Positions 1 through 64,000 of a DNA stretch of 64,000 nucleotides are shown piece after piece. Under the pieces are notes generated by a model that searched no databases, had not been told where the DNA came from, and worked only from the letters and a program-made list of their open reading frames with translations. The position numbers and the translations under genes are program-made. Source of the stretch: Pseudomonadota bacterium (lineage in GTDB: Bacteria; Pseudomonadota; Gammaproteobacteria; QQUJ01); assembly GCA_008501635.1 (NCBI GenBank), contig QQUJ01000010.1, positions 682,001-746,000 on the forward strand, read 5' to 3'. How positions within the stretch are numbered: position 1 is the stretch's first letter; each line of letters begins with the position of its first letter.

Positions 1-1482
<1,482 letters not shown>

Positions 1483-1484
1483 TC

Positions 1485-1550
1485 GTAGGAGCGGCGGAAG
1501 CCGCGACTGGCGCAGCTTGAAAGAAGCATCGCGGCTTCCGCCGCTCCTAC
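1485..1550. repeat. REP-like perfect inverted repeat between guaB and guaA
   Basis: Two 22-bp arms (1485-1506 and 1529-1550) are perfect reverse complements separated by 22 bp. Each arm has the form GTAGGAGCGGC...GCCGCGA. This is the layout of a paired palindromic REP element found between genes in many gammaproteobacteria. It could form a long RNA hairpin that attenuates or stabilises the guaB-guaA transcript. No T-run follows, so a simple terminator is unlikely. The guaA frame stays open through the right arm, which gives a false longer N-terminus. Confidence 0.85.
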
Positions 1551-1567
1551 CGATTGGGATCACAACG

Positions 1568-3160
1568 TTGAACGCAGAAACCGCTCAGAACATCCACAGT
1601 CAACGCATCCTCGTCCTCGACTTCGGTTCGCAATACACTCAACTCATCGCGCGACGGGTGCGCGAAGCGGGCGTTTACTGCGAAATCCATCCCTGGGATA
1701 CCAGCGACGACGATATTCGCCAGTTCGCACCCAACGGCATCATCCTCTCCGGTGGTCCGGAGTCGGTCACCGCGGGCCGCGCATCGCCGCACGCACCACA
1801 GGCCGTGTTCGACGCCGGTGTGCCGGTGCTCGGCATCTGCTACGGCATGCAGACCATGGCCGAGCAATTGGGTGGCAAGGTGGAGACCTCCAGCCATCAC
1901 GAATACGGCTACGCGCAGGTACGCGCGCGCGGCCACTCACGGCTGCTGAAAGAGATCGAGGATCACACCACACCCGATGGTTACGGTTTGCTGGATGTGT
2001 GGATGAGCCACGGCGACCGCGTCGTCGAGATGCCCGAGGGCTTCAAGCTCATCGCCAGTACCGACAACGCACCACTGGCGGGCATGGCCGATGAGACGTG
2101 CGGCTACTATGCCATCCAGTTTCATCCCGAAGTGACCCATACCCGTCAGGGGCAGCGCATCCTGAGCCGCTTCATCCACGAGATCTGTGGCTGCGAGGCG
2201 CTGTGGACACCCGGCAACATCATCGAAGACAGCATCAACACCATCCGCGCACAGGTGGGCAGCGACCAGGTGTTGCTGGGCCTCTCCGGCGGCGTCGACT
2301 CGTCGGTGGTAGCGGCGCTGTTGCATCAGGCGATCGGCGATCAGTTGATCTGCGTGTTCGTGGACAACGGTCTGCTACGTCTCAACGAAGGCGATCAGGT
2401 GATGGCCACTTTTGCCGAACACATGGGCGTCAAGGTGATCCGCGTCGATGCCGAGGCGCAGTTTCTCGACAAGCTGGCCGGCGTCGAAGACCCCGAGCAG
2501 AAACGCAAACTCATCGGCAACACTTTCATCGACATCTTCGAGGCTGAGGCCGCCAGGCTCGCCAACGTGAAGTGGCTCGCGCAGGGCACCATCTACCCTG
2601 ATGTGATCGAATCGGCGGGTGCCAAGACCGGCAAGGCGCACGTCATCAAATCGCACCATAATGTCGGCGGTCTCCCAGATTACATGAAACTCGGTCTCGT
2701 CGAACCGCTGCGCGAATTGTTCAAGGACGAAGTGCGCAAGATCGGCCTGGAACTGGGCCTCCCTTACGACATGGTCTACCGCCATCCCTTCCCCGGCCCG
2801 GGGCTGGGGGTGCGCATTCTCGGCGAAGTGAAAAAAGAGTCCGCTGAAATTCTGCGCCACGCCGACGACATCTTCATCTCCGAGCTACGCAAGCACGAAC
2901 TCTACGACAAGGTGAGCCAGGCCTTCGCCGTATTTCTGCCGGTGAGGTCGGTGGGCGTCACCGGCGACGGGCGTCGCTACGAGAACGTCATCGCCCTGCG
3001 CGCCGTAGAGACCATCGATTTCATGACCGCACACTGGGCGCACCTGCCCTACGAATTCCTCGACCACGTCTCGCGCCGTATCATCAACGAAGTCAACGGC
3101 GTCTCGCGCGTGGTCTACGATATCTCCGGCAAACCGCCAGCAACGATCGAGTGGGAGTAG
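1568..3160 (+). CDS. guaA: GMP synthase (glutamine-hydrolysing)
   Basis: Converts XMP to GMP using ATP and glutamine. The N-terminal class I glutaminase domain has the nucleophile in GICYGMQ (Cys91 with this start) and the HPE motif in FHPEVTH. The ATP pyrophosphatase domain has the PP-loop LSGGVDSSV, and the C-terminal dimerisation domain ends in TIEWE. The frame is open from a TTG at 1517, but residues before 1568 are encoded by the REP arm and are not conserved. The TTG at 1568 gives a 530-residue protein that lines up with the usual ...[15 protein letters not shown] start. The last codons form the att-like site described separately. Confidence 0.97.
3149..3160 (+). other. Putative left attachment site (guaA 3' end)
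   Basis: The last 12 bases of guaA, GAGTGGGAGTAG, recur with one mismatch at 11342-11353, after the Wadjet operon. The 3' end of guaA is an established insertion hotspot for integrase-borne genomic islands, and the insertion restores the stop codon. No integrase gene is visible, so this is inferred from the repeat and the gene content between the two copies. Confidence 0.6.
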
Positions 3161-3166
3161 ACCAGT

Positions 3167-3271
3167 TCTAGCACTGACAGGCGCCTACAGGCATCAAGAC
3201 GCAGTTGAAATACAAAACCAATAACTTATCCTCGCTTCTGTCTGGCAACATCTGGCACTGGCAGGCATCGA
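3167..3271 (+). repeat. Imperfect direct repeats just inside the island
   Basis: TCTAGCACTGACAGGC (3167-3182) recurs as TCTGGCACTGGCAGGC (3251-3266), 14 of 16 identical. A CAGGCATCRA word occurs at 3188-3197 and 3262-3271. Short imperfect direct repeats next to an attachment core are typical of integrase arm-binding sites; that role here is inference. The stretch 3161-3510 has no convincing gene. Confidence 0.45.
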
Positions 3272-3305
3272 CAAGCAGTAAGTGCCATTTTCTAATGGTA
3301 TAGAT

Positions 3306-3351
3306 CATGGTATCGCCACGCTCACAATCAGCGTGGCGCACCCATACCATG
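3306..3351. other. Hairpin-forming inverted repeat upstream of the TA operon
   Basis: Outer arms CATGGTAT (3306-3313) and ATACCATG (3344-3351) enclose inner arms GCCACGCT (3315-3322) and AGCGTGGC (3330-3337) with a 7-nt loop. The two stems are separated by an asymmetric bulge. No T-run follows, so its role (RNA structure, binding site or recombination remnant) is unknown. Confidence 0.55.
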
Positions 3352-3510
3352 CCATGCGTGTCTCACCCGTCACAGTATTAGTGACCAAGTACGAGCCACA
3401 ATGGATCAGGCGCCCGAAGGACCATGAACTTATCCACATCGCTTTCCTCCCTCTCTGGACGGCATAGTTGTTTGTTCTCAGATTTCTAGCTTTCATGATC
3501 AAAGGTTTGT

Positions 3511-3536
3511 AAAGTGTACCAAATATGGTACACTTT
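3511..3536. promoter_or_regulatory. Palindromic operator of the toxin-antitoxin operon
   Basis: A perfect 10-bp inverted repeat, AAAGTGTACC / GGTACACTTT, is separated by AAATAT and ends five bases before the toxin start. HigBA- and RelBE-type operons are commonly autorepressed by the antitoxin binding such a palindrome over the promoter. Binding by the XRE-type antitoxin encoded at 3889 is therefore the natural inference. Confidence 0.7.
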
Positions 3537-3541
3537 TTCGC

Positions 3542-3887
3542 ATGGATGCCGATATGCCTCTTGAAGTGGTTTTTTACCGAACGGAATCGGGAAATGAACC
3601 GGGTTCGCGCATGGTTGCAGGGGCTGAGCAAACAGGACAAAAGGATAATCGGTGGTGATATTAAAACCGTTCAATATGGCTGGCCTATCGGGATGCCAGT
3701 GGTTCGAAAAATGGAGCCCGGACTATGGGAAGTCAGGTGTCGGTTTGATCAACGTATTGCTCGAATTCTGTTTACAGTAAAGGGTGAAAAGATGATTTTG
3801 CTGCATGGCTTCATCAAGAAATCCCAGAAGACACCTCAAGCCGATTTGCAATTGGCTATAGATCGCAAAGCCAACCTGGAGAAGTGA
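3542..3887 (+). pseudogene. HigB/RelE-superfamily toxin (Gp49-like), frameshifted
   Basis: Read from ATG 3542 (or 3554) the frame encodes MDADMPLEVVFYRTESGNEP, the usual N-terminus of phage Gp49-like HigB toxins (mRNA endonucleases). It then runs out of frame. From about 3603 the next frame continues the same family: VRAWLQGL, then IKTVQYGWPIGMPVVRKMEPGLWE, and the C-terminal LLHGFIKKSQKTP. Removing one G from the GGG at 3601-3603 joins the two parts in register. The toxin is therefore probably inactive, unless the extra base is a sequencing error or is bypassed by frameshifting. The stop is one base from the antitoxin start, as in a typical TA operon. Confidence 0.8.
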
Positions 3888-3888
3888 C

Positions 3889-4170
3889 ATGAACAAACAC
3901 ATTGGCAGTAACTTCGATGATTTTCTGGAAGAGGAAGGTGTGCTTGCGGAAGCGGAAGCTATCGCAGTTAAACGTGTGCTTGCCTTTCAACTCGAGGAAT
4001 TGATGAAGGCGCAGAAACTCAACAAGGCCCAGCTGGCCAGGCGGATGAAGACCAGCCGTTCTGCATTGGAACGGTTGCTGGATCCCGATAATCCTTCGGT
4101 GACGCTGCTGACGCTGGAACGCGCAGCCAGAGCGCTGGGCAAGAACATCAGGATTGAGCTAGCAGCTTAA
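3889..4170 (+). CDS. XRE-family antitoxin (HigA-like)
   Basis: A 93-residue protein with a helix-turn-helix in its C-terminal half: LNKAQLARRMKTSRSALERLLDPDNPSVTLLTLERAARALG. It should neutralise the upstream Gp49-like toxin and repress the operon through the palindrome at 3511-3536. It starts one base after the toxin stop. The frame is intact although the toxin is broken, which is common because a lone antitoxin is harmless. HigA of the classical reverse-order pair is the nearest description; the exact subfamily is not settled by sequence alone. Confidence 0.9.
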   Translation: MNKHIGSNFDDFLEEEGVLAEAEAIAVKRVLAFQLEELMKAQKLNKAQLARRMKTSRSALERLLDPDNPSVTLLTLERAARALGKNIRIELAA

Positions 4171-4260
4171 GGCATGTGGCTCCGTTTGTCTGATGATCAG
4201 CATAGTGGCGAATGCGAGTGAACGTTGTGAGCAGTTTGCAACAATGCTTGTGAGGGGCTG

Positions 4261-5721
4261 GTGAATTTTTCCGGCTGGCAGGCCAGGTTTCGCCGTTTAC
4301 AGGATGAACACGCGACCTGGAAACTGTTGCGTGCGGACAATGCCCCCATCATTCTCGCCTTCATTGCCGATCTGTTCGCGGAGGAGAACGAGGTGCCCTT
4401 CGCGCGGGCGCGCATCGCGTTGGATGCGGAACTGGAACGCGGCCGGGAACTGGGTTACTGGCAAAGCGAAAGCGGGGCAGGAGCCTACCTGAGCCAGTGG
4501 ATACGCGCGGGCTGGTTGCGCGAAATGGACGACCTGCTGAGTAAAACCGACGCCAGTGAAACCGCGTTACGATTCTGCCGGTCACTCGACGAACCGGCTG
4601 CCGGCACCTCCGCCTCCCATCTTCGAATCGTACAGGAAGCCGTGCGCGATTTCGCCGTTGCTATCAACCCGGATCTTGACGAGCGGGTCGCCCAGCTCGA
4701 GCAACGCCAGCAGGAAATTCAGCGCAGCATAGATGATCTGCGTGCGGGCGTGAGCGCGGAGCTCAGTGAAACCGAACAGCGTGAACGCATACGCGAGATC
4801 TACCAGTTGGCGTCGGTGCTGACCGGTGATTTTCGCCGCGTGGAGGATGATATTCGACGCATTGACAAGGATCTCAGGATCCAGATCATCGAAGGTGATT
4901 CCACCCGCGGAGACGTGTTACTCGAACTGATGGAGAAGGAGATTCTGCTAGCGAATACCGATGCGGGCAGTGCGTTCGAAGGCTTTTTTCAGCTGCTGTG
5001 TGACCAGAACCGCTCGACCGAATTCAGCGATCAGTTACGCGGTATCCTCAGCCTGCCGGTGGCCCATCACCTCAATCGCGCGCAACGCCAGTACCTTGCC
5101 CGGCTGATGCGCGAATTGTCACGCGAGAGCGAGCGCGTGTTCCGCATCCGTCGGCGTACCGAAGAGGGCTTGCGCGGGTATATCGAAAGTGGCGCCGCGC
5201 AGGAAAACCGCGCGGTGACGCGCCTGCTGTCCGAGCTGGAACGCAGCGCCGTCGCCTTGCGCGAAAACGGCTGCGATCTGAAGACCCGAACCCGGCTGGA
5301 GCTGCAGGTTGGCGTACCCGGAATTCGGTCCCCCGAAAGCCTGAATCTGCGACAGCCCGACGAAAACCTGGATACCTCAGGCGTTGAGGAACAGGCCAAT
5401 CAGCGCGAGCCCAGCCTGGAGATGCTCGACAGTCTGGAGGTGGTACAGATCCGCCGAGTCGCCGAGCGTACCCTGGAGGCCTTGCGCCAACATGGCCCGA
5501 TGACGATTTCCGCGTTATCGCGATATCAACCGCTACAGGCGGGGTTGGAAGAATTGGTTGCCTGCATGAGGGTGGCCCGGGCCGTTCACGCGACGGACCT
5601 CAATACCACCGAGCTGGTCGAAGTCCACGATAAACAGGGTGCACGAATACGGGCCTCGATTCCTGGTCTTCTGATGAGCGCCGATTTGTTTCCCGCCAAC
5701 ATCGACGAGCTGACGCTATAG
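4261..5721 (+). CDS. jetA: Wadjet subunit JetA (DUF3375)
   Basis: First gene of a complete type I Wadjet operon, the SMC-related system that recognises and cleaves small circular DNA such as plasmids. JetA is the MukF/kleisin-like subunit. The 486-residue length is typical. The N-terminus carries the family-type segment WKLLRADNAPIILAFIADLF and a winged-helix-like region up to about residue 120. A predicted coiled coil with LEQRQQEIQRSIDDL spans about residues 140-200. The start is a GTG preceded by GAGGGG. The stop is three bases before jetB, so the genes are co-transcribed and probably translationally coupled. Function follows from family and operon. Confidence 0.93.
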   Translation: MNFSGWQARFRRLQDEHATWKLLRADNAPIILAFIADLFAEENEVPFARARIALDAELERGRELGYWQSESGAGAYLSQWIRAGWLREMDDLLSKTDASETALRFCRSLDEPAAGTSASHLRIVQEAVRDFAVAINPDLDERVAQLEQRQQEIQRSIDDLRAGVSAELSETEQRERIREIYQLASVLTGDFRRVEDDIRRIDKDLRIQIIEGDSTRGDVLLELMEKEILLANTDAGSAFEGFFQLLCDQNRSTEFSDQLRGILSLPVAHHLNRAQRQYLARLMRELSRESERVFRIRRRTEEGLRGYIESGAAQENRAVTRLLSELERSAVALRENGCDLKTRTRLELQVGVPGIRSPESLNLRQPDENLDTSGVEEQANQREPSLEMLDSLEVVQIRRVAERTLEALRQHGPMTISALSRYQPLQAGLEELVACMRVARAVHATDLNTTELVEVHDKQGARIRASIPGLLMSADLFPANIDELTL

Positions 5722-5724
5722 CCT

Positions 5725-6483
5725 ATGCATGAGAAGGACTTCTTCGACGATCTGATCAAGGCGCAATCGACCGTTACGGTCGAGGCCGATCCGCTGAATG
5801 TGGATGCGGACAATGGTGTTGAGCAGGTGTCAGCGGATGCGCCGTCACCGGCCGATGATCAACCGGCATCCTTGCCGCACGAAGCCCGCCGCGTGCTGGT
5901 GTATCTGTTGCGCCAGGGTTCGGCGCTGGCGCGGCAAAAAACCGAGATATTCGAACAAATTTGCCGCTACCAGGATGCCCTGCGCAACCACCTCGAGAAT
6001 ATGTACCTGCGACTGGTCATCGATGAGCGCTACGGCGTCGCGTTTATCGCCAACGCGCAAAACCCCGAAGACGAGGACGACGGTGGCGAGAGTGTCAGGC
6101 TGATCAGCCGTCGAACGCTAACCCTTTACGATACCCTGCTGATCCTGGTGTTGCGCAAGTATTTCCAGGACCGCGAATCCCAGGGCGAGCACAAGATTAT
6201 AATCGATATCGAAACAATGGAAGCCGGCCTGAGCCCGTTCTTACCATTGACCAACAGCACGCGCTCGGATCGCAAACAACTGGTCACTTCGCTGAAACGC
6301 ATGATCGAAAAGCGAATCCTGGTAGTTGTTCGCGGCAGTGAAGAACGCTTTGAGATTTCGCCGCTGATTCGTCACGTGGTATCTGCCGAATTTCTTCAGC
6401 ATATGTTAAATGAGTATCGTCGGCTGGCTGACGAGCAGTCGGGTGACGAACAGGTACGAGACGATCAACAGGATGACGACTGA
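5725..6483 (+). CDS. jetB: Wadjet subunit JetB (DUF4194)
   Basis: MukE/KITE-like subunit of the Wadjet SMC complex, 252 residues. A charged, non-conserved N-terminal extension (about 45 residues) precedes the DUF4194 core. The core contains ARRVLVYLLRQG, the YGVAFI strand after MYLRLVIDE, and the winged-helix segment with TLYDTLLILVLRKYF and LVTSLKRMIEKRIL. The C-terminal tail is very acidic (DEQSGDEQVRDDQQDDD). It starts three bases after jetA, and its stop overlaps the jetC start region by 11 bp. It should bind JetA and JetC and bridge the SMC heads. Confidence 0.92.
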   Translation: MHEKDFFDDLIKAQSTVTVEADPLNVDADNGVEQVSADAPSPADDQPASLPHEARRVLVYLLRQGSALARQKTEIFEQICRYQDALRNHLENMYLRLVIDERYGVAFIANAQNPEDEDDGGESVRLISRRTLTLYDTLLILVLRKYFQDRESQGEHKIIIDIETMEAGLSPFLPLTNSTRSDRKQLVTSLKRMIEKRILVVVRGSEERFEISPLIRHVVSAEFLQHMLNEYRRLADEQSGDEQVRDDQQDDD

Positions 6484-9400
6484 AGCGACGAACTACAGCC
6501 GCGATTTTTTTACCATGGGGCAGATTCGTCTCAGTGAGTTGTCCGTGTACAACTGGGGGTCGTTTCACGGTCTGCACAGCGCCCGCATCGACCCGGAGGG
6601 TACTCTGGTCACCGGCGATAACGGTTCCGGAAAATCGACCTTTATCGACGCCCTGATGGCGCTGTTACTGCCGGCGGGCAAGGCGAGCTTCAATGTCGCG
6701 GCCGCGCAAGGCGACAAGGCGGACCGCTCTTTGCTGTCGTACATGCGCGGCAGTTTCGGTTCCGCGCACGATGGCGGTACCACACGCGTCAAGAGCAAGC
6801 GCGAGGGCGCCGTGGTTACCGCACTGAGGGCCGCTTACCGCGCCGATGACGGCCGCGAGCTGACGCTGCTGGCGATGTTCTGGACCACACAGGCGAACAA
6901 TGCACTGGCGGACGTCAAACGCGTGTACGCGGTGGCGCGCAGGAATGTCGGCTTGAAGTCCGTTCTCGATGCCTTCGGCGAGGGCAATGCGCGGGCGCTC
7001 AAACAATGGCTGCGCGCCGATCAGGCGATTACCTGCTGCGACGAGAATTTTGCTGAATACCAGGAGCTGTACCGCAAGCTGCTGATGATGGAGAACCGCA
7101 ACGCGCCGGCCTTGCTGTCACGCGCGCTCGGCTTGAAAAAGATCGACGACCTGACCTTGCTGATCCGCGAACTGGTGCTGGAGCCCAGCGGTGTCCGTGA
7201 CGATGCACGCAAAGTGGTTGCCGAGTTCGCCGACCTGGTGGCGATACATGCGCAGTTGCTCGACGCGCGGCAGCAGCAGGCGCACCTCGCCAGATTGCCG
7301 GAGTTGAACGCGGTGATCGACAAAGCGGAAGCCGAAATCCGGTTATTGGGCGAGGAAAAGCAGGGCCTGCCGGTGTATTTCGGTGAGTTGCTGGTCGCTT
7401 TGCTTGCCGAGCGGATCGCAGGATTGGACGCGCAGCGGCAGGATCTGGAAATCAACATCAAACAGCGGGAACAGGCAAAGGAGGATGCGAACCGGCTGGT
7501 TGAGCGTCGGCACGAGGCGTATCTGCAGCTCGGCGGTGATCGGATCGAATCGCTCAACAAGGAGCTGGAGCACACCCGGGAACGATTGAAGTTCGTCACT
7601 AAGGAGTCATCCCGCTATCAACGAGCCGCGCGCGAATTGGAATGGTCCGACGCTCTGGAAGCGTCGGTGTTCCAGCAAAATCAGGTGTCGGCGGAGCAGG
7701 GCCTGGTATCCATCGAGAACGATACCAAGGCAAGTCAGGACCGTTTCGCTGAAGCCAGCGCGCAGTTGAGCGCAACGCAAGCGGAGATCAGGACAACGAC
7801 CGGTGAGATCGCCGAAATCACCGCACGGCCCGGTTCGAATATTCATATCGCCTATCAGCGTCTGCGTGACGAGCTGGTCGACTCGCTCGGCCTGCCTGCC
7901 GAGGACTGCCTGTTCATCGGCGAATTGCTCGATGTCAGGGACGAAGAGCGGTCGTGGCAGGGGGCCATTGAACGCGCCCTGGGTGGTTTGCGCACCACAC
8001 TTGCAGTGCCTGAACAAAGTTTCTCGATGGTCACCAAATGGCTGAATGCGCGGCATACCGGCCTGCATGTTCGAGTTCAGGTGGTGCGGGAATCGAAGGT
8101 CAAAGCGCCGATGCCCGAGTTTCGCCTCGATGGTTTTCTGCGCAAGCTGGTGTGGCGGCAACATCGTTATCGGGAGTGGCTGAAACAGCATTTGCAGCGC
8201 TTTGACCTGTCCTGCGTTGCGGATACCGCGACTTTGGATGTCACGCCCTTTTCCATGACGCGCGAAGGCCTGATCCACAAGGAAAAAGGCCGCTTCGAGA
8301 AAAAGGATCTGGCGCACATCGACGATCGCAACGAATGGCAACTTGGATTTTCCAATGCGTCGCGGCTGAAACTGTTGAACCAGCACCTGGCGGAGCTGAA
8401 TACACGTCTGGCGGTGGAGAATGGCCAGGTGGAACAGGCGCGTGCGGACTGGGATCGATTTGGCAAACGCAAAAGCCTGTTGCAACGGATCAGGGAAACA
8501 GAGTGGGAGAGCATTGACGCGCCTTACTGGAACGGCCGGTTGGCTCGGTTGGACGACGAACTGAAGCGACTGCGATCCTCCGGTGGTGACCTGGAGGAGG
8601 CGCGCAAGGGGTGGGAGGCCGCCAAGCAGGCGTTGCAGGAAATATCGGATGCGATCATCGAACTGGCCCGCCAGCGCGGCGCCATCGAAAGTGAGCTCGC
8701 ATCCGCCCGAACCCGTAAAAGTGAGGCGGCCGCGGATGCTGAAAGAGGGCTTTCTGAATCCTGCCGTGAATCACTCGCCGGGCGGGTCAGAACGATTTCA
8801 ATCGACGATCTCGAAAGGGTATCCGCGATAATGTTCGACATCGAACGCGACCTGGACGGTTTGCTGGCCCGGGCGCGTAACGACAAGAGTCAGGCGGAAA
8901 ACTCCGCGGTCGGTGTCATGTCCTCGTTTCGAGGTAAGGATCGCTGGCAGTCGTTGACTGCGGACTGGCCCGCGGGTCTGGCCGGCCTGACGGATTTCCT
9001 CGAACACCTCGATCGACTGGTCAGTGAGGGCTTGCCGGCGCTGGTGGAGCAATTCGTCGAACGGCTCAACAGACATGCCACACAGTCACTGGCACGAATC
9101 AAATCGCGCCTGGACAGCGAACGCGAAGACATACTCGAGCGCATCGATGTTATCAACCAGGTCCTGGCGCGTACCGAGTTCAAACAAGGCTCTTACCTGA
9201 AGCTGGGATCGCGCCGGGAAAAATACCCGCACGTGCAGGATTTCGAAAAGCAGTTGAACCGGGTGCTGAGCCAGGTCACCAGCGATGATCATGAGGCTCG
9301 TTTCCAGCAACTGGAAACGGTGGTGGCGATGCTGGAAAAGGCCAGCGCAGTCGGCACGGCCGGCACGCTCGAAAGCATGCGTTTGCTCGATCCCCGTTAC

Positions 9401-9889
9401 CAGCTTTCGTTCTTTGCCGAGGAAGTCGGTTTCGAAGACGGCGAAACGCGCGACGTGCTGGATTCCTCCAGTGGAAAATCTGGCGGCGAAAAGGAATCCT
9501 TCGCCGGCACCATCGTAGCCGCGAGCCTGGCTTACGTACTGACGCCCGAGGGACATGACCGGCCGGTGTATTGCACCGTGTTTCTCGACGAGGCTTTTTC
9601 CAACACCGCCGAGGCGGTCAGTCGCCGGGTATTGAAGGTCTTCAAAGCCCTGCATATGCATGTGAACCTGATAACCCCGTACAAGAACCTGAATCTGGCG
9701 CGGGAATCGGCCCGTGCGCTATTGATTGCCGAACGCGATGCGGAGCGACACGAAAGCCATCTGTGTGAAATCACCTGGGAGGAAGTGGATCGGCGTCTGG
9801 CTGAGCAGCACGAGGCGAAACTGTCGGATGATCTGCTGCGGCTGAACATCGAAGTTGAAGACCGTCCCGGAATGACCAGCGATGTCTGA
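6473..9889 (+). CDS. jetC: Wadjet SMC-like ATPase JetC
   Basis: The motor subunit, MukB-like, about 1138 residues. The Walker A loop is GDNGSGKST at residues 48-56. Long coiled-coil arms follow (about residues 270-450 and 640-900) around a central hinge-like globular part. The ABC signature region SGKSGGEKES and the Walker B VFLDEAFSN lie near the C-terminus, so both halves of the ATPase head are present and the key motifs intact. ATG 6473 is preferred; ATG 6515 is the alternative and still keeps the conserved RLSELSVYNWGSF strand. It overlaps jetB by 11 bp and jetD by 8 bp. By family knowledge it extrudes DNA loops to sense plasmid size. Confidence 0.95.
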   Translation: MTTEATNYSRDFFTMGQIRLSELSVYNWGSFHGLHSARIDPEGTLVTGDNGSGKSTFIDALMALLLPAGKASFNVAAAQGDKADRSLLSYMRGSFGSAHDGGTTRVKSKREGAVVTALRAAYRADDGRELTLLAMFWTTQANNALADVKRVYAVARRNVGLKSVLDAFGEGNARALKQWLRADQAITCCDENFAEYQELYRKLLMMENRNAPALLSRALGLKKIDDLTLLIRELVLEPSGVRDDARKVVAEFADLVAIHAQLLDARQQQAHLARLPELNAVIDKAEAEIRLLGEEKQGLPVYFGELLVALLAERIAGLDAQRQDLEINIKQREQAKEDANRLVERRHEAYLQLGGDRIESLNKELEHTRERLKFVTKESSRYQRAARELEWSDALEASVFQQNQVSAEQGLVSIENDTKASQDRFAEASAQLSATQAEIRTTTGEIAEITARPGSNIHIAYQRLRDELVDSLGLPAEDCLFIGELLDVRDEERSWQGAIERALGGLRTTLAVPEQSFSMVTKWLNARHTGLHVRVQVVRESKVKAPMPEFRLDGFLRKLVWRQHRYREWLKQHLQRFDLSCVADTATLDVTPFSMTREGLIHKEKGRFEKKDLAHIDDRNEWQLGFSNASRLKLLNQHLAELNTRLAVENGQVEQARADWDRFGKRKSLLQRIRETEWESIDAPYWNGRLARLDDELKRLRSSGGDLEEARKGWEAAKQALQEISDAIIELARQRGAIESELASARTRKSEAAADAERGLSESCRESLAGRVRTISIDDLERVSAIMFDIERDLDGLLARARNDKSQAENSAVGVMSSFRGKDRWQSLTADWPAGLAGLTDFLEHLDRLVSEGLPALVEQFVERLNRHATQSLARIKSRLDSEREDILERIDVINQVLARTEFKQGSYLKLGSRREKYPHVQDFEKQLNRVLSQVTSDDHEARFQQLETVVAMLEKASAVGTAGTLESMRLLDPRYQLSFFAEEVGFEDGETRDVLDSSSGKSGGEKESFAGTIVAASLAYVLTPEGHDRPVYCTVFLDEAFSNTAEAVSRRVLKVFKALHMHVNLITPYKNLNLARESARALLIAERDAERHESHLCEITWEEVDRRLAEQHEAKLSDDLLRLNIEVEDRPGMTSDV

Positions 9890-11096
9890 GCCGGAAGTAC
9901 CTGCGTGGGGCATCATGCCGGAACAGGCCGCGGCTCTGGCACGCAAAAGGTACTGGGACAATCGCCCGGTTTTGAAAGCCTTGATGACCGGTGAGCGGGG
10001 TTTCCCACTACATATCCCCCTGAAATCGCCCAACGCCAGACAACCGTTGGAGAATCTGGCGCACCTGCGGGATTGGATCGAAGTCTGGAAAAAATTCACC
10101 TTGCCAGACCTCCTGCACTGGAAAACGGTCAGTTTTCGCCAACTGGGCCAACAGCGACTGCCCGCGCGAATCACTATCGGCAACTTCCAGCAGCTCACGC
10201 AGCTCTGCGGTCCGTCCGCGAACGCGCAATCCGCACGATGGCGGACGAACATGCAACCGCTGTTGCAGCGGTATCGGCAAGAGCAGGTATATCCCGTTCT
10301 GGTCAGGCACATCGAAATCGTGGAAGGTCTTGGTCAAGCTGATGCCGAATTGCTCGCCCGGGTGTTGCCGCAGTTACGTCGCGGGCTCGGCGCGGGAGGT
10401 TACCTGCGTGCGCTACCGTTACAGGGTGTCGATACCAAGTTTGTCGAGAACTGTTCGGGCTTGATCGAAGCGTTGCTGGATGCGGTACATAATGGAGAGA
10501 TTGCGGCGTCCGGCGGCCTGAATCCGTGGCTCGGTTGTCTGCCCGGTCCACGTGGACTCGCCCAGGGCGTGCCGGTCGTGCGTCCGCTGAGCCCGGGTAT
10601 TCGCCACGCTTTTCAAGGCCTGCCACTGTTCCAGCTGAGCGCAGATCTACTCAGGCAGCATGAACTGCCGGCGACGAACATCCTGGTGGTTGAGAACCTC
10701 CAGTCGGGTCTGGCTTTACCCGATCTCGACGATACCATTGCCGTGATCGGTGGTGGGCGGAACGTTAGCTGGATGAATGCGTCCTGGTTGACGGCGAAAC
10801 GTGTTGGCTATTGGGGCGATATCGACAGCTGGGGGCTATCCATATTAAGCGATGCTCGTGCCAGTCTGGCCTCAGTGGAGCCATTGATGATGGATGTGGC
10901 TACGCTCAATGCGCACGAAGAGCGGATGGTGCAGGAACCCGAACCGTTGAGCACGCTACCCGCACAGTTGACCGGACAGGAACAGCAATTGTTCCTTGAT
11001 CTCGCAGCCGGCCGGTTCCTGTCTACCCGATTGGAACAGGAAAGGATCTCATCAGATTTTGTCAGCACTGCACTCGAGACTTGGTTATTTTCCTAG
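9882..11096 (+). CDS. jetD: Wadjet nuclease JetD (DUF3322-DUF2220)
   Basis: The DNA-cleaving subunit, 404 residues. The N-terminal DUF3322 part starts around ALARKRYWDNRPVLKALM. The C-terminal DUF2220 part is a Toprim-like fold related to topoisomerase VI A. Its acidic residues are visible in ILVVENLQSG (Glu) and GYWGDIDSWG (Asp-x-Asp), the expected metal-binding set, so it looks catalytically intact. ATG 9882 overlaps the jetC stop by 8 bp. The operon jetA-B-C-D is uninterrupted and in the standard type I order. AT-richer, gene-free DNA follows immediately. Confidence 0.94.
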   Translation: MSEPEVPAWGIMPEQAAALARKRYWDNRPVLKALMTGERGFPLHIPLKSPNARQPLENLAHLRDWIEVWKKFTLPDLLHWKTVSFRQLGQQRLPARITIGNFQQLTQLCGPSANAQSARWRTNMQPLLQRYRQEQVYPVLVRHIEIVEGLGQADAELLARVLPQLRRGLGAGGYLRALPLQGVDTKFVENCSGLIEALLDAVHNGEIAASGGLNPWLGCLPGPRGLAQGVPVVRPLSPGIRHAFQGLPLFQLSADLLRQHELPATNILVVENLQSGLALPDLDDTIAVIGGGRNVSWMNASWLTAKRVGYWGDIDSWGLSILSDARASLASVEPLMMDVATLNAHEERMVQEPEPLSTLPAQLTGQEQQLFLDLAAGRFLSTRLEQERISSDFVSTALETWLFS

Positions 11097-11775
11097 CGCA
11101 GCATCGCAGACTCAGGGAAAAATCGATCCTGCCGGTGATCCGATACCTGCAGGAGCAGGAAGGGATTCACCTGCAGTCAACGCCCGGAAGGTTGCCTACG
11201 GTACTGTGTACCAGTGTTCAATAGGCAATTATTTTGAGCATTTTGAAGAAATTTCTGAGCATGGTATTTTTCATGATATTACCGTTTAGCAGGAAAATAA
11301 GCCAATGAATATAAAAGACAAAAAAGGCTGATTTACATATAGAGTGGGAATAGAGCTGTTTCTTGAGTGATTGTTTTTGCAATCAATAATTGTCGCTGGT
11401 TGAGAATCCAAACTACTTGATCAACGGCCGGCATCGAACGCCCGGCGGTGATCAAGATGATTCCATCCTTAGGTCCGAAAACGGTGCCTCCCTGCACCAC
11501 TCCTCTCGATCACCTGGAGAGCAAAGATGTACCAAAGCCCGAAAGCTGGGCACCGCCTGCAGTGCCCTGCGGCTGATGCCTTTGCCTCCCGTTCAACACC
11601 GAATGCTTTCACCCGCCGGGCACAGCGGGGGATCGGTCGGTCTGCCGGCCGGGTTGGGCCGGAAATGGCACCGGCGAGGCAGGCTGTTTCGATGGCAAGG
11701 ACTGAATGGAGCAGGATTTCGGGGCTGGTTGCCATGCGGGGGCCGTGAATGATCCGTTAAGCACTGCGGAAATTG
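11097..11775. other. Gene-free stretch with repeat and IS91 debris
   Basis: No intact gene is seen. The first part (11097-11400) is AT-richer than its surroundings and holds the putative right attachment site. 11441-11526 matches 26440-26528 (an 85-90 bp dispersed repeat of unknown origin). About 11545-11680 is similar to 23585-23712 downstream of the IS91 transposase fragment, so it is probably the 3' end of a related dead element. Confidence 0.7.
11342..11353 (+). other. Putative right attachment site
   Basis: GAGTGGGAATAG differs at one position from the guaA 3' end GAGTGGGAGTAG (3149-3160) and lies in the same orientation, 246 bp after the jetD stop. The two copies bracket exactly the TA and Wadjet operons. 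Assignment as attR of a guaA-targeting island is inference. Confidence 0.5.
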
Positions 11776-11795
11776 GCGTTTACGCTTTCTATACC
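11776..11795 (+). mobile_element. IS91/ISCR ori-end-like motif, copy 1
   Basis: GCGTTTACGCTTTCTATACC closely matches copies at 23708-23727 and 35153-35172. All resemble the conserved replication-origin terminus of ISCR/IS91 rolling-circle elements (GCGTTTGAACTTCCTATACC, from memory of the family). It abuts the decayed gene at 11802, consistent with an insertion boundary. Confidence 0.55.
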
Positions 11796-11801
11796 CCCCA
11801 A

Positions 11802-12170
11802 GCATCGAAGGCACTATTGAGCCTATGGATGATCCCTGCGGATTCGTTGTTGACGATGGTCTTGCCTTGCTTGTCCCGCAGCACCGGCACGGTGATGATG
11901 CCGCTGTAGCGGGGATGCACCGCGGACACACTGAATCGTGTCCTCCAGTTTCTTCAGCTTGCGGAAGATGAGGGTGCGGTGCGCCCCGGGGCAGACCTAG
12001 GAGAAATACAGGTGATAACGGACCGGTGGCGCCTTGAAGTCGCCCTTGCCGCTGGAACCGGGGCTGCTATCGGGCGTGACCCAGCTCCGGAAAGGGATTC
12101 CTTGGTGCTTGAGCTCACCACCCTCCGTCCCGGCATCCAGCCAGCCTTCGCTCAGTTTTCCGTCGATCAT
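11802..12170 (-). pseudogene. Glutathionyl-hydroquinone reductase (YqjG family), decayed
   Basis: The minus strand from ATG 12170 reads MIDGKLSEGWLDAG, then RYHLYFS, an in-frame TAG, and VCPGAHRTLIFRKLKKLED. This is the YqjG/Ecm4 N-terminus with its CPWAHR active-site segment altered to CPGAHR. After an internal deletion and frame change it resumes with HPRYSGIITVPVLRDKQGKT and IVNNESAGIIHRLNSAFDA, the next conserved block of the family. The rest of the gene is missing and an IS91-like terminus lies at the breakpoint. The gene had a glutathione-dependent quinone-reducing role in the family; it is clearly non-functional here. Confidence 0.85.
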
Positions 12171-12228
12171 CTGACTATGTCGTACTCCAGCTGTTTTCAG
12201 ACTGCTTTGCCGGGCTGCGGCCCGACAG

Positions 12229-14163
12229 CTACAAGGGCCATACCAACAGCAGCATGGGAATACTGACCGCCACCACCAGTATTTCCACGGGCAGGCCCAG
12301 CCGCCAGTAATCGCCGAAGCGGAACCCGCCTGGCCCGAGGATCAGGGTGTTGTTCTGGTGCCCGATGGGCGTGAGAAAGGCGCAAGAGGCTCCGATGGCC
12401 ACCGCCATGAGGAAGGAGTCCGGGCTGACGTTCAACAGCGCGGCACTGCTGATGGCGATGGGACACATCACCGCAGCGGTGGCCGCATTGTTCATGAAAT
12501 CCGACAAGGTCATGGTCACCACCAGGATCAAGGCCAGTGCCAGCACCGGGTGCCCCTGCGCTACCCACTCCAGGAGCGCACGCGCGAGCAGGTCGGCCGC
12601 GCCCGTGGTGGCCATGGCACCGGCCACAGGAATGAGGGCGGCCAGCAGCACCACCACCGGCCAGTCGATGGCCTCGTAGACCTTGCGCAGGGGCATGACC
12701 CGCAAGGCCATGTACAACAGCACCCCACCGGCGAAGGAAATGGCCGCCGGCAACAGCCCCAGGGCGGCGCCGCCCACCGCCATGAGCATCACCACCATGG
12801 CGATCAGCGACTGGCGCCGGTCGGGGATACGGATGGCGCGAGCCGCCAGCGGCACGCAGCCATATTCAGCCGCGAAGCCCGCCAGCGCCTCCTGGTGCCC
12901 CTGCATGAGCAGGACGTCGCCGGCACGGATATTGGTGGAGCGCAGGCGCTTGATGCTCCGATGCCCCTGTCGGGAGACGGCCAGCAGATTGAGGCCATAG
13001 CGGGTGCGCAACTGGATGCCGGTGGCGGATCGGCCGATCAGGCTGGCCCCGGGCATGACCGCCAGTTCCTGGATCAGGATCTCCTCGCGCTCACCCCGAC
13101 CCTTGTCCTCTTTCTTTTCCTCTTTCTCTTCACCTTCGGCCTCCTTCTTGTCACCTTTCTTCCCGGTCCCGGTCCCGGTCCCGGTCCCGGAACCGCCTTC
13201 CAGGACATCAACGACCACCTTGCCCCGCGCCTCGTCGGCGTCCATGGTTTCTTCGATGGCGCCCGCCACCTCTTCTTCCAGCTTCAGGCCCAGCGAAGAG
13301 AGCACCGAGGCCAGGGCCTCGGGTTCCGCCTCGATGACCAGGATATCGTTTTCCCGCAGTATCCGCCGTGGGTTGGGCGCGCTGACCCGAAACTCGTTGC
13401 GCACCATGCCGATCACCTGGGCATCCGCCTCCTCGAGGATCTTCTCCACCTCGGACAGGGCCTTGTCCACCGCCTTGCTGCCCTTGTCAAGACGCACCTC
13501 GGTCAGGTAGGCGCCGGTATCGAAGCCGCCGCTGTCCGCTTGCTGGCGGGTCGGCACCAGGCGCCAGCCCAGCAGGGCGATGAACAACACGCCCAGGCCC
13601 GCCACCACCACACCCACGGGTGTGAAGTCGAACATGGCAAAACTCCCCATGCCCGTCTCCTTGCGAAAACCGGCCACGATCAGGTTGGGCGGCGTGCCGA
13701 TCATGGTGGTCATGCCACCGAGGATGGAACCGAAGGACAGCGGCATGAGCACCTTGCCCGGTGGCAGTTCCTGCTTCGCCGAGATCTGCAGCGCCACGGG
13801 CATCAGCAGCGCCAGCGCACCCACATTGTTCATGAAGGCGGACAGCAGGGCGCCCAGCGCCGTGAGCGCTGCGATGGTCAGGGTCGGCCCACCCGTGACG
13901 GGCAGCAGGCGCTGGGCCAGCACGTCCACGGCGCCGGTGCTCTGCAGGCCCGCGCTGAGTACCAGCACGCAGGCCACGGTGATGACCGCGGGGTGGCCGA
14001 AACCGGCAAAGGCTTCTGCGCCGGGCACCAGCCCCAGCAGCACGCAGGTCAGCAGTGTGCCCACGGCAATCATGTCATGGCGCCAGCGGCCCCAGAGGAA
14101 CATCGCAATAGTGACGGCTAGCACAAGAAAGATGGTGAGCTGGGCCTGGGTCATGATGGACAA
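12229..14163 (-). CDS. SLC13-type anion permease with TrkA-C domains
   Basis: A 644-residue inner-membrane transporter of the CitT/DASS superfamily. Two blocks of hydrophobic helices (about residues 8-205 and 440-640) each carry the hairpin signature, seen as FMNNVGALALLMPVA and FMNNAATAAVMCPIA. They flank two cytosolic TrkA-C-like (RCK-C) regulatory domains with an extra, highly charged Lys/Glu-rich linker. Substrate (sulfate, di- or tricarboxylate) cannot be read from sequence. The TTG at 14163 has AAGGA at good spacing; ATG 14154 is the alternative. The flavoprotein gene upstream is on the same strand, 59 bp away. Confidence 0.88.
   Translation of the reverse strand: MSIMTQAQLTIFLVLAVTIAMFLWGRWRHDMIAVGTLLTCVLLGLVPGAEAFAGFGHPAVITVACVLVLSAGLQSTGAVDVLAQRLLPVTGGPTLTIAALTALGALLSAFMNNVGALALLMPVALQISAKQELPPGKVLMPLSFGSILGGMTTMIGTPPNLIVAGFRKETGMGSFAMFDFTPVGVVVAGLGVLFIALLGWRLVPTRQQADSGGFDTGAYLTEVRLDKGSKAVDKALSEVEKILEEADAQVIGMVRNEFRVSAPNPRRILRENDILVIEAEPEALASVLSSLGLKLEEEVAGAIEETMDADEARGKVVVDVLEGGSGTGTGTGTGKKGDKKEAEGEEKEEKKEDKGRGEREEILIQELAVMPGASLIGRSATGIQLRTRYGLNLLAVSRQGHRSIKRLRSTNIRAGDVLLMQGHQEALAGFAAEYGCVPLAARAIRIPDRRQSLIAMVVMLMAVGGAALGLLPAAISFAGGVLLYMALRVMPLRKVYEAIDWPVVVLLAALIPVAGAMATTGAADLLARALLEWVAQGHPVLALALILVVTMTLSDFMNNAATAAVMCPIAISSAALLNVSPDSFLMAVAIGASCAFLTPIGHQNNTLILGPGGFRFGDYWRLGLPVEILVVAVSIPMLLLVWPL
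13162..13191. repeat. Hexanucleotide tandem repeat inside the SLC13 gene
   Basis: Four copies of CCCGGT plus a fifth unit CCCGGA, in frame, encode the Gly-Thr run GSGTGTGTGTG of the linker between the TrkA-C domains. Unit changes would alter linker length by two residues without breaking the frame. Confidence 0.9.
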
Positions 14164-14222
14164 GACGAGTCCTTTGCAAGGGTGGTTATGGCTGGGACGT
14201 CCCTGTCCCGTTTATCGGTCGA

Positions 14223-15635
14223 TCACCCCACCGGTCTTAACTCGGTGATGGGACCGCTGTTTTTAGCGTCGACTTTGGCATAAAGATCGTACAGTGCTGC
14301 CTGCAGCGCCTCTTCAATGACCGGGTGGTAGAACGGCATCTGAAGCAGTTCTCCCACCGTCATCTCCTGCTGGATAGACCAGGCCAGCAGATGGGCCAGA
14401 TTCTCGCCCTTGGCGCAGATCATCTCACTGCCCAGCAGTCTGCCGCTGACCTTGTCCGCATAGACCCGGATGATGCCCTTGTTTTTGCCCATGATCAGGG
14501 CGCGCCCGACCGGTGCCATATTGACTTCACCGACCACTGCCTGCTCGTGATCCAGTTCAGACCAGCGTTTGCCGACATGGCAGATGTTCGGGTCAACGAA
14601 GTTGATTGCCAGGGGTAACTTGCGCTGAAACGCCTGGATCTGGTCGCTGCTGGCGTTATGGCCGGCAATCCGGCCCTCGTCACCCGCTTCATGCAGCAGT
14701 GGGCGCTCCGCATTCACGTCGCCCGCCAGGAAGATATGGCTGTCACCAATCTGCATGGTCTGGGGGTTATAGGCGGGGATGGAGTTTTTTGCCCCCAGGT
14801 CGATACCGGCATTCTCAATCTGCAGGTTGTCCAGATTGGGACGACGCCCCAGACTGGCCAGCACCTTGTCCACCAGCACGGAATGATCCCCGGCGGTTAC
14901 ACGCAGCTTATCGCCCGCTTCGCTGATCTCGGCGGCATGGCCGAGGTGGAGCGGAAAATCTCGGCCAATGATCTCAATAGCCGCCTTGGCAACTGCCGGG
15001 TCATCCAGCCCGCCAATGGTTTCCAGCTGGTCGAAACCGGTGGTCTCAACACCCAGTCGGGCCATCGACTGGCCAATCTCGAGACCGATAACCCCCAGGC
15101 CGATGACCGCCAGCGATTTCGGGAGTTCTTCCAGTTCAAAAAGTGTGTCAGTGGTCAGTATCCGGTCACCGAGCGAGTGCCAGGGTTTGGGAACAATGGG
15201 GCGGGTTCCGGTGGCGATGATGATCTTGTCGGCGCGGATGCGGATATCGTTGACCTCCAGCAGATGCGGCTCCAGGAAGCGGGCATAGCCTTCGATAAAC
15301 AGCTCATCACTCATATTGGCGGTGCTGTTGCTAATGACCCGGTCAACGAAGGTGTCCCGCAGATCCTGCACATGGCCCATCGCCTCCCCGCCATCCAGTG
15401 TGAGGTCTTTGTGCCCCTCGACGCCGTAGCGTCCCAGAATGCCACAGCGGTGGAAATCCTCGGCAATCTGGATCAGCGCCTTGGAGGGCATGCAGCCGAC
15501 ACGGGCACAGGTGGTTCCCGGTTCACCACCATTGATCAGGACAAAGCTTTTCCTGGCGGACTTGACCCGGCCCAGGGCATAGAGTCCGGCACTGCCGGAG
15601 CCGATAATGGCGACATCAACGTTTCTTTCTTCCAC
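14223..15635 (-). CDS. Dihydrolipoamide dehydrogenase-like flavoprotein
   Basis: A 470-residue FAD-dependent pyridine nucleotide-disulfide oxidoreductase. The FAD site is VAIIGSGSAGLYAL near the N-terminus and the redox disulfide is CARVGCMPSK. The NAD-binding motif is VIGLGVIGLEIGQ, the second FAD motif is HIFLAGDVN, and the C-terminal HPVIEE supplies the catalytic His-Glu pair. All catalytic elements of lipoamide dehydrogenase are present. No E2 or dehydrogenase complex gene is nearby, so it may be a solitary enzyme of the mercuric reductase/Lpd group. It lies upstream of the SLC13 gene in the same direction. Confidence 0.9.
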   Translation of the reverse strand: MEERNVDVAIIGSGSAGLYALGRVKSARKSFVLINGGEPGTTCARVGCMPSKALIQIAEDFHRCGILGRYGVEGHKDLTLDGGEAMGHVQDLRDTFVDRVISNSTANMSDELFIEGYARFLEPHLLEVNDIRIRADKIIIATGTRPIVPKPWHSLGDRILTTDTLFELEELPKSLAVIGLGVIGLEIGQSMARLGVETTGFDQLETIGGLDDPAVAKAAIEIIGRDFPLHLGHAAEISEAGDKLRVTAGDHSVLVDKVLASLGRRPNLDNLQIENAGIDLGAKNSIPAYNPQTMQIGDSHIFLAGDVNAERPLLHEAGDEGRIAGHNASSDQIQAFQRKLPLAINFVDPNICHVGKRWSELDHEQAVVGEVNMAPVGRALIMGKNKGIIRVYADKVSGRLLGSEMICAKGENLAHLLAWSIQQEMTVGELLQMPFYHPVIEEALQAALYDLYAKVDAKNSGPITELRPVG

Positions 15636-16271
15636 TGTACGCTCCCGTTATTCGATTGACGGGTCTCCGCCCGGTGTAAAAGTCGCTCCATTGTAAATGT
15701 TGTGAGGGAGATTCAAAGCTCTGCGAATCACATGGGAAATTCATTGTCCGGAAGCTACGATTTCGGTGTTGGAAAGCCTGGCAATAGCGGGCTATTACCC
15801 GCACTTTCCGCCTTGAACTTGCCGCTGCTGAACAACACTCTTATCTAGACAGACTTAATCAGAGGCCCCCTGACATCGATTGGAAATCCTGAAACGAGGG
15901 ATGCTGCCATAGTTCACGGGCGGCTGGTGCTGAACGCGCACGCAAAGCACTTGATACGTATGAAGACCTGGCAGTCGTTCGCGATGCGGCCAGTTACGCG
16001 GAGTCAAATGCGTCACCGGTTATTGGGGCATCTGCTTAAGTGGAACTCGACCGAGCATGTCTCGTTACCACCGTATTCCACCATACCAATCGCTGCGCGG
16101 GATTGGGTTGTTTCTCCGGTGTGTGGACACCCCGGGCCAACGGGTCAGAGTAGTCACTAAACCGTAAGGAATCACCGCCCGCTCGAAGGTCTCCTTTGTC
16201 TACTGACAGGTTGGTCGGTCGATTCACCGATCCCTGTTCCCATGGCCTTCCCTCAATCAGGTGCGCGGGGC
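15636..16271. other. Gene-free stretch
   Basis: No supported gene. It carries an IS5-type terminal repeat copy at 15828-15868. A short open segment around 15910-16038 ends in a natural stop but is not recognisable, and may be the tail of a lost gene. Confidence 0.6.
15828..15868 (+). repeat. IS-terminus-like repeat, copy 1
   Basis: Contains GAACAACACTCTTATCTAGA followed by CAGACTTAATCAGAGG. It is closely similar to 35594-35635, and its right half matches 19276-19293, 31556-31573 and 59151-59168. Interpreted as the fused ends of a deleted IS5-family element. Confidence 0.6.
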
Positions 16272-17444
16272 TTACCCCTTGATAACGGCCAGCGGTTGCA
16301 ACTCGATTAGCACATCGACCAGGTCAAGCTGGTTTCTCATCACCTCATCAATGTCCTTGTACGACCCCGGTGCCTCATCCAGATCTTCCCGGTGGCGGAT
16401 GGCGTGTAAGATGCCGCGTTCCTTGAGGGCCTTTATCTCTTCTTTCAAGTCCAATGTCTTGCGGGCCTTCGCCCGGCTCATGATTCTGCCGGCGCCATGG
16501 GCACACGATTCGAAGGACTGCGCCTCTCCCTTGCCCTTGACGAGAAAAGACCGCGTGCCCTGCGAGCCGGGGATCATGCCCCATTCCCCTTTGCGGGCCC
16601 GCGTCGCGCCTTTTCGATGCACGATGACCGTCTCGCCGAAATGCTCCTCCTCGGCGGCAAAGTTGTGCGGCTTATTGATGAAATCGGTGAATTCGACCTC
16701 GGGCAGAACTTCTCTGAATGCCGATTTTGCCCGCTCCATCATCAGCTTTCTGTTGGCCAGGGCAAATTCGAGGCAGTAGTTCATTTCATTCCAATACAGC
16801 TCGAAATAATCAGAGGATTCCGGGATATACGCCAAGTCCTGGGACACATCTTCGCCGGCTGCCTGGTTCAACTGTTTGGCCGCGTCATCGTAATGATTGG
16901 CCACCGTGAAACCGATGTTGCGGGAGCCGGAGTGGATCATGATCCAGATATAGCCATCCGATCCTTTTTGTATTTCGATGAAATGGTTGCCTCCACCCAA
17001 TGTGCCGATCTGATACAGGGCGCTTGCGTACTCTTGCTCGACGATGGGCAACTCCCCCTTTTTTTCGGGCATCCACGCTTCGTTCTGAGGCGTTTTGTGG
17101 TGATTGAAGCCCACCGGAACGGTGTCGCGGATGATGCCCAAGATGGCCTTCAGATCCGCGGTTGCGACATCGGTCAGATTGGTCCGCAAGGAGCACATGC
17201 CGCAGCCGATATCCACACCGACGGCGTTGGGTACGATGGCACCCCGAGTGGCCAGGATGGCCCCGATCGGCATGCCGTAGCCCTGGTGGGTGTCCGGCAT
17301 GATGGCGATGTGCTTGAAGGCGAAGGGAAGGTTTGCCAGGTTTCGCGCCTGCTCCAGCGCCCCCTCTTCCATCTGATTCTTATCCAGCCACAGCTTTATC
17401 GGGAGTCTCTCCGTTTCAATGATTGCTTTTCCGTTGGTACGCAT
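16272..17444 (-). CDS. rtcB: RNA-splicing ligase RtcB
   Basis: GTP- and Mn-dependent ligase that joins 2',3'-cyclic phosphate or 3'-phosphate RNA ends to 5'-OH ends, acting in RNA repair. Hallmarks are the metal site GVDIGCGM, the TLGGGNHFIE and HSGSRNIG blocks, and the guanylylated histidine in CAHGAGR. The 390-residue length is that of the short RtcB subfamily. ATG 17444 is chosen because GGAGAGG lies six bases upstream; ATG 17462 would extend it by six residues. No rtcA or rtcR gene is visible, so it is not the classical sigma54-controlled rtcBA operon. Confidence 0.95.
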   Translation of the reverse strand: MRTNGKAIIETERLPIKLWLDKNQMEEGALEQARNLANLPFAFKHIAIMPDTHQGYGMPIGAILATRGAIVPNAVGVDIGCGMCSLRTNLTDVATADLKAILGIIRDTVPVGFNHHKTPQNEAWMPEKKGELPIVEQEYASALYQIGTLGGGNHFIEIQKGSDGYIWIMIHSGSRNIGFTVANHYDDAAKQLNQAAGEDVSQDLAYIPESSDYFELYWNEMNYCLEFALANRKLMMERAKSAFREVLPEVEFTDFINKPHNFAAEEEHFGETVIVHRKGATRARKGEWGMIPGSQGTRSFLVKGKGEAQSFESCAHGAGRIMSRAKARKTLDLKEEIKALKERGILHAIRHREDLDEAPGSYKDIDEVMRNQLDLVDVLIELQPLAVIKG

Positions 17445-17787
17445 GACCTCTCCGTGTTTCACGGAAGACGAGTCCCTGGACGATCGATTGACAATGCAAC
17501 GACCGCTGCATCGAGATGAACAGACGCACCCCGAGCAGGAACTGAGCGTGTTACGTCGATGGGGTTACGGGGAGTGTGTCCGACTTGAATCGCCCTCTGG
17601 CGGGTGCCGAACCGCTTCGGTCTGGCACGAATTCATCTGGCTATGATCCAGATGTGCTCAGTTAAACCATCCTTGGCCACGGAATCCACGAAATGACACG
17701 GAAAGAATTCCAAATACCAACCCAGGATCATCACCCACGGTTTGATGGCTGGGCTTCACGCGGTTGGAACCTACCCCATCTCGATGA
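17445..17787. other. Gene-free stretch upstream of rtcB
   Basis: Only short unsupported open frames are seen. It contains the promoter side of rtcB and the 3' flank of the zinc-finger gene. No clear terminator or operator was recognised. Confidence 0.5.
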
Positions 17788-18195
17788 TCAGCGGCCCGTG
17801 TAGGGTGAAGGCGCCTGCAGTTTCTCGCGGCGCACCTGACATGCAAAGCAGCGTTTGGCGGTCGGATACGCATCCAGTCGTTTGTACCGGATGGCCGTTC
17901 CGCAGTCGGTGCACAGGCCGTACCGCCCGGCCGCTATGCGGTCCTCCGCCGCGGCGATGTCACGCACCTCTCCCACGTCGCGGATGATCTCGGCCTCGGT
18001 GATGTCGCGGAGCACGGAGGCTGCCGCCACATCGCCGGAATCGCCCGCCCCGCCGATGAGATCGACAAGGTGCTCGGTGCTGGAGCGTGCGAGCACCTGG
18101 CGGATTTCGTCCAGCAAAAGGTTCTTGCGTGCTTCGATGCGTTGCGCGAAATGCGTGATCTGTTCTTTTGTGAGGGGATTGTCAGGGGCATTCAT
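17788..18195 (-). CDS. TraR/DksA-family C4 zinc-finger protein
   Basis: A 135-residue protein with a helical N-terminal part and a C-terminal four-cysteine zinc finger, CTDCG...CFAC, followed by a basic tail. DksA/TraR proteins bind the secondary channel of RNA polymerase and modulate stress-dependent initiation. The start MNAPDNPLTKEQ at 18195 is preferred, because upstream in-frame codons encode no family sequence. It is shorter than DksA and has an Ala/Asp-rich middle part. Whether it acts on polymerase cannot be told from the sequence. Confidence 0.85.
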   Translation of the reverse strand: MNAPDNPLTKEQITHFAQRIEARKNLLLDEIRQVLARSSTEHLVDLIGGAGDSGDVAAASVLRDITEAEIIRDVGEVRDIAAAEDRIAAGRYGLCTDCGTAIRYKRLDAYPTAKRCFACQVRREKLQAPSPYTGR

Positions 18196-18534
18196 GGCGT
18201 CATGGTCAGCAGTTTGTGGAAACAGGCACCGATCTGTGCCAGCGCACACCCTCGATAGTCCGGGATGCTCTTCGAGCGTAGCGCTTGGAAGGTGTCAAGG
18301 CAAGGGGCTGGCGAGGCCGGCTCTGCCTTGGCCAGCCGCCGGCGGCAGTGTCGGCGGTATGATGGAGGGCCCATTCATGAATGGATACATCCGACCGCGA
18401 CTTTCCAGCATCCGCATCCACATTGATCTCTGGCGATTGTTTTCCATTGTGGCGGACACTCCGGCTTGCCAAATTCCGATTCGAGGCACAGGCGACCGTA
18501 CGGGTCAGCACATCAAGTCGGTGTGACGTCAAAT

Positions 18535-19293
18535 GCTTAGAACCCGTCTCAAAATCCCCCGCGAGCTGTGCCCCGCATAAGCCGAGTCTCCCCAAATCCA
18601 AGTTCCCTCCCCATGCAGAAGATCATCAGGCACCTGCACGTCATGCACACTGTCGGCGCACCGAATGAATCATCTTGGTTCGGCCGTCAACGCTAATATG
18701 CGCCTTCATGCCGAAGTACCATTGGCTCCCCTTTCTGGTCTGGCGCATCTCGGGATCCTGCGTTTTGTCTTCGCTTTTGTTCGAACACGGCGCCGTGACA
18801 ATGCTGGCATCCACGCTGGTGCCACTGGCAATCTTCAGGACCTGCTCCTGAGGGATTGCCCAACCACCTGAAACAGCGCCTCACCCGGATCATGATTTTC
18901 CAACACATGGCGGCAACTCGGAATCGTCGTCTCGTCGGGAACCGGTTCGCGCCCAAGATCAGTGCCTGCAAATCGGCACATGGAGCGGGATTCATACGGC
19001 GCTTGCTCGGCGCCCGGATCCGACAGGTTGAACCAATGTCACAAAAAGCAGCCTTCGCTCCAACCCGGCGGGAGGTCGTCCGTTTCCCGCCTTGGGGTAA
19101 TAGGGTTCGATCAGCTCACAAAGCGGGACCCAGGGAACAGCCGAATTCATCTCGGCGAAGAACCTCTCTTGCCGAATGGACTTTCGAAACTGCTCAAAAT
19201 CTCCAGCGGCGAACGTTTGTTGTTTCATCAAAATAAACCGGTTCCAGACGATGTGGGTATCGTCGCAAATCTTGGGACTTAATCAGAGATGCC
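18535..19293 (-). mobile_element. Dead IS5-family element
   Basis: The minus strand at 19231-19030 encodes MMKQQTFAAGDFEQFRKSIR and YYPKAGNGRPPAGLERRLLF, the N-terminus of IS5-type transposases, then loses frame. Downstream blocks (about 18990-18640) retain frameshifted pieces such as an RQTRKGEPMVLRHEGAY-like segment in other frames. The element is bounded by a GACTTAATCAGAG motif (19276-19293). At the other end lies a TAGAACCCGTCTCAAAATCC motif (18540-18559) that recurs at 31678-31697. The transposase is non-functional. Confidence 0.75.
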
Positions 19294-19348
19294 TTAGACT
19301 GTAGCCTTGGCTTCGCTTACAACTCCACAGGAGCATTTTCACACCATC

Positions 19349-20059
19349 ATGCCTACGTCCGACATCATTAGCATTCTGTCCCTCGATACCCTGGTACCGC
19401 TGCTTGTCGCACTCGTCACCGGTGGGCTAATCGGGCTGGAGCGCACCTCACACGGCCGGCCCGCCGGCTTTCGCACTCACGCACTGGTGTGTGTCTCCTC
19501 CAGCCTGCTGATGTTGGTCGCCACCCATCAGCTGCGTCTTATGGGCGACATACCACTCGAAACTATTCGCATCGACCCGACGCGCATGGGGCAGGGCGTC
19601 ATGACCGGCATCGGCTTTCTTGGCGCGGGTGTGGTAATGAAGGAAGGTCTGACCATCCGCGGTCTGACGACTGCCGCTTCGATCTGGATGACCGCGGCGA
19701 TCGGCATTCTACTGGGACTGGAGTTCTACGTGCCAGCTATGCAGGCGGCGGTCATAAGTCTCGTGGTGTTGTCGCTGTTCCGTTGGGTCGAGAACGCGAT
19801 TCCTTCCCTGCACTACGGCAATCTCAGCGTGCGTTTTGCGCATGACAGCATCATGCCGCAAGCGGCCTTGCAAGAACTGATCATGCAACACGGCATCACA
19901 GCTGCCAATCCAAGTTATTCACTGAAAGACGCCAAAGGGATATTCGAATACGTGATGATCATCCGTACCCGTAAACGTGATGACTTCCGTCGACTGGCTG
20001 AAACGTTAGCCGAACTCCCGCAAGTGCGAGAATTCTCCATCAATACGACTGGCGACTGA
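19349..20059 (+). CDS. MgtC/SapB-family membrane protein
   Basis: A 236-residue inner-membrane protein. The N-terminal MgtC domain has LVTGGLIGLERTSHGRPAGFRTHALVC, QGVMTGIGFLGAGVVMKEG and the LTTAASIWMTAAIGI block, spanning four to five helices. A soluble C-terminal ACT-like part begins around residue 150. Family members affect Mg2+ homeostasis, F-ATPase activity and survival at low Mg2+. The ATG at 19349 begins MPTSDIISIL, just before the first helix. It stands alone between two dead IS elements. Confidence 0.9.
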   Translation: MPTSDIISILSLDTLVPLLVALVTGGLIGLERTSHGRPAGFRTHALVCVSSSLLMLVATHQLRLMGDIPLETIRIDPTRMGQGVMTGIGFLGAGVVMKEGLTIRGLTTAASIWMTAAIGILLGLEFYVPAMQAAVISLVVLSLFRWVENAIPSLHYGNLSVRFAHDSIMPQAALQELIMQHGITAANPSYSLKDAKGIFEYVMIIRTRKRDDFRRLAETLAELPQVREFSINTTGD

Positions 20060-20243
20060 ACCTGGGGTAATGTGGAAACGCAGGGTTAAATCAAGGAATG
20101 CCCAGCTCAATTCATGCTGAGGGCGATCGTTCGACGGGCATGCCCGTCGACTCTGAAAAAGCTCTGTTCGAACTGAATGATCATCGGAAGTTGCCATTGA
20201 TTACGGTTTCGAGTGTCACTGGCGGATTCCAGGCGCACTGACC

Positions 20244-20985
20244 CTACGTCGATTGCAAAACAATACTCTTCGCACTGTCCTCAACCGTCAGTGGGCGAGA
20301 GCGGTGACCTTTCTTGTTGGTAAAGTCCTGCGCACCCGGAGCCTGCTCGTGGATGACATCGGCTTGCCCGGTATAGGTCGAATCGCCCCGCGCCCGGGTT
20401 TCATCACCATGCAACAGTTGATGCAGCAGCTGACTGTCATGCGCGTTGGCCGCTGTGGAGGCGACCGGGTGGATCGACCTGGTGCGGCTGTCGACCCCGA
20501 TATGGGCCTTTATGCTGAAGCACCATTGATTGCCCTTCTTCGTCTGATGCATTTCCGGATCTCGTTTCCCCGCCCGATTCCAGGTCGAACTCGGTGCGTT
20601 GATGATCATGGTATCGACGATCGTTCCGGTGCAGACCTTCAATCCATTTCCTTGAAGCTACTGCGAAACCAACGTAAACAGCCGGTCACCCAGGTGATGC
20701 ACCTCCAGAAGATGACGGAGCTTGAAAATCGTTGTCTCGTCCGGCGCCGGCTCCCGGCCCAGGTCGATGCCAACAAATCGGCGTGTCGCGCGCGAGTCGT
20801 ACAAGTGCTCTTTCACCGCCGGGTCGGACAGGTTGAACCAGTGCTGCAGAAGATGAATGCGCAGCATGCGCTCGATACCGATCGGTGGACGGTCCGCACC
20901 TTGGCCTTTGGGATAAATCGTTTTGATAACCTCGTACAGACCGTCGAGCTCGTGTTGGACAGACTTCGGCAATGCCGCGCTGCGG
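20244..20985 (-). mobile_element. IS5-family transposase remnant, frameshifted
   Basis: The minus strand first reads IYPKGQGADRPPIGIERML, then HLLQHWFNLSDPAVKEHLYD, FVGIDLG and PDETTIFKLRHLLE (20972-20658). In another frame it continues with KVCTGTIVDTMIINAPSSTW and the DDE block with GDSTYTGQ (20642-20244). It is a different copy from the element at 18.5-19.3 kb. The first residues are missing, and the 5' break lies immediately beside the EF-G-like gene. At least one frameshift (around 20642-20658) inactivates it. Confidence 0.85.
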
Positions 20986-20986
20986 G

Positions 20987-21517
20987 TCAGGCCGCGCCGT
21001 CCGGTCCGCCGCCGTGCAGCGGTGCATAGTGGCTGAAGCCCATTTCGAGTCGCGCGTGGCCGTCGACCAGGAAGTCGAGTTCTGTTTCATAGCCAAGCAG
21101 CTCCGACAGCGGAGCCAGCGCGCACAGCCGGGTATGTTCGGGCGAGCCAGTCGCGGAGGAGGTCTCGCAATCGCGCAGTACCGCCCGGCGCCCGAGCAGA
21201 TTGGTGCGCAGCAACGGCAGGTGGACAGACGGGATGTCGATGACGATCCACATCACGGGCTCGGCCGGTTCCGGCTCGGACTGGTAACGGACCCTGGGCT
21301 CGCCGATCTCGAGGACCTCCGGGTAGTGATTACGCAGCGCGGCTGTAGCCTCCGCCAGTCCTCGCTCGTTTTCGGCCAGCAAGCGCAAGCCCCTCGGTGT
21401 GGCTTCCGTCATCGCAATCGGTTGCGGACCAAGCCGTTTCGCCGCCTCAGCGGCAAATCCGGTCTGTATATCGAGTCCGCGCTTACGGACCAGCTGTTCG
21501 AGCAGATGAATAGACAT
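20987..21517 (-). CDS. Free-standing EF-G domain V-like protein
   Basis: A 176-residue soluble protein. Its C-terminal half resembles domain V of elongation factor G. EPVMWIVIDIPSVHLPLLRTN matches the start of that domain, LLGRRAVL the second strand, and LCALAPLSELLGYETELDFL plus ARLEMGFSHYAPL the hallmark PLSE-FGY...FSHY end. No GTPase domain exists. The N-terminal 90 residues are helical and unassigned. ATG 21517 is preferred over upstream in-frame starts that give no family sequence. It follows the Rnk-like gene in the same direction, 61 bp away. A ribosome-binding role is suggested by the fold only. Confidence 0.7.
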   Translation of the reverse strand: MSIHLLEQLVRKRGLDIQTGFAAEAAKRLGPQPIAMTEATPRGLRLLAENERGLAEATAALRNHYPEVLEIGEPRVRYQSEPEPAEPVMWIVIDIPSVHLPLLRTNLLGRRAVLRDCETSSATGSPEHTRLCALAPLSELLGYETELDFLVDGHARLEMGFSHYAPLHGGGPDGAA

Positions 21518-21578
21518 GTGCGAGGCTCCCCAACAAGACGAATAGAACGGAAACTTTCGAGACTTTTTCAACGATGCG

Positions 21579-21992
21579 CTAGAGATCGAAATCCCCGGCT
21601 GCTTCCGGTTGATACAGCAGACATTCCACCCGCCAGCGACGCAAGACGGCTGGCAGCGCCACCTCAATGATCTCCCCGACACGTGCCCCGAACAGGGCCG
21701 CGCCTAACGGCGCAAGGACCGAGATACGCCCGCGAGTGACGTCAGCACTGTGCGGAAAGACCAGCGTGCATTCCATGGGGTTGTAGTGGTCCAGGTCCTG
21801 CAGCACCACCACACTGTGCATGGTGACCACATCCCGGGGGATCTCCGGTGGCGGCAGTTGGTCGCCGCCCTGGAGTTTGTCGATCAGCCGCTCCAGGGAT
21901 TCGGTATCGTAACTGCTCGGGTTTATATCCTGGATCAAGCGAGTCAGACGCTGGACGTCGTGAAGGGAAAGATTGTCGGTATGCGGATTCAT
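21579..21992 (-). CDS. Rnk-like GreA/GreB C-terminal domain protein
   Basis: A 137-residue regulator of the Rnk (nucleoside diphosphate kinase regulator) family. A short helical N-terminus is followed by the FKBP-like GreA-C domain: VTMHSVVVLQDLDHYNPMECTLVFP, then RISVLAPLGAALFGARVGEII and a VECLLYQPEAAGDF end. Rnk proteins bind RNA polymerase near the secondary channel without the Gre coiled coil. ATG 21992 has CAGGAGCAG upstream. A paralogue lies at 40548-40958. Confidence 0.88.
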   Translation of the reverse strand: MNPHTDNLSLHDVQRLTRLIQDINPSSYDTESLERLIDKLQGGDQLPPPEIPRDVVTMHSVVVLQDLDHYNPMECTLVFPHSADVTRGRISVLAPLGAALFGARVGEIIEVALPAVLRRWRVECLLYQPEAAGDFDL

Positions 21993-23012
21993 CGCTACTG
22001 CTCCTGTAAACAAATAGGAATCCCCGCACTCCGCACAGCGAATTTATCGCGCTCGTATGAGCGGCCCGCCTGCACGGAAGAGTGGAATAATCGGGATCGA
22101 GTGGAACAAACCCGGGGCGCGGGAAAAACGCGCCCCGGTCTAGCGCGGCGTTTTGGTGCGCGCTCCCATAGTGACCGGGGTGGGGATCATCAGGGCCGGG
22201 ACGCAGCAGACATGCAGAGGACAAAACGACATGGCGAACTCCTGCGGTGGAAGGGCCGGAACGGACAGCCGGCCAAATAATCACGCGAGAGCATAGCAGT
22301 TCTCCGAATAAAGGCCAACGGTTGCGCTTGAACACGTATGTTACGTGTTTTGCCTCTGCTCGCCCGTGATGTCGTTGAAGGAAACCCGTTACCCAGGGTG
22401 ATTATTTTCGTTTCGATGTGGCCTTTTCCCGCCAGGCATTCAAAACAGACTTTCGGCTTGATAATGATGGCTCTTGAGAATGCTCACATAAACACGTGAA
22501 CCGGATGTCGCGCGGCGGTATCAGTTCGTTAACTGTTTCGCGTTTTACCGGAGACGGTTGACAAGTCTGGTGGCCTGTCCTCTAATCAGATGTCCTTCCT
22601 CTCAATCCATTAACAGGGTGGGCAGACAATTGGACCATTTAACGTTTGTCTGATTTCAGCATTAGGTGATCGCTGGATCAGAGTCGGTTTTGTCACGTGT
22701 AAAGTGTGATTCGCTGATTAGAACTGCGGATAAATGTATTCGATCGCTGCCGGTACACAGTTTTTGGAAATTCTCCGGATAAACGTCGGTAAGCGCCTGG
22801 ACCCGATTTGAGTCATCTCAAACCTGTTTCAGGACTTGCCACATGCGTGGATTTTCCTCGTACGTTCGAGCCTTAATCGTCGCTCTGCGACGCCGAAAAT
22901 GTGCCAGGGGCTTTTTAAGGCACGCTGGGTTCCTTGCGATCAATGGCCTTTACATGTGGCATTGCGTAAATTTTTGAATCAATGATCATGATTGAAGAAT
23001 TGAGGATTTGCC
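21993..23012. other. Long gene-free stretch
   Basis: About 1 kb without a supported gene. It is AT-richer than the flanking coding DNA, especially at 22380-22800. It presumably holds the promoters of the Rnk-like gene (minus) and the 43-residue protein (plus), but no clear operator, RNA gene or transposon end was recognised. Confidence 0.5.
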
Positions 23013-23144
23013 ATGTCGAACAAATTGAAAGGTCGAGAGAAACGTCAACCGGTCAAAAGCCCGAAAGAGAAACGCGCTGAAAAGAAAGAGAAGGCCATGA
23101 CCGGTACCGTTAAGAGCAGAAAACCCAGGAAAACCGGCTCCTAA
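23013..23144 (+). CDS. Small lysine-rich protein (43 aa)
   Basis: A 43-residue, extremely basic protein beginning MSNKLKGREKRQPVKSPKEK, with Lys and Arg making up close to half of all residues and no cysteine or membrane segment. GAGGAT lies six bases before the ATG, a good ribosome-binding site, and the frame is clean to a TAA. I do not recognise a named family. Composition suggests nucleic-acid binding or a disordered chaperone-like peptide. The long AT-richer upstream stretch would allow its own promoter. Confidence 0.6.
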   Translation: MSNKLKGREKRQPVKSPKEKRAEKKEKAMTGTVKSRKPRKTGS

Positions 23145-23271
23145 TAAAAAACCGGCGTTCTGCAACGCATCTGGGCTGGCTCTGCCAGCCCATTTCTAAA
23201 GGGATTCACCCCTTGTTTTTTGTCCCCGAGAACGGGCTGGAATCACATGGCAAGGCACCCGGACTTTTAGT

Positions 23272-23727
23272 GTGCGAATCTTGAACACAAAGCATGGTGT
23301 CGACTTCATCGTGAGAATGGCCGCCCTGGTGCCGACGCCGCGCGTGAATCTGACGAGATTTCACGGTGTGTTCGCGCCGAACAGTAAGCACCGTGCGCGG
23401 GTGACCCCGGGCAAGCGGGGTAGAGGCAGCAAGGGTACAACGTCAAACGGGTCCGAAGATGGAACCCCGGCCGGACGCTGCGCACCCATGACCTGGGTGC
23501 AACGGCTCAAGCGGGTGTTCAACATCGACATCGAAGTCTCTACCCAATGCGGCGGTCCGGTGTGAGTGATTGCCTGCATCGCAGGCCCGGCACCGCCTGG
23601 CGTGCTCTTTGGCTGACGCCTTTGCTCCCGTTCAACACCGGATGCCGTTACCCGCGGGGCACGGCAGGGGATCGGTTGGTCTGCCGGCCGGGATGGGTTG
23701 GAAAATGGCGTTTGTGCTTCCTATACC
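23272..23727 (+). mobile_element. IS91-family transposase 3' fragment
   Basis: The frame from 23272 encodes RFHGVFAPNSKHRARVTP and later APMTWVQRLKRVFNIDIE followed by CGGPV. This is the conserved C-terminus of IS91-type rolling-circle transposases; a stop codon then interrupts the VIACI continuation. The catalytic tyrosine region is absent. The fragment ends with the ori-like motif GCGTTTGTGCTTCCTATACC (23708-23727). Non-functional. Confidence 0.85.
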
Positions 23728-23730
23728 CTG

Positions 23731-24146
23731 TTCACAAGATCGTGCCCAAAAGCAAAAAGAAAGCCGACGTAAAGAAAATCAACTACAGCCTGTTGTCGGA
23801 GTGGGGGGATACCATATGCGCCTGACACAACGCGCCGTATTCAGAGATTTTAAGATAGGTTCCAAGCGAACTGACGCCGCTGATGGAAGCACATGAGGCG
23901 CTGCCTGACCGGCAATCTCCCGGAGCGGGAGCATGCCACCCCGATCTAGCGGCTGGGCAGAGTGTTGTCTGAAAGTCGCTGACATTAACAGCTATCAGGC
24001 CACACAGCGATACACGGCAGCCGCGCGGTAGGGTAGCCCGTAGGTTTGGCTGATCCTGAAAACCTCAACGGTGTTTCATGCGTGCGCGCCATGATCGCGG
24101 GGTTCGTTCCTCACCCCGCCCTGCGGGCACCAGATCACCAACCCAC
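23731..24146. other. Gene-free stretch downstream of phaC
   Basis: No gene can be supported. A 27-codon open segment from about 23742 starts PKSKKKADVKKINYS but has no clear start signal. The rest appears to be flank of the phaC 3' end. Confidence 0.5.
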
Positions 24147-25979
24147 TCATTTCATATGTACATATTCACCGGGTGCATCGTATAGGGCGGGATACTGTTT
24201 GTTTCCCATGGTGGGAGGAGTCGTCTTGTCAGATGAGTACCGGGCCAGCCAACTTTGCCAGGCGGGCCACCAGGAACCTTGCGTGACCGGTGTGGTTTGC
24301 TGCCAGATGTCGGGGTCGATATAGCACTCACCCTCCCGGCGGGTGCGTATTTGAAAACGTCGGCGAGGATGGCCGGGTTCGCTGACGATGCCCGCGTTGT
24401 GCCCACCGCTGGTGAGCAGAAAGGTTACCTCATCGGTGTCCGCCAGCAGGTGAATCTTGTACACGGATCTCCAGGGGGCCACGTGATCCTTGAGCGTACT
24501 GACAGCAAAAATCGGCACACGGATGTCATTGATGGTGACCGGACGATCATCCACTTGGTAGCGGCTGCTGGCCAGGTCGTTGTTCAGGAACAGCTGACGC
24601 AGGTATTCGGAGTGCATGCGATAGGGCATGCGGGTCAGATCGGCATTCCAGGCCATCAGGCTGTTCATCGGGCGGCGTTCGCCCAGCAGGTAGGCGTGAA
24701 TCATGTGTGACCAGATCAGGTCGTTGGAGCGCAGGATCTGGAAAGCGCCCGCCATCTGGTAGCCATCCAGGTATCCTTGCTTCCACATCATGCTTTCGAG
24801 ATAGTCCACTGCGCTCTCGCCAATGAACAGCATCAGTTCACCGGCCTCGGAGAAGTCGACCTGGGTGGCGAGGGTGGTCAGGGAGGCGAGACGCTGATCG
24901 CCATCCCGGGACATGGCTGCGGCGGCAATCGACATCAGGGTGCCGCCGAGACAGTAGCCGACGGCATGGATTTTTTGCTCCGGAATGATGGTTGCGATGG
25001 CGTCAAGCGCCGCCATCGGTCCCAGTTTGCGGTAATCCTCCATGCCAAGGTCGCGATCTTCAGAGTCCGGGTTGCGCCAGGAGATCATAAACACCGTATG
25101 TCCCTGGTCGACCAGGTACTTGACCAGCGAATTCTCCGGGGCCAGATCCAGAATGTAGTACTTCATGATCCAGGCCGGCATGATCAATACCGGCTCAGCA
25201 TAGGTCTGATCGGTTGTCGGGCTGTATTGAATCAGCTCGATCAGATGATTTCGGTAGACCACTTTGCCGGGCGTAAGGGCAAGATTTTTTCCCGGCTGAT
25301 AGGCCTCGGCACCCACCGGTGGCTTGCCGGTGGCGATCCGCTCCATATCTTCAACCAGGTTTTGCCAGCCTTTGGCCAGATTCATGCCGCCACTGGTCAA
25401 TGTCGCCTGGCTGATCTCCGGATTCAGCCAGAGAGTATTGGATGGGGAGTAGCGATCCAGCAGTTGGCGTGCGACGAAGGAGATAGCCCGTTCGCTTTCG
25501 GGTGACAGGCCGTCGATCCCGGTGGTGGCGTTGTGCCACCACTGCTGATTGAGCAGGAAATACTGGTAGTAGAGATTGTAGGGCCAGGTCTGCCAGGCGC
25601 TGTCCCTAAATCGGCGATCCTGCGGCAGCGGCTCGATGGTGGGTGGTGTCTTAGGATCGACAGCCGACTGGCCCGCGTAACGGGCAAACTGTGTCAGCTT
25701 ACGCAGGCTCTTGTCGGCAAGCTCCAGCTGTTTCCCGGGCGAAAGCGCGAGGTGCGACAGCCAGTCGAAATAGACCTTGGCCAGCCCCGCCGGGCTGATG
25801 CCCGCGGTCATCCGGGCCAGGTTGGCCTTGAATGCCTTGTTCAGGGTTTCCGCGAGGTCATGAATGGTTGATGGGTCCGATGCGGGTGGATCAATATCAG
25901 CGGTTGCAGATTGCTCCTGCCGGGCCGGCTTTGCGTCGTCAGTGGCGAAAGGTCTGGAAGCGTCGGTCTGTTTTGTCAT
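24147..25979 (-). CDS. phaC: Class I poly(3-hydroxyalkanoate) synthase
   Basis: Polymerises hydroxyacyl-CoA into PHA storage granules. At 610 residues it has class I size, with a low-complexity N-terminus of about 40 residues. The PhaC N-domain follows (about 90-260, with WPYNLYYQYFLLNQQWW). The alpha/beta-hydrolase core has the lipase-like box GYCLGG carrying the catalytic cysteine, Asp in LKDHVAPW and His in SGGHNAGI. No phaA, phaB, phasin or phaE gene is adjacent. The gene stands alone between IS debris and aprM. Confidence 0.95.
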   Translation of the reverse strand: MTKQTDASRPFATDDAKPARQEQSATADIDPPASDPSTIHDLAETLNKAFKANLARMTAGISPAGLAKVYFDWLSHLALSPGKQLELADKSLRKLTQFARYAGQSAVDPKTPPTIEPLPQDRRFRDSAWQTWPYNLYYQYFLLNQQWWHNATTGIDGLSPESERAISFVARQLLDRYSPSNTLWLNPEISQATLTSGGMNLAKGWQNLVEDMERIATGKPPVGAEAYQPGKNLALTPGKVVYRNHLIELIQYSPTTDQTYAEPVLIMPAWIMKYYILDLAPENSLVKYLVDQGHTVFMISWRNPDSEDRDLGMEDYRKLGPMAALDAIATIIPEQKIHAVGYCLGGTLMSIAAAAMSRDGDQRLASLTTLATQVDFSEAGELMLFIGESAVDYLESMMWKQGYLDGYQMAGAFQILRSNDLIWSHMIHAYLLGERRPMNSLMAWNADLTRMPYRMHSEYLRQLFLNNDLASSRYQVDDRPVTINDIRVPIFAVSTLKDHVAPWRSVYKIHLLADTDEVTFLLTSGGHNAGIVSEPGHPRRRFQIRTRREGECYIDPDIWQQTTPVTQGSWWPAWQSWLARYSSDKTTPPTMGNKQYPALYDAPGEYVHMK

Positions 25980-26347
25980 GGCTGAATCCTTATCGGTCCG
26001 TGGGCAATCACAGGTAACCCTAACTGACCCGATTCCGGCAGAAGGTTTAATCGGAAAATTCAGGTATCAATCCACGGCTGGGTGGCGAGCCGGGGTGATG
26101 GCGGATGTCCTCCCCGGCGGGATAGGTGTACGGCCGATTATATCGGGGGGAAAAGCTTATAGATAGGCACGGCACCCCTGAATGGGGCTGCCATGACCTG
26201 CCGCAACTTGGACCGCCCCGGGTATCGTGGAGGCTGTTTGGTTTAATCCAAGCCGCAAATGCTGCGTTTTCTCACAAGTCATGCGGCGGTATCGAACCTG
26301 TTTGGCTTGGGTCGACACTTGGGCGGTGCCAACCATTCTCGAATCAG

Positions 26348-26439
26348 CAGGAAAGCTGGGTTCGCAGAATGTAACGCAGCAGTTGCTTGAGCGGATTCGC
26401 TTCGATTGACGTGGCGTTGAGGGTTGGCTGGTCAGTACC
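26348..26439 (+). repeat. 92-bp dispersed repeat, copy 1
   Basis: Clearly similar to 31578-31669 without large gaps. The shared core includes CAGTTGCTTGAGCGGATTCG and ends GTCAGTACC. Origin unknown; the second copy abuts an IS5-type terminus, so it is probably part of a dead IS element. Confidence 0.75.
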
Positions 26440-26855
26440 CCCGGCGGTGATCAAGAAGATTCCACCCTTGGGTTCGTGGACGGTGCATCCCTGCACCATC
26501 ACTCTCGATCACCCGAAGGAGAAAGCCGAAAGTGATGCGACCTTCCCGTTATCCGAGAGCCACCCGTTGGCCTGTTTGGCTGATCGCCAAAGTTGACCAC
26601 TTGACTCAAGAATCTGTGCAGTGATGCCGCAGCGGGGACACGGCTTGCCGGATGTCAGACTGGGGATCGCAGGTGGAGAGAAAACAGGTCGAATTCAAGC
26701 GGGGCAGGGGGTATTCAGGGTGAAGTCAGGGTGCTCGGGCGGCAAAGTGGCGGGCAGTGGACGGCAATCTGCCACTGGATTTGAACAAAAGGGGCCTTTA
26801 TTCTTACGTTGTACTCAAAGCATAACTTTTTTTCTCACGGCAGTTCCCGTGCTGT

Positions 26856-26861
26856 TAGAAT
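26856..26861 (+). promoter_or_regulatory. Possible -10 box of the apr operon
   Basis: TAGAAT sits 26 bp before the aprM ATG, downstream of a T-rich tract. A short inverted repeat, CACGG / CCGTG (26836-26851), overlaps the spacer. No good -35 box at 17 bp is visible, so an activator may be needed. GGGGGAT provides the ribosome-binding site. Confidence 0.35.
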
Positions 26862-26887
26862 GACTGCAGCACAAAAAGGGGGATCTG

Positions 26888-27727
26888 ATGTTCACAAGCA
26901 ATCCGTTTGCCGGAATTTCGGCGTCCGTAGCGCCCGCAGTCATGCAGACTTTTATCGTTGCCATGATCCTGCTGGTTGTGGCCGGCACGCTGTTCGACAT
27001 TATTCACAAGGGCAGCGCAAAATATTTTTTCGAGAACTGGCGCAAGTCCAGAGGCGCAGTCGCGAGAGAGGTTGGTGGCGGCGAAATGGTGTCGATTGCC
27101 GTCAGGACCGGACTGGTTGATGTGCTGCTGTCCGGAGAGTTCTGCAACGTGCGCCGCCGGATTGCCCATCTACTGACCATGTACGGTTTCGTGCTGTACG
27201 TGATCACGACCGCCATCATGATCTTCGGTTACCCAACGCCGGTGACGGCAACACCCGCGATCCTGCCGCAACTGTGGTGGCTCGGCGGCCTGATGGTCTG
27301 CGCCGGCGGATACTGGTTCTGGTTTTTCATCCGGGTAGATGTTGCCGCAGAGGGCGGTACGCCGTTCCGGATCATGCGCGCAGATCTTTTTATACTTTCG
27401 CTGCTGGCCAGCGTTACGCTGGGTTTGATCTGGGCCTTCCTGCAAACGAACGGCAGTTCCGGCGCCGGCGTGTTCTTCGGTCTGTACATCATCGCTACCA
27501 CGGTGTTGTTCGGTTCGGTGCCCTGGTCCAAGTTTGCTCATATGTTCTTCAAGCCCGCCGCGGCCTTCGAGAAAAGAGTGTCGAAGGCCAATGGTACAGC
27601 CGAGAATTTGCCGACGCTGACCCGTGACGATCCCGAACAACAGAAAAGACACTCTATGGAACTGTTGCGGGACGCTCCGATGAACATGGGACTCGGCATC
27701 AAGCGCGAAGCGCCCCGCCACTATTAA
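26888..27727 (+). CDS. aprM: Adenylylsulfate reductase membrane anchor AprM
   Basis: A 279-residue membrane protein with five hydrophobic segments (around residues 18-40, 90-115, 130-155, 165-190 and 195-215) and a charged C-terminal tail. It precedes aprB and aprA, the arrangement seen in sulfur-oxidising bacteria. There it is thought to anchor the reverse-acting APS reductase and pass electrons towards quinone, in place of the QmoABC complex. No qmo genes follow. The function is inferred mainly from position and membrane topology. Spacing to aprB is 45 bp. Confidence 0.88.
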   Translation: MFTSNPFAGISASVAPAVMQTFIVAMILLVVAGTLFDIIHKGSAKYFFENWRKSRGAVAREVGGGEMVSIAVRTGLVDVLLSGEFCNVRRRIAHLLTMYGFVLYVITTAIMIFGYPTPVTATPAILPQLWWLGGLMVCAGGYWFWFFIRVDVAAEGGTPFRIMRADLFILSLLASVTLGLIWAFLQTNGSSGAGVFFGLYIIATTVLFGSVPWSKFAHMFFKPAAAFEKRVSKANGTAENLPTLTRDDPEQQKRHSMELLRDAPMNMGLGIKREAPRHY

Positions 27728-27772
27728 AAAACAGCCCACAAATTCTATAACAGCAGATTAAGGAATCGACTT

Positions 27773-28252
27773 ATGCCTACCTTCGTCTATATGACAAGGT
27801 GCGACGGATGCGGACATTGCGTCGACATCTGTCCCTCGGACATCATGCACATCGATAAGACCTATCGTCGTGCCTACAACATCGAGCCTAACATGTGCTG
27901 GGAGTGCTACTCCTGCGTCAAAGCTTGTCCGCAGAATGCGATCGATGTGCGCGGATATGCCGACTTTGCCCCACTCGGTCACAGCGTTCGTGTCCAGCGA
28001 GACGAAGAGAAAGGCACGATCGCCTGGAAGATCAAATTCCGGAATGGTGCGGAAAAGAACTTCCTGTCGCCCATCACCACCAAGCCCTGGGGGACTGCGG
28101 ACCCCAAGCTCGCGGATGTTCCCGGGCCCAGCCAAGAAATGCGCGACAGCCAGCTGTTGTACAGCGAGCCGAAATATATCCGCTTGGATGACGGCGGTTT
28201 GCATACCCTTAAGTCCAATGGTCTCACGATGAAGAAAGGCGTGTATTACTGA
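27773..28252 (+). CDS. aprB: Adenylylsulfate reductase beta subunit
   Basis: Iron-sulfur subunit of dissimilatory APS reductase, 159 residues. Two [4Fe-4S] motifs are clear near the N-terminus: CDGCGHCVDICPSD and CWECYSCVKACPQN. The C-terminal half wraps the alpha subunit in known structures. With AprA it oxidises sulfite plus AMP to APS in sulfur oxidisers, in the cytoplasm. The stop codon shares one base with the aprA ATG (TGATG), so translation is coupled. Confidence 0.97.
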   Translation: MPTFVYMTRCDGCGHCVDICPSDIMHIDKTYRRAYNIEPNMCWECYSCVKACPQNAIDVRGYADFAPLGHSVRVQRDEEKGTIAWKIKFRNGAEKNFLSPITTKPWGTADPKLADVPGPSQEMRDSQLLYSEPKYIRLDDGGLHTLKSNGLTMKKGVYY

Positions 28253-30120
28253 TGGCTTACGAAACGATCGTCGAAGAAGGCATCGATATTCTGGTCGTCG
28301 GTGCGGGTCTTGGCGGCACTGGTGCCGCTTGGGAGGCCAGATTCTGGGGTCAGAACAAAAAGATTGTCATTGCCGAGAAGGCCAATATCGATCGCTCCGG
28401 TGCGGTCGCCCAGGGTCTGTACGCTATCAACTGCTATATGGGCACCCGCTGGGGCGAAAACAAGCCGGAGGACCATGTCCGCTACGCTCGTATCGATCTG
28501 ATGGGGATGGTGCGGGAAGACCTGTTGTTCGATATGGCCCGTCACGTTGACTCTGCGGTACATCAGTTCGAAGAGTGGGGCCTGCCCATCATGAAGGACC
28601 CGAAAACCGGGCGCTATCTGCGTGAAGGGCGATGGCAGATCATGATTCACGGCGAGTCCTACAAGCCGATCGTGGCCGAGGCCGCCAAAAAATCGGCCGA
28701 CAAGATCTTCAACCGTATCTGCGTCACCCACCTGCTGATGGATGAAAGCAAGGAGAACCGGGTTGCCGGTGCCGTTGGTTTCAACGTCCGCACAGGCAAC
28801 TACCACGTCTTCAAGTCCAAGACTGTGATCTGCGGCGCGGGCGGCGCCTCCAACATCTTCAAACCGCGTTCAGTGGGCGAAGGTTCCGGCCGCACCTGGT
28901 ATGCACCCTGGTCGTCCGCGTCTGCCTATGGGCTCATGATCAACGCCGGCGCCAAAATGACGCAGATGGAAAATCGTATCGTACTGGCGCGTTTCAAGGA
29001 CGGTTATGGCCCGGTCGGCGCCTACTTCCTGCACCTTAAGACCTATACGCAAAACGGTCTGGGCGAAGAGTACGAATCCAAATGGTTCCCCGAATTGCAG
29101 AAACTGGTCGGCAAGGAATATCTCGATCCGGAAGCCTCACACCTGACCCATCGGCCGATCCCGACCTGTTTGCGTAACCATGCATTGATCAGCGAAGTTA
29201 ATGCCGGCCGCGGCCCCATTCACATGGTGACCATGCAGGCCTTCCAGGATCCCCATCTGGAAGAGGTCGGTTGGGAGAACTTCCTCGGCATGACCATCGG
29301 CCAGGCGGTTCTGTGGGCCTCCACCGATGTGGATCCCAAGAACGAAAATCCCGAACTGACCACATCCGAGCCCTACGTAATGGGCTCCCACGCCACCGGA
29401 TCGGGTGCGTGGTGCTCAGGTCCCGAGGACGTTTCCCCTCCCGAGTATTTCTGGGGCTACAATCGCATGACGACGATCGAGGGCTTGTTCGGCGCCGGTG
29501 ATGCAGTCGGCGGCACGCCGCACGCCTTCTCATCCGGTTCGTTCACCGAAGGTCGTCTCGCCGCGAAGGCTGCCTGTAAATACATCGATGACGGAAAGGC
29601 CGAAGGCATTGTCGTGTCCAATGAGCAGATCAACCGCCGCAAGCAAGAGATCTACAAGCCCCTTGAGCATTACAAGATCTACCGCAATGCGATCGTGGCG
29701 GGCGATGTCAACCCGCACTACATCAATCCCAAGCAGGGCCTGGACCGTCTGCAGAAGCTGATGGACGAGTATTGCGGCGGAGTGACCGTCAACTACATGA
29801 CCAACGAGAAGCTCCTGAATATCGGTCTCAAAAAGCTCGAGATCATGGAGGAAGACCTTGAGAAATTGGCCGCAGAAGATATTCACGAGTTGCTGCGTGC
29901 GTGGGAATTGAAGCACCGTCATCGCGCAGCAGAATGCGTCACGCAGCATACGCTGTTCCGCAAGGAGACCCGTTGGCCGGGTTACTACTACCGGGGCGAC
30001 GCCATGAAGGTGGACGATGAAAACTGGCACGTGCTGACTGTTTCGCGGCGCGATCCGGAAACCGGCGAATACACCATGGAGAAGGCGCCTTGTTATCACT
30101 TGGTTGCGGATGACGAGTAG
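28252..30120 (+). CDS. aprA: Adenylylsulfate reductase alpha subunit
   Basis: FAD-containing catalytic subunit, 622 residues. The dinucleotide-binding motif is VVGAGLGGTGAAWEA. The fumarate reductase-like fold retains AprA blocks such as NCYMGTRWGENKPEDHVRY, GRWQIMIHGESYKP, RFKDGYGPVGAYFLHLKT and GSHATGSGAWCSGPED. The length is the family norm. Placement with aprM upstream and no hdr/qmo downstream points to the sulfite-oxidising direction. A hairpin (30130-30160) follows the stop. Confidence 0.98.
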   Translation: MAYETIVEEGIDILVVGAGLGGTGAAWEARFWGQNKKIVIAEKANIDRSGAVAQGLYAINCYMGTRWGENKPEDHVRYARIDLMGMVREDLLFDMARHVDSAVHQFEEWGLPIMKDPKTGRYLREGRWQIMIHGESYKPIVAEAAKKSADKIFNRICVTHLLMDESKENRVAGAVGFNVRTGNYHVFKSKTVICGAGGASNIFKPRSVGEGSGRTWYAPWSSASAYGLMINAGAKMTQMENRIVLARFKDGYGPVGAYFLHLKTYTQNGLGEEYESKWFPELQKLVGKEYLDPEASHLTHRPIPTCLRNHALISEVNAGRGPIHMVTMQAFQDPHLEEVGWENFLGMTIGQAVLWASTDVDPKNENPELTTSEPYVMGSHATGSGAWCSGPEDVSPPEYFWGYNRMTTIEGLFGAGDAVGGTPHAFSSGSFTEGRLAAKAACKYIDDGKAEGIVVSNEQINRRKQEIYKPLEHYKIYRNAIVAGDVNPHYINPKQGLDRLQKLMDEYCGGVTVNYMTNEKLLNIGLKKLEIMEEDLEKLAAEDIHELLRAWELKHRHRAAECVTQHTLFRKETRWPGYYYRGDAMKVDDENWHVLTVSRRDPETGEYTMEKAPCYHLVADDE

Positions 30121-30129
30121 CAATATCCT

Positions 30130-30160
30130 CAGGCAGAAGCTCGCGGTGACCCTCTGCCTG
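30130..30160 (+). terminator. Hairpin after aprA
   Basis: CAGGCAGA (30130-30137) pairs perfectly with TCTGCCTG (30153-30160) ten bases after the aprA stop. There is no T-run, so it may be a 3' stabilising hairpin or a weak or factor-dependent terminator before the downstream hypothetical gene. Confidence 0.5.
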
Positions 30161-30234
30161 GCGCAGAAGAGACCAGTACGTCGTGTGTTGTGCGTACCAT
30201 AAAGCTGGCCTCTCCCGGGCGCCGAGATCCTTGC

Positions 30235-30585
30235 GTGAACATCATTGAAAAAACCGATGAAGAGATTCAGGCTTTAGCCGATCCTCTGTGGCGCGACCTC
30301 GTCAAATATTCGAACGAAGGCAAATACGGAGAATTCGTCAAGAACTTCTCCAATCCCATGGTGCTTGCCATGAATCATGTTGTGGCGGGCCACCAGTTCG
30401 CAAAAAGTGAACTGGCGAGAAGTCTGTCTGAAGAAGTCGACTCGCTCGGCATTATCCGCCGCGGCGAACATGTGACGGTTCTTTACCGACAGCGGAGCAC
30501 TAAAAAGCAAGGCGAATGGCTTGGCAGACTTGTTCTCGGCTATGAGAATGGAGAGGTCAAGATTTTTGGTGCATCCATCTTTTGA
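30235..30585 (+). CDS. Hypothetical protein downstream of aprA
   Basis: A soluble 116-residue protein starting at GTG 30235 (MNIIEKTDEEIQALADPLW). It has an acidic helical N-terminus and a beta-rich C-terminus containing GEHVTVLYRQRSTKKQGEW and LGRLVLGYENGEVKIFGASIF. I do not recognise a family. The frame extends upstream to 30190, but those residues look non-coding. It lies 21 bp before the slyD-like gene and is probably co-transcribed with it. A role linked to apr is possible only by position. Confidence 0.65.
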   Translation: MNIIEKTDEEIQALADPLWRDLVKYSNEGKYGEFVKNFSNPMVLAMNHVVAGHQFAKSELARSLSEEVDSLGIIRRGEHVTVLYRQRSTKKQGEWLGRLVLGYENGEVKIFGASIF

Positions 30586-30605
30586 GCAGTTCGTCCGGAT
30601 TCGAC

Positions 30606-31115
30606 ATGAGTGAAACCATCCAAGACGGCAAGTTTGTCGAACTAACCTACAGGGTGACCGACACGAAATCGGGGCATGTCCTCACCAGGGTTGAATTCCC
30701 GTTGGGCTATGTTCACGGACACAATGAAATTCTGGCTCCTTCCGTCCATAAGGAGCTGGAGGGCAAGTCCGTTGGCGACGTGATTGAAGTGCCAATCGAT
30801 GGCGATCAGATATTCGGTCCCAGAGACGAATCACTGGTTTTTACCGATCACATCGAGAACGTCCCCGAGGAATATCGGCAAATCGGCGGCTTCATCCTCA
30901 TGGAAAATGACAAGGGCCAGACCCGTAGCTTTATCGTGACGCGGATGGATGGCAAGACGCTGACTGTCGACGGCAACAATCCGCTTTGCGGCAGAGAGGT
31001 CGTCTTTACGCTCGAGATACTGACCGTGCGCGATGCAGCTGACGAAGAGACAAGGGCGGGCGAGGCGATCATCGCAGACGCAGATATCGACCCGTCACTT
31101 ATGAGACCTGTTTAA
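30606..31115 (+). CDS. SlyD-like FKBP peptidyl-prolyl isomerase
   Basis: A 169-residue FKBP-type prolyl isomerase/chaperone. It begins with the FKBP strand DGKFVELTYRVTDTKSG, followed by PLGYVHGHNEILAPSVHKELEGKSVGD, the SlyD-type entrance. An insert-in-flap domain (about residues 75-125) follows, and the FKBP core closes with LTVDGNNPLCGREVVFTLEIL. The His/Cys-rich metal-binding tail of E. coli SlyD is absent; the C-terminus ends DPSLMRPV. ATG 30606 is preferred to an upstream in-frame codon. Confidence 0.88.
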   Translation: MSETIQDGKFVELTYRVTDTKSGHVLTRVEFPLGYVHGHNEILAPSVHKELEGKSVGDVIEVPIDGDQIFGPRDESLVFTDHIENVPEEYRQIGGFILMENDKGQTRSFIVTRMDGKTLTVDGNNPLCGREVVFTLEILTVRDAADEETRAGEAIIADADIDPSLMRPV

Positions 31116-31198
31116 GCAGCGGCATTGGATGGATCGGACAGATTTTGGCTTTATTAACTGCACTTACAATCCTGGCTTCACGGCAAAAAAGGTGACTT

Positions 31199-31357
31199 AT
31201 GAGCGAGCAAAAACCCACCACTAAAGTTCCTGACGGCAATACGCGTTTTTTTACAACGCGTCAGATGGCACCAAACGAAAAGGGGTTTGTTGGTTACGAA
31301 ACCATCTGGAAATCGTTCCAGAAAGAAGTCGAGTACAAGACGCCGAAACAGCCGTAG
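31199..31357 (+). CDS. Small protein (52 aa)
   Basis: A 52-residue hydrophilic protein beginning MSEQKPTTKVPDGNTRFFTT and ending YKTPKQP, with AAGGTGA five bases before the ATG. It has no membrane segment or cysteine. Family unknown. The good ribosome-binding site and the position after the slyD-like gene support it being real. Confidence 0.55.
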   Translation: MSEQKPTTKVPDGNTRFFTTRQMAPNEKGFVGYETIWKSFQKEVEYKTPKQP

Positions 31358-31727
31358 ACGGGTGAGCCTGATCGCGCGGCCGGGATGCGATCCCACAAAG
31401 GAACTTGCCTCAACGGCAATTGCCTGGTTCACGGTCTGTGATGGGAGGGCAATGACAAGTCAACCTGGCTGTTCGAGATGACGGGCGTATGAACACCTGC
31501 AAACGCTACCGATTTCATCCAAGTATCAGCGGTTACGCTGTTTGACTCTTTTGTCGACTTAATCAGAGGTTCCTTGGCAGGGAAAGCGCGTTCGCGGAAC
31601 GGAACGCCGCAGTTGCTTGAGCGGATTCGCTGCGATTTACGTGACGTCGAGAGTTGGCTTGTCAGTACCTCAAATTTTAGAACCCTTCTCAAAATCCTAT
31701 TGTTGGAAAATCAGGAATTGACTCCCG
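31358..31727. repeat. Dispersed repeats downstream of a stress protein gene
   Basis: No gene. It contains an IS5-type terminus GACTTAATCAGAGGTTCC (31556-31573), immediately followed by the second copy of the 92-bp repeat (31578-31669). Then comes TAGAACCCTTCTCAAAATCC (31678-31697), which matches the far end of the IS element at 18540-18559. Together they look like a deleted IS copy of about 140 bp. Confidence 0.65.
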
Positions 31728-32696
31728 CTACCTAGATAACTTTACCGGCGAGACAAAGCCGGGAGGTTTCACGGCAAGCACGGAACATTGCAACTGTTCG
31801 AGAATGGCTTCAGCTGTATTCCCAATGAGCAAACCCGCGATACCTGTCCGGGCGACCGTCCCCATTACGACCAAATCAGCCTGCAACTCCTTGGCTATTT
31901 CGGGTATGACGGTGGCGGCGGCCCCTCGGCGTATATGGAATACAGGAGAAAGATAGTCGCTGGCGTCTTTGCCGACGTGCTCAATCAGCTGTTGCCGCAG
32001 GCGTTTATAGGCGATTTCATGACTTGAACGAACGGCCTCGACATAGGCAGTGCTTGCCGCCCGCGGGTTGTCTGCCCATGTGCGTAACATCGCCTCGGCC
32101 GGGGCATCCCAGACATGGATCGCATGCAGTGCGGCAAAGTCGGAGAATGCGAGAGAACCGGACAATCCGAGTATCTGCCGGTTGAGACCCTGCTCTGTTG
32201 CATCCGGTGTATCCGGATCGAAATCGACGGCGGCGAGTATATGCTCGTATTTCGATTTTTCGTTAGCGCGCGTTAACCATACCGGACAGGGGCAGTTGCG
32301 CAGCAACTGCATGTCGTCGCTGCCAAACAGCCGTTCGATAAAACGCGGATTCTCGGCCGGTTTGATCAGCAGATCATGGTCATTGCGTAAAATGGTCCGA
32401 GTAACTTGGAGAAACTTTCTGCCCACCAGTACGTCCACCTGGATGCGGAGACGTTTCTTGTAAGGCTCGATCAGCGACTCGAGTCTTTTGCGATGCTCAT
32501 TCACCGTGGCGGCCTGAAGTTCCTTGGATATCGGACCGCCGCGCGGCATACCGATGCCCGCTGTCATGACCGGAACCACATCGATGACGGTCAAGTCCGC
32601 CTGGTTGTTCTCCGCCAGCGACACGGCTCGCATTATCGAGGCCTCCTGGGCCACAGCGCTTTCGGACAAGTAAAGAATGTTCTTAAATAGATTCAT
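31728..32696 (-). CDS. Tandem universal stress protein (UspE-like)
   Basis: A 322-residue cytosolic protein made of two Usp domains (about residues 1-145 and 150-315). The second ends with the nucleotide-binding type motif VVMGTVARTGIAGLLIGNTAE, G-2x-G-9x-G(S/T)-like. The first is degenerate (LLIKPAENPRFIERLFGSDD). AGAGAGG precedes the ATG. UspE-type proteins respond to starvation, oxidative and envelope stress. The Kef-type antiporter gene lies upstream on the same strand, 68 bp away. Confidence 0.92.
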   Translation of the reverse strand: MNLFKNILYLSESAVAQEASIMRAVSLAENNQADLTVIDVVPVMTAGIGMPRGGPISKELQAATVNEHRKRLESLIEPYKKRLRIQVDVLVGRKFLQVTRTILRNDHDLLIKPAENPRFIERLFGSDDMQLLRNCPCPVWLTRANEKSKYEHILAAVDFDPDTPDATEQGLNRQILGLSGSLAFSDFAALHAIHVWDAPAEAMLRTWADNPRAASTAYVEAVRSSHEIAYKRLRQQLIEHVGKDASDYLSPVFHIRRGAAATVIPEIAKELQADLVVMGTVARTGIAGLLIGNTAEAILEQLQCSVLAVKPPGFVSPVKLSR

Positions 32697-32764
32697 TTTG
32701 ATCGACCTCTCTTTTCTAAACAGCTGGTGCTCCAGCCGGCGGCATCTTTGGCCAATAAAGCGTC

Positions 32765-34471
32765 TTACGATTTGCTATCCTCATTCTCCAGAACGGGCCG
32801 GTAGCCCCGGTCTCTCACATCTTTGACCATCTCGTCGATTTCAGCGGAAGTTACATTGAGCATTTTTAATGCGGTGGCACCAAGGTGCAGACTCGATTCA
32901 ATTGTTTCGGGATAGGCGTGGGCGGCACCGGCGGCAAGCAGGCGTGTACTGGTTTCGAGATCCTTTGCCCGCACGATCACCGGCACCTGTGGACAGGTTC
33001 TATGTATATACGCCATCGCCTCTAAGGCGGTGTCCGGTCTGTCAACGGCAATCACGACCAGCGCAGCTCTTTCCACATGAATGGCAGACAGCAATCCCGG
33101 ATCGGCGATGTCGCCGAACCAGACCGCATGCCGATCCGCCCGCCCCTGGGCCACCCGCTTCGCATCGGTGTCAAAAGCCACAAAGGGAACGCCGCTTGCG
33201 TGCAACAACACTGCGATGGTGTGGCCCACGCGCCCGTAACCGCCGATCACCACTTGTTGCTCCGCGACCTCCGACAATTCCGCGCTATCCTGAGCCGTTG
33301 CGCGAGGCGGTTTGACCAGCCAGGCCGCTATCGTGCCATTGAAACGGATCAGCAGCGCGCCGGCAATCATCGACAAAAGCACGGAACTTATCGCGATTTG
33401 ACCCAGCTGCATGTCGAGCACGCCGGAATCGAGCGCGATAGCGATGAGCGCGAGCCCGAATTCGCCGCCCACACTCAGCATCAGTCCGGTACGCCACGTC
33501 ATCCGGGCATCGACTCCGACCCTGCGCACCATGCCGGCAACGATCAGTGTCTTGCTCGTGACAATAAGCAGTGCGCCCAGCACGGCCCAGTGCCAGATGG
33601 GGGGTATCGCCGCCGGACTGAAACGCATGCCGATACCGATAAAGAACAGGCCCAGCAACACGTCCCGAAACGGACCGATGCTGGACTCCACCTGGTGGCG
33701 AAACTCCGTTTCGCCCAGCATCATTCCGGCAAGAAACCCTCCGAATGCCAGCGACAAACCCAGGCTGTTTGTGACCCAGGCGGCGAGCAGGGCGACCAGC
33801 AGTACGGCCAGGGTGAACATTTCGACCGATCTGCGTTTGGTAATCAGATGAAACAACGGACGCAGCAACCAGCGTCCGGCAAAGAAAACCAGCGCGAAGG
33901 CGAGCACGGCCTTGGCAAGGGCCAGACCCAACATGCCCGCCAGCACATCCGCTGTGACCGACATGCCCAGCACGGGTATGACCACGAGAAACGGAACGGC
34001 CGTGACATCCTGAAAAACCGACATCGCAAGCCCGAGGCGGCCATGCTGAGTGTTTTCTTCGCCCTGCTCGGTGAGCAGACTGGCAATGATGGTTGTGGAA
34101 GATTGCGCGAAAGCGGCGCCGAACACGAACGCGGCGGCAACGGGCAGCCCCGCGAGCCACACCACCACCCCAACCCCCAGGGTGGTGAACGCTACCTGCC
34201 CGGTGCCCAGTCCGAGAACCTGGTGTCGCAGCGCGTGCAGTTGCGGAAGAGAAAAATTAAGACCTATGGTGAACAGCAGAAAAACGACACCGAATTCGGC
34301 GAGCGTTGCCAGCTCCGGCATCAAAACCACCGGTCCGATCGTGTTCGGCCCCAGGATCATCCCCACCAGCAAATATCCCAGACTGGTCGGGATATGCAGG
34401 CGCTGAAAGATAACCACGACAGTGATCGCCACGGCTAGAAGCAGGATGATCTGGGCGAGATATTCCATCAT
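32765..34471 (-). CDS. CPA2 monovalent cation:proton antiporter with TrkA-N domain
   Basis: A 568-residue inner-membrane protein of the KefB/KefC/YbaL type. Eleven to thirteen hydrophobic helices span residues 5-380, with the family segment LGYLLVGMILGPNTIG near the start. A cytosolic RCK/TrkA-N domain follows with the Rossmann loop VVIGGYGRVGHTIAVLL (about residue 410). Such proteins exchange K+ or Na+ for H+ and are gated by nucleotides or glutathione. The Kef quinone oxidoreductase partner is absent. It starts at ATG 34471 with a second ATG directly after. Confidence 0.93.
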   Translation of the reverse strand: MMEYLAQIILLLAVAITVVVIFQRLHIPTSLGYLLVGMILGPNTIGPVVLMPELATLAEFGVVFLLFTIGLNFSLPQLHALRHQVLGLGTGQVAFTTLGVGVVVWLAGLPVAAAFVFGAAFAQSSTTIIASLLTEQGEENTQHGRLGLAMSVFQDVTAVPFLVVIPVLGMSVTADVLAGMLGLALAKAVLAFALVFFAGRWLLRPLFHLITKRRSVEMFTLAVLLVALLAAWVTNSLGLSLAFGGFLAGMMLGETEFRHQVESSIGPFRDVLLGLFFIGIGMRFSPAAIPPIWHWAVLGALLIVTSKTLIVAGMVRRVGVDARMTWRTGLMLSVGGEFGLALIAIALDSGVLDMQLGQIAISSVLLSMIAGALLIRFNGTIAAWLVKPPRATAQDSAELSEVAEQQVVIGGYGRVGHTIAVLLHASGVPFVAFDTDAKRVAQGRADRHAVWFGDIADPGLLSAIHVERAALVVIAVDRPDTALEAMAYIHRTCPQVPVIVRAKDLETSTRLLAAGAAHAYPETIESSLHLGATALKMLNVTSAEIDEMVKDVRDRGYRPVLENEDSKS

Positions 34472-35237
34472 GTCTTTGATTCACTCTGAAGGCCCAACGC
34501 TGGGTTCATCCGTCGCATTTGGCGATCGGCTGGCGAGCTTTGTTCGTTAGGCGCAACACCTGTCACCCATTCTATTGGGAGATATAGCCTCTATCCATAA
34601 TCCACGCCATGTCCGTCAGAATTTGGCCTCATCCGAAACAAGATGCGGCGCCCCATGCGCACTATTATCGGGTTCCCCGGCATGAGCAATGGGATGGAGA
34701 CTATCACGCGGCTTCTTGAATGCCTCAGCACCTTTTGGTGATTCTTTTGCAGGCATTTGGCCGGAGTCGGCTAACGGTGGCCCCTTTTCGTTAGTAACAG
34801 ATCGCGTAGCGCGCCGATCCCGGGGCATGACGTGCCCCTCGGCGAGCATCTCTAGGCACAACAGGTGGGCCATCGCGGGCATCGCTGCCTTCGTTGGCGT
34901 GCTTCATCCCTTCGTATTGCGATACCGGAAATAAATGAGAAAAAGATAGAAAAAACAGGGTTTACTATTTGGATGGTGCCTGCGAGCTGAAACATAAACC
35001 TGTCCCGTTGTCCTGTTCAGCAAGGACCCTATGTCAGAAAAAAGAGTCTCAGTTTGGACGCTGGAGCGGAACTCAAGCTGGATTCTACGGCATCGAATGG
35101 CTACCGCGCAGGGTACCGGGCTGTGAACGACCTCTGGACTTGGTTAAAAAGGGTGTTTATTCTTCCTATACCCGATTTCTGCCGATGATTTCACTATCGA
35201 TGATTTCATAAAGGGTAGAGGAGCGAGAGTTGGTGCG
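34472..35237. other. Gene-free stretch with an IS91/ISCR-like terminus
   Basis: No convincing gene; short open frames around 34616-34934 have no recognisable content. At 35153-35172 the sequence GTGTTTATTCTTCCTATACC matches the ori-like ends at 11776 and 23708. The preceding 100 bp loosely resembles the flank of those copies. Confidence 0.55.
35153..35172 (+). mobile_element. IS91/ISCR ori-end-like motif, copy 3
   Basis: Third copy of the 20-bp terminus, differing from the 23708 copy at four positions. It lies in the same orientation, 66 bp upstream of the ABM-domain gene. Confidence 0.5.
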
Positions 35238-35534
35238 ATGTTCGTGACAATTGTCCAGTTTCCGCCGGTTAAGGCCGGAAAGTCGGCTGAGTTTCGTGAG
35301 TGGTTCGAGTGGTCGAACAAGCAATATGCCGAACACAAGGGATTCATCAGTCGCCGTTTGTTGAAGCCGCACGGGGGTGGGATGTTTAATTTTGTGGGTT
35401 TGGTAGAGCATGAGAGCTACGAAACGTTCTCGGCGATGCGCACCAGCCCGACACAGGCCGAGGTGTGGAAACGTGTCGAGCCACTGTTTGACGGTGAACC
35501 CAAGCCAGCTTTTTACGAAGTGATTCTCGGGTAG
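35238..35534 (+). CDS. ABM-superfamily small protein
   Basis: A 98-residue ferredoxin-like fold protein of the antibiotic biosynthesis monooxygenase (dimeric alpha/beta barrel) superfamily. It opens with FVTIVQFPPVKAGKSAEFREW, continues HKGFISRRLLKP and GMFNFVGLVEHESYETFSAM, and ends with EPKPAFYEVILG. Members range from heme-degrading to quinone-modifying and signalling proteins, so the substrate is open. GAGGAGCGAG precedes the ATG. It stands alone next to mobile remnants. Confidence 0.8.
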   Translation: MFVTIVQFPPVKAGKSAEFREWFEWSNKQYAEHKGFISRRLLKPHGGGMFNFVGLVEHESYETFSAMRTSPTQAEVWKRVEPLFDGEPKPAFYEVILG

Positions 35535-35586
35535 CAAAGAACCGGTACTCTGAAACCCCCTGGGGGTTGGGCGAGTAGGGTGTTTA

Positions 35587-35635
35587 GGAACCTCTGAACA
35601 ACCCTCTCATCTAAACAGACCTAATCAGAGGTTCC
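35587..35635. repeat. 49-bp MITE-like element
   Basis: Perfect 11-bp terminal inverted repeats, GGAACCTCTGA (35587-35597) and TCAGAGGTTCC (35625-35635), enclose 27 bp. Its interior matches 15831-15856, and its right end matches several other short copies in the window. Interpreted as fused IS5-family ends left after internal deletion. Confidence 0.75.
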
Positions 35636-35690
35636 CTAGCTTATTGCGCCCCTTACCCTTTCCCTTCCATACGGACCAGAGAGTGGAATC

Positions 35691-36325
35691 ATGGCCAGGA
35701 TGGCACGGGTCGCGTCGTACCGAGGTATTCCCATCACATCACACAGCGTGGCAAGCGGCTCCAGTAAACGTTCTTCAGTGACGCCAACTACGCATACTAT
35801 GTTGAGCTCGTGGCTGAGTTTGCGCGGGCGAAGCGCACCGCGGTCTGGGCCTACTGCCTAATTCCCAATCATGTCCACCTGTGATGGTGCCGGAACAGGT
35901 GGATGGATTGCGGGCAATACTTGCCAAGGTGCAGCGCCGCTAGAGTCGCCGAATCAACTTTCGCGAGGGTTGGCGAGGCCATCTCTGGCAAGAGCGATTC
36001 CATTCGCGTGTCATGGACGAGCGCTACCTATTGGCGACGGTTCGTTATGTGGGGAACAATACGGTCGCGTCATGACGGTGTACCAGGCCGGAACAGTGGC
36101 GGTGGTCCGGGGCGAAGGCCCATAGGGACGGCCAGGACGATGGTCTGGCTCGAGTCTGCCCGCTGCTGAGCTGCGTACCCAACTGGGCGAAATACTTAGC
36201 CGGTGCGGATGAGGCGGTCGGTAAAACGGAGTTGATCAGACGCTATAAGCGCACCGGCAGGCCATTGGGCAGGTAGAAAAGTTAGAGTCGTTGAGAGGCA
36301 GCTCATTGGTTGCGAAGAAGCCAGC
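35691..36325 (+). pseudogene. REP-associated (Y1) tyrosine transposase, decayed
   Basis: From ATG 35691 the frame reads MARMARVASYRGIPHHITQRG, then an in-frame stop, TFFSDANYAYYVELVAEFARAKR and AVWAYCLIPNHVHL. This is the N-terminus of RAYT/Y1-type transposases with the HUH motif (NHVHL). Further stops and frameshifts follow. Pieces matching LWQERFHS...MDERYLLATVRYV and the C-terminal TELIRRYKRTGRPLG can still be read across frames. It is non-functional. RAYTs mobilise REP palindromes such as the one at 1485-1550; a link between the two is speculative. Confidence 0.88.
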
Positions 36326-36562
36326 TCCAGCCGCTGGCGAGCAAGATAGGTAAACTGTCCCCGAAACTCCCCATCAAACTGATGACAGAAACTGACATCA
36401 TTCTGCTCAGTGGGGGCACGCAGTCAGGACGATGGGATCAGGATTGGGTACGCCCTGGTGTGATTTCTCTTAAGCCTTGAATAAACGTGCCAGACGGGAG
36501 GGCCCAATAGTGGACTGTTGCAGTCTGTGATAAATGTGGCGTAATCATAGGGGAGTAGTGTA

Positions 36563-37456
36563 ATGGATCAGACAAGAAGCATCGTTGCTGCTGTGAGCCA
36601 GTTCCCGCAGGATGACCCGGTGCTGGCGCGCGCCGCGGAGATTGCCCGCGCGCACCGGGCACGACTCACCATCGTTCATGTCATCGACAGTCTCACCGGT
36701 TTTGATTTTGCGTCCATGGACCTGAGGCGCATCCAGCATCAAATACGGCTCACCGCCCGCAAAAACGTCGAGACCGCGGTTGAAAAACAGGTAGTCGATG
36801 TTGCCGAGATCGATATTCGTATCGAGACCGGATCGCCGTCCCTGCGCCTGATCGAGCTGATCGATGAGATCAACGCCGATCTGGTCGTGATGCGGGCGCA
36901 TCAGGGCGACTCGATTCTTGCGAAGCTCATTGGTTCGACGACTGATCGGGTGGTCCGCGCAAGCCGTGCACCGGTGTTGGTGGTCAAACGGCCGGTCACG
37001 CAAGCCTATCAACGTGTTGTGGTCTCCATTGACACATCCGATGACTCTGGTGAGGCGGTACCCTTCGTCGCTGCGTTGTTTCCGTTGGCCGGGCTGCGCC
37101 TGATCCATGTCGTGGAGATCCCGCTCCAGTTCGAAGCTGCGATGCTGCATGCGGGCACCGGTCAAAGTGTAGAGGCCCATCGCGATGCCCTGATCCGCAA
37201 GGCGAAGGCCTCCCTGCGCGATATGTCCAAACAGCTGGCCCATCGCCCGATACGAAGTACGGTGCGGGTCGTTGCCGGCCATCCGGCGAAATCCCTGGTG
37301 CGGGCGACATGGAGCCCGAAGGTGGACCTGATTGTGCTGGGTCCCGGAGGCACGGGCATGATCCGGAGGATGCTGCTTGGCAGCGTCACCCGGCGGGTGC
37401 TGCGGAGCGCGGCCTGTGATGTTTTGATTTGTCGCACGGCCCTAGAGGAGGAATAG
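36563..37456 (+). CDS. Tandem universal stress protein
   Basis: A 297-residue protein with two Usp domains (residues 1-145 and 150-295). Both retain motifs of the ATP-binding type: LVVMRAHQGDSILAKLIGSTTDRVVRAS in the first and IVLGPGGTGMIRRMLLGSVTRRVLR in the second. It differs from the UspE-like protein at 31.7 kb, in which the first domain is degenerate. GGGGAG lies about 10 bases upstream of the ATG. It is transcribed towards mgtE; the two stops are six bases apart, so the genes converge. Confidence 0.92.
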   Translation: MDQTRSIVAAVSQFPQDDPVLARAAEIARAHRARLTIVHVIDSLTGFDFASMDLRRIQHQIRLTARKNVETAVEKQVVDVAEIDIRIETGSPSLRLIELIDEINADLVVMRAHQGDSILAKLIGSTTDRVVRASRAPVLVVKRPVTQAYQRVVVSIDTSDDSGEAVPFVAALFPLAGLRLIHVVEIPLQFEAAMLHAGTGQSVEAHRDALIRKAKASLRDMSKQLAHRPIRSTVRVVAGHPAKSLVRATWSPKVDLIVLGPGGTGMIRRMLLGSVTRRVLRSAACDVLICRTALEEE

Positions 37457-37462
37457 CCTGGA

Positions 37463-38806
37463 TCAGGGGCTCAGCACTATCGTTGCAATCGAGAAATAGA
37501 CCAACACGCCGACTGCATCCGATATCGTCGTGACCAGCGGCGCACTGGCGGTCGCGGGATCGAGCCGCACACGGCTCAGCAGGAACGGCAGCGACATCCC
37601 CACCAGGCTGCCGATGATGACCACCAGCACCATCGTCAGCCCCACCACCAGCGCGATATCGGACCCGCCGCGCAGCACCCCGATCGGCGAGACGATAAGC
37701 GCCATCGTTGCCCCCAGCGCCAGCGCGATCATAAGTTCACGCAGGATCAGCTCGCGCCAGTCTTTCAGCGCCACATCGCCCGTGGCCAGCGCGCGTACCA
37801 TCAGTGTGGCCGACTGCGACCCGGCATTGCCGCCACTGTCGATCAGCAATGGAAGAAAGAATACCAGTGCTACATAGGCCAGAATCATGTCCTCGAAGAA
37901 CGCGATCCCCGCGCCCGAAAACAGATTGCCGAACACCAGCAACGCAAGCCAGAAAATTCGCTTGGTGTAAAGCACACCCATGCCCGCCTCGCGCATACTC
38001 TGCGAAAAGGGGAGAACGGTGGCGATCTTCTGGAAATCCTCCGTCGTCTCCCGTTGCATTACATCCGCCGCATCGTCATGCGTGATGATGCCGATCAGTC
38101 TGCCATCCTCATCGATAACCGGCAGCGCCAGCAGGTCATAATGCGCAATCATCCGGGCCACTTCCTCCTGGTTCATATCCAGCGTGACGGATACCGGGGC
38201 AGGGTCCATGATCTCTTCGATTCGCGTGTCGGCAGCGGCCAGAATCAATTCATGCAGCCGAATAGAGCCGATCAGCCGGCGGTCGGCGTCGAGGATATAG
38301 GATCGGTAAATGGTCTCCTTCTCGGGGGCCTCACGCCGCAGCAGTTCGATGGCCTCACGTGCCGACATGCGTGCGGAAAGCGTCGCATAGTCCGAGGTCA
38401 TGACTGCCCCGGCGGTTCCTTCGGCATAGGCCGACAAACGGCGGATATCCTCGCGTTCCTCCCGCGCAAGGTCGCGTAACAGCCGCTGCTGCTGCTCCGG
38501 CGTCAGGTGATTGAACAGGTCAGCGCGATCGTCAGCATCCATCTGGGTAACGATCTCCGCCAGATCTCCGCGAGTCAGCTGTCCGACGAGCTTTGCCTGA
38601 ACATCAAACGGTAGATAGCTGAATGTTTTGGCCCGCCGGGGCAGGGGCAGCGCCAGAATTTCTCCCTTCGCCAGGTCGCGTGGAAGCCCCGCAAGCCAGG
38701 CAGCCAGATCAACCGCATGCGCCGTCTCGACGAAATGGCGGAGGGTTTCGTCGGGGGCATCGGCCAGGGGTATAGGGTCGCCCAGGTTCGCTTCGTTCTT
38801 TTTCAT
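37463..38806 (-). CDS. mgtE: Magnesium transporter MgtE
   Basis: A Mg2+ channel/transporter of 447 residues with this start. The N-terminal superhelical domain (to about 130) contains the LPRRAKTFSYLPFDVQAKLV and MDADDRADLFNHL repeats. Two CBS domains (about 135-250) include LPVIDEDGRLIGIITHDDAAD. Five transmembrane helices follow, with the SGGNAGSQSATLMVRALATGD signature of the pore. ATG 38806 has GGAG upstream and is preferred over 38842. A paired gene for Co2+/Mg2+ efflux is not present. Confidence 0.96.
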   Translation of the reverse strand: MKKNEANLGDPIPLADAPDETLRHFVETAHAVDLAAWLAGLPRDLAKGEILALPLPRRAKTFSYLPFDVQAKLVGQLTRGDLAEIVTQMDADDRADLFNHLTPEQQQRLLRDLAREEREDIRRLSAYAEGTAGAVMTSDYATLSARMSAREAIELLRREAPEKETIYRSYILDADRRLIGSIRLHELILAAADTRIEEIMDPAPVSVTLDMNQEEVARMIAHYDLLALPVIDEDGRLIGIITHDDAADVMQRETTEDFQKIATVLPFSQSMREAGMGVLYTKRIFWLALLVFGNLFSGAGIAFFEDMILAYVALVFFLPLLIDSGGNAGSQSATLMVRALATGDVALKDWRELILRELMIALALGATMALIVSPIGVLRGGSDIALVVGLTMVLVVIIGSLVGMSLPFLLSRVRLDPATASAPLVTTISDAVGVLVYFSIATIVLSP

Positions 38807-38941
38807 CAGTCCGTATCTCCGAACAGCATCTGATATTTCCAATCAGGGGCGCTTGATCAAGCCACCAAGTGCGGGGTCGATCCGGCTTATTGGAGGCTCA
38901 TGAGACCCGTGAATCTCGGCCGTTCCGAAAAAGGGCTTCCC

Positions 38942-40279
38942 TCAGGTTACTTCCGGCAGTGGCTGCGTGGGCTCACCCGCGGCAATCTCCTTACCGATCC
39001 AGCGATCCATCACGACACACGCGGTCAGGTCACCCGTGACATTCACCGTGGTTCGGCACATATCCAGGATCCGGTCGACACCGAGAATCAAGGCAATGCC
39101 AGAGATGGGAACACCGACGCCTTGCAGAATAGTCGCGAGTACGACAATTCCCACGCCCGGCGTACTCGGTGTGCCGATGGAAGCGCCGACAGTGATTGCG
39201 ATGAGTAACAGTAACTCACTCAATGTAAGATCGATGCCGAACACCTGGGTCAGGAACACAGCGGCCACCACTTGATACAGCGCAGTGCCGTCCATGTTGA
39301 TCGTCGCGCCCAGGGGGATGATGAACTGCGCGATGGATTTGCGCACACCCAGCTTCTCGTGCGCCGTTTGCATCGACAGCGGCATCACCGCGGCGGAGCT
39401 TGAGGTGGAAAACGCCAGCAGCTGTGGTTCCCGAATTGCGCGCAGGAAGGCGCCCGGTGTCTTTTTTGCCGCAAACACCACGATCAATACATAGATTCCC
39501 AACAACAACAGCAACCCCAGTAACACGCTGGCCACATAGACCGACATACCGAGAAGGGCGTCGATGCCTACGCGAATCGTGATGTCGCACAGCAGACCGA
39601 ATACGGCCAGGGGCGCGATCGTCATCGCCCAGTTGACGATTTTCATTGTCAGGGCCTGGATGCTGCTTAACAGGTCGAGGACTAGTTTGTTCTGACGTTT
39701 TTCCAGTGCGATCAGCGCCACGCCGATAAAAATGGCATAGACCACGATGGCGAACATGTCCTTGTCGATAAGCGACCTGAAGGGATTGGCGGGGACCAGA
39801 CTCGCGATGCGTTGTGGGAGACTGATATCTTGCGCATCGACACTGGTCGTTGTCACGGTATGCGGAGTATCACCAACCATGGATTGCACCAGATCAGCAG
39901 CGATATAATGACCGGGACGCAATATTGTCGCCACAGTGATACCGAGCACCACGGCGATAACGGTTGTGGTAATAAAATAAGGCACGATTCGCACACCGGC
40001 TTTTTTCAGAAAAGATGCATCACCACTGGAGGTAATGCCGAGAATAATCGAGGAGATCACCAGCGGAATGACGACCATCTGGATCATTGCCAGGAACAAT
40101 TGGCCGGGCACTGCGACCCATTGGGCCACGTTGTAAGCCGTTTCTTCGGGTAACAATGCGACACCGGATGGCGATAGAAGAAGTCCCAGTCCGATGCCCA
40201 GCACCATGGCGACCAACACCTGTTGCCATAGATGTGTGCGTAGGAGTAAAGGTTTTTGGGGTTTTCGGTGTCTTTGCAT
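38942..40279 (-). CDS. Dicarboxylate/amino acid:cation symporter (DAACS)
   Basis: A 445-residue GltP/DctA-like secondary transporter with eight helices. It shows the serine-rich re-entrant loop STSSSAAVMPLSM (HP1), the helix 7 motif GATINMDGTALYQ and the HP2 region GASIGTPSTPGVGIVVLATIL. Substrates in the family are C4-dicarboxylates, glutamate or aspartate with Na+ or H+. The first residues (MQRHRKPQKP) are basic and cytosolic. It is a single gene, divergent from the Rnk-like gene 268 bp away. Confidence 0.93.
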   Translation of the reverse strand: MQRHRKPQKPLLLRTHLWQQVLVAMVLGIGLGLLLSPSGVALLPEETAYNVAQWVAVPGQLFLAMIQMVVIPLVISSIILGITSSGDASFLKKAGVRIVPYFITTTVIAVVLGITVATILRPGHYIAADLVQSMVGDTPHTVTTTSVDAQDISLPQRIASLVPANPFRSLIDKDMFAIVVYAIFIGVALIALEKRQNKLVLDLLSSIQALTMKIVNWAMTIAPLAVFGLLCDITIRVGIDALLGMSVYVASVLLGLLLLLGIYVLIVVFAAKKTPGAFLRAIREPQLLAFSTSSSAAVMPLSMQTAHEKLGVRKSIAQFIIPLGATINMDGTALYQVVAAVFLTQVFGIDLTLSELLLLIAITVGASIGTPSTPGVGIVVLATILQGVGVPISGIALILGVDRILDMCRTTVNVTGDLTACVVMDRWIGKEIAAGEPTQPLPEVT

Positions 40280-40547
40280 GCCGTCGGTTTCCTGTCCGCA
40301 CCGGTAGGGCTTCTAAGCCTTGTCGAATAAGTCTAAGATAGGCCCTTACTTTACTCGGGCGTATCGAGAAGAGGTCTTAATTGCCCCGCACCCTTCCCCG
40401 AGTGGTAAAATCCGCTGTAGTGCACAGGGGAATCACACCATTACCGTCGCTGCCAGAACCTGAAGGCAGATGCGTTTTCTAACGGACCCAAATCTTAGGT
40501 TAGCCGATTTGGGTTGTCTGCAGTGAACTGAATTATGAGACAATCTG

Positions 40548-40958
40548 ATGAACACTAGGCCAGGAATTATACTGACATCGCAGGATCTGAATCGCCTGGA
40601 GACGCTGCTTGATGCACTACCGACGGACGCCTTTCCGGGCAAGGTCGAGCTGCGGGCGGAACTCGATCGTGCCGAGGTCGTCGAGCCACAGGACATCCCG
40701 CCCGATGTGGTGACCATGAACAGCAGGGTGCGCTTTGCGCTGGAATCGGGAGAAGAGTTCTCCCTGACACTGGTGTACCCGAAGGATATGGATGGCAGCG
40801 CCGACCGTATCTCGATAATCGCACCCGTCGGCAGTGCGCTGTTGGGGCTGTCTGCAGGTGAACACATCGAGTGGCCCCGGCCGGGTGGCGGAATACTGAA
40901 GGTGCGTCTTGTGGAAGTCGTCTACCAACCCGAGCGGGCTGGTGACTTCCACCGCTAG
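40548..40958 (+). CDS. Rnk-like GreA/GreB C-terminal domain protein, second copy
   Basis: A 136-residue paralogue of the protein at 21579-21992. It has a short helical N-terminus, LTSQDLNRLETLLDALPTD, followed by the GreA-C domain with IPPDVVTMNSRVRFALESGEEF, then ISIIAPVGSALLGLSAGEHIEW and VRLVEVVYQPERAGDFHR. It has the same domain layout and end (Y-Q-P-E-x-A-G-D-F) as the first copy. The expected role is binding RNA polymerase, as for Rnk. The ATG follows a gene-free region of about 270 bp that should carry its promoter. Confidence 0.88.
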   Translation: MNTRPGIILTSQDLNRLETLLDALPTDAFPGKVELRAELDRAEVVEPQDIPPDVVTMNSRVRFALESGEEFSLTLVYPKDMDGSADRISIIAPVGSALLGLSAGEHIEWPRPGGGILKVRLVEVVYQPERAGDFHR

Positions 40959-40990
40959 CGCGCAATTTTGAAACGCCAGTGAAGGTTATA

Positions 40991-41101
40991 CCGGCACTAC
41001 GTAGCGGGTATGCCCCAGCGTCGGGATCATCCGCCGCGTCTGCCAGGGCGCGGGTTCGGCATGCGGTTCGACACGTTCTGTCTCGTCGGCGAGATGATCG
41101 C
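40991..41101 (-). pseudogene. Vestige of a HAD-ATPase gene 3' end
   Basis: About 110 bp is clearly but distantly similar to 43051-43170 and 57315-57430, which encode the C-terminus of the HAD-ATPase fusion. Shared blocks include ATCATCCGCCG, GTCTGCCAGGG and GTCGGCGAGAT. The frame is not usable. It marks an older third copy of the gene beside the second Rnk-like gene. Confidence 0.7.
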
Positions 41102-41118
41102 CACCTGTATTGAGCAGA

Positions 41119-41820
41119 ATGGATACAAGACCCGGGCCTTCAACTGCGGAGAAGAACACGACCGACTTTTCGACGCGCGTTCACCGTGGGGTTCTGATCG
41201 TCCTCCAGGTCATCATGGCGGTGGAATTGATACTGGTGTTCTATGAGCGGCAGTGGATCAACGCGTTCCTGATCATGACGATCATGGCGATCACCCTTTC
41301 ACCCGCTGTGCTTGGTCACCGGTTCCGGGTGTACATTCCCCCGGAGTTTCAACTGCTGGCCGTGGTATTCGTGTTCGCGGCGTTATTCCTGGGGGAAATC
41401 CACAGCTACTATGCGCGGTTCTGGTGGTGGGATATCGCGCTGCACACCAGTTCCGGGCTGCTGATGGGGATTCTCGGTTTTCTGCTCGTCTATGTGCTCA
41501 ACGAGAGCGAAAACATCGACGTTCATATGCGGGCGCATTTCGTGGCGTTGTTCGCGTTTTTGTTTGCCGTGACGGTCGGCACGCTATGGGAGATCTTTGA
41601 ATTCGCTATGGACCAGATCGTCGATACCAATATGCAGAAACCCATGCTCGGGGATCCATCGGGACTGACCGACACCATGTGGGATATGATCGTCAATGCC
41701 CTGGGCGCCCTGGCAATCAGCGCGCTGGGCTGGTGGTATATGAAACGCGACGAACGCTCTTTCATCGAAGCCTGGATTCGAAAGTTCATCGAACGCAACC
41801 CTCGGCTGTTCCGACATTGA
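41119..41820 (+). CDS. DUF2238 (YjdF-like) membrane protein
   Basis: A 233-residue inner-membrane protein with six hydrophobic segments. Family motifs are visible: the FWWWDIALHTSSGLLMGILGF block, GTLWEIFEFAMDQ, then MQKPMLGD, and the LTDTMWDMIVNALGALA loop. The acidic and histidine residues in these loops are conserved in the family, but no biochemical function is established that I can name. The start ATG 41119 overlaps the vestigial segment just upstream. It ends 58 bp before the baeRF gene and may share its transcript. Confidence 0.85.
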   Translation: MDTRPGPSTAEKNTTDFSTRVHRGVLIVLQVIMAVELILVFYERQWINAFLIMTIMAITLSPAVLGHRFRVYIPPEFQLLAVVFVFAALFLGEIHSYYARFWWWDIALHTSSGLLMGILGFLLVYVLNESENIDVHMRAHFVALFAFLFAVTVGTLWEIFEFAMDQIVDTNMQKPMLGDPSGLTDTMWDMIVNALGALAISALGWWYMKRDERSFIEAWIRKFIERNPRLFRH

Positions 41821-41878
41821 ACCGGCGAGACGGGGCTTGTGACATGCCTTATAGAAAGCTATTGGAGGTACCACGACC

Positions 41879-43021
41879 ATGAATTCACTTGCACAGGATT
41901 ACCCGGCCATTCTCTCTGGCGATCACCAACCGCCCTGTCTCTCCCTGTATCAGCCGACATATAGACAACACCCGGACAATGCGCAGGATCCCATCCGCTT
42001 CCGCAACCTGGTGAAGAAGATGGAGGAATCATTGCGGCAGAAATACCCGAAACAGAAAATCAAGTCGCTTATGCAGCCGTTCGAGGCTCTGGCTGAAGAC
42101 CGGGCTTTCTGGAATCACACTGGGGACGGGCTCGCGATTCTGAGTGCGCCCGGGTTGTTCCGTGTTTATAGGCTGCAGCGCCCGGTTGCCGAACTGGTGG
42201 TTGTCGCCGACAGTTTTCACACCAAACCGCTGATGCGCATCGCACAGTCGGCCGACCGCTACCAGATTCTTGGTCTGAACCGGCGGGCGTTCAAGGTGTT
42301 CGAGGGTAATCGCGACGCGCTGGACGAAATTCTGCCGATCGAAGGCGTACCGCAATCGACTGCCGAACTGCTGGGCAAAGAGGCCGACGCTCGTGAAGGT
42401 GCGCATCGCACCTACGGGCCTACCGGCGGCGCCACGGGACATGGCACCGATGTCAAACAGGATGCCGCAGACCGTGACACCCAACAATTTTTCCGCGCGG
42501 TCGATCAGGTGGTGTTGCAACATTGTTCGCAACCCTCAGGGCTGCGTCTGATACTGGCGGCGCTACCCGAGCACCACAATCGGTTTCGCAGGATCAGCCG
42601 CAACCCGTTATTGATAAAAGAAGCGCTCGACGTTCACCCGGATGATCTGTCGCTCGATGCGCTGCGTGAACGTGCCTGGCAACTGGTGCAACCGTATTAC
42701 CTCGAGCGGCTGGCGGGTCTGGTGGAAGCCTTTGGCGCGGCCATTGCAAATGGGCAGGGCGCGGATGAGCCTGGCGACATTGCCAGGGCCGCCATCGCCG
42801 GGCGAGTCGCAACACTGTTGATCGAGGCCGACCGTTTGATTCCTGGAGTTATCGATGTTGCAAGCGGCGATATCATCCCCAGTGATCTGAACCATCCGGA
42901 AGTTGACGATGTGCTCGACGACCTCGGCGAGCACGTACTCAAGGCCGGTGGCGAGGTTGTGATCGTTCCCGCCGAGCGAATGCCAACGAAGTCCGGCGCT
43001 GCTGCGATCTATCGTTTTTGA
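41879..43021 (+). CDS. Bacterial archaeo-eukaryotic release factor-like protein (baeRF)
   Basis: A 380-residue soluble protein of the baeRF group (related to the middle and C-terminal domains of eRF1/Pelota). It contains FWNHTGDGLAIL, FRVYRLQRPVAELVVVADSF and RYQILGLNRRAFKVFEGN, typical of the group. A central glycine/alanine-rich linker (about residues 175-195) follows. The C-terminal L7Ae-like part has ATLLIEADRLIPG and VDDVLDDLGEHVLKAGGEVVIVP. Such proteins are thought to act on ribosomes or tRNA; this is not shown here. GGAGGT precedes the ATG. Confidence 0.75.
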   Translation: MNSLAQDYPAILSGDHQPPCLSLYQPTYRQHPDNAQDPIRFRNLVKKMEESLRQKYPKQKIKSLMQPFEALAEDRAFWNHTGDGLAILSAPGLFRVYRLQRPVAELVVVADSFHTKPLMRIAQSADRYQILGLNRRAFKVFEGNRDALDEILPIEGVPQSTAELLGKEADAREGAHRTYGPTGGATGHGTDVKQDAADRDTQQFFRAVDQVVLQHCSQPSGLRLILAALPEHHNRFRRISRNPLLIKEALDVHPDDLSLDALRERAWQLVQPYYLERLAGLVEAFGAAIANGQGADEPGDIARAAIAGRVATLLIEADRLIPGVIDVASGDIIPSDLNHPEVDDVLDDLGEHVLKAGGEVVIVPAERMPTKSGAAAIYRF

Positions 43022-43059
43022 TCGTCTTTTGAAAGCCGTTCTAATGACGCTCTTAAGAT

Positions 43060-43509
43060 CTATTCCGGCAGTGTGTAACGGGCATTCACCAACTCTGTAA
43101 TCATCCGCCGTGTCTGCCAGGGTTCGAGGTCGGTACGCCGCTCGGCACGTTCCGTTTCGTCGGCGAGATAATCATCCTTGATTGCATGGCGGAACCAGCG
43201 CGAGTAATCGCCGCGGCGGAGGTGGTACATCCAGGTCGCCTCATCGATGCCTTGGGCGGTCTGGCAGAAAACCATAAGATTTTGCGCCTTCAGGTTGTGC
43301 TGGTTATCGGGGCCGCGGAAATAGAAACGGTGCCAGCGCAGGTCGCCTTCTGCGTACTTGCGGAGGTGGCGGATGCGCTCGGCCCGCCCGCGCTGTGCCT
43401 GCATCGAAAACGGTGGCTGTCCATCCCGGACAAACCAGACGACGACATTAGTTGGTTGATACGACAGACCTTCCGGCCACGTCAATGGCTGGTCCGTTGC
43501 AAGCACCAC
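43060..43509 (-). pseudogene. C-terminal fragment of the HAD-ATPase fusion gene
   Basis: Its 149 residues are nearly identical to the last 149 residues of the intact gene at 57314-59032, differing at a handful of positions (for example YAEGDLRWHRFYF versus YAEGNLRWHSFYF). DNA similarity stops abruptly at about 43500, after GGTCCGTTGC. The missing upstream part continues only as a piece at 46803-46968. The intervening 3.3 kb holds three unrelated genes, so this copy was probably split by insertion with partial loss. Confidence 0.9.
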
Positions 43510-43690
43510 TTATTGCCCGGATCAATCAGGCGATAGCACACCAGCGTCTAGAGCGCATTCAGCCATGAAGTACCCTTGCGCGCCGGGCGCACCAGCGCAT
43601 AACGACGTTCCGAATGCCAGGCCGGACGGCCGGGTCACGAGGTTTGGGCGCAAGGGCTAACTCAGCCTTAAACTGCAGAAGGAGAAGGCC

Positions 43691-44458
43691 ATGTATGACC
43701 CGAAACACTTCAAGGTTGAAGGTGACGCCGCCCTTGTAACAGGTGCAGGTGCAGGAATAGGCCGCGCGATTGCGACGACCCTGGGGGCCGCAGGAGCACA
43801 TGTCATGGTCAGCGACCTTGATCTGGAGACGGCGCAGGCTGTCGCAGACGAGATCACAGCGGCAGGGGGACAGGCGGTTTCCAGCGCCTGCAACGTGACG
43901 CGCGCGGAAGATCTGGCGACGGTGGTCAGCGCGACACTCAAGGCGTTTGGCAAACTGAGCATCCTTGTGAGCAATGCAGGCGGCGGTGGGCCCAAGCCGT
44001 TTGATATGCCGATGGATGATTTCCGCCGAGCCTATGAGCTGAATGTGTTTTCGTTGTTTCGGCTGGCCCAGCTTGCCGCGCCGGAAATGGAAAAGGCGGG
44101 CGGCGGTGCGATCCTTGCGATCACGTCGATGGCTGGAGAGAACGCCAACCAGCGCATGGCATCTTACGGATCGTCCAAGGCCGCGGCCAATCATTTGATC
44201 CGCAACATCGCCTTCGATCTCGGCCCCAGGGGGATCCGCGTCAACGGCATTGCGCCAGGGGCGACCCGCACCGATGCGCTGAACGCTGTCCTGACGGGCG
44301 ACATTGAAAAGGCGATGCTGGGACATACCCCGATAAACCGCCTGGGGGAACCGCAGGATATGGCGAACGCGGCTCTGTTTTTATGCTCGAACGCGGCGTC
44401 CTGGGTATCTGGTCAAATCCTGACGGTATCAGGCGGCGGTGTGCAGGAACTGACCTAG
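43691..44458 (+). CDS. Short-chain dehydrogenase (7-alpha-hydroxysteroid dehydrogenase-like)
   Basis: A 255-residue classical SDR. The cofactor motif is TGAGAGIGRAI, with Asp in VSDLDLE favouring NAD. SNAGGG is followed by the catalytic Ser in ITSMAGENANQ and Tyr-x3-Lys in YGSSKAA. The C-terminus, GQILTVSGGGVQEL, matches the HdhA-like group, though substrate is not certain. AGAAGGAGAAGG precedes the ATG. It starts a three-gene same-strand set (gaps 10 and 21 bp) lodged inside the split HAD-ATPase gene. Confidence 0.88.
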   Translation: MYDPKHFKVEGDAALVTGAGAGIGRAIATTLGAAGAHVMVSDLDLETAQAVADEITAAGGQAVSSACNVTRAEDLATVVSATLKAFGKLSILVSNAGGGGPKPFDMPMDDFRRAYELNVFSLFRLAQLAAPEMEKAGGGAILAITSMAGENANQRMASYGSSKAAANHLIRNIAFDLGPRGIRVNGIAPGATRTDALNAVLTGDIEKAMLGHTPINRLGEPQDMANAALFLCSNAASWVSGQILTVSGGGVQELT

Positions 44459-44468
44459 GAGACTTTGG

Positions 44469-46115
44469 ATGAACAAGCTGATGACGGCGGCCATGGCCGC
44501 GACACTGTCATTCGGAGGCTCGGTCATGGCGCAAGACACTCCGCTGGACGCGGCCGCATCGGACCCTGTCACGATGGGCTGGATGCAGGGTTTCCCGCCC
44601 GCACCCGCGATGACGATCCGGTTTACGGATGCGGATTTCTTCTCGTTTCCCAAACTGCGCTGGACGGTCTGTCATTTCCGCGAACTGATGCCCACCGTTT
44701 CCGTGCCCAATGCCAGTGGATCGGTCAGCATGCTGCCCGCCGATCTGGATGCGGGTATCGACGCGGTTGAATTCAAGGTTCTGAACAGTGACGAGAAGAT
44801 GACCTTCGATGCCGCCTTTGATGTCAACTATACCGACGGCCTTTTGGTGCTTCACCACGGGCGCATTGTCTATGAGCGCTACGATGGGTGTCTTACGGAA
44901 AGCACGCTCCACGGCGCGATGTCCGTCACCAAGAGTATCACTGGCCTGATGGCCGAAGCATTGATCGCCGAAGGCCGTCTGAATGAGACCGCACCGATGT
45001 CCGATGTCATCCCCGAACTGGCCGACAGCGCCTTTGGAAATGCGACCGTGGTACAGGTGTTGGAGATGACGACTGCGCTGGATTATTCCGAAGACGAAAG
45101 TGATCCGGATGCAGAGTTCTGGCGGTTCGCCGAGGCCGGAAGCCCGTTGCCCAGGCCCGAAGGGTATGAGGGGCCGCGCAGCTATTATGAATACCTGATG
45201 ACGGTGCAGCAGAACGAGGACGCGCATGGCGATGCCTTTGCCTACAAGACCGTGAATTCGGATGCAGTCGGCTGGCTGGTCGCACGCACGACGGGTGTGT
45301 CGGTGGCGCAATATCTGTCCGAGCGTATCTGGCGCCGGATAGGCGCTGAGCGCGAGGCGTTCTATACGGTCGATTCAATCAGCACACCGTTTTCCGGGGG
45401 TGGGTTCAATGCCACGCTGCGCGACATGGGGCGCCTTGGGCAGTTGATCCTGCAACGTGGTAAATGGAACGGCAAACAGGTAATTCCTGCGGCGGCCATC
45501 GATCGCATCCGGCAGGGCGGCGACCACGATGCCTTCACCAGGGCAGGCTACGATTTGCTGCCCGGCTGGACCTATCGTGGCCAGTGGTGGGTCAGCCATG
45601 ACGACAACGGTGCATTTGCAGCACGCGGCGTTCACGGCCAGACGATCTGGATCGACCCGACCGCTGACATGGTCATCGTGCGGTTCGCGTCCCACCCTGT
45701 GGCGAATAATGCAGGCAACGATCCGACCTCCCTGCCCGCATACCGTGCCGTGGCCGCGTATCTGATGGCGCAGGACGACGCCCCGATGCTGGTCGGACGC
45801 GAATGGCTGATCGAGAATATTGCAGGGCGTGGTGTGATCGACCGCAGTCCCGCCAGTCTGCAGTTCCTGCCCGATGGCTCTCTGGCGGGCAACACCACAT
45901 GCAACCGTCTGATTGGGTTGTTCGAAGCGGATGAAGGCGCACTTACGCTTGAGTTGACCGGCACCACGATGATGGCCTGTCCACCTGCGATGGCCAATCA
46001 GGAACAAAACCTGCTGGATTTTTTGGCACAGGTCATATCGTACAGCGTCGATGATACCGGCGCATTGATCCTTGAGACAGCGCGTGGAGAAACCATCACA
46101 GCGCGTCGTCGTTAG
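44469..46115 (+). CDS. Secreted serine hydrolase (class C beta-lactamase-like) fused to a META domain
   Basis: A 548-residue protein with a signal peptide (cleavage probably after GGSVMA, residue 21). The hydrolase domain (about 100-430) has the SxxK motif at Ser152-Val-Thr-Lys155 (MSVTKSITG), YKTVNSD as the Tyr-Asn motif and HGQ as the third box, as in 6-aminohexanoate oligomer hydrolases and esterases. The C-terminal 110 residues form a META/HslJ-like domain with SLAGNTTCNRLIGLFE and TMMACPPAM. The fusion is unusual. It lies between the SDR and the HdeD-like gene in one apparent operon. Confidence 0.85.
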   Translation: MNKLMTAAMAATLSFGGSVMAQDTPLDAAASDPVTMGWMQGFPPAPAMTIRFTDADFFSFPKLRWTVCHFRELMPTVSVPNASGSVSMLPADLDAGIDAVEFKVLNSDEKMTFDAAFDVNYTDGLLVLHHGRIVYERYDGCLTESTLHGAMSVTKSITGLMAEALIAEGRLNETAPMSDVIPELADSAFGNATVVQVLEMTTALDYSEDESDPDAEFWRFAEAGSPLPRPEGYEGPRSYYEYLMTVQQNEDAHGDAFAYKTVNSDAVGWLVARTTGVSVAQYLSERIWRRIGAEREAFYTVDSISTPFSGGGFNATLRDMGRLGQLILQRGKWNGKQVIPAAAIDRIRQGGDHDAFTRAGYDLLPGWTYRGQWWVSHDDNGAFAARGVHGQTIWIDPTADMVIVRFASHPVANNAGNDPTSLPAYRAVAAYLMAQDDAPMLVGREWLIENIAGRGVIDRSPASLQFLPDGSLAGNTTCNRLIGLFEADEGALTLELTGTTMMACPPAMANQEQNLLDFLAQVISYSVDDTGALILETARGETITARRR

Positions 46116-46136
46116 AGTATCAGGAAGGGAAATACC

Positions 46137-46682
46137 ATGGAAACGACGTTGAGTTTTCTTGCACGAAACTGGGGGATCGTTCTGTTGCGGGGCATTGCAG
46201 CCATTGTGTTCGGAGTGGCCGCGTTCCTCTGGCCGGGCCTTACACTGGCTGTGCTGGTGTTCATGTTCGGGGCCTATATCCTGGTGGACGGTGTCTTTGG
46301 CACGATGGATGCGATCAGATATCGCAATGACAAGGAGAATTGGCGGGTCCGGCTGCTCGATGGTTTCCTGGGCATCATCGCCGGTGCATTGATGTTGCTG
46401 ATGCCCGGTGTGTCGGCCTTCGCGTTGCTGATCGTTGTGGCCGTATGGGCGATACTGGGTGGGGCACTGCGGATTTTTGCAGCGATCCAGCTGCGCAAAC
46501 AGATCGAGGGGGAATGGATTTTGATCGTAAGCGGTCTTTTGTCCATCGCGTTCGGCGTGGCGATCATTGCACTGCCGCATGCCGGTCTGGTATCGATCGC
46601 ATGGATCATCGGCTTTTGGGCCCTGGCCTTTGGTGTGTTGTTCGTGTTGCTGGCCTTTCGGTTACGCAAAGCCACTGATTAA
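46137..46682 (+). CDS. HdeD-family (DUF308) membrane protein
   Basis: A 181-residue inner-membrane protein with six regularly spaced helices in three repeats, typical of HdeD/DUF308. It begins with WGIVLLRGIAAIVFGVAAFLWPGLTLAVLV and has GFLGIIAGALMLLMPGVSAFALL in the second repeat. HdeD is linked to acid resistance in E. coli at high cell density; the general role of DUF308 is unclear. AGGAAGGG precedes the ATG. It is the last gene of the inserted cassette. Confidence 0.9.
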   Translation: METTLSFLARNWGIVLLRGIAAIVFGVAAFLWPGLTLAVLVFMFGAYILVDGVFGTMDAIRYRNDKENWRVRLLDGFLGIIAGALMLLMPGVSAFALLIVVAVWAILGGALRIFAAIQLRKQIEGEWILIVSGLLSIAFGVAIIALPHAGLVSIAWIIGFWALAFGVLFVLLAFRLRKATD

Positions 46683-46802
46683 ACTTTCGACGCCGTGTCC
46701 TCAGACATGATCGAAAAGGCATCTGATGAGCTTTATCGATTGCACCTGTCTCTATGCGCTGCCCTTGTCCCGTGGGCTGCTGTTCTTCGTGACGTCGCTC
46801 AC

Positions 46803-46968
46803 GCCGACGCTGGAAGCGCACCACTGGTTACCGAGCGTCACGATGTCGCGTAGCGTTCCGTAATCGCCCTCTGGATCGATAACACAGACCTGGTAGTCCT
46901 TCTCGATGAGACGCCCGTCGACGCTGGCGGTGAGCGTGGGCTTGCCGCAGCCGGATAGACCGGCAGCG
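46803..46968 (-). pseudogene. P-loop fragment of the HAD-ATPase fusion gene
   Basis: The minus strand encodes LSGCGKPTLTASVDGRLIEK followed by DYQVCVIDPEGDYGTL and RDIVTLGNQW. This matches residues around the Walker A site of the intact gene at 57314-59032, where the motif is GPSGCGKST. Here the Walker A serine is changed to proline (GCGKPT). Similarity begins near 46803 and ends near 46968. It is the upstream counterpart of the fragment at 43060-43509. Confidence 0.88.
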
Positions 46969-47036
46969 AATTGGCGATTGCGGTGAGGCAATGGCGATCA
47001 CGGGATACCCGTCAACGGTGCTTGGAAGCTCCGGTC

Positions 47037-47144
47037 ATGTATAGCGATTCCTTTGAGGAGCGCTTCTACCGCGATATCTACCGCCAATCAATCCGCTACC
47101 CCGAAAACAACTTTCAGAATCTATTCGACAGCGCTCGTCGTTAG
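47037..47144 (+). CDS. Small open frame before the MFS gene, possibly a gene remnant
   Basis: Thirty-five residues, beginning MYSDSFEERFYRDIYRQSIR and ending LFDSARR, with an aromatic, charged composition unlike random sequence. The stop overlaps the first possible start of the MFS frame. It looks like the C-terminus of a larger soluble protein whose upstream part was lost. No family assigned. Confidence 0.35.
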   Translation: MYSDSFEERFYRDIYRQSIRYPENNFQNLFDSARR

Positions 47145-47185
47145 TGGCACTGTTGTCATTTCACCGCCGTTCTAGGATACGCTGG

Positions 47186-48781
47186 GTGAATCCTTTGAAA
47201 AATGTCTCGGCGCTAGCCGAGGCCTTGCACCCGTTGCGCCATCCGCCCTATGCGGTGCTGTGGACGGCAACGGTTGCCACCAATATCGGTTGGTGGATGT
47301 ATACCGCTGCAGTGGCTTGGCTGATGACGGACCTCAGCGTTGATCCGTTGATGGTCTCGCTGGTGCAGGTCTCGTCGAGTCTGCCGATGTTCCTGCTGGC
47401 GCTACCGGCAGGTGCTCTGGCCGACATCGTTGACAAGCGGCGCCTGCTGATTTCGGCCGAATGCGGCATTTCCGTTATCGCGGCGACTTTCGCGGCTCTT
47501 GTCTGGCTCGACCGCATCACACCGGTCACATTATTGATCTTCACCTTCCTGCTCGGCGCAGGCGCTGCGATCGTTACGCCCCCGTTGCAGTCAATAGTCC
47601 CGCTTTTGATCAAGCGCAAAGAAGAGCTTCCTGCGGCTGTAGCACTCAACAGCGTTGGCATGAACATCAGCCGCGCCATTGGTCCGGCGTTAGTGGGTGT
47701 GCTGACCGTTGGCGTCGGAGTCGCCGCACCGTTCTGGATTAATGCGGTCGCCAACATTGGCAGTATCGGCGGATTGCTGTGGTGGCGCCCACTGCAGAAG
47801 AGGAGCAGTCGGTTGCCAGCGGAACGCTTTCTTGCCGCGATCCGAACAGGTGCCCGTTACGCACGCAACAATCCACCTCTGCGTGCGACATTGTTCCGCG
47901 CGATAGGATTCTTTCTGTTCGCAAGCGCCTATTGGGCCTTGTTGCCGCTCGTTGCACGCATGCAGATCGGTGGCGGCCCTACGCTCTATGGGATCTTGCT
48001 GAGCGCGATTGGCGGCGGCGCCATCGTCGGCGCCATGATACTGCCCAGGCTCCGGGCCAACTTCACTCCTAACGCGCTGGTCGCAGGCGCGGCAATGGGC
48101 ACCGCCCTGGCGCTCGGGATGTTCGGCGTTGCATGCGAGCCGTGGACCGCGCTTGTCGCGAGCCTGCTGGCCGGTAGCTGTTGGATCACCGCGGTCTCGA
48201 GTCTGAATGTTTCGGCGCAGTTCTCGTTGCCCGATTGGGTGCGCGGGCGCGGACTCGCAATCTACGTCACCATCTTTTCCGGCGCGATGGCGCTCGGCAG
48301 CGCGCTTTGGGGATGGCTGGCCAGCGTTATCGGTCTGTCGATGACACACTTCGTTGCAGCGGCGTGCGCGCTGCTTGCAATTCCGCTGACGCGGCGCTGG
48401 AAGCTGCAGGGGTCCGGCGCAATCGACCTTGCGCCTTCGATGCATTGGCCGGCGCCCATAGTCGCGGATCAAATCGAAAACGAGGCTGGCCCTGTGTTGG
48501 TCACCATCGAATACACCGTGCTTCCGAACCAGCGCGAACCGTTTCTCGCCGCACTTGATCGCCTGTCGGCTCAGCGCCGGCGCGATGGGGCTTACGCGTG
48601 GGGCGTGTTTGAAGACACGGCGGAGCGCGGCAAATTCATCGAAACTTTTTTGGTCGAGTCATGGCTCGAGTATCTGCGCTTACACAAACGTGTGACCAGA
48701 GCCGATCATGCGGTGGAGGAGCACGTTCACAGCTTCTTGGTCAGCGAGCCGATAACCAGACGTCTGGTCACGCCCGCATGA
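47186..48781 (+). CDS. MFS exporter of the MFS_3 (EntS-like) family with C-terminal ABM-like domain
   Basis: A 531-residue protein. Twelve helices occupy residues 15-410, with family motifs ALWTATVATNIGWWMYT (approximate), ADIVDKRRLLI and NSVGMNISRAIGPALVG. A soluble C-terminal extension of about 90 residues, with VTIEYTVLPNQREPFLAALDRL, RRRDGAYAWGVFEDTAERG and ETFLVESWLEYLRLHKRVT, is a ferredoxin-like ABM-type domain usual in this subfamily. GTG 47186 (MNPLKNVSALAEAL) is preferred to the GTG at 47144. Related exporters carry siderophores or drugs. A decayed copy of its 5' end lies at 54981-55150. Confidence 0.85.
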   Translation: MNPLKNVSALAEALHPLRHPPYAVLWTATVATNIGWWMYTAAVAWLMTDLSVDPLMVSLVQVSSSLPMFLLALPAGALADIVDKRRLLISAECGISVIAATFAALVWLDRITPVTLLIFTFLLGAGAAIVTPPLQSIVPLLIKRKEELPAAVALNSVGMNISRAIGPALVGVLTVGVGVAAPFWINAVANIGSIGGLLWWRPLQKRSSRLPAERFLAAIRTGARYARNNPPLRATLFRAIGFFLFASAYWALLPLVARMQIGGGPTLYGILLSAIGGGAIVGAMILPRLRANFTPNALVAGAAMGTALALGMFGVACEPWTALVASLLAGSCWITAVSSLNVSAQFSLPDWVRGRGLAIYVTIFSGAMALGSALWGWLASVIGLSMTHFVAAACALLAIPLTRRWKLQGSGAIDLAPSMHWPAPIVADQIENEAGPVLVTIEYTVLPNQREPFLAALDRLSAQRRRDGAYAWGVFEDTAERGKFIETFLVESWLEYLRLHKRVTRADHAVEEHVHSFLVSEPITRRLVTPA

Positions 48782-49374
48782 TCCCGAATCAATGATCCAA
48801 GGCGAAACAGCTTCGTCCGCAAAAACAGCGTATGCATGGCAGCGTTTTGGTTTTCTTGAGGCACCGAAGCCGTCAAGGAGATCGTACATGCATACGCCAG
48901 CTATCTTGGCGCAAGTTATGCAATGTTGTTTACCCCTCATGCATGCTGCACGCTGCTGCGCCAAGGCCGGTCATGATATCGATCGAAAAGTACCAGGATA
49001 GGAAGCCGCAGCAACGAACGACCACTATGTACGTTGGCGCACAGACCAGCCGGTAAATTGCCCCGTAGTCTGTGGTCATGGGTCGATTGGACCAACCTCC
49101 ACTGTCTATCAAAGCGTGGCCTGATTCAAACGGGCGACGGTGAATAAGTAAAACTGTGTGCTGTGTATAGGCAGGAACAAAGCCCGCCGTTGGCCGGATG
49201 GTTTGCCAGCGAAGCTCACGCGGGCCTGCAATTCGCTGGTCGGCAATCAGACCGCTCGGTTGTCGACAGTCGATCGCTGCGCGCGAATACATTCAGAGCA
49301 GAGACATACACTCATATACCTCTCTGCGGGACACGATCTATTCCTGCTCATCAACATATCCAGGAGTCACAGCG
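48782..49374. other. Gene-free stretch upstream of catalase
   Basis: No supported gene. It should contain the catalase promoter; no convincing OxyR half-sites or sigma70 boxes could be assigned by eye. Confidence 0.5.
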
Positions 49375-50823
49375 ATGACTGACAAAACCAAACCCACGAC
49401 CAATGATGCCGGTATACCGGTTGCGAGTGACGAGCACTCGCTGACGATTGGCGCGGATGGTCCGATCGTATTGCACGATCACTATCTGCTCGAGCAGATG
49501 GCAAATTTCAACCGCGAACGCATCCCCGAACGTCAGCCCCATGCCAAGGGCGGCGGTGCATTCGGCCACTTTGAAGTCACCGGCGATGTCAGTGCGTATA
49601 CCCGGGCCGCCGTATTTCAGCCCGGCACGCAGACCGACACGCTGATCCGCTTTTCCACGGTTGCCGGGGAACGCGGCAGTCCCGATACCTGGCGTGATCC
49701 ACGTGGGTTTTCGCTCAAGTTCTACACCACCGAGGGCAACTACGACATGGTCGGCAACAATACGCCGATCTTTTTCATTCGAGACCCAATGAAGTTCCAG
49801 CATTTTATCCGATCACAGAAGCGCCGGGCGGACAGCGGTCTGCGCGACCATGATATGCAGTGGGATTTCTGGTCATTGTCACCGGAATCGGCGCACCAGG
49901 TCACCTGGTTGATGGGTGATCGCGGCATCCCGAAAACCTGGCGGCACATGCACGGCTACTCCAGTCATGCCTACATGTGGGTCAATGCCAAAGGCGAGAA
50001 GTTCTGGGTGAAATATCACTTCAAGACCGACCAGGGGATTGAGTTTCTGACCCAGGCCGAGGCCGATCGTCTGGCCGGCGTGGATGCCGACTATCATCGG
50101 CGGGATTTGTTCGAGTCGATCAAGAAAGGCGATTTTCCGAGCTGGACTTTGAAGATGCAGATCATGCCGTTCGAAGACGCCAAAACCTACCGCTTCAATC
50201 CCTTTGACCTGACCAAGGTCTGGCCACACAAGGATTACCCGCTGATCGATGTCGGCAAACTGACCTTGAATCGTAATCCAACCGACTATCACACCGAAAT
50301 CGAGCAGGCCGCGTTCGAGCCGAACAATCTGGTGCCCGGAATCGGCTTGAGCCCGGACAAGATGCTGCTGGGCCGTGTCTTCTCCTACGCCGACGCGCAC
50401 CGTGCCCGGCTCGGCGTCAATTACAAGCAGATTCCGGTAAATCGACCCCAGGCGCCGGTTCACAGTTACAGCAAGGACGGAGTCATGCGCACCGAGAATG
50501 TCACCGATCCCGTGTACGCGCCCAACTCATACGGTGGCCCGAAGGCTGACCCGGTACGAGCCGCCGAGGCCGGGCTGTGGCATGCCGACGGTGATATGGT
50601 ACGCAAGGCCTATACCTTGCGAAAAGATGACGACGACTTCGGCCAGGCAGGCACGCTGGTTCGCGACGTGATGGACGCCGCGGCGCGCGACCGGTTGGTG
50701 GGCAATGTCGTCGGTCACCTCAAGGCCGGTGTTTCCGCACCCGTGCTCAAGCGGGCCCTCGCATACTGGCGCAAGGTCGACAAGGATCTGGGGGATCGGA
50801 TTGCCAAGGACGTGCAAGGCTAG
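49375..50823 (+). CDS. Monofunctional heme catalase (small-subunit clade)
   Basis: Degrades H2O2 to water and oxygen. At 482 residues it is the size of clade 3 KatA-type enzymes. The distal His is His56 in [12 protein letters not shown], and the distal Asn lies in [11 protein letters not shown] (about residue 129). The proximal heme Tyr is in [19 protein letters not shown]-binding residues are typical of the clade. The ATG at 49375 is chosen because AGGAG lies eight bases upstream; the frame remains open further upstream without family sequence. It is a single gene. Confidence 0.97.
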
Positions 50824-50995
50824 CGGCTCAACCGACTACGGCATGCGCAACTGTGGCCTATTGGTGAAGATCTGATTTGACGCGGCTCGCGTCAGCTTGA
50901 CCCTGGCAGGTCGAGTCGCCCCACGGACATCGACGAAATGCGCCCTTGCTCCGACAGGAATGAAACTAAAACGAGTCGCAGCTAGAGAGAGCACG

Positions 50996-52201
50996 ATGTC
51001 CGCAGTTTCCCCATCTAACGAAAAGCAGACCCTTCCATTGTTGGTCTTCGGCCTGATGGCCAGTGTTACCTTTGTGGGTATTCTGTCAGAGCTGGTGCCG
51101 TCGGGTATTCTGCCGCAGATGACCGAGGGGCTGGGCGTTGAGGAAAGCGAGATCGGTTTTCTGGTCGGAGTTTATGCGTTGGCTTCCGCCATTGCCGCCA
51201 TTCCCCTGATCAGCGCCACCCTGGCGGTCAACCGCAAAACGCTGCTGATGGCGCTGCTGATCGGCTTCGCGGCTTCCAATATCGTCGTTGGTCTGTCGTC
51301 GTCCTATGCGGTCATCATCGCCTTCCGCATTGTCGGCGGCATTTGCGCGGGTGTGATGTGGCCGATGATCGCGGCCTACGGCACGCGGCTGGTGCCCGAA
51401 AACATGCACGGCAAGGCCATCACGGTCATCATGTCGGGCAACACCCTGGGCATCAGCATCGGCCTGCCGGTGATGACGACGATCGGCCTTACATTTGGCT
51501 GGCGCAGTGTCTTCCTGGCTCTGGGCGTGATTGTCGCTGTCATTGCCGTGCTGGCGTATTTCTATTTGCCTGCGGTGAAAGGTGAGAAGCTCAGCAGGAG
51601 CAATTCGCCCCTGGCGGTGCTGAAAATGCCGTCGATCCAGATCGTCCTGCTGTTGACCTTTTTGTCAGTCGCGGCCCACTACGGCATCTACACCTACATT
51701 ACCCTGCTGGTGGAGATGATCGGCTTCGCGGGCGGTATCGGCCTGGCGCTGCTGATCTTTGGCATCGGCTCGGTCATCTCGGTCATTGTTTCCGCGAAAT
51801 ACATTGACGCTTATCTGCGTCCTCTGATCGTCAGCATGCTCGCCATCGGCGCGATTTCCATGGCCATGTTCCTGGTCTTCAGGGGAACTATCGTTGTCTC
51901 GCATGCCGCATTTTTCCTTTGGGGCCTGGCCTTCGGCCCGCTGGTGACGATGTACCAGACCGCCGTCAGCAAACAGATCGAAAAAGCCAAGGATGTCGCG
52001 ACTTCATTGCAGTCCAGCATCTTCAACCTGTCGATCATGATCGCCACCTGGGTCGGTGGTATGTTCCTGAATGATTTTCCGTCATCTGGCGTCAAACACA
52101 TCGTGGTCATGTCACTGGTCTGCTTTATCCTGGCCATCATCATCGCGCTCCTGGCTAAACACACCCTGCGGTCTTCATCAGCTGCAGTTGTCAATCCGTA
52201 A
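50996..52201 (+). CDS. MFS transporter paired with an amidohydrolase
   Basis: A 401-residue 12-helix transporter of the AraJ/NepI-like drug and nucleoside efflux group. It begins LLVFGLMASVTFVGILSELVPSGILPQM and has the helix 5 motif MSGNTLGISIGLPV. ATG 50996 follows an AGAGAGAG stretch. The amidohydrolase begins 11 bp downstream, so the two form an operon. Import or export of a pyrimidine, purine base or related amine is a reasonable guess from that partner, but the substrate is not readable. Confidence 0.88.
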   Translation: MSAVSPSNEKQTLPLLVFGLMASVTFVGILSELVPSGILPQMTEGLGVEESEIGFLVGVYALASAIAAIPLISATLAVNRKTLLMALLIGFAASNIVVGLSSSYAVIIAFRIVGGICAGVMWPMIAAYGTRLVPENMHGKAITVIMSGNTLGISIGLPVMTTIGLTFGWRSVFLALGVIVAVIAVLAYFYLPAVKGEKLSRSNSPLAVLKMPSIQIVLLLTFLSVAAHYGIYTYITLLVEMIGFAGGIGLALLIFGIGSVISVIVSAKYIDAYLRPLIVSMLAIGAISMAMFLVFRGTIVVSHAAFFLWGLAFGPLVTMYQTAVSKQIEKAKDVATSLQSSIFNLSIMIATWVGGMFLNDFPSSGVKHIVVMSLVCFILAIIIALLAKHTLRSSSAAVVNP

Positions 52202-52212
52202 AGGAGAAAGCC

Positions 52213-53472
52213 ATGAAGAAATTCACCAACGCATTGATCTACCGGCAGCACGATGAAGCCAGCGAGATCCTGGTCGATAAAGGCGTCATCAAACAGATCG
52301 GCAAGAATCTGCCCAAGGCGGACGAGGAAATCGACCTGCAGGATCGCCTGGTGGTCCCGCCCTATGTGGATGCCCACCTGCACCTGGATTACGTGTATAC
52401 CGCCGGCAACGAGGGTGCCACGAACACCAGCGGCACCCTGTTCGAGGGCATCGCCCGCTGGCACGATGTCAAGAAAACCCAGACGCTCGAAGACGCCAAA
52501 GAGCGTGCGCTGAAGGGCATCGGGGAAGAGGTTTCCAGAGGTGTTCAGTTCATCCGCACCCACATCGACGTGGATGATCCCACACTGACCGGACTGAAGG
52601 CGATGCTGGAAGTCCGCGAACAGCTCAAAGACAACGTCACCATTCAGATAGTCGCATTCCCGCAGGAGGGCATGTACGCCTACAAGGGAGGTGACGAGAT
52701 GATCGAGGAGGCGCTGAAGATGGGCGCGGACTGTGTCGGATCCATCCCGCACTTCGAGTGGGCACGCGAGATCGGCGAGAAGTCCATCCACCGCACCGTT
52801 GAACTGGCCGTCAAGCACGACAAACTTATCGACGTGCATTGCGACGAGACCGACGACGTGATGAGCCGCTTCGTCGAACTGCTCAACGCCCTGGTGATGG
52901 CCGAAGGGATTGGCACGCGCACCGCCGCCAGCCATACCTGCTCGTTTGGCTCGGCGGACAATGCCTACGCCTTCCGCATGATGGGGCTGTTCCAGCGCTC
53001 GGGGCTGAACTTCATCTCGCTGCCAACCGAGAATGCCTATCTGCAGGGCCGCCAGGACACCTATCCCAAGCGCCGCGGCCTGACCCGGGTGAAGGAGTTC
53101 TGGGAGAGCGGCATCAATGTGTGTTTCGGCCAGGACTCGATCAATGACCCCTGGTATCCGGCCGGCAACGGCAACCTGATGAACATTCTGGACAATGGCA
53201 TTCACCTGGCACAGACCATGTCGTTCGACGAGCTGGACCGGTGCCTGGACCTGATCACTTACAATGGCGCCCGGACCTTGAACGTGGACGACCAGTACGG
53301 TATCGAAGCGGGCAAGCCGGCCAATTTCCTGGTGCTGGACGCCAGTTCACCGTTCGAAGCCGTGCGCCAGCGCGCCGGCGTGCTGGCATCGATCCGCCAC
53401 GGTGAATACCTGTTCAAGCACCCCGACCCGAGCTACGAGATCGCGCTCGATGTTTTCAGGAAGACGAAGTGA
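52213..53472 (+). CDS. Amidohydrolase, cytosine deaminase-like
   Basis: A 419-residue TIM-barrel metal-dependent hydrolase resembling CodA-type deaminases. Metal ligands are in VDAHLHLD, DVHCDETDD (His, with catalytic Glu), ASHTCSF and FGQDSINDPWYPAGNGNLM (Asp), the last a hallmark of the cytosine/isoguanine deaminase clade. E. coli CodA has a slightly different last motif, so cytosine, isoguanine or another aminated ring could be the substrate. AAAGGAGAAAGCC precedes the ATG. It is co-transcribed with the MFS gene upstream. Confidence 0.87.
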   Translation: MKKFTNALIYRQHDEASEILVDKGVIKQIGKNLPKADEEIDLQDRLVVPPYVDAHLHLDYVYTAGNEGATNTSGTLFEGIARWHDVKKTQTLEDAKERALKGIGEEVSRGVQFIRTHIDVDDPTLTGLKAMLEVREQLKDNVTIQIVAFPQEGMYAYKGGDEMIEEALKMGADCVGSIPHFEWAREIGEKSIHRTVELAVKHDKLIDVHCDETDDVMSRFVELLNALVMAEGIGTRTAASHTCSFGSADNAYAFRMMGLFQRSGLNFISLPTENAYLQGRQDTYPKRRGLTRVKEFWESGINVCFGQDSINDPWYPAGNGNLMNILDNGIHLAQTMSFDELDRCLDLITYNGARTLNVDDQYGIEAGKPANFLVLDASSPFEAVRQRAGVLASIRHGEYLFKHPDPSYEIALDVFRKTK

Positions 53473-53601
53473 TATGGATGTGAAATGGACGTTCGAATCA
53501 TCGGTTCGGGGACTAAGAGAGTAGTCAATCTACGGATGAGATCAGGAATGATGCGATAGCGCTTCATTCGACGTCACCGACGCTTTGATAGGAGAATAAA
53601 C

Positions 53602-54381
53602 ATGAGCATCGAAGGAAAAGTGGTTCTTATTACCGGCGCGGGCCAGGGCATCGGCCGCGCGATTGCGCTCAGACTGGCAAAGGACGGCGCGCACATCGCG
53701 ATCGTGGATGTCAACGACGAGACGACGAATGCAGTCGCGGATAAGGTCAAGAAATTGGGCCGTAAGGCAACGACCTTCAAGGCCGATGTCACGAAACGCG
53801 ACGATGTCTATGCCGCGATCGAGCACGCCGAGAAGGCGCTCGGCGGTTTCGACGTCATGATCAACAACGCCGGAATCGCGCAGGTTCAGCCGCTCGCCGA
53901 TGTCACGCCTGAGGAAGTGGACAAGATACTGAAGGTCAACGTCAACGGCGTGCTGTGGGGTATCCAGGCTGCGGCAAAGAAATTTCAACAGCGCAAGCAG
54001 AAGGGCAAAATCATCAACGCTGCATCCATCGCCGGACACGATGGCTTTGCCATGCTTGGCGTCTACTCCGCGACCAAGTTTGCGGTGCGGGCCCTGACGC
54101 AGGTGGCGGCGCAGGAGTATGCCAATGCCGGGATCACGGTCAACGCCTACTGCCCCGGCATCGTCGGTACCGATATGTGGGTAGAGATCGACAAGCGGTT
54201 CGCCGAGCTCACAGGCGCGGCGGTGGGCGCGACTTACGATAAGTATGTTGAGGGTATCGCGCTCGGCCGGGCGCAGACGCCGGAGGACGTCGCCGCGTTC
54301 GTGTCGTTCCTGGCGGGACCCGATTCTGATTACATGACAGGACAGGCCCCTCTCATAGATGGTGGACTGGTGTACCGATAG
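53602..54381 (+). CDS. SDR oxidoreductase, diacetyl/acetoin reductase-like
   Basis: A 259-residue classical SDR. It has [11 protein letters not shown] as cofactor loop, Asp in IVDVND favouring NADH, NNAGIA, the catalytic Ser in [11 protein letters not shown] and Tyr-x3-Lys in [18 protein letters not shown] and the C-terminal [12 protein letters not shown] resemble the BudC (meso-2,3-butanediol dehydrogenase) group. AGGAGA precedes the ATG. The flavodoxin-like reductase fragment begins five bases after the stop, probably co-transcribed. Physiological substrate unproven. Confidence 0.88.
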
Positions 54382-54386
54382 TCCGA

Positions 54387-54935
54387 ATGAGCCCATACCC
54401 CATCGCTGTAGTGATCGGCAGTCTTCACCGTGATTCGTTCAATCGCAAGCTCGCGACTGCAATCGCTAAACTTGCGCCGCCAGAGTTCTCGTTCAACCAA
54501 GTCGAGATCGGCGACCTGCCGCTCCACAACCAGGACGACGGCGCAAACCAGACCAAGGCCGTCAAGCGCTTGAAAGGTCAAATCAAGACTGCCCGGGGGT
54601 TGCTGTTTGTCACAGCTGAATACAACCGTTCCATTCCGGGCGTGCTCAAGAACGCGATCGACCATGCCTCGCGCCCTTATGGAGAAAGCGTCTGGGCGGG
54701 CAAACCGGCCAGCGTGTTGGGTGCCTCGATCGGCACCATCGGCACGGCGGTGGCGCAGCAGCATCTGCGCACCACCCTTGCATATCTGGACGTGCCGACG
54801 CTGGGACAGCCCGAAGCATTCATCCACACCAAGGAAGGATAATTTGACCCGTCAGGCGACATCGGTGCAGACAGCAGGAAGTTCCTGCAGGAATGGATGA
54901 ATCGCTACGTCGCGTGGGTGATAAAACATGCCGGC
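54387..54935 (+). pseudogene. NADPH-dependent FMN reductase with a premature stop
   Basis: A flavodoxin-fold FMN reductase (chromate/quinone reductase group). It has the phosphate loop GSLHRDSFNRKL, the FMN-contacting TAEYNRSIPGVLKNAIDHASRP and the dimer segment KPASVLGASIG. The frame stops at TAA 54840-54842. The same frame then continues with FDPSGDIGADSRKFLQEWMN and RYVAWVIKHAGK, the normal family C-terminus, in which the stop replaces a residue that is usually Leu (KEG-L-FD). A single TTA to TAA change explains it. The remaining 151 residues lack the last helix, so activity is uncertain. Confidence 0.85.
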
Positions 54936-54980
54936 AAAAGACGGAGCACAACCACTTCAGAAAACGCAGATTACAAATTA

Positions 54981-55150
54981 GCGGCACTCCTGTCATGTGT
55001 TCGCCGTTCAAAGTTACGCCGCGTGAATCCTTTAACAGACTTCTCTGTGTTAGTTGAGGTTTTTGCACCCCTTACGCCATCTGCCCTACGCGACACTGTG
55101 GACGAAAAAGCTTGTCACCAGGTTGGACACCGCTATGGTGTTTTGTGCAG
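54981..55150 (+). pseudogene. Decayed 5' fragment of the MFS_3 exporter gene
   Basis: About 170 bp resembles 47142-47300 and encodes RRSKLRRVNPLTDFSVLVEV followed by a frame-shifted match to the first helix region. It also preserves the sequence just upstream of the MFS start. It is a degraded duplicate of the 5' end only. The rest of the stretch to 55468 is gene-free. Confidence 0.8.
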
Positions 55151-55468
55151 GTCCAGACTGAAGTATGCTGCATCCGGATCAACGCTAAAGCGGTACGGAT
55201 TCAACTCTCCACTATTTTTTGGGTTACACTTTTCATCTCCTGCCCCCCCCAATGTGGCTCTGCCACTTGCTGTGTGCTTTTAACACCTAGGGAACCTCGC
55301 GAACATTGAGCTTGGGCGGGTCAGTGCATGATGTCTAGCTTGGGTTGGGCGGAAGCGGGAGTGCGTCATGACTGTCGAATGGTTAGCTTCGATATGCACG
55401 CCACTGCGATAGACTTTTGGAACTGCGACCGATCAGGTTCCCGAATCACACCTGAGCCGCATTTTCCA

Positions 55469-55897
55469 TTGGTTGAACCATGCTCGATTACGACAAGAAA
55501 CGGATTGCTGCTGGCGCTTGCCTTCGCTGTCGGCTACATAGATGCCCTCAGCTACCCCGGGCTCAGTCGCGGGTTCACCGCGAACATGACGGGAAACACC
55601 GTGCTGCCTGGCGTCGCACTCGCACTCACGCTCGAGCCGCTCCTCCTGTTCGCCTTTACCTCTGGCTGGTACCCGGCACATGATACGTTGGCGAGCGAGA
55701 CCACGGCGGCGGCTCTGGTCATGCTGTCGGCGCTTGCCATGGGGGTGAAGAGCACGACAGTCAGTCGACTGGAAATCACGGTCATCGCTACCACCTATCT
55801 CATCGGTACGCTCACGAACCTGGTCGCGCGCCTGGTGGAGCGAGCGCACCGCGAGAGCAAACCGTTTCGACACAGCGCTCTGCTGCCTGCCGTATGA
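55469..55897 (+). pseudogene. DUF1275 (YoaK-like) membrane protein, internally deleted
   Basis: The frame encodes LLLALAFAVGYIDALSYPGL, then FTANMTGNTVLPGVAL, the N-terminus of DUF1275 proteins. It jumps to SALAMGVKSTTVSRLEITVI followed by LIGTLTNLVARL, the later TTYxTGTLT-like block, with the middle helices reduced to a short odd segment (GWYPAHDTLASETTAAALVM). It ends soon after. At about 142 residues it is well below the usual length of about 220-250. The start is only a TTG. It is probably non-functional. Confidence 0.7.
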
Positions 55898-55922
55898 ATC
55901 GTCTACATTGGCGGCGCGGCGG

Positions 55923-57158
55923 TCAACCCGATTCTTGCCTCGGATCGAGATCTATGATCACAGCGGTCGATACCGGCGCGATGCCCACGCAATGCGACTG
56001 CTCGCGCACCAGGGGAGCCCTCTCACTCGCGAACGAATGCAGCGCCAACAGCAGCAACAGCCCCAGCGCGGCGGCAAGGAACAGGAACAACCCCGACGGC
56101 CCAAGCAGAGTGATCGCCGCGCCGCCGATGGCCGGCCCGGCCACTGCACCCAGGCCGTTTGCAAGCAGCAGTAGTGAACTTGCCGGCACGATCTGGTGCT
56201 TGGCGAGCATGTCATGCGTCAGCGCCAGACTCAACGGATAGATGCAGGCGGCCAGTGCATAGAACAAGGCCACGCCGCCATAGAGATGCATTGACGAACG
56301 TTGGCCAAAGGCGGCAGTGAACAGCGCCATGCCCACGGCAGCGCCCGTAACGCACACGATTACCAGGCGGCGCGGCAGGTAGTCCGACAAATACCCCATC
56401 GGCCATTGAACCACCATCGCCGCGAGGATCGAGATGCCCATGAAGACGGCAATTTCCTCGACCGTCAAGCCCATTTCATAGCCGTATACAGGGCCGACGA
56501 TCCCGAATGCTCCCAGGACGACGCCGCTGACCGCAGCGCCGCCCAGTCCCAGCTCCGAGCGGGCCCACAGAACACTGAAGGCGAGCCTCTTCCCACGCTT
56601 CATCTGGGGCGGCGTTGACCGGGTCAGTGAGATCGGCACGAGCGACAGAATGATGAAGATAGCGGCGATCACGAACAGCCCATACATGCCGGGGTCACCA
56701 AGCGCTACGATGAACTGCCCACTCGAGGCCGCAAGGAAGAAAAGCACCATGTAGGTGGCCAGCAGGGAGCCTCGCGACTGCGGCGTCGCGTGCGAGTTGA
56801 TCCAGCTCTCCGTCACCAGCATCAGTCCGGCGATGCAGAACCCAAGTACCAGTCGGAACAACATCCATCCCGGTATCGAGACATGCAGCGGGTGTGACAG
56901 CGCGGCCACGGCCGCGATGCCGGCGAACACCGCGAAAGCCCTGATGTGACCGACGCGCTGGACGATTCGTATGCCAAACAAACTGCCCAGGACGAAGCCG
57001 AGCGAGGTCAGCGCCAGCACGATGCCGATGGCGCCGGGTTCGTAACCTTCGATCTCCAGGCGCAGCGCGGCGATGGTTCCAAGGGACGAGTTCCCCATCA
57101 CCAGCAGGACAAGGCTCGCAAAGAGCGCGACGATGGCGAGGGCAGATTGCGGGATCAT
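55923..57158 (-). CDS. MFS transporter (YcaD-like)
   Basis: A 411-residue 12-helix major facilitator. Helices 1-3 include IPQSALAIVALFASLVLLVMGNSSLG and GYEPGAIGIVLALTSLGFVLGSLFG, and the first loop motif is RIVQRVGHIRAFA. The central PQSRGSLLATYMV and the later YLSDYLPRRLVIV loop fit the YcaD/cyanate-permease-like group. Substrate unknown. ATG 57158 (MIPQSALAIV) is preferred; upstream in-frame residues are not family-like. It is divergent from the HAD-ATPase gene's 3' side, separated by 155 bp. Confidence 0.85.
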   Translation of the reverse strand: MIPQSALAIVALFASLVLLVMGNSSLGTIAALRLEIEGYEPGAIGIVLALTSLGFVLGSLFGIRIVQRVGHIRAFAVFAGIAAVAALSHPLHVSIPGWMLFRLVLGFCIAGLMLVTESWINSHATPQSRGSLLATYMVLFFLAASSGQFIVALGDPGMYGLFVIAAIFIILSLVPISLTRSTPPQMKRGKRLAFSVLWARSELGLGGAAVSGVVLGAFGIVGPVYGYEMGLTVEEIAVFMGISILAAMVVQWPMGYLSDYLPRRLVIVCVTGAAVGMALFTAAFGQRSSMHLYGGVALFYALAACIYPLSLALTHDMLAKHQIVPASSLLLLANGLGAVAGPAIGGAAITLLGPSGLFLFLAAALGLLLLLALHSFASERAPLVREQSHCVGIAPVSTAVIIDLDPRQESG

Positions 57159-57313
57159 GGTCAAGCGTTTTCCTGATTGCCAATGTGGCTCAACCAGTGA
57201 ACCAGTAGGGTGCGCAAACCGGCATTGCTTGGTTTTCCAAGGAGATAAGCGATGCCGAGGAACGAGGTGCAATTTCAGCGGGACATGGGTGCTCGACGGC
57301 GGCTTCCAGCCTT

Positions 57314-59032
57314 CTATTCCGGCAGTGTGTAACGGGCATTCACCAACTCTGTAATCATCCGCCGTGTCTGCCAGGGTTCGAGGTCGGTACGACGTTCGAC
57401 ACGTTCCGTTTCGTCGGCGAGGTAATCATCCTTGATTGCATGGCGGAACCAGCGCGAGTAATCGCCGCGGTGGAGGTGGTACATCCAGGTCGCCTCATCG
57501 ATGCCTTGGGCGGTCTGGCAGAAAACCATCAGATTTTGCGCCTTCAGGTTGTGCTGGTTGTTGGGGCCGCGGAAATAGAAACTGTGCCAGCGCAGGTTGC
57601 CTTCTGCGTACTTGCGGAGGTGGCGGATGCGCTCGGCCCGCCCGCGCTGTGCCTGCATCGAAAACGGTGGCTGCCCATCCCGGACAAACCAGACGACGAC
57701 ATTGGTCGGTTGATACGACAGACCTTCCGGCCACGTCAATGGCTGGTCCGTTGCGTCAGCGAATTTCCTGAGAGTCTCTTGCGGCGAATGGCCGATGGCC
57801 ACAACCACGTCGATCGGAGTGAGGATGGCCGGCGCCACATGGTCTGGATGCACGGTGACCAGGATGGTCTCCTGGAGCTGTTGCGGCAGCACGGCTGCGG
57901 CGTGACCCCAGGTGCTGGGCAGCATATGGTGTGCCTCGTCCACCACCAGCCAGTGCGGCCGCCCGGTGCGGGCGCGCATGGCCTGCAGGTTCGGTATGAG
58001 CTGGGCGAAAAAATTCGGTCGATCATCCAGCGGAATACCGAGGAGATTGACGCCCACATTGATCTTCGGATCTTCGAGAATCGACAACACTTCGCCGACG
58101 CTGGGAGCGCGCCACTGGTTACCGAGCGTCACGATGTCGCGTAGCGTTCCGTAATCGCCCTCTGGATCGATAACACAGACCTGGTAGTCCTTCTCGATGA
58201 GACGCTCGACGACGCTGGCGGCGAGCGTGGATTTGCCGCAGCCGGAAGGCCCGGCAACCAGCATGTTGTGGCCGTAGGGCGGCAGTTGCACCGTGGTTGC
58301 ATCCGCGCGTTTCCCGAGCAAAATTAAATGTTGTGGAAGTGTACCTGCCAGTCGGCGTAAATCGTTGGCGATCAACTCATCGATCAGTTCGATAACCCCG
58401 TTACCATTCTCGGCCACCGTCACGAAGTCGGCGATCGCCTTGATGGAGGGTGCCGCGTTGGCCACCGCCACGGCGCATTCACAGCGTTCCAGAAACGAAT
58501 GATCGTTTTCCGCGTCACCGATGCCCACCACCTCGTGGCGCGAAAGCCCCAGTTCGCGCAGTGCGTACTCAAGCCCAGTTGCCTTGTTGACGCCGGCCGG
58601 CAGTATCATGACCGCGCCGCGATTACCGATCACCTGGGCCTCGAGGCCGAGTTCCCAGATGACGTCCTGAACCGCCGCACGGTGCGGTGCGTGCGTCGCC
58701 ACCAGCACCTGTCCGATCTCCAGCGGATCAACCCCGCGCTCCTGCAGGCCCTGTATCAGCAGCTTGGACGGTGGATTGGCGAGTTGCGTCTCTTCCCTGC
58801 TTGCGGGATCGTAGACGATGGCGCCGTTTTCGGCGACGACGATGTCGAACAGCTGCGCGCAGGGACAAACCGCCAGCAGATCGTCGAGCCGGCGACCTGT
58901 GACCAGGATTGTCCGCCTGCCGGAAACCCTCACGCGCTCCAGGGCGCGTGCCACCTGCTCCGACACGCTGTCATCCGAGGCCAATGTTCCATCGTAGTCA
59001 GTCACGAGTGCCAGGTAACGCATATCGTTCAC
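57314..59032 (-). CDS. HAD phosphatase / HerA-type ATPase fusion protein
   Basis: A 572-residue two-domain cytosolic protein. Residues 1-230 are a Cof-type HAD phosphatase: motif I TDYDGTLA, motif II TGR, a Lys in GVNKATGLEYAL and the acidic GIGDAENDHSFLE. Residues 245-570 form a DUF87/HerA-like P-loop ATPase: Walker A GPSGCGKST, VIDPEGDYGTL and Walker B LVVDEAHHMLP. All catalytic motifs are intact. The GTG at 59032 or ATG at 59023 (GGGTG before it) can start. Partial copies at 40991, 43060 and 46803 show the gene has been duplicated and broken locally. Role unknown; sugar-phosphate or nucleotide sensing is speculation. Confidence 0.88.
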   Translation of the reverse strand: MNDMRYLALVTDYDGTLASDDSVSEQVARALERVRVSGRRTILVTGRRLDDLLAVCPCAQLFDIVVAENGAIVYDPASREETQLANPPSKLLIQGLQERGVDPLEIGQVLVATHAPHRAAVQDVIWELGLEAQVIGNRGAVMILPAGVNKATGLEYALRELGLSRHEVVGIGDAENDHSFLERCECAVAVANAAPSIKAIADFVTVAENGNGVIELIDELIANDLRRLAGTLPQHLILLGKRADATTVQLPPYGHNMLVAGPSGCGKSTLAASVVERLIEKDYQVCVIDPEGDYGTLRDIVTLGNQWRAPSVGEVLSILEDPKINVGVNLLGIPLDDRPNFFAQLIPNLQAMRARTGRPHWLVVDEAHHMLPSTWGHAAAVLPQQLQETILVTVHPDHVAPAILTPIDVVVAIGHSPQETLRKFADATDQPLTWPEGLSYQPTNVVVWFVRDGQPPFSMQAQRGRAERIRHLRKYAEGNLRWHSFYFRGPNNQHNLKAQNLMVFCQTAQGIDEATWMYHLHRGDYSRWFRHAIKDDYLADETERVERRTDLEPWQTRRMITELVNARYTLPE

Positions 59033-59135
59033 CCATTATCTGTTTGATGCCATTAGGCGTCGGACGGCAACGTATTTGTGACGGCCTGAGTATGTGTTGA
59101 CGGGAATCAAAGTACGCTGAACGTCTTCTGATTAA

Positions 59136-59168
59136 GGAATCACTGAACACGACTTAATCAGAGGTTTC
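59136..59168. repeat. IS-terminus-like repeat, short palindromic copy
   Basis: GGAATCACTGA (59136-59146) and TCAGAGGTTTC (59158-59168) form degenerate inverted ends around GACTTAA. The right half matches the IS5-type termini at 15.8, 19.3, 31.6 and 35.6 kb. The surrounding 59033-59722 has no supported gene. Confidence 0.6.
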
Positions 59169-59722
59169 GTAAGCATACATTTTGTTGCGTGTTTTGGACA
59201 CGCCACCAGATGATCAGGAGAAGAACGCAGAATCATCTGATCGGCTGCGGGCCGGCGCCACGCAGGTTGTCCGGCACTGCGTAGGCTTGAGGCTGTGCGT
59301 TTTTTTTGAGAGGGTGTCGAGGTGATGGCTGGTTCCTTCCGTTGGATTCCAAGTTCGGTGCCGACCACCACCATGGAAGAAGCCGGGCTTTAGAATCTCT
59401 GAAGTTTTGATGCAAAATTTGTAATAGGGTGGGGTAATTGAATCGATGCGCGCTTCTGCGTGCAATCCACGCATGAATATAACCGAACAATCCTAACAGT
59501 GGCATTTCCCATGATTTCAACACTTGTGACCACCGCAACACCCGCGCCAGTACTGAATATTTACGGGCTATTCGCAATCGGGCGGGAGTAATGCGGATCG
59601 TGTTCAATCGCGCAGGCGCGGTTGGTGGAATAGGTGTGGTTCGGAGGCATTGCCAGCAGATGTCACTCGTAGTGATCGCGGGCAGGCAGGTAATCTGAGG
59701 TTCTGGTTTGACAGCTATTCCC

Positions 59723-60652
59723 ATGACTCCACGCACTTACCGCGCCGACGCTCTGCTGCTCTTGGCCGCCCTCATCTGGGGCACCGGCTTCGTCGCCCAA
59801 CGTCTCGGCATGGAATCGGTCGGCCCCATGCTCTTCAACGCGCTGCGTTTTACCATCGGCGCGCTGGTGCTGTTGCCCTGGGCGATCCGCGCGCAGCGAT
59901 TCGAGGTATCAACTCACCGCACCCGCGATAGCCTCAACGCTGGTTTGCTGGCCGGCGGTGTGCTTTTCATTGCCGCCGGATTGCAGCAGGCGGGCCTGCT
60001 CTGGACCAGCGTCGCCAATGCCGGGTTTATCACCGGTCTCTACGTACTCTTCGTTCCGCTCCTGGGCCTGCTCGCCAGTCACCGTACGCCGACAGGCACT
60101 TGGACCGGTGCGATCCTCGCGGTCGTCGGTCTTTATTTTCTCAGTGTGACCGAAGATCTCGCCGTTTCGTTGGGTGATGGATTGCAACTCCTAGGCGCAG
60201 TGTTCTGGGCGGTGCATGTACTGGTGCTGGGCCGCTACTCGCGGCGCGTACCGGTGATTACGCTGGCGTGCGTGCAGTTCGCAGTCTGTGCCCTGCTCAG
60301 CCTGGCGGCAGCCCTGGTATTCGAGCCGATCTCCCTGGCGGGTATCGGCGCAGCGATGGACGCGGTTCTCTACAGCGGCCTGCTGGCGGTGGGGGTGGGT
60401 TACACGTTGCAGGTGGTCGGCCAGCGCAACGCCCCGGCCGCCCATGCGGCGATTCTGCTCAGCCTGGAAGCGGTTTTTGCGGCGTTGGCGGGTTGGATCG
60501 TGCTCAATGAGGGGTTGAGCTGGCGGGGGGTCCTGGGCGGCGCGCTGATGCTGGCGGGGATGCTGATCGCACAGCTGGCGCCCCTTTTGACGCGACGTCG
60601 GTTGCGGGCTCAGGGATTGCCGGCTGAGCAGGGCAGAGAAACCGTGGAATGA
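59723..60652 (+). CDS. EamA/DMT-superfamily transporter
   Basis: A 309-residue inner-membrane protein with ten helices in two EamA repeats (residues 5-140 and 150-290). The first repeat opens LLAALIWGTGFVAQRLG and contains ALRFTIGALVLLP. The second has the equivalent SLEAVFAALAGWIVLNEGLSWRGVLGGALMLAG. Family members export amino acids and metabolites. ATG 59723 (MTPRTYRADAL) is preferred to the TTG at 59708. It precedes the convergent Lrp gene and a PEP-CTERM remnant. Confidence 0.9.
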   Translation: MTPRTYRADALLLLAALIWGTGFVAQRLGMESVGPMLFNALRFTIGALVLLPWAIRAQRFEVSTHRTRDSLNAGLLAGGVLFIAAGLQQAGLLWTSVANAGFITGLYVLFVPLLGLLASHRTPTGTWTGAILAVVGLYFLSVTEDLAVSLGDGLQLLGAVFWAVHVLVLGRYSRRVPVITLACVQFAVCALLSLAAALVFEPISLAGIGAAMDAVLYSGLLAVGVGYTLQVVGQRNAPAAHAAILLSLEAVFAALAGWIVLNEGLSWRGVLGGALMLAGMLIAQLAPLLTRRRLRAQGLPAEQGRETVE

Positions 60653-60712
60653 ACCTCGGACCGATGGCGTTGGCCCGGAGTGTCGGCTCGGCACGATGCG
60701 ATCAGGCGGTTC

Positions 60713-60859
60713 TCAGTCTTTTTTCTTGTAACGTTTCGCGACGATCAACCCTACCACCCCGATGCCCAACGGTGCGAAGGCGCTGGGTTCGGGCACCGAG
60801 ACCGCCTCCGTCGCGTGACTGAGGGCGGGTGAGGCGAGGGGTAGCAGTCCAATAGTGGC
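60713..60859 (-). pseudogene. Fossil PEP-CTERM protein tail
   Basis: The minus strand reads ATIGLLPLASPALSHATEAV and then SVPEPSAFAPLGIGVVGLIVAKRYKKKD before a TGA. This is a PEP-CTERM sorting signal (Pro-Glu-Pro, hydrophobic helix, basic end). It directly follows what looks like the end of a signal peptide (LLPLASPALSHA). The mature protein is missing and there is no start codon; the frame runs into the 3' end of lrp. Best explained by a large internal deletion. Confidence 0.65.
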
Positions 60860-60860
60860 G

Positions 60861-61349
60861 TTACAGGGTGGTTTGACTGCCTTGGGAGTCTGCCAGGGGG
60901 AGAGCGGTGTCGTATTTGATCTCCCTCAGCGACGCGAAAGATTCAACGCCCCGCACGCCGGGTAGCACGAAAAGGCAGCTGTGGAGAAAGGCATCGTAGG
61001 CGGCGACATCTGCCACCATGATCTTGAGCAGGTAGTCGGAACTGCCCATGGTGCTGTAGCACTCCAGAATTTCAGGCCGGTTCATCACTGCGCGTTCGAA
61101 CTGCTCGACGATGCCTTCGCTGTGGCGCGTGATGGTGACGTGTGCGAAGACACAAAATCCTATCCCAACCTTCTCCGGCTCGAGGATCGCAGCATAGCGG
61201 CGAATGATGCCGCTCTCCTCCAAGGCCTTCAGCCGTCGCCAGCAGGGGGCGGGGGAGAGGCCCACCTGCTCGGCCAGCGCCTGGTTGGTTATCCGACCGT
61301 CACGCTGAAGTATCGAGAGGATATTTGCTTCATAACGGTCGTATGGCAT
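60861..61349 (-). CDS. Lrp/AsnC-family regulator
   Basis: A 162-residue transcription factor. The N-terminal helix-turn-helix is ILSILQRDGRITNQALAEQVGLSPAPCWRRLKALEESGII. The C-terminal RAM (ligand-binding) domain includes FAHVTITRHSEGIVEQFERAV and the YLLKIMVADVAAYDAFL strand-helix. Such regulators sense amino acids. It is divergent from the indolepyruvate oxidoreductase gene, sharing a 155-bp AT-rich region, so it probably regulates that gene and itself. Confidence 0.92.
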   Translation of the reverse strand: MPYDRYEANILSILQRDGRITNQALAEQVGLSPAPCWRRLKALEESGIIRRYAAILEPEKVGIGFCVFAHVTITRHSEGIVEQFERAVMNRPEILECYSTMGSSDYLLKIMVADVAAYDAFLHSCLFVLPGVRGVESFASLREIKYDTALPLADSQGSQTTL

Positions 61350-61504
61350 TTAAATTGCTCCTTAATGAGAAATAAGAACTATAATTGCTCGTCGACGCAA
61401 ATACAGCGCAATAATAGCAAAAATATTTCGCTTCACCCTTGCTAGCCTTTGTTTGTACGTGATGAAACCGCCGTAGAGCGGCTTGAACACCAGGAGGAAG
61501 AGGT
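61350..61504. promoter_or_regulatory. Divergent promoter region lrp / indolepyruvate oxidoreductase
   Basis: 155 bp, conspicuously AT-rich at 61355-61430, lies between the two divergent starts. Lrp-type regulators bind bent AT-rich DNA, so control sites are expected here; no exact box is assigned. GGAGGAAGAG before the GTG at 61505 is the ribosome-binding site. Confidence 0.5.
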
Positions 61505-64000
61505 GTGAGCACGACCGTTGATAGGCGCTATGCGCTTGACGATTGCTATACCCGCGAAAGCGGTTGTTTCTATGTCACCGGTACGCAGGCGCTGGTGATG
61601 TTGCCGTTGCTGCAGGCGCGCGCCGACCGTGCGGCCAAGCTCGATACCGCGGGATTCATCAGCGGTTACCGCGGATCTCCACTGGGTGGCTACGACCAGG
61701 CGCTGTGGAAGGCGCAGGTGCATCTTGAACGCCACGACATCCACTTTGTCGCTGCCATCAACGAGGAACTCGGGGCGACGGCGGTGGCCGGTTCGCAGCA
61801 AGTGGAGGCGGAGGGTGCAGCGGCGACTCGCGACGGTGTCTTTGGGCTGTTCTACGCCAAGGGACCGGGCATCGATAGGGCGGGCGATGCGTTGAAGCAC
61901 GGCCACGCCAACGGCAGTTCGCCCCACGGCGGGGTGCTGGTGGTGGCCGGCGACGATCATGGCTGTGTCTCGTCGTCCATGTCGCACCAGAGCGATCTCG
62001 CTCTTCAGGCGTGGCATATGCCGATTCTCAATCCGGCCAATCTGCAGGATTATCTCGAATTCGGACTTTACGGTTGGGCGCTGTCGCGCTTTTCAGGTGC
62101 GTGGGTGGGGTTCAAGGCGATCTCCGAGACGGTGGAGAGTGCAGGTGTGGTGACCGTGCCCGAGGTCATGCCACGCTTCGCTGTACCGGTGGAGTTCACG
62201 GCGCCGGCGGACGGGTTGCACTACCGCTGGCCCAATCTGCCCAGCGCCGAGATTGAGCAACGCATGTTGAACCGGCTCGATGCGGTGCGGGCATTCGCCG
62301 TCGTCAACTCCATAGACCGCCTGCTGGCCGATCCGCGCGAGGCGACGCTGGGGATCGTCACCACCGGCAAGGCACATCTCGATCTGATGCAGGCATTGGA
62401 AGATCTGGGTCTAAGTCCGGACGATCTCAGTAGCCTCGGAATTCGGCTCTACAAAGTGGGCCTGAGCTTCCCCCTGGAACCACAACGCATGCTTGCATTT
62501 GCGGCCGGATTGGATGAAGTCCTGGTGGTGGAGGAGAAGGGGCCGGTGGTGGAGCAGCAGCTCAAGTCACTGCTTTTTGATCATCGCAGGATCGGTACGC
62601 TGGTGTTGGGAAAACGCGATGAAAAGGGCATGCCGTTGATTCCCGAGGTCGATGAGACACGGCCCTATCTTTTGCGCTCTGTCCTGCGGCGTTGGTTGGT
62701 GCGTACACGGCCGCAGTTGAAGTTGATCGATGAATCCGTGGTGATTGAAGCACCCGCGGCGGTGGAGTCGCTCGGGCAGCGTGTGCCCTATTTCTGCCCC
62801 GGTTGCCCGCACAACACTTCCACCCGGGTGCCCGAGGGCAGCCGTGCTTACGGCGGTATCGGCTGCCATTACATGGCGGCGTGGATGGACCGCAATACCC
62901 AGGGGCTGATTCAGATGGGCGGTGAGGGTGCCAACTGGATCGGCCTCGCGCCATTCACCAAAACCGGGCATGTGTTTCAGAATCTGGGCGATGGTACGTT
63001 CTCGCACTCCGGATCGCTGGCGATACGCGCTGCGGTCGCTGAGGGTGTGAACATTACCTACAAGATCCTGGTAAACGATGCGGTCGCCATGACCGGCGGT
63101 CAACCGGTGGAGGGGAGCCCCACGGTCGACGCCATCTGCCATCAACTTGCTGGCGAGGGCGTAAAGACGCTGGCAGTGGTGTCGGACGATGACCAGCAGT
63201 TCGCGCGCGAGCGTTTCCCTTCTGGAGTGCGCTTCTATCCCCGTGATCGGCTGAATTCCGTTCAGGAGGGGTTGCGCGGCACGCCGGGCGTTTCGGTATT
63301 GCTCTACGTGCAGACCTGTGCGGCCGAGAAGCGGCGACGGCGCAAACGCGGTAAGTACCCCGATCCGGCACGGCGCCTGGTGATCAACGAACAGGTCTGC
63401 GAAGGCTGCGGGGATTGCAGTACCGCATCGAACTGTCTGGCGATTACCCCGGTCGAGACCGAGTGGGGGCGGAAGCGGCGCATCGATCAGACGGCCTGCA
63501 ACAAGGACTACAGCTGCAACGACGGATTCTGCCCCAGTTTTGTCACCGTGGTGGGTGGGCGGCTACGGCAGCATTCGCGCGTCAATGAAGATGAGTTGGC
63601 GCGGCTGGCGCAAGGGTTGCCCGAACCCGCAGTGGCGCTGGGCGACGGCGATTTCAATCTCCTCGTGACCGGTGTTGGCGGCACCGGCATCGTCACCGTC
63701 GGCGCGATCGTCTGTGTTGCCGCGCATCTGGAGGGGCATGCAGCATCGGTGCTCGATTTCATGGGTTTCGCCCAAAAGGGCGGTGCGGTGATCAGTCACG
63801 TGCGTCTGGCCAGGGATGTCGGGAAACTCCACCAGGTACGTATCGATCGCGCGCGCGCCGATGCCCTGATCGCCTGCGATCTGGTGGTGGCCAATCAACC
63901 CGAACCGCTGGCGGCGCTGAAAGCGGATACGCGGGTGGTGGCATCGGTGGACGTGATGCCGACCGCCGAACTGGTGCTGAATCCCGACAAGGACCTCAAC
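61505..64000 (+). CDS. Indolepyruvate ferredoxin oxidoreductase, fused (partial)
   Basis: The first 832 residues of a fused alpha-beta-gamma 2-oxoacid:ferredoxin oxidoreductase that oxidatively decarboxylates aryl pyruvates from amino acid breakdown. The pyrimidine-binding domain starts with FISGYRGSPLGGYDQAL. The TPP/Mg site is LGDGTFSHSGSLAIRAAVA with NDAVAMTGGQPVEG, after PYFCPGCPHN. A ferredoxin-like cysteine set follows (CEGCGDC...CNKDYSCNDGFCPSF). The gamma domain begins LLVTGVGGTGIVTVG at about residue 718. The gene runs off the window end. GTG 61505 is used; the frame is open throughout. Confidence 0.95.
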   Translation, partial: MSTTVDRRYALDDCYTRESGCFYVTGTQALVMLPLLQARADRAAKLDTAGFISGYRGSPLGGYDQALWKAQVHLERHDIHFVAAINEELGATAVAGSQQVEAEGAAATRDGVFGLFYAKGPGIDRAGDALKHGHANGSSPHGGVLVVAGDDHGCVSSSMSHQSDLALQAWHMPILNPANLQDYLEFGLYGWALSRFSGAWVGFKAISETVESAGVVTVPEVMPRFAVPVEFTAPADGLHYRWPNLPSAEIEQRMLNRLDAVRAFAVVNSIDRLLADPREATLGIVTTGKAHLDLMQALEDLGLSPDDLSSLGIRLYKVGLSFPLEPQRMLAFAAGLDEVLVVEEKGPVVEQQLKSLLFDHRRIGTLVLGKRDEKGMPLIPEVDETRPYLLRSVLRRWLVRTRPQLKLIDESVVIEAPAAVESLGQRVPYFCPGCPHNTSTRVPEGSRAYGGIGCHYMAAWMDRNTQGLIQMGGEGANWIGLAPFTKTGHVFQNLGDGTFSHSGSLAIRAAVAEGVNITYKILVNDAVAMTGGQPVEGSPTVDAICHQLAGEGVKTLAVVSDDDQQFARERFPSGVRFYPRDRLNSVQEGLRGTPGVSVLLYVQTCAAEKRRRRKRGKYPDPARRLVINEQVCEGCGDCSTASNCLAITPVETEWGRKRRIDQTACNKDYSCNDGFCPSFVTVVGGRLRQHSRVNEDELARLAQGLPEPAVALGDGDFNLLVTGVGGTGIVTVGAIVCVAAHLEGHAASVLDFMGFAQKGGAVISHVRLARDVGKLHQVRIDRARADALIACDLVVANQPEPLAALKADTRVVASVDVMPTAELVLNPDKDLN

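Follow-up and report, generated by a model that had tools for sequence, protein, structure and literature searches.

We identified a family of small proteins that combine a domain V homologous to that of the translation factor EF-G with an N-terminal half resembling EF-G domain III and that have no GTPase domain. The founding member is encoded in the window (the whole 64,000-nucleotide stretch of DNA that was analyzed), next to an Rnk-like gene. The family is rare and patchy, occurring in a few gammaproteobacterial lineages, and is under purifying selection, and its genes are linked to stress genes. We are highly confident that these "III-V" proteins constitute a functional family in stress-linked contexts; a role at the factor-binding site of the ribosome is a more tentative proposal.

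The III-V gene and its domains

The complete gene for the 176-amino-acid (aa) III-V protein lies on the minus strand (20987..21517), with an ATG at 21517 and a stop codon at 20987-20989. A longer open reading frame (ORF) begins at 21682, but this position was rejected as the real start in favor of ATG 21517, which has a ribosome-binding site read from the sequence (GGGGAG, minus strand, 21526..21531) 8 nt upstream and corresponds to the methionine at which the homologues also start. A transposase in two ORFs (DDE_Tnp_1 and DUF772; minus strand, 20244-20972) abuts the 3′ end of the gene. The C-terminal residues of the window protein are identical to those of the protein from genome G474, where another gene follows, so the III-V gene looks intact. 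No FNR/Anr boxes were found near the gene starts. In two other member genomes, G427 and G441, a common stretch, AGAATAATTCCAAT, lies about 60 to 75 bases upstream of the family gene (loci L073 and L075) and is possibly a regulatory site.

The original prediction of a free-standing protein with EF-G domain V homology was borne out. Pfam EFG_C matched aa 86-169 (minus strand, 21011..21262) with an E value of 1.1e-10 and 41.8 bits (cut-off, 27.9), and it matched 11/11 aligned family members. When a family profile built from these 11 members was compared by HHalign with an EF-G III-V profile built from 96 sequences, domain V was recovered with a probability of 98.9 and an E value of 3.6e-17. The N-terminal half (aa 1-80; minus strand, 21278..21517), not described originally, resembles EF-G domain III, as judged from profile comparisons. 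On its own, this half aligned with EF-G at the correct position (HHalign E value, 2.3e-4; score, 30.8), and none of 300 column shuffles reached the real score (best, 22.1; an earlier set of 60 peaked at 25.7). The domain III match is weak across aa 1-50, and aa 51-80 were independently placed by HHalign on the last part of EF-G domain III. A TypA profile aligned with aa 25-173, spanning domains III and V unbroken with no domain IV between them, and alignment of the N-terminal half with LepA domain III was weak.

The absence of a GTPase domain and of domain IV, also predicted originally, held up as well. EFG_C was the sole Pfam domain of the 176-aa protein, in which neither the GTPase (G) domain nor domain II gave a match. 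Nor could a domain IV be accommodated, since the domain III-like part stops at aa 80 and domain V starts at about aa 81-86. By sequence comparison, then, this is a III-plus-V protein in which domain III runs directly into domain V, as it does in TypA/BipA and LepA, and domains G, II, and IV are missing. The III-V protein differs from TypA and LepA in having no GTPase, no domain II, and no family-specific C-terminal domain, and its domain V motifs (EPxM and PLxxLxGY) are, by eye, nearer those of EF-G. A domain V tree, based on few columns and with long branches, did not separate EF-G from TypA ancestry. Two AlphaFold models (four sequences, namely, the window protein and those of L079 to L081) were of low confidence (pLDDT, 48.7 and 46.0), and a Foldseek search with this output, which gave no match at an E value of ≤0.001, was disregarded for that reason.

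The family and its stress-gene neighborhoods

We found 14 family members: those of the window, G333 (64% identical to the window protein), G474, G018, G274, G371, G411 (twice), G427, G441, G389, SJ336 (L081, a metagenome-assembled genome), G071, and G834. Seven of the loci (G274, G371, both copies in G411, G427, G441, and G389) are designated Steroidobacteraceae-like, a label taken from one locus, L080 of G411, which is labeled Steroidobacter sp. The 369 genomes sampled from the gammaproteobacterial class included 5 with a member, and in a sample of 398 genomes from the phylum, members were confined to genomes of the window's own class. Scanning genome contigs with a six-member alignment returned three loci, one of them new, and no relative was found in IMG/VR or among plasmids. 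Searches of the literature revealed no description of the family, and we found no named family of III-plus-V architecture in Pfam or NCBIfam; such genes are thus annotated at best by their EF-G C-terminal domain.

The upstream gene of the window pair (minus strand, 21579..21992; ATG at 21992, stop at 21579) encodes a 137-aa protein with a GreA-C domain and is preceded by a ribosome-binding site, AGGAG, read from the sequence (minus strand, 22001..22005). It is on the same strand as the III-V gene, with 61 bases between them, in agreement with the predicted position of the III-V gene just after an Rnk/GreA-C gene. Its product matched Pfam GreA_GreB with an E value of 1.7e-17. Although it shares its length and GreA-C domain with Rnk, it scored 88 bits against the Rnk equivalog NF004396 (cut-off, 109) and 16.2 bits against Rnk_N (cut-off, 23.7), and because both scores are below the cut-off, we refer to it as Rnk-like rather than as canonical Rnk. 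Rnk itself is an RNA polymerase-binding protein and a competitor of Gre and DksA (PMC4598747). The canonical Rnk of the window is encoded by a separate gene (plus strand, 40548-40958; NF004396, 154.5 bits). Two genes downstream of the latter is a gene for a Balon-like protein (plus strand, 41879-43021), which scored 179 bits against the ribosome hibernation factor model NF052287 (below the equivalog cut-off of 330) and matched baeRF_family3 with an E value of 2.7e-41. Balon-like baeRF3 genes occur in 6/12 member genomes and outside the window are never close to the III-V gene, so we did not count their 20-kb colocation in the window as evidence.

Within 4 kb of the pair there are also genes for an MgtC-family membrane protein (plus strand, 19307..20059; Pfam MgtC E value, 2.3e-38) and, about 3 kb away, a DksA/TraR-type zinc-finger protein (minus strand, 17788-18249) that is likely another RNA polymerase secondary-channel binder. 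Elsewhere in the window, two genes that by eye resemble aprB and aprA (plus strand, 27773-30120) hint at a sulfur-metabolizing host.

Conservation of the gene pair in other genomes, the check suggested originally, was supported. An Rnk-like gene lies upstream of the III-V gene on the same strand in three genomes (window, G333, and G474), and a GreA-C/Rnk gene is divergent or nearby in G018, G411 (both copies), and G371. In total, 7 of 13 members had an Rnk/GreA-C gene within 2.5 kb, versus an expectation of 0.065 based on three to five GreA-C genes per genome. Kinship inflates this excess. The corresponding P value of 1e-13 is unadjusted for it and becomes about 3e-5 if only three independent lineages are counted. 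The Rnk partner is not obligatory, however: about half of the members (G274, G441, G389, G071, G834, and SJ336) had no close Rnk gene, and in G427 a GreA-C gene is about 9 kb away. In G474, the III-V gene sits between two GreA-C genes (L069, 5518-7175), the second of divergent type. In G834, the III-V gene shares 11 nt with the end of a Usp gene, and in G071 it overlaps the start of an MgtC gene (Pfam E value, 2.7e-40). Usp or GdhA clusters are found at Steroidobacteraceae-like members, and genes for Usp, glutamate dehydrogenase, and catalase are seen repeatedly near family members. The constant theme of these neighborhoods, with their Rnk, Usp, MgtC, and catalase genes, is stress response, and Rnk/GreA-C is the commonest single type of neighbor.

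Candidate roles of the III-V protein

The explanation we favor is that the III-V protein is a small, GTPase-less derivative of an EF-G-type translation factor that would be made together with stress genes (Rnk/GreA-C, Usp, and MgtC) and would act on the translation side of the stress response. Its domain V might bind on or close to the site where translation factors engage the ribosome (the stalk base and sarcin-ricin loop), or to a factor working there, and so slow or protect ribosomes that are idle; the linked Rnk/Gre-type protein, for its part, would act on RNA polymerase. Ribosome binding is plausible; coexpression with stress genes and an effect on translation are, like binding itself, what we infer. 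The EF-G mimicry and block of translocation suggested originally are likewise candidate effects only. We consider action at the factor site a tentative proposal whose chances fall somewhat short of even. Domain III of SBDS, a protein of archaea and eukaryotes, has an EF-G domain V-like fold and contacts the sarcin-ricin loop and the base of the P stalk (PMC6710477), and thus a domain V-type module outside a GTPase can work at the factor site. The partner domains of SBDS are different, and the likeness is one of module type. Balon, a relative of translation factors encoded in stress operons, is a hibernation factor (PMC10901736), so factor relatives in such operons can have this function. Balon and the baeRF proteins resemble the III-V family in being factor-derived and in having stress-gene contexts (PMC10901736), but they derive from aeRF1 and not from EF-G, and ribosome binding has been demonstrated for Balon only. 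A more specific version of our proposal is rather doubtful as a whole. In it, this unnamed family would consist of hibernation factors, or of factors that block translocation, which bind to idle ribosomes at the factor site, and their production together with an RNA polymerase secondary-channel protein would damp transcription and translation jointly.

Beyond the lack of domains G, II, and IV, the III-V protein differs from EF-G within domain V itself. In EF-G, 30 positions of domain V are conserved to 90% or more; for 15 of these, the EF-G residue is retained in half or more of the family. The 15 lost positions include the two LRSxTxGR arginines and, within the GDxxGDLNRRRG stretch, several in the helix, whereas the fold-type positions EPxM, PL, and GY are retained. 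With half of the EF-G-invariant positions gone, the surface facing the ribosome may be altered, which leaves room for a role off the ribosome. The EF-G fold might have been reused in a protein that serves the stress regulon as an adaptor and contacts not the ribosome but some other protein or an RNA, with the Rnk-like protein and Usp as possible partners, and the variation of neighbors from lineage to lineage would suit such an adaptor. We regard this as possible but improbable, as no other ligand or domain is visible and the match of EFG_C to every one of the scanned members is more than a free fold needs.

It is less probable still that the protein targets EF-G (or TypA or LepA) and not the empty ribosome, serving as a domain III/V decoy or as a modulator. 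Its two domains have relatives in EF-G that pack against each other; in addition to a full-length EF-G, the window's genome encodes a second EF-G, TypA, and LepA; and the FusB-type small proteins that work through EF-G (PMC4725979) are a precedent. However, the III-V gene lies apart from any full-length EF-G gene in that genome.

The tight same-strand pair in three genomes, together with the divergent or nearby pairs at four more loci, could also reflect a dedicated two-protein machine, a complex of the Rnk-like protein with the III-V protein that bridges RNA polymerase and the ribosome. Against this, half of the members lack a close Rnk gene, and the linked Rnk proteins range in subtype from canonical (L072 and L074) to divergent (window and L077). 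This combination is explained no less well by a shared stress regulon than by a dedicated complex, and we think the latter quite unlikely.

Finally, that the gene is a decaying remnant of an EF-G gene is barely credible: the loss of half of the invariant domain V positions and the transposase halves adjoining its 3′ end would fit decay, but we rejected a pseudogene on the basis of selection and conservation, given the same short length at 14 loci, dN/dS values of 0.08 to 0.28 across five pairwise comparisons (0.19 to 0.28 for the window gene versus those of G474 and G333), an intact ribosome-binding site, and the placement of the family apart from the canonical EF-G domain V sequences that were sampled (support, 100/99, on few columns).

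If the III-V proteins do bind ribosomes as we favor, they would be a bacterial example of a translational GTPase that has lost its motor and serves as a regulator, by a logic like that of SBDS and Balon. The operon with the Rnk-like protein would then allow a direct test of whether RNA polymerase and the ribosome are controlled jointly under stress.
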